A DNA stretch of 35,028 bases from Bacteroidota bacterium (GTDB lineage: Bacteria > Bacteroidota > Bacteroidia > Bacteroidales > JAAUTT01). The stretch's first letter is position 1; every line of letters begins with the position of its first letter. The position numbers and the translations under genes are program-made. The stretch covers positions 1 to 35,028 of the forward strand of contig JAJYAG010000058.1 of NCBI GenBank assembly GCA_021779665.1, given 5' to 3'. The notes beneath the pieces are model-generated. The model was not told where the DNA came from, did no database searches, and saw nothing but the letters and a program-made list of their open reading frames with translations. Below, in pieces: positions 1 to 35,028 of the stretch.

Positions 1-1914
1 CTCGTAATACCCAACGCGGTCGTTCCCAGTTATACCCCAGGTTGCCCTGAATTTACCATCAGATAACCAGCTTTTTGACCAATCCATAAAGCTTTCGTCA
101 GAAAAGCGCCAGCCAAGGGATGCTGAAGGAAAAAATCCCCAGCGGTTTTTTGTCCCGAACCTGGAAGATCCATCATAACGGAAATTGGAATTGAGCATGT
201 ATTTGCCTTTATAGCTGTATCCAAACCGGCCAAAAAACCCTGCAATTGCATAATCGGAAGCAGTCGTATTTGTTTCAGCAAGATCAAGGGTACCCAGATT
301 CATGGAATAAACCTCTTCTGAAACAAAATAGCTGCCAGAATAATTTAAATAATCATTTCTGCCAGTCTCGACACTTGAACCTGCCATAATATTAATTTTA
401 TGGTTGTCCCAAAATGTTTTGTTAAAAGTAAGGTAAGCCTCTCCCTGATATGTTTGTCCCAGTATATTATTATCAGATGCGGTATTCTTGCGCAGGTTTT
501 CATCTCCATTCGAATCGAGTTCCCTGGAGGCGAACTCTTTTTCGCGTCTTAGGCTTAAATTAGCAGTGGCACTTGCCTGGAACAAAAGGGATGGAATAAT
601 TTTATATTCAACAGCCTGGTAAATTGTTCCCTGGAAACGCTCATCCAGGTTCTTCCTGTCATAAAGTTCCTGGATAGGGTTTTTATTGCCACCCATTGCA
701 TAATAGGGTGCAAATGTGCCGTCGGGATAATAAATAATCATATTGGGAGGCCTTCGCATAGAGGTTTGAAGAACACTTCCATCATCAATGCTGTTTGTTT
801 TTGATTTACTAAAACTAATACGGGTCATCGATTTAAACTTTGAAGTGGCTTGATAGTCCACATTCATCCTTCCCGTAAATTTATTATTGTAGCTGGTAAG
901 GATAATTCCTTCATCATTTAGAAAACCGGCTGAGGCCATAAACTTTATTTTTTCTGTACCTCCGCTGATACCAAAATTAACATCGTTACGAATGGCTGTC
1001 CGTGTTAATAAATCCTGATAAAAATAGGATGTGCTATTTATAAGGCCCACAGAATCTGCATTTGATTTGAACTTTTCAAGTACCGAACCACGGGTTGAAG
1101 GATCGTTCAGCACCTGTTCAAATGCATTCACCTGAGGTATTTTATTTGCAATGGTACTGTAACTTCTAAGTGCCTGAACCGTTATTCTTGGGGCTCCCGA
1201 CTCACCTGATTTGGTAGTAATTATTACCACCCCATTTGCCGAACGGGCACCATAAATCGCACCGGAGGCTGCATCCTTTAATATTTCAATAGATTTAATA
1301 TCGTTGGGGTTTATGGAAGAAATATCCTCAGTTACAACGTTATCAACAACATATAATGGCGAAACACCCGCATCGTCAAAAGTGGAAGCACCTCTGATCA
1401 TAATAGTATTTGAGGCTCCCGGGGCACCGGATGCGCTGGAAACCTGCACCCCTGCTGCTGCTCCCTGGAGCGCATCAAATATGTTTACAGCCTGCCGTTG
1501 CTGGATAGATTTATCGGTAACTGAGGTAATAGCCCCCGTCACATCCCTCTTTTTCTGAGTCCCGTAACCAACAACCACAACTTCATCCAGGGTCTTTAAT
1601 TCAGGTACCAGGGAAACGTTTACAGTGACCCGGTTACTAACGGGAGTGGTTTCGGTAAGGTACCCAACAAAGGAAAAAACCAGAGAAGCATTGCTGTCGG
1701 AGGTTTTAATGGTGTAGTTACCGTTTAAATCGGTAGTTGTTCCAATTGTAGTTCCCTGCACTACAATGTTAACGCCTGGTAAAGGTTCGCCTTCATTAGA
1801 GGTGACTTTGCCCGTGATTTGCTGAGCATGTAAAGCAAATCCACAAACGAAAAGCAATACTAAGGTCAGTATAAGCTTTCCTTCACGATAAATTTTCGGT
1901 TTTTTTTGTTTCAT
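1..1914 (-). CDS. SusC/RagA-family TonB-dependent outer-membrane transporter (partial, 3' end outside window)
   Basis: The frame is open from an ATG at 1914 to the left edge, giving the first 638 residues; a full SusC is usually about 1,000, so the C-terminal barrel is missing. A Sec signal peptide ends near FALHAQ. Next come a carboxypeptidase-regulatory-like beta domain (QITGKVTSNEGEPLPGVNI), the family hallmark LDEVVVVGYGTQKKRDVTGA near residues 110-130, then a plug domain (MIRGASTF, SIEILKDAASGAIYGARSAN). The last visible residues (SWLSDGKFRATWGITGNDR) are typical of the SusC barrel. The protein should import an oligosaccharide or other large ligand across the outer membrane, with a SusD lipoprotein normally encoded next, beyond the edge. 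The HTCS gene lies just upstream on the same strand and is the likely regulator. Family assignment is firm; the substrate cannot be read. Confidence 0.96.
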   Translation of the reverse strand, partial: MKQKKPKIYREGKLILTLVLLFVCGFALHAQQITGKVTSNEGEPLPGVNIVVQGTTIGTTTDLNGNYTIKTSDSNASLVFSFVGYLTETTPVSNRVTVNVSLVPELKTLDEVVVVGYGTQKKRDVTGAITSVTDKSIQQRQAVNIFDALQGAAAGVQVSSASGAPGASNTIMIRGASTFDDAGVSPLYVVDNVVTEDISSINPNDIKSIEILKDAASGAIYGARSANGVVIITTKSGESGAPRITVQALRSYSTIANKIPQVNAFEQVLNDPSTRGSVLEKFKSNADSVGLINSTSYFYQDLLTRTAIRNDVNFGISGGTEKIKFMASAGFLNDEGIILTSYNNKFTGRMNVDYQATSKFKSMTRISFSKSKTNSIDDGSVLQTSMRRPPNMIIYYPDGTFAPYYAMGGNKNPIQELYDRKNLDERFQGTIYQAVEYKIIPSLLFQASATANLSLRREKEFASRELDSNGDENLRKNTASDNNILGQTYQGEAYLTFNKTFWDNHKINIMAGSSVETGRNDYLNYSGSYFVSEEVYSMNLGTLDLAETNTTASDYAIAGFFGRFGYSYKGKYMLNSNFRYDGSSRFGTKNRWGFFPSASLGWRFSDESFMDWSKSWLSDGKFRATWGITGNDRVGYYE

Positions 1915-2027
1915 AAAAATTAGATAATAAAAGTATATGTTAGGATACATTTAGCACAGCAGTATTAGTAGTATATACCATCAGTAGCTTATTTGCATTG
2001 TTCCTATTATTGCAGGTCACAACACAA

Positions 2028-2035
2028 CAAAGCTA
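2028..2035 (-). promoter_or_regulatory. -7 promoter element of the susC gene
   Basis: On the minus strand this reads TAGCTTTG, a perfect match to the Bacteroidota sigma -7 consensus TAnnTTTG. It lies about 114 bp upstream of the susC ATG, which implies a leader of roughly 105 nt; long leaders are common for susC genes. I found no -33 TTTG at the usual 19-21 nt spacing, which fits an activator-dependent promoter. Confidence 0.5.
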
Positions 2036-2076
2036 ACCCGGAGTTGGGTAAACTAGGGATACAAATCGTTCTTAAA

Positions 2077-2133
2077 GGTGGAAAATGTATTCCGTTGGGT
2101 GGAAAAAATGTAAATAAAGAGTGGAAAAATTGT
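2077..2133. promoter_or_regulatory. three phased direct repeats (GTGGAAAA), candidate activator site
   Basis: The plus strand holds three copies of a short motif: GGTGGAAAATGTA at 2077-2089, GGTGGAAAAAATGTA at 2098-2112 and AGTGGAAAAATTGT at 2120-2133. The GTGGA cores begin at 2078, 2099 and 2121, about two helical turns apart, so all lie on one face of the DNA. The block begins about 42 bp upstream of the susC -7 element. AraC-type domains such as the HTCS output module commonly bind directly repeated half-sites at this spacing. Binding by the neighbouring HTCS is inferred. Confidence 0.5.
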
Positions 2134-2215
2134 TCGGATTTATCTGCCGTTTTTACATTAATATGCCATTTACCCGAAGGGAATAGGTTTAGGATCTGTT
2201 GTAAATGAAAGCTTT

Positions 2216-5200
2216 TTATTTTGGATTGTCAGCCTCGGCCATGTATTCTGAAGGAGTTTTGCCGTATTGATTACGAAATGATTTACTAAAATATTTGGCA
2301 TCTGTAAACCCCACAGCATAACTTACTTCGGCAATGGTCATTTTTTTCTGTTTTAATAGAGTTGAAGCTTTTTTGAGACGTGTAGTGTTAATAAGGTCAA
2401 TTACAGACATATCTGTCAGCGCTTTCAATTTTCGGAAAAGAACGGGTCTGCTCATACCTAACTCTTCAACCAGTTTGGGAACACTGAACTCCGGATCGGC
2501 CATGTGATGCTCTATTATTTCCATCAGGCGTTTCAGGAATTTTTCGTCAGGTGAGGTAATTTGGGTTTGCGTAGGTTCAAGAGTTATTATTCTGCTATAT
2601 TTTGTCTTAAGCTGATCATGGGCTACCAGCAGGTTTCTTATTTTAAGTTCCAGCATATGAATGTTGAAAGGCTTTGTGATATATTCATCTGCTCCGGTTT
2701 CCAAGCCTTCGAATTGATTTACTAGTGAGTTTCGTGCTGTTAAAAGTATTATTGGTATATGGCTTGTACGTTCATCTGTTTTAAGCCTGCTGGCTAGTGT
2801 TATACCATCAAGGCCGGGCATTACAATATCACTTATGATAAGGTTTGGCAAATGTTCTATAGCTAAATTCCATGCTTCGTCTCCACCGGATGCTTCTAGC
2901 ATTGTATATTGATTTTTTAAATTGTCGGTCAGGTAGTTGCGTATTTCTGCATTGTCATCCACAATAAGGATAGAGTATTGACTGTGTTCCAATCGGTTAA
3001 ACTCTGTTGTCTCCTGATTTAAGTTGTCTGTTTCCAGATCAATGTACGATTCAATCTGTTCGCTGTTTTTAAAATCGGGGATGATTTCATCCTTTGAAAA
3101 ATGTTCGTTTCCTTTTGGAAGTGTGATTGTAAATCTGGAAAATCCGTTTTTATTATTTTCAGAAGTTTGGCTTTCAACATTTATCTTACCCTTGTGTAAC
3201 TCAATTATACCTTTGGTTAAGGCCAAACCAATACCAAAACCATAATCAGATAAACCTGAATTCTCGACCTGATAAAACCTGTCGAATATTTTATCAACAT
3301 GTTCCTTGGAAATACCCTGTCCATTATCTTCAAAAATGATTAAAATATTATCATCGGCATTATGAATTGAAATACTAACTTTCCCGTTTTCGGGCGTGAA
3401 TTTGAATGCATTAGACAGAAGATTAAAAAATACTTTTTCGAGTTCACTGCGATCATACCATAATTTTATTTCTTCCCCAGGCGAAGTGAAAATGAGGTCA
3501 ATTTTTTTAATCTTAGCATATTCTTTAAAGGAGAGGATAATTTCGTTCAGGAATTTGACAATATTTCCTTCGGCAACCTTAAGTTTGAGCTTCCCATTTT
3601 CCTGTTTTCTAAAGTCGAGCAGTTGGTTGATGAGCCTAAGTAACCTATTCGCGTTTATTTCTATGACCTGGAGTTGCTTTTTTAGTTCAGGCTCTATTTT
3701 GATGTTATTGAGAAGATTTTCAAGTGGGCTGATTATGAGCGTCAGCGGAGTGCGGATTTCGTGTGAAATATTTGTAAAGAAATTTAGTTTGGATTGATTT
3801 AGCTCGTTTTGTTTTTTACTTTCAATTTGTTCCAGGAATAATTCCTGCTCAAGTTTTAATCTGATCCTGGTAAAACGGTTATAGATATAAAGGGCAAGAA
3901 GAATTAGCGCAAAATAAATGGTAAATGCCCACCACGTTTTCCAGGGTGGTGGCAGAATTTGTATGGTAAGTGATATAGGCTTTTCGTTCCAAACACCGTC
4001 ATTGTTACTCCCTTTAACAAATAGTGTATATTCACCGGGAGAAAGGTTCATATAAGAAGCAACAGGCTTGGTAACGTAATTCCATTTTTGCTCGAACCCT
4101 TTGAGCATGTAAGCATATTGGTTTTTGCCCGGATTAATGTAGTTAAGTACCGCAAATTCAACTGAAAAAATATTCTGATTATGCTTGAGTTTTATTGCCC
4201 TTGCTGAATTTAAACTCTTTTCTAATATTGCATTTCCATCACTAATTCTGACTTCATCGTTTATCAGGTTAAGTTTTGTAAAAGCCAAAGGAGGAATTGC
4301 CGTGTTATAGTCAATACTGTCAGGATGAAAAATTACCACACCGTTGTATCCCCCGAAATACATGTGACCATTATGATCTTTTAAGTACGAGTTGAAGTTG
4401 AATTCTTTGCAAATCAGGCCATCTTTTCTGTCGTAATTAATTGCCTCCTGTTTTTCAGGGTCAAACTTTGTAATGCCATTTTCTGTGCTGAGCCAAAGAA
4501 ATCCATTGTTATCCTGAAGAATTCCATTAATACTCAATCCAGCAATTCTTTTTTCATTATCAACGTGAATGAAATCATTCTTTTTACCATCAAACCTAAA
4601 CAGCCCTTTTCCCCGGGTACCTACCCAAATCCGTTTTTTACTGTCCTCAAAAATCACGAGAATAAATTGTCCGTTTAGTTCTTTCACTCCCGGGAGTTTT
4701 GTATCAAACCGGTAAAATTTTCCGTCTGCATGACGTTGACAAATTCCTACGGATGATCCGATCCATAATGTATTTTTTGAATCGAATAATAGGCTTGTAA
4801 GAAAATTAGATAGTAGGGTTGACTGATTATTGGCGCTGCTTACAAAGGTTTCGAAGGTTTTATTCTTTGGATTGTGCCTGCATAAACCTCCGCCATTGGT
4901 TGCAATCCAGAAATCTCCGGCAGAATCACGGATAACACTGTAAATTCTGTCATTTGGTATTGAGTTGGGCCCGAAAAAATAACGATCAAATTTTTTTGTT
5001 TTAAAAGAAAAATAATTCAGGCCATTAAACGTGCCAATCCATAATCCTTCCTTACCGTTGGGATAAATACATTTTACATTATTCTGAGAAAGGGATTGAG
5101 GATCGTTTGCTTTATGCCTGAAATATTCATAAGTATTTGTAGTCTTGTTCCAGTAAATAATTCCACCACCATCTATACTAATCCATAAGTTGTTTTTATA

Positions 5201-6421
5201 ATCCTCAAAAATGGCGCTTGCCATTTTGAATCGCAAAGGAGAGTTTTTCCCCGATTGCCTGAAATAATCAAACTGCCTTGAGTTAGGACTGTAGAAATTT
5301 ATTCCGGCGTAATATGTACCTATCCAAAAGGAGCCGTCCCGGTCAATAAAAATTGATCTGATAGAATTATCGCTTAGAGATGCAGGATTATCAGAGTTAC
5401 TGGAGTACTGTTTTATTTCATTTAATACCGGATTATAAATTGTCAGGCCTCCCATTGAACCAATCCAGTAATTTCCCATTTTATCCCTTTTTAAGATTCG
5501 CACAGCATCATCTGCACTTTTAATGATATGCTTATAATTAGGATAATTATCCAGGTTTTTAGTTGAATAAAAGGTATTTGTTTGTCTGTTATAAATATTT
5601 ATACCACCTTTTTCAGTCCCTATCCAAATGGTTTCGTTGTCACCTTCAATAATAGAATTAATCCAGTTATTGTTTAAACTGCTCTGGTTAATATCAGAAA
5701 TATAATTGGTAAATGAATATTCATATTCTCTGATAAGTTTTAGCCGCGATACCCCATTCATTGTCCCAACCCAAATATCACCGTGACTATCCTGAAATAT
5801 GGTGCGGATGTAATTGTCAACAAGGGATTGAGTATTATTGCCGTTTTTATAAAAACGGACAACCTTAAACGGATTTGTTGATATAACCAGGTTCAGACCA
5901 TTTCGGGTGCCAATCCAAATGTTTTTTTCGCGATCCTCAAATATTACATTAACATTATTATTAGACAATGAAGAATTGTCGTCCACTTTATTTTTGAAGC
6001 AAATAAAGTTATCAGATTGTGGTTTATAAATACATACTCCTCCAAGATAAGTTCCTACCCATAATTGGTTATTACTATCAAGAAAAATTGAGTTAACCGT
6101 ATTTGCAGGTAAACTTTTGTCATCTAAGGGATTATTTCTGTAGGTTTTTATTTCGTAAGAGTTGAAACGGTTAAGTCCATCTCTGGTACCAAACCAAATA
6201 AAACCTTCTGCATCTTGTGCAATTGAAAATACAGTACTTTGCGAAAGTCCGTCTTCAACTGTTAAATGATTAAATGGTATCTGTTTATATTGGCCAAAAG
6301 TTAAATTAAAAGAGAAAAAAAGTTGTATTATAAAAAAGCTGCAATATTTGCGAAAAAATACTTCTAAATATAATATCTGAGCTTTATTTGAGAATGCCAA
6401 AAAGTTACGCATGAGTTTCAA
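2216..6421 (-). CDS. hybrid two-component system regulator (HTCS: propeller sensor, kinase, receiver, AraC-type HTH)
   Basis: This 1,401-residue one-protein signalling system senses a carbohydrate breakdown product in the periplasm and controls transcription in the cytoplasm. After a signal peptide (residues 1-43) come about a dozen two-component propeller repeats with the recurring pattern (I/F)WIGT..GL..., starting at DGLSQSTVFSI. A Y_Y_Y domain lies near 755-820 and a membrane span at about 830-850. HisKA has phospho-acceptor H887 in SHEIRTPL, followed by HATPase_c (FEDNGQGIS, GFGIGLALTKGI). The receiver has D1155/D1156, acceptor D1198 (SDIVMPGLDG) and K1250. The C-terminal 100 residues form an AraC HTH with VSYAVGFTDAKYFSKSFRNQYG. 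All catalytic residues are present. It precedes susC on the same strand with about 300 bp between, so it most likely activates that locus. M4 is an alternative start. Confidence 0.97.
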   Translation of the reverse strand: MKLMRNFLAFSNKAQILYLEVFFRKYCSFFIIQLFFSFNLTFGQYKQIPFNHLTVEDGLSQSTVFSIAQDAEGFIWFGTRDGLNRFNSYEIKTYRNNPLDDKSLPANTVNSIFLDSNNQLWVGTYLGGVCIYKPQSDNFICFKNKVDDNSSLSNNNVNVIFEDREKNIWIGTRNGLNLVISTNPFKVVRFYKNGNNTQSLVDNYIRTIFQDSHGDIWVGTMNGVSRLKLIREYEYSFTNYISDINQSSLNNNWINSIIEGDNETIWIGTEKGGINIYNRQTNTFYSTKNLDNYPNYKHIIKSADDAVRILKRDKMGNYWIGSMGGLTIYNPVLNEIKQYSSNSDNPASLSDNSIRSIFIDRDGSFWIGTYYAGINFYSPNSRQFDYFRQSGKNSPLRFKMASAIFEDYKNNLWISIDGGGIIYWNKTTNTYEYFRHKANDPQSLSQNNVKCIYPNGKEGLWIGTFNGLNYFSFKTKKFDRYFFGPNSIPNDRIYSVIRDSAGDFWIATNGGGLCRHNPKNKTFETFVSSANNQSTLLSNFLTSLLFDSKNTLWIGSSVGICQRHADGKFYRFDTKLPGVKELNGQFILVIFEDSKKRIWVGTRGKGLFRFDGKKNDFIHVDNEKRIAGLSINGILQDNNGFLWLSTENGITKFDPEKQEAINYDRKDGLICKEFNFNSYLKDHNGHMYFGGYNGVVIFHPDSIDYNTAIPPLAFTKLNLINDEVRISDGNAILEKSLNSARAIKLKHNQNIFSVEFAVLNYINPGKNQYAYMLKGFEQKWNYVTKPVASYMNLSPGEYTLFVKGSNNDGVWNEKPISLTIQILPPPWKTWWAFTIYFALILLALYIYNRFTRIRLKLEQELFLEQIESKKQNELNQSKLNFFTNISHEIRTPLTLIISPLENLLNNIKIEPELKKQLQVIEINANRLLRLINQLLDFRKQENGKLKLKVAEGNIVKFLNEIILSFKEYAKIKKIDLIFTSPGEEIKLWYDRSELEKVFFNLLSNAFKFTPENGKVSISIHNADDNILIIFEDNGQGISKEHVDKIFDRFYQVENSGLSDYGFGIGLALTKGIIELHKGKINVESQTSENNKNGFSRFTITLPKGNEHFSKDEIIPDFKNSEQIESYIDLETDNLNQETTEFNRLEHSQYSILIVDDNAEIRNYLTDNLKNQYTMLEASGGDEAWNLAIEHLPNLIISDIVMPGLDGITLASRLKTDERTSHIPIILLTARNSLVNQFEGLETGADEYITKPFNIHMLELKIRNLLVAHDQLKTKYSRIITLEPTQTQITSPDEKFLKRLMEIIEHHMADPEFSVPKLVEELGMSRPVLFRKLKALTDMSVIDLINTTRLKKASTLLKQKKMTIAEVSYAVGFTDAKYFSKSFRNQYGKTPSEYMAEADNPK

Positions 6422-6489
6422 AGATTAAAAATTAAAAGTATAAAAAGAATTAATTCTTGCTTCTAATCTTTACCTTGTAATGCTACAAG
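6421..6489. promoter_or_regulatory. dyad-rich divergent control region between the HTCS and the REC-PAS kinase gene
   Basis: The 97-bp gap between two divergent signalling genes holds a perfect 12-bp palindrome AGAATTAATTCT (6446-6457), flanked by the inverted arms AAGATTA (6421-6427) and TAATCTT (6464-6470). Next to these is a 6-bp hairpin, CTTGTA (6474-6479) and TACAAG (6484-6489). I could not place a convincing -7 element in either direction. The symmetry may mark regulator binding, but AT-rich DNA gives short palindromes by chance. Confidence 0.35.
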
Positions 6490-6518
6490 ACACATTTTTT
6501 GTAAATTCAAAACTTTAA

Positions 6519-7955
6519 ATGAACGAAATGGATTTGAATAAAAATACGGTTTTGTTTATCGATGATGATTATCTAAATCTTAGTCTCTTCGAAATAGCTT
6601 TTAAGGCAAATTATAATGTTATTGTTTTACCATCAACAAGAGATGCTATAAGTATATTAGAAAATAATAAAGTTAAAGTAATTGTGGCAGACCATAAAAT
6701 GCCCGAGGAAACCGGTATCGATTTTTTCAGACGTATTAATCCTTCGTATCCAGACATTATTAAAATTATCTTTACCGCATATTCGAGTGAACAAGTTGCC
6801 TTGGAAGCAATTGAAGCCGATGTTGATAAATTCATTCTAAAACCATGGAAAGAAAAGGAATTAAGAGATTCGATAGATTCTGGAATCAGGGAATTTGATT
6901 TGCGGCAAAAAAATAAGGACCTGATTGATGAATTGCAAAAAACCTGTAAAAAATTAACGGATAATGAAAATAAATTTCACGTTATTTTCTCGAACAGTAA
7001 CGATGGGAAATATATAATAGATTTAGATAATAATATTGTTGAATATAATCCAGCTTTTTTAAGTATAATAGGATTTAATAATCAACTGGTTGATTCAGGT
7101 GCAGTCAATTCATTTGTTAAAAGCCAATATCCGGTTTTAATAAGTAAACCTCTTGAGATATATAAAAATTCAAAAGAAACAATTGCAACTTTCGAAATTA
7201 CCAGTATCTCTAATGAGAAACGATACTTGGAAGTAAACAGCAATAAAATTTCTTTGAATGAATCCGTTTATATTGTTTCTATAATCCGGGATATCACTGA
7301 AAGAAAAACATTTGAAAAAAGGATAGTTGAAACCATTATTAAAACTCAGGAGGAAGATCAAAACAGATATGCTCGTGAATTGCACGACGGTCTAGGGCCT
7401 CTATTGTCTACTCTTAAAATGCATCTTGAATGGCTGGAAAGTGTGGATGATACGTCCGAAAACAAGGAAAAAGTAATTAAGCATGCAATTTTTACTCTGG
7501 ATTTAGCAATAAAAAATGTGAAAGAGATTGCCAATAATTTAAGTCCGCATATTCTTCAGAGATTTGGATTAATTGAGGCTATTACTTCGTATGTAGATAG
7601 AATTAAAGATACCTGTGGAATTGAATTTTATATTCAGTCAGAATTTAATCAAAGAATTAAAAGTGAAATTGAACATGTTTTATACAGGTCAATATTGGAG
7701 TGTATAAATAATTCAGTTAAACATTCTCAGGCTAAGAAAATTATCATTAAATTTAAAATTCATTCCGGTTTGCTAACTGTTGAATGCTCTGACGATGGAA
7801 AAGGATTTGACGTTGATTATGAAATGTCTGCCGGACGTGGAATGGGGTTGTTTAATATTCTCAGTCGCATAGAGCATATTAACGGGAATTTTTCGATAAG
7901 TTCCAAACGTGATTTTGGAACTTGTATAAACATTAAAGTAAATGTAATGCAATGA
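6519..7955 (+). CDS. REC-PAS-HisKA_3 sensor histidine kinase (NarX/DesK-type catalytic core)
   Basis: This is a 478-residue soluble kinase with no membrane span. An N-terminal receiver (8-125) has acidic D15-D17, acceptor D58 in VADHKMPEE, T87 and K108 in ILKPW. A short coiled linker leads to a PAS domain (about 150-265) ending in the typical IIRDITERK. The HisKA_3 dimerisation helix carries H289 in RYARELHDGLGPLLSTL, and a HATPase_c domain follows (ILECINNSVKHS, DDGKGFD, GRGMGLFNI). The receiver at the N-terminus suggests it takes input from another kinase or phosphotransfer protein and passes it to the response regulator encoded next, with which it overlaps by ATGA. It diverges from the HTCS gene. 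The start at 6519 has little Shine-Dalgarno sequence; M4 at 6528 is possible. Confidence 0.93.
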   Translation: MNEMDLNKNTVLFIDDDYLNLSLFEIAFKANYNVIVLPSTRDAISILENNKVKVIVADHKMPEETGIDFFRRINPSYPDIIKIIFTAYSSEQVALEAIEADVDKFILKPWKEKELRDSIDSGIREFDLRQKNKDLIDELQKTCKKLTDNENKFHVIFSNSNDGKYIIDLDNNIVEYNPAFLSIIGFNNQLVDSGAVNSFVKSQYPVLISKPLEIYKNSKETIATFEITSISNEKRYLEVNSNKISLNESVYIVSIIRDITERKTFEKRIVETIIKTQEEDQNRYARELHDGLGPLLSTLKMHLEWLESVDDTSENKEKVIKHAIFTLDLAIKNVKEIANNLSPHILQRFGLIEAITSYVDRIKDTCGIEFYIQSEFNQRIKSEIEHVLYRSILECINNSVKHSQAKKIIIKFKIHSGLLTVECSDDGKGFDVDYEMSAGRGMGLFNILSRIEHINGNFSISSKRDFGTCINIKVNVMQ

Positions 7956-8605
7956 ATAGTAAAGTAAGAATTTTTGTTGTTGATGATCATGATGTTTTCA
8001 GAGATGGTATAAAATTATTAATGTCGAATAGTCAAGTTGCGGAAGTTATAGGAGAAGCATGTAATGGCCAGGAATTTTTGGATAATTACAACCCAGCTGA
8101 AACGGATGTTGTAATTATGGATATTTCAATGCCAGTTATGGACGGAATTAAAACCACACAGATTTTGCACGAAAAACACCCGCATGCCAAAGTTCTTGTT
8201 TTGACAATGTATGGCGAAGAGCGATATTATTATCAGATGATCCAAAATGGAATAAAAGGGTTTATTTTAAAATCGGCCGGTATTAAAGAATTGCTGAAAG
8301 GGATTACTGAAGTTGCCCAGGGAAATTTTTATTTTTCAAACGAATTATTTGAAAAGGTAATCACCAGTTTCACTTCTAAGAAAGCACACCCTGAAATGAA
8401 TGAATCAGAACTTACCAAACGTGAGATAGAAGTTCTGAAACTTATTGCAGTTGGAAAAACAAACGACCAGATTTCTTCAAATCTTAATATAAGTGAAGCC
8501 ACTGTGAGGACTCACAAAGCAAACCTGATCAGTAAAACCGGCTGTGTCAACACTGCCAGTCTGGTGATGTATGCCATTAAAAACCAATATATTTCTGTTA
8601 CTTGA
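7952..8605 (+). CDS. NarL/FixJ-family response regulator (REC + LuxR-type HTH)
   Basis: This 217-residue protein has a receiver with DDHDVF at 11-16, phospho-acceptor D57 in VVIMDISMPVMDG, T85 and K107 (FILKSAG). A GerE/LuxR helix-turn-helix fills about 150-215 (LTKREIEVLKLIAVGKTNDQ, then NISEATVRTHKANLISKTG). Its ATG overlaps the stop of the HisKA_3 kinase by 4 nt, and HisKA_3 kinases classically pair with NarL-type regulators, so the two form a cognate pair by both position and family. The target genes are not evident; the chemosensory cluster 225 bp downstream is one candidate. Confidence 0.96.
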   Translation: MNSKVRIFVVDDHDVFRDGIKLLMSNSQVAEVIGEACNGQEFLDNYNPAETDVVIMDISMPVMDGIKTTQILHEKHPHAKVLVLTMYGEERYYYQMIQNGIKGFILKSAGIKELLKGITEVAQGNFYFSNELFEKVITSFTSKKAHPEMNESELTKREIEVLKLIAVGKTNDQISSNLNISEATVRTHKANLISKTGCVNTASLVMYAIKNQYISVT

Positions 8606-8800
8606 TTTTTAAGGTTTATACCTGATAGATGAACTCTTCTTTCCGCCATTCTTGCGACTTAATTCCGACCATGAATGGTTATAGTCTACTCTAAACTCAT
8701 CATTTTGTTTATTTTTTCTAAGCAAAAGGTGAAGTTTTAAAATCCACAATCGTAGTATCATTTCCCACATTGGGATGATGTATTCCCGCATTTCGGAGAT

Positions 8801-8808
8801 TAATTTTG
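8801..8808 (+). promoter_or_regulatory. -7 promoter element of the chemosensory operon
   Basis: TAATTTTG matches the Bacteroidota -7 consensus TAnnTTTG exactly. It predicts transcription starting about 14 nt before the cheA ATG at 8830. A TTG codon at 8806, in frame with cheA, lies inside this element and is therefore unlikely to be the start codon. No clear -33 partner was seen. The rest of the gap 8606-8800 shows nothing recognisable. Confidence 0.45.
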
Positions 8809-8829
8809 ACTTACACTTCTCCAAAAAAT

Positions 8830-10815
8830 ATGGAAACATCATTCAACAGGTTTAAAGTAAAGTTTATCGAGGAAGCCAATGTTCTTTTGGACCAATTGGA
8901 GAAAGACCTTCTTGAGCTGGAAAAACAGCCGGAGAGTAAGGAATTAATCGAATCGGCTTTCAGATCCATGCATACCATCAAAGGCGGTGGAAGTATGTTT
9001 GGATTTGAAACTATTACTTCTTTCACTCATGAACTTGAAAGCCTTTACCAAAGCATTAAGGAGAACCGTGTTAGTTTCAATAAAGACATTTTTAATATCA
9101 CTTTCCTTTCAATTGATCATTTACGCAAATTACTGATCGGGGAGAACCAGTCCAATCCTGTAATTATCCGGGAACAAACAGATCTCTTGTTAACAATCAA
9201 GAACTTTATGCAAACAAGCACTGGTTCTGTCAATTATGGAATAGACGATCAGACAGAATCTGAGCCTGGTGAAGACAGGACCTGGCAGATACTTTTGCGT
9301 ACAACTGAATCGATTATTTTCAGGGGAATCAATTTAATGGGAATTTTCCAGGATTTGTCTCAGCTCGGTTTGTTTGAAATCTCCCGGATCAAAAACATGA
9401 GTAATGAAGAGGTTGATTACTGGAACATAATTTTAACGACAAAGGCTTCTGAGGATAAAATACGTGAAGTATTTATATTTATTGAGGATGATTGCACATT
9501 TGTTTGTCTATCAAACCAGAATGTCCTCGAGATGGAATTCAGTAGAAATAGTAATGAAAATTCTTCCATCAGTAATTATATTGAAAATATTCAAAATCAG
9601 GAAGTAGTTTCACTTATTAATGAGAAAATCAGTGTCAAAAATCCAGCAATGGATAATATTCAAAGCAGGACAGAACCCGGTAATTCAAGAATTTCGGTTG
9701 ATTCCTCCAAGCTTGACCACTTAATGTACCTTGTTAGTGAGCTCATTACCTTAAACTCGCAGTTTAGCCTTAATATTGCCGGTGAAAAATTTGAGCGCAT
9801 CCGTCCGTTAACAGAAAAACTGGAATATCTTTCAAAGCAGTTCAGAGCCAACGCTCTCGACATTAGGCTTATACCGCTAAGCGAAACAATATTCCGCTTT
9901 AAGAGACTTATCCGTGATCTGTCTAAACAACTGGGTAAGGAAGTGGAGCTGGTCACTGAAGGAATTGACACCGAAGTTGATAAAGGTACCCTTGACCAGT
10001 TAAATGACCCGATGATGCACCTCATCAGAAACTGCATTGATCATGGCTTGGAAGAACCGGCAAAGCGGCTTCAGCAGGGAAAACCGTCAAAAGGGATTAT
10101 AAAAATCTCTGCTTCAAAATCAGGCAACTATATCTTCATCAGAATTGAGGATGACGGAACTGGGATTGATATTGAAAAAATACGACACAAAGCTATTGAA
10201 AAAGGGATATTGAAGAGAACCGATAACCCATCCGGGCAAGAGTTAATGGATATGATATTTCTGCCCGGATTTTCAATGGCCCGTAATCTCACTGAAATAT
10301 CAGGCCGAGGTGTCGGAATGGATATTGTTAAAAGCAGAATTGCTGAATTACGCGGTGAAATAATAATTGAAACTGAAATTGGTAAGGGTACCGCCTTCAT
10401 TTTGAAGCTTCAGCAATCCATTTCAATTATCGATTCGCTGCTGTTTAAAGTAAGCGATACCTTTTTTACCCTGCCCATAACGGATATAGTATCGTGCATG
10501 GAAGTGTCGACTGATCAGGTTCTCAAAAGAACCAACACCGGCACTCTCGTTTTTGAAGATGAAATGATACCCTTTCTGGATTTGAAGTCAATATTTAATA
10601 TTGAATGCCAATATAGCGAATTTCTTAAAGCCATTATAGTAATCAGTGAAGGTAAAAAACTTGCCGTTCTTACTGACATAATTATTGGAAGCCATCAGGC
10701 AGTTGTGAAGCCATTGGGTAACCTTCTTAAAGGGAATAAGCACATTGGGGCGGCAAGTCTTCTTGGCGACGGAAAACTGGCCTTTATGCTAGAAACAAAA
10801 GAACTTTTTAGTTAG
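8830..10815 (+). CDS. cheA: chemotaxis-type histidine kinase CheA
   Basis: From the ATG at 8830 the protein has 661 residues and a complete CheA domain order. The P1 phosphotransfer domain has H48 in SMHTIKGGGSMFGF. A P2-like domain (about 155-245) includes REVFIFIEDDCTF, a pattern seen in CheAs that bind CheY-like partners. P3 dimerisation follows near 290-355. P4 ATPase has the N box HLIRNCIDHGLE from 397, DDGTGID near 441 and GRGVGMD near 492, and P5 (about 530-655) is CheW-like. It should autophosphorylate under receptor control and pass phosphate to a response regulator. No cheY follows; cheW begins 31 bp downstream and the receptor gene comes next. I chose 8830 over an in-frame TTG at 8806 because that codon overlaps a strong -7 element and ATG is the standard codon. 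Confidence 0.96.
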   Translation: METSFNRFKVKFIEEANVLLDQLEKDLLELEKQPESKELIESAFRSMHTIKGGGSMFGFETITSFTHELESLYQSIKENRVSFNKDIFNITFLSIDHLRKLLIGENQSNPVIIREQTDLLLTIKNFMQTSTGSVNYGIDDQTESEPGEDRTWQILLRTTESIIFRGINLMGIFQDLSQLGLFEISRIKNMSNEEVDYWNIILTTKASEDKIREVFIFIEDDCTFVCLSNQNVLEMEFSRNSNENSSISNYIENIQNQEVVSLINEKISVKNPAMDNIQSRTEPGNSRISVDSSKLDHLMYLVSELITLNSQFSLNIAGEKFERIRPLTEKLEYLSKQFRANALDIRLIPLSETIFRFKRLIRDLSKQLGKEVELVTEGIDTEVDKGTLDQLNDPMMHLIRNCIDHGLEEPAKRLQQGKPSKGIIKISASKSGNYIFIRIEDDGTGIDIEKIRHKAIEKGILKRTDNPSGQELMDMIFLPGFSMARNLTEISGRGVGMDIVKSRIAELRGEIIIETEIGKGTAFILKLQQSISIIDSLLFKVSDTFFTLPITDIVSCMEVSTDQVLKRTNTGTLVFEDEMIPFLDLKSIFNIECQYSEFLKAIIVISEGKKLAVLTDIIIGSHQAVVKPLGNLLKGNKHIGAASLLGDGKLAFMLETKELFS

Positions 10816-10846
10816 ACCCATATACTTAACTTTTAATTTTTAAAGT

Positions 10847-11320
10847 ATGACAAGGACTTATCTGTCTTTTATAATTTGCGGCGACCTTTTCGGCGTGAAT
10901 GTGGCCAAGGTTCTTGAGGTTTTGCAGGAAGAACACATAACACCTGTTCCCAATGCACCCTCATACATCAAAGGAATAATAAACTTCCGCGGGGATGTGG
11001 TCCCTGTTTTCGAAACCCGAACCAGATTTAATCTTCCCGCTAGGGGAGAGACTGATCAGTATAATATTATTGTACTTGATGTTTCCGAGGGAGCGGACAT
11101 GTTCCGGATGGGTGCTGTAGTGGATAAGGTCAAGGATGTTATTTCTATTGATGATGAAGAAATTAAACCTGTTCCAACCATGAGCAAAGAATTTAACACC
11201 GAGTTCTTGCAGGGAATTTATAAAATTGGTAACGAGTTTATTATGTTACTGAACGTGGAAAAGGTATTTACCGGGATCGAACTCCGGGCTATTCAGGAAA
11301 CAAATGTTGAAACAAATTAA
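10847..11320 (+). CDS. cheW: chemotaxis coupling protein CheW
   Basis: This 157-residue single CheW domain spans almost the whole protein. Signature stretches are LSFIICGDLFGVNVAKVLEV, the core loop YIKGIINFRGDVVPVFETR, GAVVDKVKDVISI and a final IMLLNVEKVF strand. It links receptor tips to CheA P5 to build signalling arrays at the membrane. It sits between cheA (31 bp) and the receptor gene (11 bp), so the three are surely co-transcribed and probably form one complex. The core reads INFRG instead of the more common INLRG, a mild change. Confidence 0.96.
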   Translation: MTRTYLSFIICGDLFGVNVAKVLEVLQEEHITPVPNAPSYIKGIINFRGDVVPVFETRTRFNLPARGETDQYNIIVLDVSEGADMFRMGAVVDKVKDVISIDDEEIKPVPTMSKEFNTEFLQGIYKIGNEFIMLLNVEKVFTGIELRAIQETNVETN

Positions 11321-11331
11321 AAAATACAATC

Positions 11332-13251
11332 ATGTTAAACAAAATGAAAATCAGGACAAAGCTACTGGTAAGCTTTTTGATTCTTGCCCTCATCTCCGGC
11401 ATAATTGGGTATGTTGGAATTTCGGAAATCAATACCGTAGAAGAAAAAGGTACGGAGTTATATGAGTTAGCGGCACAGCCTTTGGGCGACCTTACTGAAC
11501 TCGTTTTTGCCTTCCAGAAGATAAGGATAACTTACCGTGATTATATCCGCGAGAACAATCCCGCAGAAATTTCTAAACTTATAAACTCCCGTAAAGAATT
11601 AAGCGCTGAAATTTCCCGATTAATGACCGACTACGAAAAATCAGTAAAGACTGAAACCGGTAAAAAATTAGTTGCAGATTTTTATGCTGTAAGAAAAAAT
11701 TTTCTTGCCGATGTGGAAACACTTGAAAATTTGGCTCAGGAAAATAAGGATGTTGAAGCCTATGAACTTATTGACCGTGGACAACTTAACAATACTGTTG
11801 ATGGTTATGAAAAGGCAATTATGGCCCTTGTAAATAATAAAATTAACAGAGCTAAGGAAATAGATGATACAAATACCGTTATTGCCCACACTGCAACCAT
11901 AACAATGCTTATTTTTATTGCAATAGGTGTTGTCCTAGCCATAATACTGGGTTTTGTAATTGCAACAAATATTCAGAGGATTATTAAGTTCGTGATCAAA
12001 CAGACTAAAGATCTTGTAGATTCTGCAATTGCCGGTAAGCTAGCTACACGTGCCAAGCCTGAAGATACCAACGAGGAATTCAGGGAAATTGTTGTCGGGG
12101 TAAATGCCCTCCTCGATGCAGTAATTGGCCCGCTGAATGTTGCTGCTGAATATGTTAACATGATTGCCAAAGGCGATATGCCTGAGTTGATTACCAAAGA
12201 ATATAATGGCGATTTTAATACCTTGAAAAATAACCTGAACAGCCTTATCAAAGCATTGAATGATGTTATTTTAAAGGCTACAATGGTTTCGAAAGGGGAC
12301 CTCACAGTTCAGCTAACAAAAAGATCGGAAAATGACGCTCTGATGATTGCCCTTTCCGAAATGGTGAATAAATTAAACGAAATTGTTTCTCAGGTAATGG
12401 AGGCAGCCCAGAACGTTGCTATAAGCAGTAACGAACTAAGCACATCAGCTGTGCAGATATCGGAAGGTGCCAACGAGCAAAGCGCCTCAGCTGAAGAAGT
12501 ATCTTCGTCCATAGAGGAGATGACTTCTTCCATCCAGCAAAACAGTGATAACTCAATTGCTACTGAGAAAATTGCTGTTACTTCGGCCCAGGGAATGATG
12601 GATGTGAATACTTCTGCTCAAAAAAGTCTGGAGGCAATGCGCCAGATTTCGGAGAAGATTAGGATTATCAACGATATTGCAGGTAAAACAGACATTCTTG
12701 CTATTAATGCTGCTATTGAAGCAGCCCGGGCTGGTGAGCAGGGCAAAGGTTTTGCTGTAGTTGCTGCTGAAGTTCGTAAACTTGCAGAAGTAAGTCAGAA
12801 AGCTGCTGTTGAGATTAATGAATTGTCTGCATCCAGCTTAAAAGTTACTGAAGAATCTGGAAGTATGATGCTAAAGATAATTCCCGAAATACAAAAGACA
12901 GCTCAGCTTGTAAAGGAAATTGCCGCTTCGAGTAATGAACAAAGAATGGGATCGGAGCAGATCACAAAAGCTGTGATTCAATTCACTCAGGTTACCCAAC
13001 AAAATGCTGCTGCTGCTGAAGAAATGAGCTCCAGCTCAGAAGAACTGGCCAGCCAGGCAGAACTTATGAAAGAAACTATAAGTTTCTTTAACACCGGCAA
13101 ACAGTTAAACCTGAAACAAAACCATAAACCTTCTTTAAAAACCAAGGTACAGCATGCGCCAAAAATGAACCTGTCTCATGCTAACCCTGCTGGTGGAATT
13201 AATATCCAACTGGATGGTTCAAGCGACGAGAAGTTGTATGAGAGTTTCTAA
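11332..13251 (+). CDS. methyl-accepting chemotaxis protein with multiple HAMP-like repeats
   Basis: This 639-residue membrane receptor has TM1 at about 10-30, a periplasmic region of roughly 155 residues predicted to be a four-helix bundle, and TM2 near 187-212. A series of HAMP-like repeats follows: after TM2, around MIAKGDMPELITKEY, and around MVSKGDLTVQLTKRS. The long cytoplasmic coiled coil carries the conserved hairpin tip (DILAINAAIEAARAGEQGKG and EVRKLAE, about 455-490) that contacts CheA and CheW. The C-terminus ends in YESF without an NWETF-type CheR docking peptide, and no cheR or cheB gene lies in the window. It is the obvious receptor for the adjacent CheA and CheW. The ligand is unknown; four-helix-bundle sensors can bind small molecules directly or through binding proteins. 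Confidence 0.96.
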   Translation: MLNKMKIRTKLLVSFLILALISGIIGYVGISEINTVEEKGTELYELAAQPLGDLTELVFAFQKIRITYRDYIRENNPAEISKLINSRKELSAEISRLMTDYEKSVKTETGKKLVADFYAVRKNFLADVETLENLAQENKDVEAYELIDRGQLNNTVDGYEKAIMALVNNKINRAKEIDDTNTVIAHTATITMLIFIAIGVVLAIILGFVIATNIQRIIKFVIKQTKDLVDSAIAGKLATRAKPEDTNEEFREIVVGVNALLDAVIGPLNVAAEYVNMIAKGDMPELITKEYNGDFNTLKNNLNSLIKALNDVILKATMVSKGDLTVQLTKRSENDALMIALSEMVNKLNEIVSQVMEAAQNVAISSNELSTSAVQISEGANEQSASAEEVSSSIEEMTSSIQQNSDNSIATEKIAVTSAQGMMDVNTSAQKSLEAMRQISEKIRIINDIAGKTDILAINAAIEAARAGEQGKGFAVVAAEVRKLAEVSQKAAVEINELSASSLKVTEESGSMMLKIIPEIQKTAQLVKEIAASSNEQRMGSEQITKAVIQFTQVTQQNAAAAEEMSSSSEELASQAELMKETISFFNTGKQLNLKQNHKPSLKTKVQHAPKMNLSHANPAGGINIQLDGSSDEKLYESF

Positions 13252-13259
13252 TAAATGAA

Positions 13260-13293
13260 TTTCTGCTCCGGTAAAATTTTGCCGGGGCAGAAA
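13260..13293 (+). terminator. stem-loop between the receptor and sensor kinase genes
   Basis: A 12-bp stem, TTTCTGCTCCGG (13260-13271) with CCGGGGCAGAAA (13282-13293), contains one G-U pair and a 10-nt loop. It starts 8 bp after the receptor stop codon. No T-tract follows, so it may act as a partial terminator, an mRNA stabiliser or a processing site that lowers expression of the downstream kinase. Confidence 0.5.
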
Positions 13294-13324
13294 TAAACTT
13301 ATAAAATATCCGGGATATTAAGAT

Positions 13325-15802
13325 ATGAAGAGTAATTTTTACGTGGGAGCATTTAACTGGAAATTTTATTTTATTGGTGCCATTTTATTGCTAAGTTTAA
13401 TTTTTGCAGCCATTCTGGAATATAAAAACAGACAAAAGGCCATAGTCGATTCAGGGTATAACCAACTTTCAATTGCTATACACTTACGGTCAAAAAGGAT
13501 TCTGGCCTGGGAAGAGCAGCAAATTAAAACAGCCAATGTACTTGCGCGGTGCCATTTCTTTTCATCAGCCCTAAAGCAATATCTGTCTGGTGGCCAGGTT
13601 AAAGTTAAAAACGAGCTTTTAATGCGGTGTGATACCATCAGGCAAATTGAGGGGTATATAAACGTTTCCATTGTAAAAACGGATGGTTCGGTTATAATGA
13701 GCATCAACCCGCGCTATTTCCAACTTGATACTATAGCTGCGGGACAAATTCAAAGAAGTATCTTAAAAAAAAATGCAGTTATTGGTCCAATTACAAATTG
13801 CAAAGAAACCGATAAATTATATCTGGAGGTTTTTTCGCCCATATTAGATCCGCAAGGCAATATACTTGCTGTTCTGATACTGCGCCAGGATTATGAAAGG
13901 GAGATTTCGCCTATGCTCCGGGGCGATTCAAGGTTTGAAACTGATATAGAAACAAAATTACTTCAGTTTAACAAAGGATGGACTATCTCAGGGAACGGTG
14001 ATAAAGAGGGAAGATCTGTCCAAAGTAAGGATATAGATACAACTCACGGCATTTTTAAGGCGCTTAGGGATAATATGCCGAAATATCTCGGCCCCGGTTT
14101 CGATGGGAACAAAATAATTGCGCATATTCAGCCTGTTAAAAATACAAACTGGTTTCTGGTTGATTATTCGGATTATAATTTGCTCTCGGATAAACTCAAA
14201 TGGTTCGCGAAACTGGAATCGGGCATTGTTTTCCTGATATTGTTATTATTGCTGCATATTGCTTTAACCACTTATCAATTTAAACAGAAAAAATTTTACC
14301 GGAATTTGCACGCAGCCGAACTGGCTTTGAGGGAAGAGCAGGAAAATTTTCGGATAACCCTTTATAGTATTGGCGAAGGTGTTATAACTACTGACGAAAA
14401 CGGAAGGATTAAGCAGATGAACAAAGCTGCCGAGAACCTTACCGGGTGGAGCGAGGAATTGAGCAAAGGCCTGAATTTTCATGATGTTTTTTGCTTATGT
14501 GAAACTGGCGGGAAGGAGGATTACAAAAAGCTCGATTTTGTGTTTGCCAATGGTGTTAAAGTTTATCTGGACAACAGCCATGTTTTATGTTCAAAGAATA
14601 ATGAGAAATATGGTATTTCATGCACCGGTTCCCCCATCAGGGACTCTGAAAACAATTGTACAGGAGCTGTTTTTGTTTTTAAGGACCAGACCCACGAGCT
14701 AAGAATAAAAAGAGAACTTCAGAAAAGTGAGGCACAACTTTTAAAGGCTGAAAGGATTGCTAACCTGTTTCATTGGGAGCTAAATCTGAGAGAAAGAATT
14801 ATTTATTTTTCAGAAAGCAACTGGATACAGCCCGATTCTTTAAAACAAATGAGTGTCGACGGTTTAAAGGGTCTATTAACACCTGAATACTGCCGGCAAC
14901 TTGAACAAAGTGTGAAATGTCTTATAGATGGTGGAAGAATTTTGGACGAAACTTTTAAAATCCGGCACCCAGTTACTGGAAGCAATATCGACATCCATAT
15001 ACTTGCTGAATACGACTCCGAAATACAGGTTATTTTCGGTATTGTTCAGGACTTTACTGAAATAAGCAACACACGCGAACAGCTACTCCAGGCAAATAAG
15101 GAACTGAAAAAACTGAATGGCGCTAAGGATACACTTTTTTCAATCATCGGTCACGATTTAAAAAACCCTATTGGAAATATTCTAGGCTTTTCTGATTTAT
15201 TATTAAAAGTTCAAACAACAAATAATCAAACAGATGCACAAAAATTTACTAATTTTATTACTGCTTCTGCAAGAAACGCGTTAAACCTTCTGGACAATTT
15301 ACTTTATTGGGCCAAAATTCAGACTGATAAAATTTACATTGACAACAAAATGGCTGATTTGAGGTCGGTAGTTGCTGAAGTATCCCAGCTGCTCGAGCTG
15401 TCGGCCAGGATCAAGAATATTACAATAAATAACGTCGTTCAAGAAATGTCTGTTTATTTCGATGAGAATATTGTTAAAACTATTTTGCGAAACCTGATAT
15501 CAAATGCCATTAAATTTACCGATACTAATGGCAGGGTAGATGTATATTCAGAGAAAAAAACCGACAAGGTTGAAATTATTGTAAAAGACAATGGAAAGGG
15601 GATGGATGCCGAAACTCTCAACGGCCTTTTTACTGGAAGTTCAGCCATTATTCGGGAAGGTACTTCAAGTGAAAGAGGATCAGGATTAGGTTTGGTATTG
15701 TGTAGCGAATTTGTAAGGTTAATTCACGGGAACATATGGGCAAATAGCGAACCCGGCAATGGTAGCGAAATTCATTTTACAATTCCTGTAAAACAGGAAT
15801 AA
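13325..15802 (+). CDS. membrane sensor histidine kinase (Cache-like, PAS, PAS, HisKA, HATPase_c)
   Basis: This is an 825-residue kinase. TM1 lies at about 14-31 and TM2 at about 298-316, enclosing a 265-residue extracytoplasmic domain. Its pattern (KTDGSVIMSINPRYF, a long central helix, then SPILDPQGNILAVLIL) looks like a double Cache sensor for small molecules. A PAS domain follows near 340-460 (SIGEGVITTDENGRIKQMN), then a more divergent one near 475-590. HisKA has H610 in IIGHDLKNPIGNILGF, and HATPase_c ends the protein (NLISNAIKFT, DNGKGMD, GSGLGLVL). It has no receiver, so it must pass phosphate to a separate regulator, not obvious next door. It lies 73 bp after the receptor gene and 29 bp before the carbonic anhydrase gene, suggesting one transcriptional unit. 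Confidence 0.93.
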   Translation: MKSNFYVGAFNWKFYFIGAILLLSLIFAAILEYKNRQKAIVDSGYNQLSIAIHLRSKRILAWEEQQIKTANVLARCHFFSSALKQYLSGGQVKVKNELLMRCDTIRQIEGYINVSIVKTDGSVIMSINPRYFQLDTIAAGQIQRSILKKNAVIGPITNCKETDKLYLEVFSPILDPQGNILAVLILRQDYEREISPMLRGDSRFETDIETKLLQFNKGWTISGNGDKEGRSVQSKDIDTTHGIFKALRDNMPKYLGPGFDGNKIIAHIQPVKNTNWFLVDYSDYNLLSDKLKWFAKLESGIVFLILLLLLHIALTTYQFKQKKFYRNLHAAELALREEQENFRITLYSIGEGVITTDENGRIKQMNKAAENLTGWSEELSKGLNFHDVFCLCETGGKEDYKKLDFVFANGVKVYLDNSHVLCSKNNEKYGISCTGSPIRDSENNCTGAVFVFKDQTHELRIKRELQKSEAQLLKAERIANLFHWELNLRERIIYFSESNWIQPDSLKQMSVDGLKGLLTPEYCRQLEQSVKCLIDGGRILDETFKIRHPVTGSNIDIHILAEYDSEIQVIFGIVQDFTEISNTREQLLQANKELKKLNGAKDTLFSIIGHDLKNPIGNILGFSDLLLKVQTTNNQTDAQKFTNFITASARNALNLLDNLLYWAKIQTDKIYIDNKMADLRSVVAEVSQLLELSARIKNITINNVVQEMSVYFDENIVKTILRNLISNAIKFTDTNGRVDVYSEKKTDKVEIIVKDNGKGMDAETLNGLFTGSSAIIREGTSSERGSGLGLVLCSEFVRLIHGNIWANSEPGNGSEIHFTIPVKQE

Positions 15803-15831
15803 ATCTTATTTTTCAACGTAATAATTTTATT

Positions 15832-16491
15832 ATGAAAAAGTTCTTCAATCTATTTTTAGTAATTACCAGTTTTTTGGTACAGGAAACATTTTCTCAAAGT
15901 CATCCTGTTGCGAGCAACGATTCGGCTTTAATAAAGCTTCTGGAAGGAAACGAAAGGTTCAGGACATTTAAACCAGTCCATCCAAACCAATCCGAAAATA
16001 CTCTTGCAACACTTTCGAAAGGGCAGCATCCGTTTGCTGTAATAGTTAGTTGTTCCGATTCCAGGGTCGCGCCAGAAATAATATTTGACCAGGGTCTTGG
16101 CGATCTTTTTATAGTGCGGGTTGCCGGGAATATTATTGATAATTTAGCTTTGGGAAGTATTGAATATGCAGTGGAACACCTAGGTGTAAAGTTAATTGTA
16201 GTGCTTGGCCACGAAAAATGCGGCGCTGTTGATGCAACTGTGAAGCATGCTGAAGCTCCGGGACATATTAAATACCTGGTTAGCCAGATTAAACCTGCAG
16301 TTGCCATTGCAAAAACTCAGCAAGGGGATTTACTGGACAACAGCGTGCGCGAAAATGTAAAACGGGTGGTTAAAGGTCTGGAAAACTCCAAACCGCTGCT
16401 TAAAGAATTATATGAACACGGGGAAATTGAAATTACTGGGGCTCGGTACGATTTGGACGATGGTAGTGTCAGTATCATTAAAACTAAATAA
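15832..16491 (+). CDS. exported beta-class carbonic anhydrase
   Basis: This 219-residue enzyme interconverts CO2 and bicarbonate. A Sec signal peptide ends around residue 22 (VQETFSQ), so the mature protein acts in the periplasm, unlike the usual cytoplasmic beta-type enzymes. Zinc ligands and catalytic residues are intact: C74, D76 and R78 in SCSDSRVAPE, then H127 and C130 in VLGHEKCGAV. Substrate-pocket features RVAGN and GSIEYAVEHLGV are present. It starts 29 bp after the Cache/PAS kinase gene and is probably co-transcribed with it. That pairing invites the idea that the neighbouring sensors follow CO2 or bicarbonate, but this is inferred from position only. Confidence 0.95.
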   Translation: MKKFFNLFLVITSFLVQETFSQSHPVASNDSALIKLLEGNERFRTFKPVHPNQSENTLATLSKGQHPFAVIVSCSDSRVAPEIIFDQGLGDLFIVRVAGNIIDNLALGSIEYAVEHLGVKLIVVLGHEKCGAVDATVKHAEAPGHIKYLVSQIKPAVAIAKTQQGDLLDNSVRENVKRVVKGLENSKPLLKELYEHGEIEITGARYDLDDGSVSIIKTK

Positions 16492-16578
16492 ATTCATTGA
16501 GAATAAGACATATACCATTGGAAATCTGGATTTGTTTTTTTAAATTAGAGTGTAAGAAGAAATATTATTCATAAGAAA

Positions 16579-16680
16579 ATGGTTTTTCTTTTAAGTGTTT
16601 TTTTAGGATTATTTGTAATATTTCTAGTGATAAATTTAGTCACCACGGAAAAGAGTGGTGAGTTTGACAGGGCAGAATGA
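16579..16680 (+). CDS. possible 33-residue single-span membrane peptide
   Basis: An ATG at 16579 opens a short frame encoding one hydrophobic helix (about residues 2-20, VFLLSVFLGLFVIFLVI) followed by a charged tail ending in GEFDRAE. A weak purine-rich stretch (GAAGAA) lies upstream. It falls in an otherwise empty gap of 276 bp between the carbonic anhydrase and MEDS genes. Hydrophobic-then-charged composition is what a real small membrane protein would show, but AT-rich DNA also yields phenylalanine- and leucine-rich frames by chance. I do not recognise a family. Confidence 0.3.
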   Translation: MVFLLSVFLGLFVIFLVINLVTTEKSGEFDRAE

Positions 16681-16767
16681 TGATGGGTAATTTAACACAT
16701 TAAACCAAAAATCTTTTGTCTTATCTCTTAAGTTTATTGGTCTTTTATTAAACTAAATATAAAAAAG

Positions 16768-17409
16768 ATGTGTAAAGACTGCACCAATGTAGAAATGGGG
16801 TTTACGTCCGACAAATTTCCGCGGGGTACCCATATGTGTTACATTTATAATGATGACGAGGAAAGAGAAGCTATCATTTCAAAATTTCTTGGCGCCGGTT
16901 TAAAGGAAAATGAAAAGGTGGTTTACTTTGCCCATGAGAAGAATAAACCGGAAATGCTCGATATGATGGGCAAGGAAGGCGTTGAGCTTTCGGGTGAAGA
17001 ATTGGACCATTTTTTTGTTGCCAAAGCAATGGACACTTATTGTCCAACTGGTAAATTTGAGCTTGAAACGATGGTCGACGGACTGACAGGTTTTTATCAG
17101 GGAGCAATTGCCGAAGGATACTCCGGAGTAAGGGTAAGCGGCGAAATGCAGTGGGCCCTTGAGCACAAACCCGGTACCGAACGACTTATGGAATATGAAT
17201 CTCTTGGCGATATTGTTTTGAAACCTAATCCACTCACCCTCATTTGTCAGTACGACGCCCGCAAATTCGACGGTGCCACCCTTCTTAATTGCCTTAAAGT
17301 GCATCCCTATATGATAGTACGTGGTCAAATTGTACAAAATCCATATTATATGACACACGAGGAATTTATGGAGGAGTATAGAAAAAATGGAGGAAGCGGG
17401 GAAAAATAA
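16768..17409 (+). CDS. MEDS-domain (DcmR-type sensory) protein
   Basis: This 213-residue soluble protein is almost entirely a MEDS domain, the methanogen/methylotroph sensory domain first noted in DcmR. Diagnostic stretches are [14 protein letters not shown] (21-34), the central [12 protein letters not shown], and the C-terminal [20 protein letters not shown] followed by [16 protein letters not shown]. The N-terminus begins MCKDC, a CxxC pair. MEDS domains are thought to sense small molecules or redox state, and they often work with a histidine kinase. Here the next gene, a hybrid kinase, begins inside this one with a 23-nt overlap, so the two are translationally coupled and very likely act together. 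It has no DNA-binding or kinase domain of its own. Confidence 0.88.
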
Positions 17410-19564
17410 CGAAATAGTACGGGCGCTTAATCAGATATTGGCCGCTGGAAATGTTGTAAATGCAATTCCAATGGGTGAAAAGTTATGCGAGTTTCTTTAC
17501 ACCGCCATGAAAAGTATTCATGGGGTGGATCGATGCCGGATTTGTTTTTTCAATTTAAACGAACCTTTTGGCGATGCGTTATTAAACGATTGTAATGAAT
17601 GCTCTTTTTTTACCGGGCAGAACCAATGTAATAGAAAAGAAGATATAGGTGGATCGACTAAGGTTTTCAAAATATCGACTTTTCATGCAAAGTATGCCAT
17701 TATAAATTTGTCCACCAATAAGGATTTTTTGACTGAGCTTATACCGGCTATTCAAAACCTGGCTAATATTACGGCAGTTACCATCGAAAATAATTTACAA
17801 AAGATTGCATTAAAAAAGAGCAATATTGAATTACAGTTGCATAAAGAGCAGCTCGAAAACAAAGTATTGGAACGCACTCAGCAGCTCCAGGAATCTAACA
17901 GACGTTTGTCACGGGTTGTTAAAATCCTGAACGAGGCCCAGGCCGTGGCTCATGTTGGCCATTGGGAGCTGGACCTTAACACCGGTGGCTTATTCTGGTC
18001 CGACGAAGTTTATAAAATATTTAAAATCGACCCTTCAGATTTCGGAGGCCGTATACAGGATTTTACTGACCATATTCACGAAGAAGACAGGCAGTTTGTT
18101 ATGGAAACTTTTCAAAATGCAATTCAAAACAGGTTGGCTTATAATATTGAGCACAGGCTTTCATCAAACGGCAACGACCAAACATGGGTTCAGGAAATCG
18201 GGCGCATTGAATACGGTGAAGACCAGTTACCCTTGCGTGCTGTTGGAATGGTCCTGGATATTTCCAATCGTAAAAAATCGGAATTGTTAATCATGGAAAG
18301 CGACAATAAACTTAAAAATCAAAATAAAAAACTTAACCAGTTGGTAAAAGAACAGGTTGAAGCTAACAATAAAATTAACCGGATTAACCTGGAATTAAAA
18401 TATGCGAAAGAGAAAGCTGAGGAAAGTGATAAATTAAAAACTGCCTTTTTGCATAATATTTCGCACGAGATAAGGACACCTATGAACGCCATCATTGGTT
18501 TTTCAGGTTTTTTAAACGACCCGGATTTGGATGTGGAAAAGAGGGGACATTTTATTGAGATCCTGAACCAAAGCTGTTTTCAGTTGCTTGGGATCATCGA
18601 GGACATTGTAAGGATAGCCTCCATAGAATCGGGGCAGGAAAAAGTACGTGACAATCAGGTGAATTTGAACTTTATTACAAAGATCATTTTTAACCAGAAT
18701 GCTGCGAAAGCAAAAGCCAAAGGGTTGGATTTCTATTTTGAAAATGCTTTACAGGATGTTGAAGCTGAAATTATAACCGACAGGACAAAACTTGAACAAA
18801 TTCTTACTAACCTGGTTGGCAATGCTTTAAAATTTACATCAATGGGATTGGTAAAATTCGGTTACGAACTTGTTGATGACCATATCCGGTTCTTTGTAGA
18901 GGATACTGGAATCGGAATACCTTTAAACATGCACCAGGAAATTTTCAAACGCTTTCGACAGGTTGAGACCGATGATACCCGTAATTTTGGCGGTTCAGGA
19001 TTAGGTTTGACATTGTCCAAGGGGTATGTGGAATTACTTGGCGGCCAATTATGGGTTAAATCCGAGCCAGGCGCGGGTTCTGTCTTTTATTTTACTATCC
19101 CGTTTCGCCGACTCGCAATGAGTAAAAGCAAAAATGATTTTTCATCGCTAAAACCCGTTTTGTCTTCAAATTTGAAAACCATTCTTGTTGTCGAAGATGA
19201 GGACCTTAATTATTTATATATTCAGGAAATATTTTCTCAACAGGAAAATCATATTAAGGTTATAAGGGCAAGTAATGGAGAAGAGGCCATCAATATATGC
19301 AGGGAAATCAATGATATTGATTTAGTATTGATGGATCTGAAAATGCCTGTAATGGATGGATTTGAAGCGTCCAGGAAAATTAAGGAGTTCAGGCCACAAC
19401 TGATTCTGATTGCACAAACAGCGTACTGGTCCGATCAGGATAAATCAAAAGCGCTTGAAAGCGGATGTTCTGACTTTATATCCAAGCCTATTGACAAAAA
19501 TGCTTTAATAAATATTTTGAATAATTACCTTACCCATAGGGAGATTTCACAGAGGTGGCCATAG
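17387..19564 (+). CDS. soluble hybrid histidine kinase with Cys-rich N-terminus (GAF-like, PAS, HisKA, HATPase_c, REC)
   Basis: This 725-residue protein has no membrane span. The first 140 residues look GAF-like and carry a cysteine cluster, C50-x2-C53, C69-x2-C72 and C81, suited to binding a metal or Fe-S centre or to thiol sensing. A coiled coil (about 138-175) leads to a PAS domain (180-295, [20 protein letters not shown]). A second coiled segment precedes HisKA with H360 in [16 protein letters not shown] and HATPase_c ([33 protein letters not shown]). The C-terminal receiver has D650 in [12 protein letters not shown] and K700 (FISKPID). The start at 17387 lies inside the MEDS gene, indicating coupled translation. 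With no output domain, phosphate presumably moves on through an unlinked phosphotransfer protein. Confidence 0.93.
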
Positions 19565-19629
19565 AAGCAAAATAAACTTAATTCAATAAGACCTTATTGT
19601 TTATGCGTGCGTATTTTTAGAACTTTTCC

Positions 19630-19667
19630 AGATAAGCATAATTTGAGAATTGAAAAATTCTTTATCT
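19630..19667. terminator. nested inverted repeat in a convergent gap, terminator-like
   Basis: AGAATT (19646-19651) pairs with AATTCT (19656-19661) around a GAAA loop. An outer pair, AGATAA (19630-19635) and TTATCT (19662-19667), extends the stem across a 10-nt bulge on the left side. It lies in the 149-bp gap between the convergent hybrid kinase and beta-helix hydrolase genes, where a bidirectional terminator is expected. The stem is AT-only apart from two G-C pairs, so it is weak. Confidence 0.3.
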
Positions 19668-19713
19668 AACTTAATCAAATTACCTTTTCATACAATTTTT
19701 CTTTAATCCTGTT

Positions 19714-21156
19714 CTAATGTATATATATTAAGGCGTTTACAGTTCTTATGTCCGCCTCTTCAATTTGTGTGACAGTTTTCTCCTCAATTGTTAAATTTTC
19801 AATAGTGGCGCTAATCCCTTTAAAGTCACCTTCAAATTTTATCTCCGATTTTTCAGGGAACCGGGTGTAGAACTTACAGTCTTTGATCAGTAAACTTTTT
19901 ACTGACCCAAGTTGGCTTTCCGTGGTCCTTTTGTTTACAGCAATATGAATGGCCTTTCTTTGGGCGTCAGGATAATTTCGCTCAAACCTGTTGTTCAGGA
20001 ACGAAATGTTTTCAAGTATTGCCCCATCCTGTACATAAACTGCTATTCCCCTGTCGCATTCTATAACATCGTTGTTTTCAAAAATAATGTTTTTAATTGA
20101 ATCGCATCGGGTTTCCGTACCAATTTTCAGCGACGATTTTTTTGTAAGAAAAACACACCCCCTGATGGTTATATCATCAACATTTCCACCAAGGTTCGAA
20201 TAGTTTGTTGATTTTATCGCAACATTATCGTCACCGCAAGAGGCAAAGCATTTATTTATGACAACACGCCTGGAAGCATCGGGATCAAAACCATCGGTAT
20301 TGGCCAGGTTAACATCGTTTAGCAGTTTAACGTTATTAAAACTTACGTTTTCACAAGATATAACCTGGGTATTCCACGATCCCGGATCTTTAAATTTAAT
20401 TCCACTAACCGATATGTTTCGGGAGCGTGCCGCAAGAAACAAACGGATACGAGCATCATCGCCATATTTTTGGCGAAGTATATGTCCATTGCCATTGATC
20501 GTCCCGTTTCCAAATATCTCAATGTCCCTGGATTTATTTATGTATATCAACCTTCTGGTTTTCAAATCGTCATTTGACGAGAATTGTTCAGCAGAAGTTG
20601 TGTCGGCAAAAATTTCAGCTCCCGGGGCAAGGTAAATCCTGGAATAACTGTAAATCTCTAATTGTCCTGTCTTGTATTTTCCTTGCGGAAAGCTGAGTAT
20701 TTTCCCGCTGCCGGCAATATCCCGAAGGGCTTTTCGGATTTTTTGGGTTTCATTCACCTTGCCGGTATTGTCTACTCCGTATATTTCAGTTATGTTTACT
20801 TCCTGAAGGTCGGTTTTTCTTTCCTGCTGCTCAGCAAAAAGAAAAAGTTTAATGGTGTCGTTTATTCTGATAACTTTGTTACAAGGACTATTTAACCTGA
20901 TAATCAGATTATTGTCTGAAACCTTCCAGGCAGTATTTTCGTGTTTTGGACTAATTTCAATTTTGCCTAACGGAATTTTGGAGTGTATTTTCACTGTTAC
21001 AGGTTTCTCCAATATAAAACTGCCATAGTAATAATTGCTGAATTTTTCGAAAATCCCGCTGCCCGAACTAAAATCAAAAGAGAACTCCTGGGCGCAGGAC
21101 TTCCCGGTCCATAATGCCAAAAGGAGGGTTATAAAAATAATGCTGCTTTTATTCAT
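19714..21156 (-). CDS. secreted parallel beta-helix glycoside hydrolase, GH28-like
   Basis: This 480-residue exported protein has a signal peptide ending near residue 22 (GKSCAQ), a small beta-rich domain (about 28-115) as found before the helix in many Bacteroidota glycan hydrolases, then a right-handed beta-helix. ITEIYGVDNTGKVNETQKI and FPQGKYKTGQ mark the start of the helix. GH28 acid motifs are kept: D288 in NTDGFD and D309/D310 in CGDDN, with the same 21-residue spacing as in fungal polygalacturonases. The GH28 GHG histidine is replaced by SSLKIGTET, and RIK is absent (RGIAVYVQDG). It is either a divergent GH28 or a sister beta-helix family. Its start overlaps the end of the GH2 gene by 8 bp, so both act in one glycan pathway. 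Confidence 0.8.
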   Translation of the reverse strand: MNKSSIIFITLLLALWTGKSCAQEFSFDFSSGSGIFEKFSNYYYGSFILEKPVTVKIHSKIPLGKIEISPKHENTAWKVSDNNLIIRLNSPCNKVIRINDTIKLFLFAEQQERKTDLQEVNITEIYGVDNTGKVNETQKIRKALRDIAGSGKILSFPQGKYKTGQLEIYSYSRIYLAPGAEIFADTTSAEQFSSNDDLKTRRLIYINKSRDIEIFGNGTINGNGHILRQKYGDDARIRLFLAARSRNISVSGIKFKDPGSWNTQVISCENVSFNNVKLLNDVNLANTDGFDPDASRRVVINKCFASCGDDNVAIKSTNYSNLGGNVDDITIRGCVFLTKKSSLKIGTETRCDSIKNIIFENNDVIECDRGIAVYVQDGAILENISFLNNRFERNYPDAQRKAIHIAVNKRTTESQLGSVKSLLIKDCKFYTRFPEKSEIKFEGDFKGISATIENLTIEEKTVTQIEEADIRTVNALIYIH

Positions 21157-24100
21157 TCCGGCTGTTTTTAAAAGTTTTCAATTCCGGGAACCACAAAGGT
21201 TTGTCTTTTTCAACCTGATAGTTTACCACTGTTACTTTCTTTTTAGCGCCTTCCCTGCTCTGGTTGCTTATTGCTACTGATGTTATATAAGGGTTTAGTT
21301 TGTCAATTCGGTCCAGGAATTCAGCCTGTTCTTCTTCCGGCAAGTCTTTGAAGGTTTTGTAAACCGAAGCGGCAATGTCTTTCAGTCCGGTTACCGTCGT
21401 ATAATATACCTCTCCGGTATTTTTGAGGTTTTCAGTATTCGCTATTACAATCGTGCCTGTTACGGGGATGCTTTTGATCCATTCCTTTTCGTCCTTCAGA
21501 TCCTTATCCATTCCCTGCGAAATCATGTTTTCTGCATAAAATTCTTTTAGCCCTGCCTTGAAAAGCTGAGGGAGTGCTGTATCGTCAATATAACCTGCAA
21601 TCATCATATAACTGTTAAAATGGTCAACCGAGAAATTATAATCATCGGCAATGAGGCGCCCCTCATTGTTGGATAAAATTTTTGTAAAAATGTCGGTTAT
21701 CCTTTCAAACTCTGCTGTCCCGGTATTCAAGCCGGGGTTCTTAGCAATTACATATTTTCTTATAGTATCATGGTATGCTGTGGCCGACCTTTTTCCTAGG
21801 GAAAACTCATCAGTTGAGTATTTTAAGACCATGGGAAGGTCGAGCCTGTTTGTTACTGATTTTTTGCTGTTTGTAATGTTCCTTGAGGCAGCTTTTTCCG
21901 GGACAGGTTCCATAATTACCGAATTCGGGGCAACCTGAGGTAAGGCTTCCAGTTCAACAATACCCGATGCTAAACCTGCCGCCGACACGGTAACCCTGAT
22001 TGTACCAGCCTGTCCCGTCGACCGGATAAGGTTCCCCACAGGCATATCCGTATACATGGTACCCTCCATGGAATGATGCTTATCTATATCCGTATCATAA
22101 TTTTCGGGCCCTATGAGCGTTGCAGGGCCTGTAACACTCCATTTTATGCTGTTGGAAGCTCCATAAATATGTACGCCTTTTACATCAACTATGTCGGCCA
22201 TAATCAAAACTACTGAAGATTTTTGGGCTGTGATTTTTTCAGCAGAGGTTGTCAGGGTTATTTTTGCCGGCTCTCCGGCCATGTTTAGCGATGTTTTAAT
22301 AATTTTACCATCCTTCCTGCCTGTTGCCGAAAGTTCTCCCTCCTGTACAAGAATATCCTGAAAAGTTACACTATGGAAATTTGATTTATCGGGGTATAGG
22401 GTACCAACTGATTTTCCATTAACAAAAAGCTCAACGGTGTCGCAATTTGAGTTAACTGTTATATCTTTTTTAAGGTTAAGATATTGTGAGCGCCAGAAAT
22501 GTGGCAGTATAAAGAGAACAGGCATTTTAGCGTAATTTGCCTGCCAGAAATAATAGGCGTATTTTGGTACCCTGTAAGCGTCTACGTAACCTTTGGGATT
22601 AATATGCAGCAGGGGTGCATTCACATACTCCCTGTCGGCTCCATGATCTTCGTATAGCCAGGTACACAGGTTACCATTGCCAAAGCGTCCACTTTTTTTC
22701 AGCATATTCATTTGGTGTTCCTCTGTTCCGCTATGCTGGCTGTCCGACGGTTCCAGATCCTTTACATCCTTGTTGTACCATCCCCGGATTGTACATCTTA
22801 ACAGGTTTTCAATGGAAAGGTTTTCATCAGTGTGCTTTACAAATTGGCCTGCTGAACCTTCTGTTACCCTTCTGGCTGTGAGTATACGGGTTGTGTCTTC
22901 TGCAACAGCAATTCTGGAATCTACTGCATGATTGGTCTCATTTCCCATGCTCCACAAAATTATGCTTGGATGGTTGCGGTCCCTGCGTATCATCTCTTTC
23001 ATCTGTTGTTCCTGCACTTCAGGCGAAAATACCTGGTTTTTTATGCTTGGCGATTCTTCATCTATCAGGATCCCATATTTGTCGGTGAGCGAATAAACAA
23101 GTTTGTCATTTGGGTAATGGGCCGTGCGCATAAAGTTGTAGTTGAGATTTACGGCCATATCGTAAAAATCCTTTTCAGTGATCCATTTAGGAATAGCATC
23201 CCCCAGCCAGGGGAACTCCTGGTGCCGGTTGCCACCATGTATGGTTACTTTTTCACCGTTCAAATACAAGAAATCTTCTTTATAGTCCCACCAAAACCAT
23301 CTGAACCCCAATGGGCTTTCAAAGGTATCTGTAATGGTTTTGCCGTTGCTTAGTTCAGAAACCACGCGGTACAAATAGGGGTCGTCGGGAGACCAGAGAC
23401 GGGGATTTGAAATGGGAGAAAATGTTTGGTCGAATTTAAAAAGCTTCCCTGGCTTTATTTCAGTTTTTTGAACCCTGACCCCGGCAATTTTCCCGGTGGC
23501 ATCAATAACAGATGTCTTTAACGTCGCTTTTCGGGAAACCTGGCCATCATTTTGTACCCATGTCTGAACCCTAACAGTTCCGGCTTTCGTGCTCACAGAG
23601 GGGGTAGTTACAAAAGTACCTCCTTCGTGACTGGCAGAACCCTGCATAGGGATATAAAGATTTTCTTTAATAACAAGCGTCACATCCCTGTAAATACCGC
23701 CATAAACATCGAAGTTGCCGGCAGCCATTGGAGGTATTCTGAAAGGATCGTTCATTTTATTATTTACAGCTACTGCTATTAAATTATCCTCCCCAAATTT
23801 TATAAATGGAGTTAAATCAAAATCAAAAGATCCGTACCCCCCTTTATGATCTCCCAGGTAGTTACCATTAATCCAGACCTTGCAATATTTCTGTACGCCT
23901 TCAAATTCAATAAAAATCTTTTTATCCCTTAAATTCTGGCCGGGTACAATGTGCTTTCTGTACCAGCCCCAGCCGGTCCACCAATATGAATTGTCTTTTT
24001 CGCTGGCGCTTCTTATAAATGGATGGACTTCACCGGTTGTTTCGAAAGTTTGCCAGGTATGCGGAATAGCAACCACAGGCCACTGTGAATCGTCTAAACC

Positions 24101-24262
24101 ATTTAGTTCCATGCCGGTTTTAATGGTGTTGTCGGGAAAGTAGTTGAAGGTCCAGTCGGAGTTAATTACTTTGGAGTAGCGGCCGCTTTTATAAGGCGTG
24201 TCCTGTGCCCCAACGTTGCACATGAGGAAAATAGTCAATAGCGACAAGATTATTTTTTGCAT
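21149..24262 (-). CDS. secreted glycoside hydrolase family 2 enzyme with extra C-terminal region
   Basis: This 1,037-residue exported enzyme has a signal peptide ending at NVGAQ. The GH2 sugar-binding jelly roll follows (about 30-210; WTGWGWYRKHI, GYGSFDFDLTPFI), then an Ig-like domain and the TIM barrel. General acid/base E442 lies in WSMGNETNHA, and the likely nucleophile is E538 in WLYEDHGADREY, a spacing normal for GH2. Further Ig-like domains extend to about 780. The last 250 residues match nothing I recognise. Activity could be beta-galactosidase, beta-glucuronidase or a related exo-enzyme; sequence alone does not decide. It is first in a two-gene operon with the beta-helix hydrolase, whose ATG lies inside its 3' end. 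The upstream gap (24263-24372) has an inverted repeat, ATAACCT/AGGTTAT, at 24299-24327. Confidence 0.92.
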   Translation of the reverse strand: MQKIILSLLTIFLMCNVGAQDTPYKSGRYSKVINSDWTFNYFPDNTIKTGMELNGLDDSQWPVVAIPHTWQTFETTGEVHPFIRSASEKDNSYWWTGWGWYRKHIVPGQNLRDKKIFIEFEGVQKYCKVWINGNYLGDHKGGYGSFDFDLTPFIKFGEDNLIAVAVNNKMNDPFRIPPMAAGNFDVYGGIYRDVTLVIKENLYIPMQGSASHEGGTFVTTPSVSTKAGTVRVQTWVQNDGQVSRKATLKTSVIDATGKIAGVRVQKTEIKPGKLFKFDQTFSPISNPRLWSPDDPYLYRVVSELSNGKTITDTFESPLGFRWFWWDYKEDFLYLNGEKVTIHGGNRHQEFPWLGDAIPKWITEKDFYDMAVNLNYNFMRTAHYPNDKLVYSLTDKYGILIDEESPSIKNQVFSPEVQEQQMKEMIRRDRNHPSIILWSMGNETNHAVDSRIAVAEDTTRILTARRVTEGSAGQFVKHTDENLSIENLLRCTIRGWYNKDVKDLEPSDSQHSGTEEHQMNMLKKSGRFGNGNLCTWLYEDHGADREYVNAPLLHINPKGYVDAYRVPKYAYYFWQANYAKMPVLFILPHFWRSQYLNLKKDITVNSNCDTVELFVNGKSVGTLYPDKSNFHSVTFQDILVQEGELSATGRKDGKIIKTSLNMAGEPAKITLTTSAEKITAQKSSVVLIMADIVDVKGVHIYGASNSIKWSVTGPATLIGPENYDTDIDKHHSMEGTMYTDMPVGNLIRSTGQAGTIRVTVSAAGLASGIVELEALPQVAPNSVIMEPVPEKAASRNITNSKKSVTNRLDLPMVLKYSTDEFSLGKRSATAYHDTIRKYVIAKNPGLNTGTAEFERITDIFTKILSNNEGRLIADDYNFSVDHFNSYMMIAGYIDDTALPQLFKAGLKEFYAENMISQGMDKDLKDEKEWIKSIPVTGTIVIANTENLKNTGEVYYTTVTGLKDIAASVYKTFKDLPEEEQAEFLDRIDKLNPYITSVAISNQSREGAKKKVTVVNYQVEKDKPLWFPELKTFKNSRNE

Positions 24263-24372
24263 AGTAGTGTTTGCTTAATAGTTTAATAAATGTAAAATAT
24301 AACCTGTCAATGATTTTCAAAGGTTATGCGAAAGCTAAACAGCTTATAAAGTAAAGAATATTTTCCAGTTTC

Positions 24373-27300
24373 TCATAAATTTATCTGTTCCTTTCGGAAA
24401 AACACATTTATAAAACAAGGTAAAACAATAAGCAATAAAGGCAGGGCAATAATAAAACCGCCCATTACGGCAATGGCTAAAGGTTGGTGCATTTGTGCGC
24501 CAGTACCAATGCTAAGAGCAAGCGGTGTAAGGGCTATAATTGCACCAAGCGCCGTCATTAATTTTGGTCGCAACCTTGTAGATATGGCAAACGTAAGCGA
24601 CTCATCTACTGTCTTAGTTTTCCGGGCTGTAAGATATTGCTGAAAGGTAAAAATGGCATTCTCTCCAATAATACCTACAATCATAATGATTCCTGTGTAA
24701 CTGCCAACATTCAGAGGCGTATTAGTCAGGAACAGTGCAAGAAAACCTCCTGTAACGCCTAAAACAGCAATTATGAGGATAATGAAAGCTGCTTTATAAT
24801 CGCGGAACACAAACAGTATAAGAGTAAAAACAAGTAAAATAGAGGTTACCAAAATCAACAAAAGCTCATCAAACGACTTTTTCTGTTCGGCATACGCACC
24901 GCCATAAGAAATATAGTAGCCCTGAGGCAGTGATATAGTTGCAGATAGCTTGTTTTGTATATCCTTCATTACACTGCCCAAATCCCGGCCTTCGAGACGT
25001 GCGGTAATAATGGTCACTGGTTGGAGGTTTTCCCTGGTAATCTCAGCAATTCCGGATGTTAGTTTTACATCCGCAAAATCGCCAATAGGTATCAATTTCC
25101 CATCAGGAAGAAAAATATCCTGTTCCTTTCGTTTTTCAATACTAAACTTTTGAGCATCTTTATATAACATCCTAACATCGGTAAACTGTTCCTTTTCGTG
25201 CACATTACCGACAATATTACCTTCTAATTGTGTTTGAATCTGGTATTGAAAATTAGCTGGAGAAATACCAAACTGAGCTAACTTAGTCAGGTTTGGCCGC
25301 ACTTCAACTGATGGCCCTGCAATAACAATCCCATCAAATACATCAGCTGTACCTTTAACCTTTTCAATTTCGCTGGCAGCCTTTTGGGCAAGTTCGTTTA
25401 GCTTTTTCGGGTCGTTGCCAAATATTTTAACTTCAATGGGCTGTGCCGATTCCATCAGATCGCCCAACATATCGCCTATTACCTGTCCGAAGTCTATTCG
25501 TAAGGCGGGTTGTGAGGCTTCAACCTTTTGCCTCAATTCACTGATAACCTCTTCGGTTGTACGGTTGCGATTTTTTCTCAATTGTATTAGGTAGTCACCT
25601 CGGTTAGGTTCGGTAATAAAGAAGCCCATTTGAGCACCAGTACGTCTTGAATAGGTTTCTACTTCAGGTACGTTTACAATTATTTTTTCTACTTCCCGCA
25701 GTATTCGGTCAGTTTCATCAAGTGTGGTTCCGGGGGGCGAATCATAATCAAGAACAATCGAACCTTCGTCCATTTCAGGAAGGAAACCAGTCTCTAATCG
25801 GGGAAGTATATAAATGGCAGTACCCGCAAGTAATAATACAAAAACAATGGCAATGACAGGCCGTTTTAAAAAGAAAACGACCCAGTTTTGTTGTTTTACC
25901 TTTTTGTGAACAACATTAAAACCGGGCTTATGGTAGATAGAAGGCAATAATATATATATAACAGGCAACCCTAGCCAGGTAACAAAGAAGGAACTTACCA
26001 ACGTTATAATCATTGTATTGGTAAGCACATTAAAATAAGCGCCAGCTACACCGCTCATCAACATAAATGGAACAAAAATAACAATAGTACTCAGCGATGA
26101 ACCAAGCATCGAAGGAAACAGATATTTTATAGCTTTGTAAACAAGGGTATTCGAATCGGTTTCGGGGTTTTCCTCATGGGTACGGTGTATTTGCTCAATA
26201 ACTACGATAGCATCATCTATGATAAGCCCAATGGCTGCGGCTATTGCCCCAAGTGTCATAATGTTTAGTGAGTACCCAATGCTGTACAGGACAATCAGTG
26301 TAAGCAGAAGGGTAATAGGAATGGTTACAAGAATGGTTAGGCTGGCTTTTAAAGAGCGCAGGAACAAAATAGCCACGATAATAGCCAAAAGCAAGCCAAG
26401 CCACAAACTATCAGTAACGCTTTTAACAGAATCACTTACAAAATCGGATTGTAAATAATAGGGCTTTAACTCTACACCTTTGGGTAGTATCTTTTGCAAA
26501 TCGTTTTCCTTCGCAAGCACTTCTTTCGAAAGCTCAACAAGGTTTGTTTCTGGTTGTTTAAGCACTGCCACAAGCAAAGCCTGATGGCCATTGGCATTTA
26601 TGCGGGTGTATTCCACCCGTTCGTGCACTTCAACCTGGGCTATATCTTTTATTTTGACAATTCGTTTCCCATCGTTCCTTATCACCACATTCTCAATATC
26701 GCTTATGCTGTATAGCCCGGCATCGGTAACAGAAAGATACAGCCTGCGGAAATCGTTCTGGTAGCCATTAGCTACCACAAAACTGCTTTGATTGATGGTA
26801 TTGGAGATATTTTCGGGGCTTATGCCAACTGCACTCATTTTTGCAGGATCCAATACAAGCCAATATTCTTTTGTTTTCCCTCCAATAACTGCAACTCGGG
26901 CTACACCGTTTACCTGCGATAAATATGGCTTTACAATGTAATTGGCAATTAAATTGAGTTCGATAGGCGTTTTACTTTTGCTTTCGAGTGTAAAACCCAT
27001 TACCGGGAGAATAGACGGGTTCATTTTCTCAATCTCAATCTGTGCTGTGGAAGGCAGTTGTGTTTTTGCCTCATTTATCCGCAGTTCGAGCATTTGAAGA
27101 CTTTGGTTGATATCCGAATTCCAATCAAGAAAAGCTGATATTTCGCAACTTCCCCTACTGGTGGAACTGCGAAGCACCTGTAAGCCAGGTACCTGTTTTA
27201 TGGCATTTTCCAATGGCCGGGTAACCGAAACCATCATTTTGTCAACGGGTTGTTCCCCATTATCTGCAATAACCTTGATTTTGGGAAAGGTTATATCGGG

Positions 27301-27408
27301 AAACAACGAAACATGCATGCGCAAGTAAAAGAATATCCCCACCATGACGATAATAGCCAAAACCAGCGATATTGGGTTCTTGTATATATGGAAAAGGTTC
27401 TTTCTCAT
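24373..27408 (-). CDS. RND-family efflux pump inner-membrane transporter
   Basis: This 1,011-residue proton-driven exporter has the two-fold RND layout: one N-terminal span (LVLAIIVMVGIFFYL), a large periplasmic loop, spans 2-6, a cytoplasmic loop, then the same again. LRMHVSLFPDITFPKIKV and MMVSVTRPLENAIKQVPG are typical. The proton-relay pair D398/D399 lies in IGLIIDDAIVVIEQIHR, like the AcrB-type DD pair and unlike the heavy-metal CusA type, so a drug or organic-compound pump is somewhat likelier than a metal pump. It is the third gene of a TolC-MFP-RND operon; the fusion-protein gene ends 1 bp before its start. The whole set diverges from a two-component pair that probably controls it. 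Confidence 0.95.
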   Translation of the reverse strand: MRKNLFHIYKNPISLVLAIIVMVGIFFYLRMHVSLFPDITFPKIKVIADNGEQPVDKMMVSVTRPLENAIKQVPGLQVLRSSTSRGSCEISAFLDWNSDINQSLQMLELRINEAKTQLPSTAQIEIEKMNPSILPVMGFTLESKSKTPIELNLIANYIVKPYLSQVNGVARVAVIGGKTKEYWLVLDPAKMSAVGISPENISNTINQSSFVVANGYQNDFRRLYLSVTDAGLYSISDIENVVIRNDGKRIVKIKDIAQVEVHERVEYTRINANGHQALLVAVLKQPETNLVELSKEVLAKENDLQKILPKGVELKPYYLQSDFVSDSVKSVTDSLWLGLLLAIIVAILFLRSLKASLTILVTIPITLLLTLIVLYSIGYSLNIMTLGAIAAAIGLIIDDAIVVIEQIHRTHEENPETDSNTLVYKAIKYLFPSMLGSSLSTIVIFVPFMLMSGVAGAYFNVLTNTMIITLVSSFFVTWLGLPVIYILLPSIYHKPGFNVVHKKVKQQNWVVFFLKRPVIAIVFVLLLAGTAIYILPRLETGFLPEMDEGSIVLDYDSPPGTTLDETDRILREVEKIIVNVPEVETYSRRTGAQMGFFITEPNRGDYLIQLRKNRNRTTEEVISELRQKVEASQPALRIDFGQVIGDMLGDLMESAQPIEVKIFGNDPKKLNELAQKAASEIEKVKGTADVFDGIVIAGPSVEVRPNLTKLAQFGISPANFQYQIQTQLEGNIVGNVHEKEQFTDVRMLYKDAQKFSIEKRKEQDIFLPDGKLIPIGDFADVKLTSGIAEITRENLQPVTIITARLEGRDLGSVMKDIQNKLSATISLPQGYYISYGGAYAEQKKSFDELLLILVTSILLVFTLILFVFRDYKAAFIILIIAVLGVTGGFLALFLTNTPLNVGSYTGIIMIVGIIGENAIFTFQQYLTARKTKTVDESLTFAISTRLRPKLMTALGAIIALTPLALSIGTGAQMHQPLAIAVMGGFIIALPLLLIVLPCFINVFFRKEQINL

Positions 27409-27409
27409 G

Positions 27410-28336
27410 CTATTTTACAATATTAATCCTTGCAGAATCGGTCAAACCATAATTTCCGGTAACAATAAACCTATCTGTTTTTTCAAATTCTGGTTGAAGT
27501 ATTTCTATTCTATCGTCTTGTTCAATCCCTTTACTTACAGGAATTTTCACTGCAAGCGTGTCACTCACTAATTTCATTACCCAAAATTCTGTTTGCGTTT
27601 CATCAGTCAACACCGCTTCTTTAGGCAAAGTACAAGCTTCATTTTTGATTGATTTGGCAATTCGCACCCTGACAATAATATTCTCGGGTATGTTTTCCTG
27701 TTTTACAGGTTTTACCACCACAGACATAGCCTGCGTAAGAGCATCGGCAGAGGGAAGTATAGTGCCAATAATACCATCGGTATGTTTATTATCGGGCAAC
27801 AGGATTTCACAGCTTTGTCCGGCACGGATATTTCCATCAAGTTCAAAAGGTACTTGTAGGTTAAATACACTGCTTGCAGGTTCGGCAATAGTAACCAATT
27901 CATCGCCTTCTTGTACATAATCGCCTTGCTGATGTGTAATAACGCTTATTATCCCGCTTTGAGCTGCCCGTATTTTTATTTCTCCTTTAAATTGAATACT
28001 ACTGTCATTAGAAGTAGTGTTTTTTTGTAATGCTGCGGCTTCTTTGGTAATGAGGGTAAACAAAACTTCTCCATTACTTACTGTTGCGCCCGGACTTATG
28101 TTCATTGCCGATAAAAAGCCTGTGGCTGTGGAACGGACTACGTTCTTTCGCTGAAAAACAGATGTTGCGTTCAGTTCAATATATTCCGTTAACCTGCCCT
28201 TGCTCATAGTGGTAACTGTAACCGGGGTAGAAGCTACTGCCGGGGCCTCTTCTTTGGTGGTGTTAGTTGCACAGCCAACCAAAGCTGTACTTATCATCAT
28301 ACATAAAAACCATTGTATATTTCTGCTTTTCTGCAT
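27410..28336 (-). CDS. RND efflux membrane-fusion (periplasmic adaptor) lipoprotein
   Basis: This 308-residue HlyD/AcrA-type adaptor bridges the RND pump and the outer-membrane channel. The N-terminus carries a lipobox with C22 (TALVGC), so it is anchored in the inner membrane by lipid. VVRSTATGFLSAMNISPGATVSNGEVLFTLI is the first half of the lipoyl hairpin and AAQSGIISVITHQQGDYVQEGDELVTIA the second. Only about 20 residues (KEAAALQKNTTSNDS) join the halves, so the usual coiled-coil hairpin is very short or absent, as in minimal adaptors. A beta-barrel and membrane-proximal domain follow. It lies 15 bp after the TolC-like gene and 1 bp before the pump gene. Confidence 0.93.
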   Translation of the reverse strand: MQKSRNIQWFLCMMISTALVGCATNTTKEEAPAVASTPVTVTTMSKGRLTEYIELNATSVFQRKNVVRSTATGFLSAMNISPGATVSNGEVLFTLITKEAAALQKNTTSNDSSIQFKGEIKIRAAQSGIISVITHQQGDYVQEGDELVTIAEPASSVFNLQVPFELDGNIRAGQSCEILLPDNKHTDGIIGTILPSADALTQAMSVVVKPVKQENIPENIIVRVRIAKSIKNEACTLPKEAVLTDETQTEFWVMKLVSDTLAVKIPVSKGIEQDDRIEILQPEFEKTDRFIVTGNYGLTDSARINIVK

Positions 28337-28351
28337 AATCGTTTACCCGTT

Positions 28352-29584
28352 TTATTGTTGCATTAAATAATTCAGTTCGTTTATTATCCCGAATTCTTTC
28401 AGTTGAGCCTGGTGTATGTTGTGTGTTACCGAAAGAAGGTTCTTCATTGCATTGATGAGTTCGGTAATTGTTGTATTTCCACTATTTAGTTGCACTTTAA
28501 GCAGCTTAACAAGCTCCTGTGCCGATGATTCCTGTAATTTCAGTATGGTTAAATTTTTTTGGTTTGTTCGTAGCGCTGTGTTCAATTGCTCAACCTGCTT
28601 AAAATATTGGTTGGCGAAATAGATTTTATAATTTGAACGTGTATTTTCCCTGATGCTGATTTTTTGATACTCCAACCTACGCTGGTGCCCGTCAAAAATT
28701 GGGATATTCATATTTAGCCCAACGCTATATCCAAAGTTGTGATAAAAGGTTGCCGGGGCGCTTGTCATCAATCCGGCATCGGCAAACCAGTTTATTTTTG
28801 GGCGATACCTTAAATTAATGCTTTGTTGTTCGTTTATCAGTTTAAGGCTGTCAATGGCATACTGCAAAAACAAAGGCGATTTTTCAACAGCTATATTTTG
28901 TGTGATTTCTATTTTGGGCATTTGAGGAATTAATTGTGCAGTATCGGTAATTCCGCAAATTTGTTTTAAAAGGTTTACATCGGTTAAAAATTGGCTTTGA
29001 GCCTGATTAAAGCTTATTTCAGCCGTTTGCAATTCTATCTCAAGTGCAAGGTAGTCTGTTTGCTTATAAATAGCTTGTGAAACCAGTTGTTTCAATATAT
29101 TCTTTTGTTCGTTAAGCAATTCGGAATAAATCCGTAAATTGTTTACCTCGTTGTAATCGGCTAATGCGGTCAGGTATTGCCCTGTAATAGCTTTAACCAT
29201 ATCGTGTCCTGATATTTTTGCCGTATTCCGTAATGATTGATTTTGAAGGGCAATGTTTTCATACTTGTTTTTGAGTGTCTTTCCATTAAAAATATATTGT
29301 GACACATCCACCACTGAGGCGTAATTTCCGCCATTGGTTATGGCCGCATCATAGCCTAGATTATTGTTGTATGGGGCAACCATTACCTGGCTGGTGCTGT
29401 TAACCTGTGGTTTTTGTCCAGCTTTCACCATAAGGCTATCAACCTCTGCCATGCCAAGCTGGTTTTGATAATCTTTAAGCAGGGGGCTATTGCTTAAGCC
29501 ATGATTAATAAAATAATCAAGCTGTTGGGCGCCTGCATTTAATGCCAAACTCCAGAGGAACACGTTTAAAAGAGCTATCTTCAT
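28352..29584 (-). CDS. TolC-like outer-membrane efflux protein
   Basis: From the ATG at 29584 the protein has 410 residues: a signal peptide (LLNVFLWSLALNAGAQ) and two OEP repeats of long amphipathic helices, with pairs of beta segments (SVVDVSQYIFNGKTL; YSVGLNMNIPIFDGHQRRLEYQK) that form the trimeric barrel. The motif NIPIFDGHQRR is characteristic of TolC-type channels. The frame also runs upstream to an ATG at 29683, but those 33 extra residues precede a proper signal peptide and cross an inverted repeat, so I prefer 29584. It is the first gene of the pump operon, and its partners are the adaptor and RND pump just downstream. Confidence 0.92.
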   Translation of the reverse strand: MKIALLNVFLWSLALNAGAQQLDYFINHGLSNSPLLKDYQNQLGMAEVDSLMVKAGQKPQVNSTSQVMVAPYNNNLGYDAAITNGGNYASVVDVSQYIFNGKTLKNKYENIALQNQSLRNTAKISGHDMVKAITGQYLTALADYNEVNNLRIYSELLNEQKNILKQLVSQAIYKQTDYLALEIELQTAEISFNQAQSQFLTDVNLLKQICGITDTAQLIPQMPKIEITQNIAVEKSPLFLQYAIDSLKLINEQQSINLRYRPKINWFADAGLMTSAPATFYHNFGYSVGLNMNIPIFDGHQRRLEYQKISIRENTRSNYKIYFANQYFKQVEQLNTALRTNQKNLTILKLQESSAQELVKLLKVQLNSGNTTITELINAMKNLLSVTHNIHQAQLKEFGIINELNYLMQQ

Positions 29585-29627
29585 GTAACCTAAAAACTGT
29601 GTAAATAAATTTGAAAGAAGGAGAGGG

Positions 29628-29686
29628 TATGTGAAAAGGATTGAGCGAAGTGCCAAAAAAATGAGAGTTTCGCTGACTTTCACATA
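29628..29686. repeat. imperfect palindromic element in the efflux operon leader
   Basis: Two inverted arms are nested: TATGTGAAA (29628-29636) with TTTCACATA (29678-29686), and AGCGAA (29644-29649) with TTCGCT (29669-29674), around a 19-nt loop. The minus strand contains GGCACTTCGCTCAATCC, which resembles the small intergenic palindromic repeats scattered through many Bacteroidota genomes. It lies between the PepSY-like gene and the TolC-like gene and could attenuate read-through or be a degenerate mobile repeat. Confidence 0.45.
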
Positions 29687-29712
29687 ACCTCTGTCTTCAT
29701 TTTCTTAAATTT

Positions 29713-30192
29713 TCATTCATTATCTTTTTCTTTTATTTCTTCCTTACTGATCAACTTTCCATTGGTATCAAAAATCAATTCGAATTTTTCTTTATTCTTT
29801 CTAGCTACCATCTCATAGGTAATTAAGCCTTGCGTGTCAGTTTTTTCGCACTCTTTGATTTTATATCCGGCAAAATCCCTGGATAATGAATTTTCTACAG
29901 CCTGGGGCAGTTCACTTTCTTTAATAACTGTTTCTAATTCGAGCAGGTCTCCTTTTTCATTCATAACAACTGACATTTCTTTCTTGTCCATCACAAATTC
30001 GACTTCATATTCGCCGGCTTTTTCAAGACCCCACTCAATTTTGGAAGCAGCGGGAAAACGTTTTGAGAATTCTTTTTTCACCTGCCCTGGTACAATAACT
30101 TTTTTGTTATCTTTTGAATTTTCACCTTTATCCTGTGCTATTCCACAGGCGCTGATAAGAGTCAGCAGAACAATAAGTAATCTGGTCTTCAT
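29713..30192 (-). CDS. PepSY-like periplasmic protein
   Basis: This 159-residue exported protein has an N-terminal signal. LISAC could be a lipobox with Cys16, or cleavage may follow GIA, so the anchor is uncertain. Two PepSY-like repeats follow, each with an amphipathic helix then three strands: VPGQVKKEFSKRFPAASKIEW..YEVEF and LPQAVENSLSRDFAGYKIKECEK..YEMVARK. Small proteins of this type are frequent next to two-component systems and efflux or metal genes in Bacteroidota and are thought to modulate sensor kinases or peptidases; the biochemical role is not established. It diverges from the OmpR-type regulator and is followed by the pump operon after 128 bp with a palindromic element, so it may be co-regulated. 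Confidence 0.85.
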   Translation of the reverse strand: MKTRLLIVLLTLISACGIAQDKGENSKDNKKVIVPGQVKKEFSKRFPAASKIEWGLEKAGEYEVEFVMDKKEMSVVMNEKGDLLELETVIKESELPQAVENSLSRDFAGYKIKECEKTDTQGLITYEMVARKNKEKFELIFDTNGKLISKEEIKEKDNE

Positions 30193-30253
30193 AATTTAAG
30201 ATTTAAATGTTGTTTTTTATTCGTTGAGCATTCACCTTACAAGAATAATTCAC

Positions 30254-30309
30254 AATTCTAAAGCAATTTTCAAGTTTGGTTTAATTGTCTTAAATTTTAC
30301 TTTAGAATT
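30254..30309. promoter_or_regulatory. inverted repeat and promoter between the PepSY and response-regulator genes
   Basis: A perfect 10-bp inverted repeat, AATTCTAAAG (30254-30263) and CTTTAGAATT (30300-30309), flanks 36 bp. On the plus strand TTTG (30275-30278) is followed after 19 nt by TACTTTAG (30298-30305), one mismatch from TAnnTTTG, so a promoter for the response regulator is likely, with its -7 inside the right arm. The arrangement suits an OmpR-type regulator controlling both its own operon and the divergent PepSY/efflux genes. Confidence 0.5.
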
Positions 30310-30342
30310 ATGTATTTATTTTGTCACAGAATACAATGTATT

Positions 30343-31020
30343 ATGAAAGTCCTTATTATAGAAGATGAAACAGCGCTGATGGAAGACATCAGGAACTTTC
30401 TGGAAACTGAAAAGATAATGGTTGAGACAGCCTCTGATTATAAGGAAGCAATGGCTAAAATTCTCGATTACGAGTACGATTGCGTGGTGGTGGATATTAA
30501 CCTGCCTAAAGGTTCCGGGTTTAATATCGTTAACGAACTAAAAAGCATGAATTCGAAATCAGGGATCATTATTATTTCTGCCAGGGATTCTCTTGATGAC
30601 AAGCTAAGTGGATTGAACCTGGGCGCCGATGATTATCTTGTAAAGCCTTTTCATTTAAGCGAACTCAATGCGCGCATAAATTCCATCGTACGCCGAAGGC
30701 TTTTTGACGGTTATAATATTGTTACTTTTAACGAAATAGCAATGGATTGCTCTGCCCAGGCAATAAAAGTAAATTCCCTGCCGGTTATGCTTACACGGAA
30801 GGAGTTTGATTTATTGGCTTACTTCATCACAAACCAAAACAGGGTACTGTCGCAATCGGCAATAGTAGAACATTTATGGCCTGATGAGATTGAATTTGCC
30901 GGTTCATACAAATTTCTTTATACCCACGTGGGCAATCTTCGGAAAAAGTTACAGGATGCCGGTTGTTCCAGCTACATAAAATCGATATACGGTATAGGGT
31001 ACAAATGGGGAGAATCATGA
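30343..31020 (+). CDS. OmpR/PhoB-family response regulator
   Basis: From the ATG at 30343 the protein has 225 residues. The receiver has E7/D8 in LIIEDET, acceptor D51 in VVVDINLPKGSG, S79 and K101 (YLVKPFHL). The C-terminal winged helix (about 130-225) has LTRKEFDLLAYFITNQNRVL, VEHLWPD, and the closing YIKSIYGIGYKWG. An in-frame ATG at 30310 would add 11 residues but lies at the predicted transcription start, and MKVLIIEDE is the normal beginning for the family. Its stop overlaps the ATG of the kinase gene by 4 nt. Divergence from the PepSY/efflux genes suggests it controls them. Confidence 0.95.
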   Translation: MKVLIIEDETALMEDIRNFLETEKIMVETASDYKEAMAKILDYEYDCVVVDINLPKGSGFNIVNELKSMNSKSGIIIISARDSLDDKLSGLNLGADDYLVKPFHLSELNARINSIVRRRLFDGYNIVTFNEIAMDCSAQAIKVNSLPVMLTRKEFDLLAYFITNQNRVLSQSAIVEHLWPDEIEFAGSYKFLYTHVGNLRKKLQDAGCSSYIKSIYGIGYKWGES

Positions 31021-32291
31021 AATTACTTGCAATTACCAACCGCTATTATTTTATAAGTATCACTGTCTTCTTCGTATTGGCAGGAATTGTTTTGTTTTAT
31101 TCAATTAAATATCAGCTTACTGAAGAACTGAATGAACAGTTGAAAACAGAGCAGGTAAATGTAACGCGGATTATCGAAAAGTCAGATTCGTTAAATATGA
31201 CATTCTTATTAAATGATAATATGTCATTCAGACAGGCTGGCCCTGAAATCTCTTTTAAGCCTGTTTTGTTTGACACTTTGAAATTTGACAATGTGGAGAA
31301 AGAGAATATCCCATATCGTATTATCCGTTTTCCGGCAAAATCAAGATATCAGAATTATGTTATCACCATTCAGAGTTCGAAAATTGAAAATGAAGATATT
31401 ATTTTGAGTATTTTTTTAAGCCTGATAATAGTTTTTGCACTATTCAGCATAATGCTTTACCTCTCCAATTATTATTTTAGTAAAAAGCTATGGTCGCCGT
31501 TCCTAAAAACCATAGCCACAATTAAATCAGTTAATATCCATGATTCTGAGGCCCAATTCGCCATTGATAAAACCAACGTGCAGGAGTTTTATGAATTAAA
31601 CAGTTCGTTGCAACAGATGATCGACAGGATAAAACGGGACTACCGGCGAATGAAAGATTTTTCAGAAAATGCTTCGCATGAATTACAAACGCCTCTGTCA
31701 ATCATTCGATCCAAACTCGAAAGTTTGTTACAAAGCCCCGACCTTAAAGCGAGAGAGGCCCAACTAATTGATCAGGCATTAGAAAGTACGGTCCGGCTAT
31801 CGCGGATTAACCAGACATTATTATTGCTTACAAAAATCGAAAATGGCCAGTTTGTTCAAAAGCAGGATGTCAGTTTTTATGAAGTGTTTGAGAAATATCT
31901 CGAAGCATACCGGGAAATGATTATTGACAAAAAATTGAAAATCAAGGTTGAACGCGAAGGCGATTTTTCTTTTGCCATCCATCCAGCATTAGCTGATGTT
32001 TTAGTTTCGAATATTTTGAACAATGCCATAAAACACAATATTGACAATGGTTGGCTTACAATAAAAATTCACCCCGAAGGTCTGGATATAAGAAATTCAG
32101 GGTTGCCACCAGAATATCCCCCGGAGCAACTTTTTAACAGGTTTGCCAAAGGAACGCATTCTGCAGAACATCTTGGCCTCGGACTGGCATTGATTAAGGA
32201 AATCGCACAATCGTATGATTTTGAGGTTCAATATAATTACCACAAAAACATGCATATATTTATAATCAATGCATTCGTCAAAGCCATTTAG
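31017..32291 (+). CDS. membrane sensor histidine kinase, partner of the OmpR-type regulator
   Basis: This 424-residue kinase has TM1 at about 10-30, a small periplasmic domain of roughly 95 residues, and TM2 at about 127-150. A short linker leads to HisKA with H221 in FSENASHELQTPLSIIRS and HATPase_c (ILNNAIKHN, DIRNSGLP, HLGLGLALIKEI). The ATPase domain is shortened at its end, as in several CusS/ArlS-like Bacteroidota kinases, and the G1 box reads DIRNSGLP instead of DxGxG, so nucleotide binding may be altered. The start at 31017 overlaps the regulator stop (ATGA) and precedes TM1 by the usual distance. The periplasmic domain is a candidate target of the PepSY-like protein encoded divergently. 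Confidence 0.94.
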   Translation: MKLLAITNRYYFISITVFFVLAGIVLFYSIKYQLTEELNEQLKTEQVNVTRIIEKSDSLNMTFLLNDNMSFRQAGPEISFKPVLFDTLKFDNVEKENIPYRIIRFPAKSRYQNYVITIQSSKIENEDIILSIFLSLIIVFALFSIMLYLSNYYFSKKLWSPFLKTIATIKSVNIHDSEAQFAIDKTNVQEFYELNSSLQQMIDRIKRDYRRMKDFSENASHELQTPLSIIRSKLESLLQSPDLKAREAQLIDQALESTVRLSRINQTLLLLTKIENGQFVQKQDVSFYEVFEKYLEAYREMIIDKKLKIKVEREGDFSFAIHPALADVLVSNILNNAIKHNIDNGWLTIKIHPEGLDIRNSGLPPEYPPEQLFNRFAKGTHSAEHLGLGLALIKEIAQSYDFEVQYNYHKNMHIFIINAFVKAI

Positions 32292-32362
32292 TTGTTGGCC
32301 CGGGAACATTGCATACCTTTTTTATCCAAATTTCTTATAATTTTTTGGCCAGTAGTCTTCTA

Positions 32363-32370
32363 TAAATTTG
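32363..32370 (+). promoter_or_regulatory. -7 promoter element before a small ORF
   Basis: TAAATTTG matches TAnnTTTG exactly and lies 37 bp before the ATG at 32408. A TTTG at 32344-32347 is only 15 nt upstream, shorter than the usual 19-21, so the -33 is doubtful. This is the main external support for the small gene that follows. Confidence 0.35.
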
Positions 32371-32407
32371 CTTTATCCCGGAATTTTTTTGGCTCTTCAT
32401 TTTGGAA

Positions 32408-32632
32408 ATGAATAAGTTTCATTTGGTTCCCTGTAATTCTATAAATGAAAATTCCTTTCAATTCTCCGGTTCACAAAAGATACCTTTTATTTTACCTACT
32501 TCTATAGTTCAATTTTTATCAACCCCAGTATGGTTCGCCGGTTTAACAATCATATTTCTTTCCCCCTGGTGGGCTTTTGTTGCCGGTTTTTTAGCAGTAT
32601 ATTCCATTGCTATATTGGTTGTCATTGGATAA
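32408..32632 (+). CDS. small hypothetical membrane protein
   Basis: A 74-residue frame starts at ATG 32408 (a TTG at 32402 is also in frame). The first 35 residues are polar; the rest form one or two hydrophobic helices (TPVWFAGLTIIFLSPWW and AFVAGFLAVYSIAILVVIG), with a Pro-Trp-Trp turn between, and end almost at the membrane boundary. I recognise no family. It lies alone between the sensor kinase and the GDCCVxC gene. A matching -7 element upstream and the Trp-rich, membrane-like composition favour a real gene, but there is no homology to lean on. Confidence 0.4.
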   Translation: MNKFHLVPCNSINENSFQFSGSQKIPFILPTSIVQFLSTPVWFAGLTIIFLSPWWAFVAGFLAVYSIAILVVIG

Positions 32633-32975
32633 ACATACAGAGTAGCATGGAGAAACCCGGTGAATGCCCTGCGTTATGAATGATAACAGTTTTTCTGATG
32701 GTTCATTCATTTGAATATTCTTTGAATGATTGACCAAAAAACAAATTCTAACGCGTTTGATAACAATAACAAGGTACTTTGAATTTTAAAATATTTTAAT
32801 TTTACATGATGTAAGAGATCAAAATAGAATAAAACATCAGCATAATTTTATTAATTACTGTCGCGACTATTCTGATTATAAAAACATAGGGACTGAGTAT
32901 TATCCAAAGCTTTGACTATTGTATAGTCGGTATTATTGAAAGTTTATGATTCATAATTAAATAAACCATCTGATC
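32633..32975. other. 343-bp intergenic region
   Basis: No convincing frame or RNA was seen. The last 110 bp look regulatory: GACTAT occurs at 32865-32870 and again inside a palindrome at 32914-32928, next to the 10-bp palindrome CAAAGCTTTG (32905-32914). The first 200 bp show nothing recognisable. Confidence 0.4.
32914..32928. promoter_or_regulatory. palindrome upstream of the GDCCVxC gene, candidate operator
   Basis: GACTAT (32914-32919) and ATAGTC (32923-32928) are perfect 6-bp arms around TGT. The site lies 47 bp before the gene start. TATTATTG (32931-32938), one mismatch from the -7 consensus, follows directly, and TTTG at 32911-32914 lies 16 nt before it, shorter than ideal. A repressor bound here would cover the promoter. 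Confidence 0.35.
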
Positions 32976-33182
32976 ATGTACAGCATTCTTAATAGTATAA
33001 TCACCTGTCCGATTTGCGGACATTCCAAAGAAGAACTAATGCCTGAGGATTCATGTTTGTTTTTTTATGAATGCGAGCATTGCAAAACCATGTTGAAACC
33101 TAAAAATGGTGATTGTTGTGTGTTTTGTTCGTATGGATCGGTACCATGTCCACCTGTTCAAGATTGCAAAGATGATTGTTAA
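32976..33182 (+). CDS. GDCCVxC-domain cysteine-rich small protein
   Basis: This 68-residue protein contains 11 cysteines. The name-giving motif is GDCCVFCSYGSVPCPP (45-60), matching the small family known as GDCCVxC domain-containing (seleno)protein. In front are two CxxC knuckles, C11-x2-C14 (CPIC) and C33-x2-C36 (CEHC), resembling a zinc ribbon. Some relatives carry selenocysteine in the motif; here the codons are ordinary cysteine. The family's function is not settled; its Cys density suggests metal or metalloid binding or thiol chemistry. It precedes an ArsR-type repressor by about 150 bp, and that neighbourhood fits a metal, metalloid or sulfur stress cassette. Confidence 0.88.
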   Translation: MYSILNSIITCPICGHSKEELMPEDSCLFFYECEHCKTMLKPKNGDCCVFCSYGSVPCPPVQDCKDDC

Positions 33183-33269
33183 TCCCGTTCTTCTTTAATC
33201 AGAAGTTTATCTTTTAGTTGATTAACAAGCCCTCCTATAGTCAGGCAATTGAAAATAAATCTTCTTCGG

Positions 33270-33310
33270 TTTAAATGTTATAAATTAGTTTATATATTTG
33301 TAAACAAATA
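33270..33310 (+). promoter_or_regulatory. promoter with overlapping operator palindrome for the ArsR gene
   Basis: A -33-like TTTA (33270-33273), 19 nt of spacer and TATATTTG (33293-33300, matching TAnnTTTG) form a good Bacteroidota promoter. The palindrome TATTTGTAAACAAATA (33295-33310; 7-bp arms, 2-bp centre) overlaps the -7 and lies 24 bp before the ATG. ArsR/SmtB repressors typically bind such AT-rich dyads over their own promoter, so autorepression is the natural reading. Confidence 0.6.
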
Positions 33311-33334
33311 AACATACGAACATATAAACAGATT

Positions 33335-33661
33335 ATGCAGGATAAGACTTTATATTCTCTCCATGCCAATATTTGCAAAGCTCTTGCGAATCCAATCCGC
33401 ATTGAGATAATTGATGTTTTAAATGAAAAAGAACTGAGTTTTGGGGATTTGCAGGAAGTGACCGGAGTATTGAAGTCGAACCTGTCACAGCATCTTTCGC
33501 TGATGGTTTCCAGTGGTATTTTAATTCAACGAAGAGAAGGGCTGAATGCTTATTTTAAACTGGCTACTCCAAAAATTGGGACTGCCTGCCGGTTAATGCG
33601 TGAAGTTCTCATTGAAAACTTAAGGAAAAACAGCGATTTATTGACCCAATTTGAAAAGTAA
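33335..33661 (+). CDS. ArsR/SmtB-family transcriptional repressor
   Basis: This 108-residue winged-helix protein begins with HANICKALANPIRIEIIDVLN, carries the recognition region GVLKSNLSQHLSLMVSSGIL and a wing (IQRREGLNAYFKLATPKI). No ELCVCDL metal box is present. Its only cysteines are C14 in helix 1 and C85 in the last helix, a two-cysteine layout that in other ArsR members can serve a persulfide or thiol switch, though the match is only topological. It is 2 bp upstream of the methyltransferase gene, so both are one transcript, and a dyad overlaps its promoter. It probably releases the operon when the inducer modifies or binds these cysteines. Confidence 0.93.
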   Translation: MQDKTLYSLHANICKALANPIRIEIIDVLNEKELSFGDLQEVTGVLKSNLSQHLSLMVSSGILIQRREGLNAYFKLATPKIGTACRLMREVLIENLRKNSDLLTQFEK

Positions 33662-33663
33662 CC

Positions 33664-34233
33664 ATGAAAGTTCGTGATAGCGGAATGCCGGAAGAATCAC
33701 TCTGGTCAAAATTTTTTGATGCTAATAATATCCTCGAAAAATTGGAAATAAATAATTCTGTTAATAACCTGGCAGAATTCGGATGTGGATATGGGACGTT
33801 TACCATTGAAGCTGCCAGAAGGATCTCCGGAAGGCTCTTTGCTTTTGATATTGAACAGGAGATGATTGAGTTTACCAGAAACAGGGCCATTCAGGAAAAT
33901 GTGCAGAATATTGATTTTTTCAATCGTGACATTATTTCCACGGGTTCCAGCCTAAAACCCGGATCGGTTGATTATGTGATGGTGTTTAATATTTTACATC
34001 ACGAAAAACCTATTGAGTTATTAGCAGAAGCTCACAACATTCTCCAAAGTAAGGGAAAGGTCGGAATAATCCATTGGCGTACTGATATAGAAACTCCCCG
34101 TGGCCCAGAAATGTCCATTCGCCCAAAACCTGAACAATGTATGAAATGGGCAGTGGAAGCAGGTTTCAGTATTTCTAAACAGCCTGAAATATTGGAACCA
34201 TTTCATTATGGACTGGTTATTCAAAAAAACTAA
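33664..34233 (+). CDS. class I SAM-dependent methyltransferase
   Basis: This 189-residue protein has motif I in EFGCGYGTFTIEAARR (38-53), the acidic residue ending strand 2 at D62 (FAFDIEQEM), VDYVMVFNILHHEKP at motif post-I/II, and GKVGIIHWRTD near the last strand. This is a minimal Rossmann methyltransferase of the UbiE/ArsM broad type. It has just two cysteines (C41 in motif I and one near 139), so it lacks the three to four cysteines of arsenite methyltransferases and is probably not a standard ArsM. Its substrate is unknown. The 2-bp gap after the ArsR gene indicates co-expression, so it likely modifies the compound sensed by the repressor or a related thiol or metalloid. Confidence 0.9.
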   Translation: MKVRDSGMPEESLWSKFFDANNILEKLEINNSVNNLAEFGCGYGTFTIEAARRISGRLFAFDIEQEMIEFTRNRAIQENVQNIDFFNRDIISTGSSLKPGSVDYVMVFNILHHEKPIELLAEAHNILQSKGKVGIIHWRTDIETPRGPEMSIRPKPEQCMKWAVEAGFSISKQPEILEPFHYGLVIQKN

Positions 34234-34311
34234 AAACTGGTTGTTCAACGAGGCAAATTATTTGATACCAGGTATGAATGAATTCATTGTGTAACGAATA
34301 ATATATTTATT

Positions 34312-34632
34312 ATGAAGATTGGAATTATATTAGAAACAAAGGAATTGGAAAAAGCCTGGAATGCTTTTCGTTTTTCAGTTACTGCAAAAAAGCAGGGTCA
34401 CGAAGTAAAGGTTTTTCTAATGGGAGAGGCTGTTGAATGTGAAGGGCTTACCCATGAAAAATATAATGTTGACGAACAACTGAAAGCTTTTGTTAATATT
34501 GGCGGCGAAATACTTGCCTGTGGCACCTGTTTAAAATCACGGCATCTGGAAAGTACCGAGGCTTGCCCCATATCAACCATGGTCGATTGTGTGAACGTGG
34601 TAGTTTGGGCTGATAAAATGGTAACATTCTGA
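34312..34632 (+). CDS. DsrE/DsrF-family sulfur-relay-like protein
   Basis: This 106-residue protein has the compact DsrE fold: MKIGIILETKELEKAWNAFR, then HEVKVFLMGEAVEC, a helix, and the cysteine motif GGEILACGTCLKSRH with C70-x2-C73. Further cysteines lie at C43, C85 and C93. In sulfur-transfer relatives the cysteine equivalent to this region carries a persulfide. It starts 79 bp after the methyltransferase gene and is probably in the same operon. DsrE proteins beside ArsR-type regulators suggest sulfane-sulfur or thiol handling. A strong stem-loop lies 139 bp beyond its stop. Confidence 0.9.
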   Translation: MKIGIILETKELEKAWNAFRFSVTAKKQGHEVKVFLMGEAVECEGLTHEKYNVDEQLKAFVNIGGEILACGTCLKSRHLESTEACPISTMVDCVNVVVWADKMVTF

Positions 34633-34770
34633 CAAGGTAAATCTTAAGTTACGGCTGTTATAATTAATTTTTTGAAATTTTAAAACAGATGTTGCATTCT
34701 GAAAAATTCCTAAAATGGGCTGATTTGCAATTCAACTCAATGCTGTAGCTTCAATATCAAAGCATTTCAG

Positions 34771-34796
34771 TCGGCGGAATTTTGCAATTCCGCCGA
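34771..34796 (+). terminator. strong stem-loop, likely terminator of the ArsR-DsrE operon
   Basis: A perfect 11-bp stem, TCGGCGGAATT (34771-34781) with AATTCCGCCGA (34786-34796), closes on a TTGC loop and is followed by the T-rich stretch TCTTCGCTTATTT. It is the most stable hairpin noticed in the window. It is 139 bp past the DsrE stop, a little far, but no other gene intervenes on the plus strand. Confidence 0.6.
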
Positions 34797-34830
34797 TCTT
34801 CGCTTATTTCAAATTTATAATTATAATAAA

Positions 34831-34917
34831 CTAATCGTACTCTTCCTTACCTGTTATTTTTAGGATATTTCTTGTTCCCTTCATTGCAAACCATAGAATA
34901 CGGGGTAAAAGTAGCAT
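34831..34917 (-). CDS. possible 28-residue basic peptide
   Basis: The minus strand encodes MLLLPRILWFAMKGTRNILK and then ITGKEEYD before a stop: a short hydrophobic start and a basic, helical-looking middle. AGGA lies 6 nt before the ATG, a better ribosome-binding sequence than most genes here. With no homology and only 28 codons, chance is quite possible. Confidence 0.2.
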   Translation of the reverse strand: MLLLPRILWFAMKGTRNILKITGKEEYD

Positions 34918-35028
34918 AGCTGTCCTGTACTGCAAAGTATAATTCTAATTCTTTATAAACAAGTAAACTTCGCTGTTATTTATAAAATTATTTGATAATG
35001 ATTAAAAAATTTATAGATTTACCTAACA

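Follow-up and report, generated by a model that had tools for sequence, protein, structure and literature searches.

What does a small stand-alone MEDS protein do directly beside a soluble histidine kinase? The pair lies in a stretch of 35,028 nucleotides from a Bacteroidota bacterium (contig JAJYAG010000058.1), referred to here as the window. An earlier note on this DNA had proposed that cysteines of both proteins, the MCKDC start of the MEDS protein and C50-x2-C53...C69-x2-C72...C81 in the kinase, may together bind a metal, Fe-S cluster or thiol ligand, and that the two proteins may act as a two-part soluble sensor. To our knowledge the ligands of MEDS domains are still poorly known, and a dedicated partner would be of use in finding them.

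Both reading frames, their 23-nt overlap and the positions of the five kinase cysteines were exactly as described (Table 1). We found a sixth cysteine in the N-terminal part of the kinase, C34, beyond the five first listed; the full set is 34, 50, 53, 69, 72, 81, 397, 638 and 694. The hallmarks of a hybrid histidine kinase are all present, namely the H-box histidine H360, the ATPase motifs of HATPase_c and the receiver aspartate motif. Upstream of the pair the window contains a Cache-PAS kinase and a carbonic anhydrase, as assigned by Pfam, and downstream there are long ORFs, all on the - strand. The genome to which the window belongs (305 contigs) gave one MEDS match. The N-terminus of the kinase was unmatched in plasmid records and in four other genomes of the same genus, the latter indicating that the system is dispensable.

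Table 1. Features of the MEDS-kinase locus, in window coordinates.
Feature	Position	Strand	Evidence
Stand-alone MEDS protein, 213 aa, start MCKDC	16768..17409	+	PF14417 E 8.5e-40, model pLDDT 93.8, KaiC-type fold matches
MEDS H22-M-C24, near-invariant	16831..16839	+	H22 38/38, C24 37/38 alignable paired MEDS
MEDS C92	17041..17043	+	kept in 31/40; ranks first among MEDS columns in co-occurrence with the cysteine loop of the kinase (suggestive only)
MEDS C160, invariant	17245..17247	+	40/40 paired MEDS; present too in four DcmR-type MEDS rows
MEDS H179, invariant	17302..17304	+	40/40 paired MEDS
GGAGGAG, Shine-Dalgarno-like, within the MEDS gene and preceding the start codon (ATG) of the kinase	17370..17376	+	sequence
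Overlap of MEDS end and kinase start, 23 nt	17387..17409	+	ORF coordinates
Soluble hybrid histidine kinase, 725 aa, GAFX-PAS-HisKA-HATPase_c-REC	17387..19564	+	Pfam
GAFX domain, kinase residues 1-150	17387..17836	+	predicted GAF-like fold, homologues; below Pfam/NCBIfam cut-offs
Cysteine strand and loop, kinase residues 50-81 (C50, C53, C69, C72, C81)	17534..17629	+	sequence, conservation
PAS_3, kinase residues 202-288	17990..18250	+	Pfam
HisKA, kinase residues 351-416, H-box SHEIRTP with H360	18437..18634	+	Pfam, motif
HATPase_c, kinase residues 465-574	18779..19108	+	Pfam
Receiver domain, kinase residues 599-711, phospho-acceptor D650	19181..19519	+	Pfam; D650 by motif

The upstream protein was assigned to PF14417 with 136.7 bits against a cut-off of 29.8, the match covering the whole of the model (1-161 of 161), and MEDS is the sole Pfam domain above cut-off in the chain. 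The structure model, built from 21 sequences, was of high confidence and its match to 8fwj_A (Z 15.1, rmsd 3.2, 176 aligned) predicts a RecA/KaiC-like fold. A sequence search of the PDB with the single protein returned no match, and with a MEDS profile the best were SSO2452 (E 0.00086) and KaiC (E 0.0024). A motif scan found the Walker A pattern, G....GK[ST], to be absent from the window protein. A table in PMC5847659 labels the domain 'MEDS (iKaiC)'; we took iKaiC to mean an inactivated KaiC, which fits a RecA/KaiC-like fold that lacks Walker A. Two more specific assignments were rejected. NF041045 (RsbA) matched residues 117-205 with E 9.2e-15, and its 54.7 bits fall far under the cut-off of 210 required of an RsbA-type anti-sigma regulator. 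A DcmR-type transcriptional regulator was set aside as the MEDS chain contains no DNA-binding region above cut-off; the four DcmR-type loci that we recovered (L014, L016, L018 and L019) carry an extension N-terminal to MEDS, which was judged by eye to be DNA-binding.

The first 150 residues of the kinase, which we call GAFX, matched no Pfam or NCBIfam model at cut-off, with nothing from NCBIfam below E 0.05. Run on 12 GAFX members, the Pfam GAF models recognised two, both through GAF_3 and below cut-off (best E 0.025). The structure model, built from 12 sequences (pLDDT 86.3, pTM 0.80), found its best fold matches among solved GAF domains (3cit_A; Z 11.7, rmsd 3.5, 139 aligned), and the kinase front end is predicted from this model to fold as a GAF domain. 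Its least certain part is the cysteine loop, residues 61-90, where the pLDDT is about 60. A PDB search with the GAFX profile gave weak matches only, to the mitochondrial ribosomal protein mL48 (E 0.0022) and to 3e0y (E 0.011), and comparison with a single PocR sequence lent no support to a PocR relationship (hhalign probability 0.2).

Is the pair found elsewhere? Genome contigs queried with the MEDS protein yielded 18 loci, 12 of them close relatives (L002-L013, 39-53% identity). At 11 of these 12 the MEDS gene adjoins a gene for a protein whose first ~150 residues align to the window kinase, the GAFX gene ending a tandem of MEDS genes at L012 and having a divergent MEDS neighbour at L010; the twelfth, L008, has a close MEDS protein, but its genome gave no match to GAFX at E 1e-6. 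The pair occurs in six named groups, Bacteroidetes, Myxococcota, Methylococcaceae, Nitrospirae, Aminicenantes and Desulfarculaceae, as well as at L010. We then used an alignment of nine GAFX regions (A1) as the query against 395 genomes of the window's phylum, the 13 locus genomes, 198, 297 and 199 genomes of the phyla of L009, L013 and L007, and 201 genomes of the order of L005; in the window's phylum the best 30 loci were used and 22 weaker matches left out. From these searches 37 non-redundant GAFX domains scored at least 50 bits, and for 34 of them MEDS lies directly upstream on the same strand. Two others, L067 and L085, have no MEDS nearby, nor in the roughly 6.8 and 7.8 kb upstream (L086 and L087). 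A 12-row profile (A2), searched against 188 genomes of the phylum of L003 and 52 of that of L010, added seven domains, five with MEDS directly upstream; in the remaining two we saw a MEDS-like fragment only (L134) or no MEDS in the stretch around GAFX (L127).

Over all 44 GAFX domains MEDS is directly upstream in 39 and a divergent neighbour in one. Excluding the window and the 11 loci found through MEDS, the figure is 28 of 32, to be read with the caveat that the profiles were made from MEDS-linked members and may favour linked ones. A contrast set of 28 weaker GAF-like loci (L024-L050 and L065, below 50 bits, with about 1.5 kb covered on each side) gave a MEDS match in none. Left out of the counts were L015 and L017 (broken MEDS), L008 and the DcmR-type loci, and as duplicates L001 and L020 (copies of the window) and L051-L061 (second copies of the L002-L013 loci). 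Genome content gave the same picture. Of 201 genomes of the Methylococcus order 16 gave a MEDS match (E up to 1e-20) and 17 a GAFX match (E up to 1e-6), and 16 genomes had both. In the phylum of L009, where 188 genomes were searched, ten MEDS proteins of stand-alone size fall in five genomes, all five of which contain GAFX. The linkage in 39 of 44, its persistence in the GAFX-led searches and its absence from the contrast set mean that the two-part soluble sensor is well supported by gene order as a conserved genetic unit, which bears out the second proposal of the earlier note at the level of the gene pair.

The domains that follow GAFX vary. We scanned 28 of the 44 proteins with Pfam and found HATPase_c in 25 and HD_5 in three (L005, L115 and L124, all one lineage), where HD_5 replaces the kinase at the C-terminal end; a fused receiver is present in eight of the 28. 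On these domain assignments MEDS plus GAFX is the constant part of the system and the outputs are exchangeable.

Four residues of the MEDS protein, H22, C24, C160 and H179, are universal or nearly so across the paired set (Table 1). In these counts L011 and L012 are represented by the frame-broken copies that adjoin their kinases, and L125 by the farther of two tandem copies, the nearer having identical key residues. When the four DcmR-type proteins were included in the alignment H22, C160 and H179 remained invariant and C24 nearly so. From this conservation we infer that the four residues form the ligand-binding site of MEDS. The paired set removes the MCKDC start from consideration as a contributor of metal or thiol ligands, as both of its cysteines are present in one of 38 alignable paired MEDS proteins, that of the window, and a cluster shared between MCKDC and the kinase cysteines was rejected on these grounds; a truncated protein outside the 38, L017, has CKNC. 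Nor is the gene overlap a conserved device, since in 34 pairs the GAFX domain starts between -20 and +174 nt from the MEDS stop, 18 of these pairs having a distance of 6 nt or less. One further MEDS cysteine, C92, is present in 30 of the 34 pairs whose GAFX domain has loop cysteines and in one of the six whose GAFX domain has none, the top co-occurrence among 212 MEDS columns. Its p value of 0.001 uncorrected becomes 0.025 after thinning of close relatives and non-significant when corrected for the 212 columns, and other columns follow close behind, so the covariation is suggestive only.

Within the kinase, cysteine accounts for 8.2% of residues (144/1754) in the stretch aligned to positions 45-90 across the 37 domains versus 1.0% (42/4228) in the rest of the domain, an enrichment beyond chance. 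In the loop itself (54-90), the commonest residue averages 22% in the non-cysteine columns against 92% in the C69 column. The loop is otherwise variable while its cysteines are kept, and they therefore appear to be under selection, as would be expected of metal ligands. Of the 44 domains 34 retain C53, 35 C69 and 22 C72, but only 10 C50. The whole set of C53, C69, C72 and a C81-region cysteine is present in 21 domains and part of it in 15, and eight domains lack both C53 and C69. Among the 37 domains C72 and the C81-region cysteine occur together in 21, the latter alone in six, neither in 10 and C72 alone in none; the Methylococcus lineage has a two-cysteine form, C53 and C69 without C72.

In six pairs C53 and all loop cysteines are missing, yet MEDS is still found upstream. 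In L126, L128, L132 and L133 the loop is shortened from about 37 to 6-19 residues and is cysteine-free, and in L013 and L023 it is long but contains no cysteine, L023 retaining only C50. Such pairs make the loop cysteines accessory rather than the core of the system, and with eight of 44 domains lacking C53 and C69 and a further 15 having an incomplete set they cannot be essential to it. On a tree of the 44 domains the state with neither C53 nor C69 requires six changes, on a topology with 14 firm inner branches out of 41 and with many long end branches. The pairing is thus stronger than the earlier note could know. Its argument from cysteines half fails, with C50 and MCKDC dropping out; the rest of the set is frequent but optional, and the loss of cysteines from retained pairs that it had named as telling against its proposal is found in part of the family. 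Judged by their conservation, the loop cysteines probably hold a metal or Fe-S centre in most relatives.

A CxxC motif with two further cysteines is a typical zinc-site pattern, and C69-x2-C72 with two more cysteines conforms to it. It is possible, if rather unlikely, that the loop is a structural zinc site or a disulfide that stabilises the GAF domain, leaving the MEDS ligand as the sole signal. The four pairs with short, cysteine-free loops would be readily explained in this way. The C53 and C69 form of the Methylococcus lineage does not fit a full Cys4 site, however, and the cysteine-bearing sensor kinases NreB, AirS and CSK bind Fe-S clusters according to PMC8774646, PMC4601167 and PMC6949291.

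The roles could also be reversed, with the cysteine-bearing GAF domain as the primary sensor and MEDS as a switch that pushes the kinase to its phosphatase state. This is the logic of NreA, a separate receptor without which NreB does not reach its phosphatase state; NreB is itself an Fe-S sensor of O2 (PMC8774646), and the gene logic is the same here. Against it, the loop cysteines can be missing while MEDS stays, so in some pairs the primary sensor must be something other than a cysteine-bearing GAF domain, and we consider this reading distinctly unlikely.

Operon linkage can arise from co-expression alone, and neighbouring genes can share regulation without contact between their products. 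MEDS might on this account be merely co-transcribed with the kinase and act elsewhere without touching it. This seems to us improbable on several grounds. MEDS tracks GAFX rather than any single output, and does so across the six named groups. In some relatives MEDS shares a chain with PAS or kinase domains. The phylum of L009 contains five MEDS domains within long frames; the two that we read whole (L142 and L147) carry HATPase_c, and the other three carry PAS, and two of them GAF as well, in the stretch read. GAFX was not found in these five chains, two whole and three in the part read. In these cases, then, MEDS is in cis without GAFX and in trans with it, as a docking or receiver role for GAFX predicts. 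The distances between MEDS proteins and between their GAFX domains are also correlated (Mantel r 0.869 over 34 pairs and 0.422 over 22 dereplicated pairs, with 0 of 2000 permutations reaching the observed value in each set); as a comparison of sequences this shows co-inheritance and not contact. The number of MEDS genes per kinase varies, L011 and L012 each having one GAFX kinase flanked by four MEDS genes, one of them frame-broken, and L125 having two MEDS genes in tandem. A copper sensor in some lineages, with C53 and C69 as a Cu(I) site, is highly improbable: at L005, L114, L115 and L124 these two cysteines remain without C72 and the pair adjoins an upstream gene, which at L124 is an E1-E2 P-type ATPase, but this is one close-knit lineage and no P-type ATPase gene adjoins the pair in the window.

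The reading that we favour, with moderate confidence, is that of a two-protein soluble sensor in which MEDS is a ligand receptor acting in trans on the GAFX kinase and the loop cysteines provide an added metal or redox input. In this scheme the stand-alone MEDS protein, lacking an ATP-binding P-loop, would bind a small molecule at the predicted site formed by H22, C24, C160 and H179. It would then dock on GAFX in trans and shift the kinase between states. GAFX, followed here by PAS, would relay the state of MEDS to the phosphorelay from H360 to D650; elsewhere the recipient would be a plain kinase or an HD_5 output, depending on the species. C53 and C69, joined in half of the domains by C72 and the C81-region cysteine, would form a probable metal or Fe-S centre that reads the redox or metal state. 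The physical contact of MEDS with GAFX, the direction of signalling, the ligand and the metal are parts of this scheme that we infer. Passages of PMC11507031 and PMC8784404 propose C1 or C2 compounds as MEDS ligands in general, and by analogy the ligand here could be one of these.

A more ambitious version of this scheme can be offered only tentatively, and we hold it to be unlikely. GAFX may be an undescribed receiver hub for one or several MEDS proteins in trans, with varied outputs, in which MEDS, through C92, and the cysteine loop share or gate a single redox or metal centre. The pair would then serve as a coincidence detector of ligand and redox state.

A partner that can be co-expressed with MEDS, and whose outputs include HD_5 as well as kinases, would allow ligand screens to be read out directly by biochemistry. 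GAFX would also add a new domain to the annotation of kinases whose front end at present shows no named sensor, and nature already supplies pairs in which the loop has four cysteines, two or none, a ready experiment on what the loop contributes. In the literature searched, including passages of PMC11796333, PMC12750041, PMC1592074, PMC8063818 and PMC13006922, a pair of stand-alone MEDS and GAFX kinase is undescribed; the founding MEDS paper of Anantharaman and Aravind (2005) may mention it. What is new is the unnamed partner domain and the conserved arrangement in trans, the parts themselves being known.

How does the pair compare with known systems? KaiC is a RecA-fold protein that works with the histidine kinase SasA, and the SasA-KaiC complex 6x61 is among the fold matches of the MEDS model. 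The window protein differs from KaiC in lacking Walker A, and the SasA domain is thioredoxin-like whereas GAFX is GAF-like. The resemblance to RsbA-type regulators (NF041045) is a partial match confined to the segment given above. DcmR and other PF14417 regulators share the MEDS domain, with H22, C160 and H179 common to the DcmR-type rows, but the DcmR-type loci have an extension before MEDS, whereas in the window MEDS is a stand-alone protein with GAFX as its pair. MEDS is also carried by EtnR2 and by archaeal kinases such as MA2082, as described in PMC8784404 and PMC11784639. In the archaeal kinases MEDS is in cis, while here it is in trans.

Cysteines in the N-terminal domain of a histidine kinase bind Fe-S in AirS and in CSK/Hik2, where in CSK the domain is a GAF domain, as given in passages of PMC4601167 and PMC6949291 that make no mention of a MEDS partner. 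The AirS spacing is C-x7-C-x-C-x17-C (same passage of PMC4601167), in contrast to C53-x15-C69-x2-C72-x8-C81 in the window, and of the two conserved cysteines of CSK only one was found to matter (PMC6949291). In NreA-NreB-NreC of staphylococci a separate soluble receptor, NreA, controls a soluble kinase, NreB, with a cysteine-bound cofactor (PMC8774646 and PMC4601167). The likeness lies in a separate soluble receptor encoded beside a soluble kinase, seen here by gene arrangement only. NreA is a GAF protein and the NreB cysteines are in PAS, whereas here the receptor would be a KaiC-like MEDS protein and the cysteines are in a GAF-type domain, in a C-x15-C-x2-C-x8-C spacing. By this analogy NreA-NreB is the best functional parallel for the window pair, which is a separate system and not a member of NreABC.

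A search with the N-terminus of the window kinase matched none of the four other genomes of the same genus, and the pairing of a MEDS gene with GAFX, the GAF-like N-terminal region of the kinase, therefore looks sporadic and may be a horizontal gain. The carbonic anhydrase encoded beside the window pair has a leader-like N-terminus.

In two Nitrospirae MAGs a single GAFX kinase is flanked by four MEDS genes. In each MAG the MEDS gene immediately 5' of that kinase has a broken reading frame, with an in-frame stop in one case and split frames in the other. Both members of the tandem in L125 retain the key histidine and cysteine residues. In L017 about 50 N-terminal MEDS residues, whose CKNC start resembles the MCKDC of the window protein, run into a kinase-like protein in a single reading frame; the MEDS gene may be naturally truncated here, or the join may be an artefact of assembly.

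Coordinates of MEDS loci and adjoining genes, counted within each locus
Feature	Locus	Position	Strand	Remark
Carbonic anhydrase (PF00484)	window	15832-16491		just upstream of MEDS gene
Four MEDS, GAFX kinase	L011	3615-7469		Nitrospirae MAG
Four MEDS, GAFX kinase	L012	4971-8838		Nitrospirae MAG
Two tandem MEDS ahead of one GAFX kinase	L125	2015-3357	-	phylum of L003
MEDS start joined in frame to kinase-like protein	L017	3412-4395		
Pair downstream of ATPase-like gene	L005	2684-4918		
Same	L114	4627-6399		
Same	L115	4634-6400		
Same	L124	2-1744		
PocR-PAS-kinase gene after pair	L109	3-2366	-	
Receiver-PAS-GGDEF-EAL gene after pair	L121	385-2472	-	

In the Methylococcus lineage the pair, with an HD_5 output domain in place of the kinase, lies directly 3' of a gene that in L124 encodes, by domain scan, an E1-E2 P-type ATPase; the upstream genes of the other three loci appear to resemble it in sequence. 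PocR, carried by the neighbour in L109, is the other sensory domain described alongside MEDS. The neighbour in L121 represents a second link to cyclic-di-GMP signalling, beyond the HD_5 outputs.
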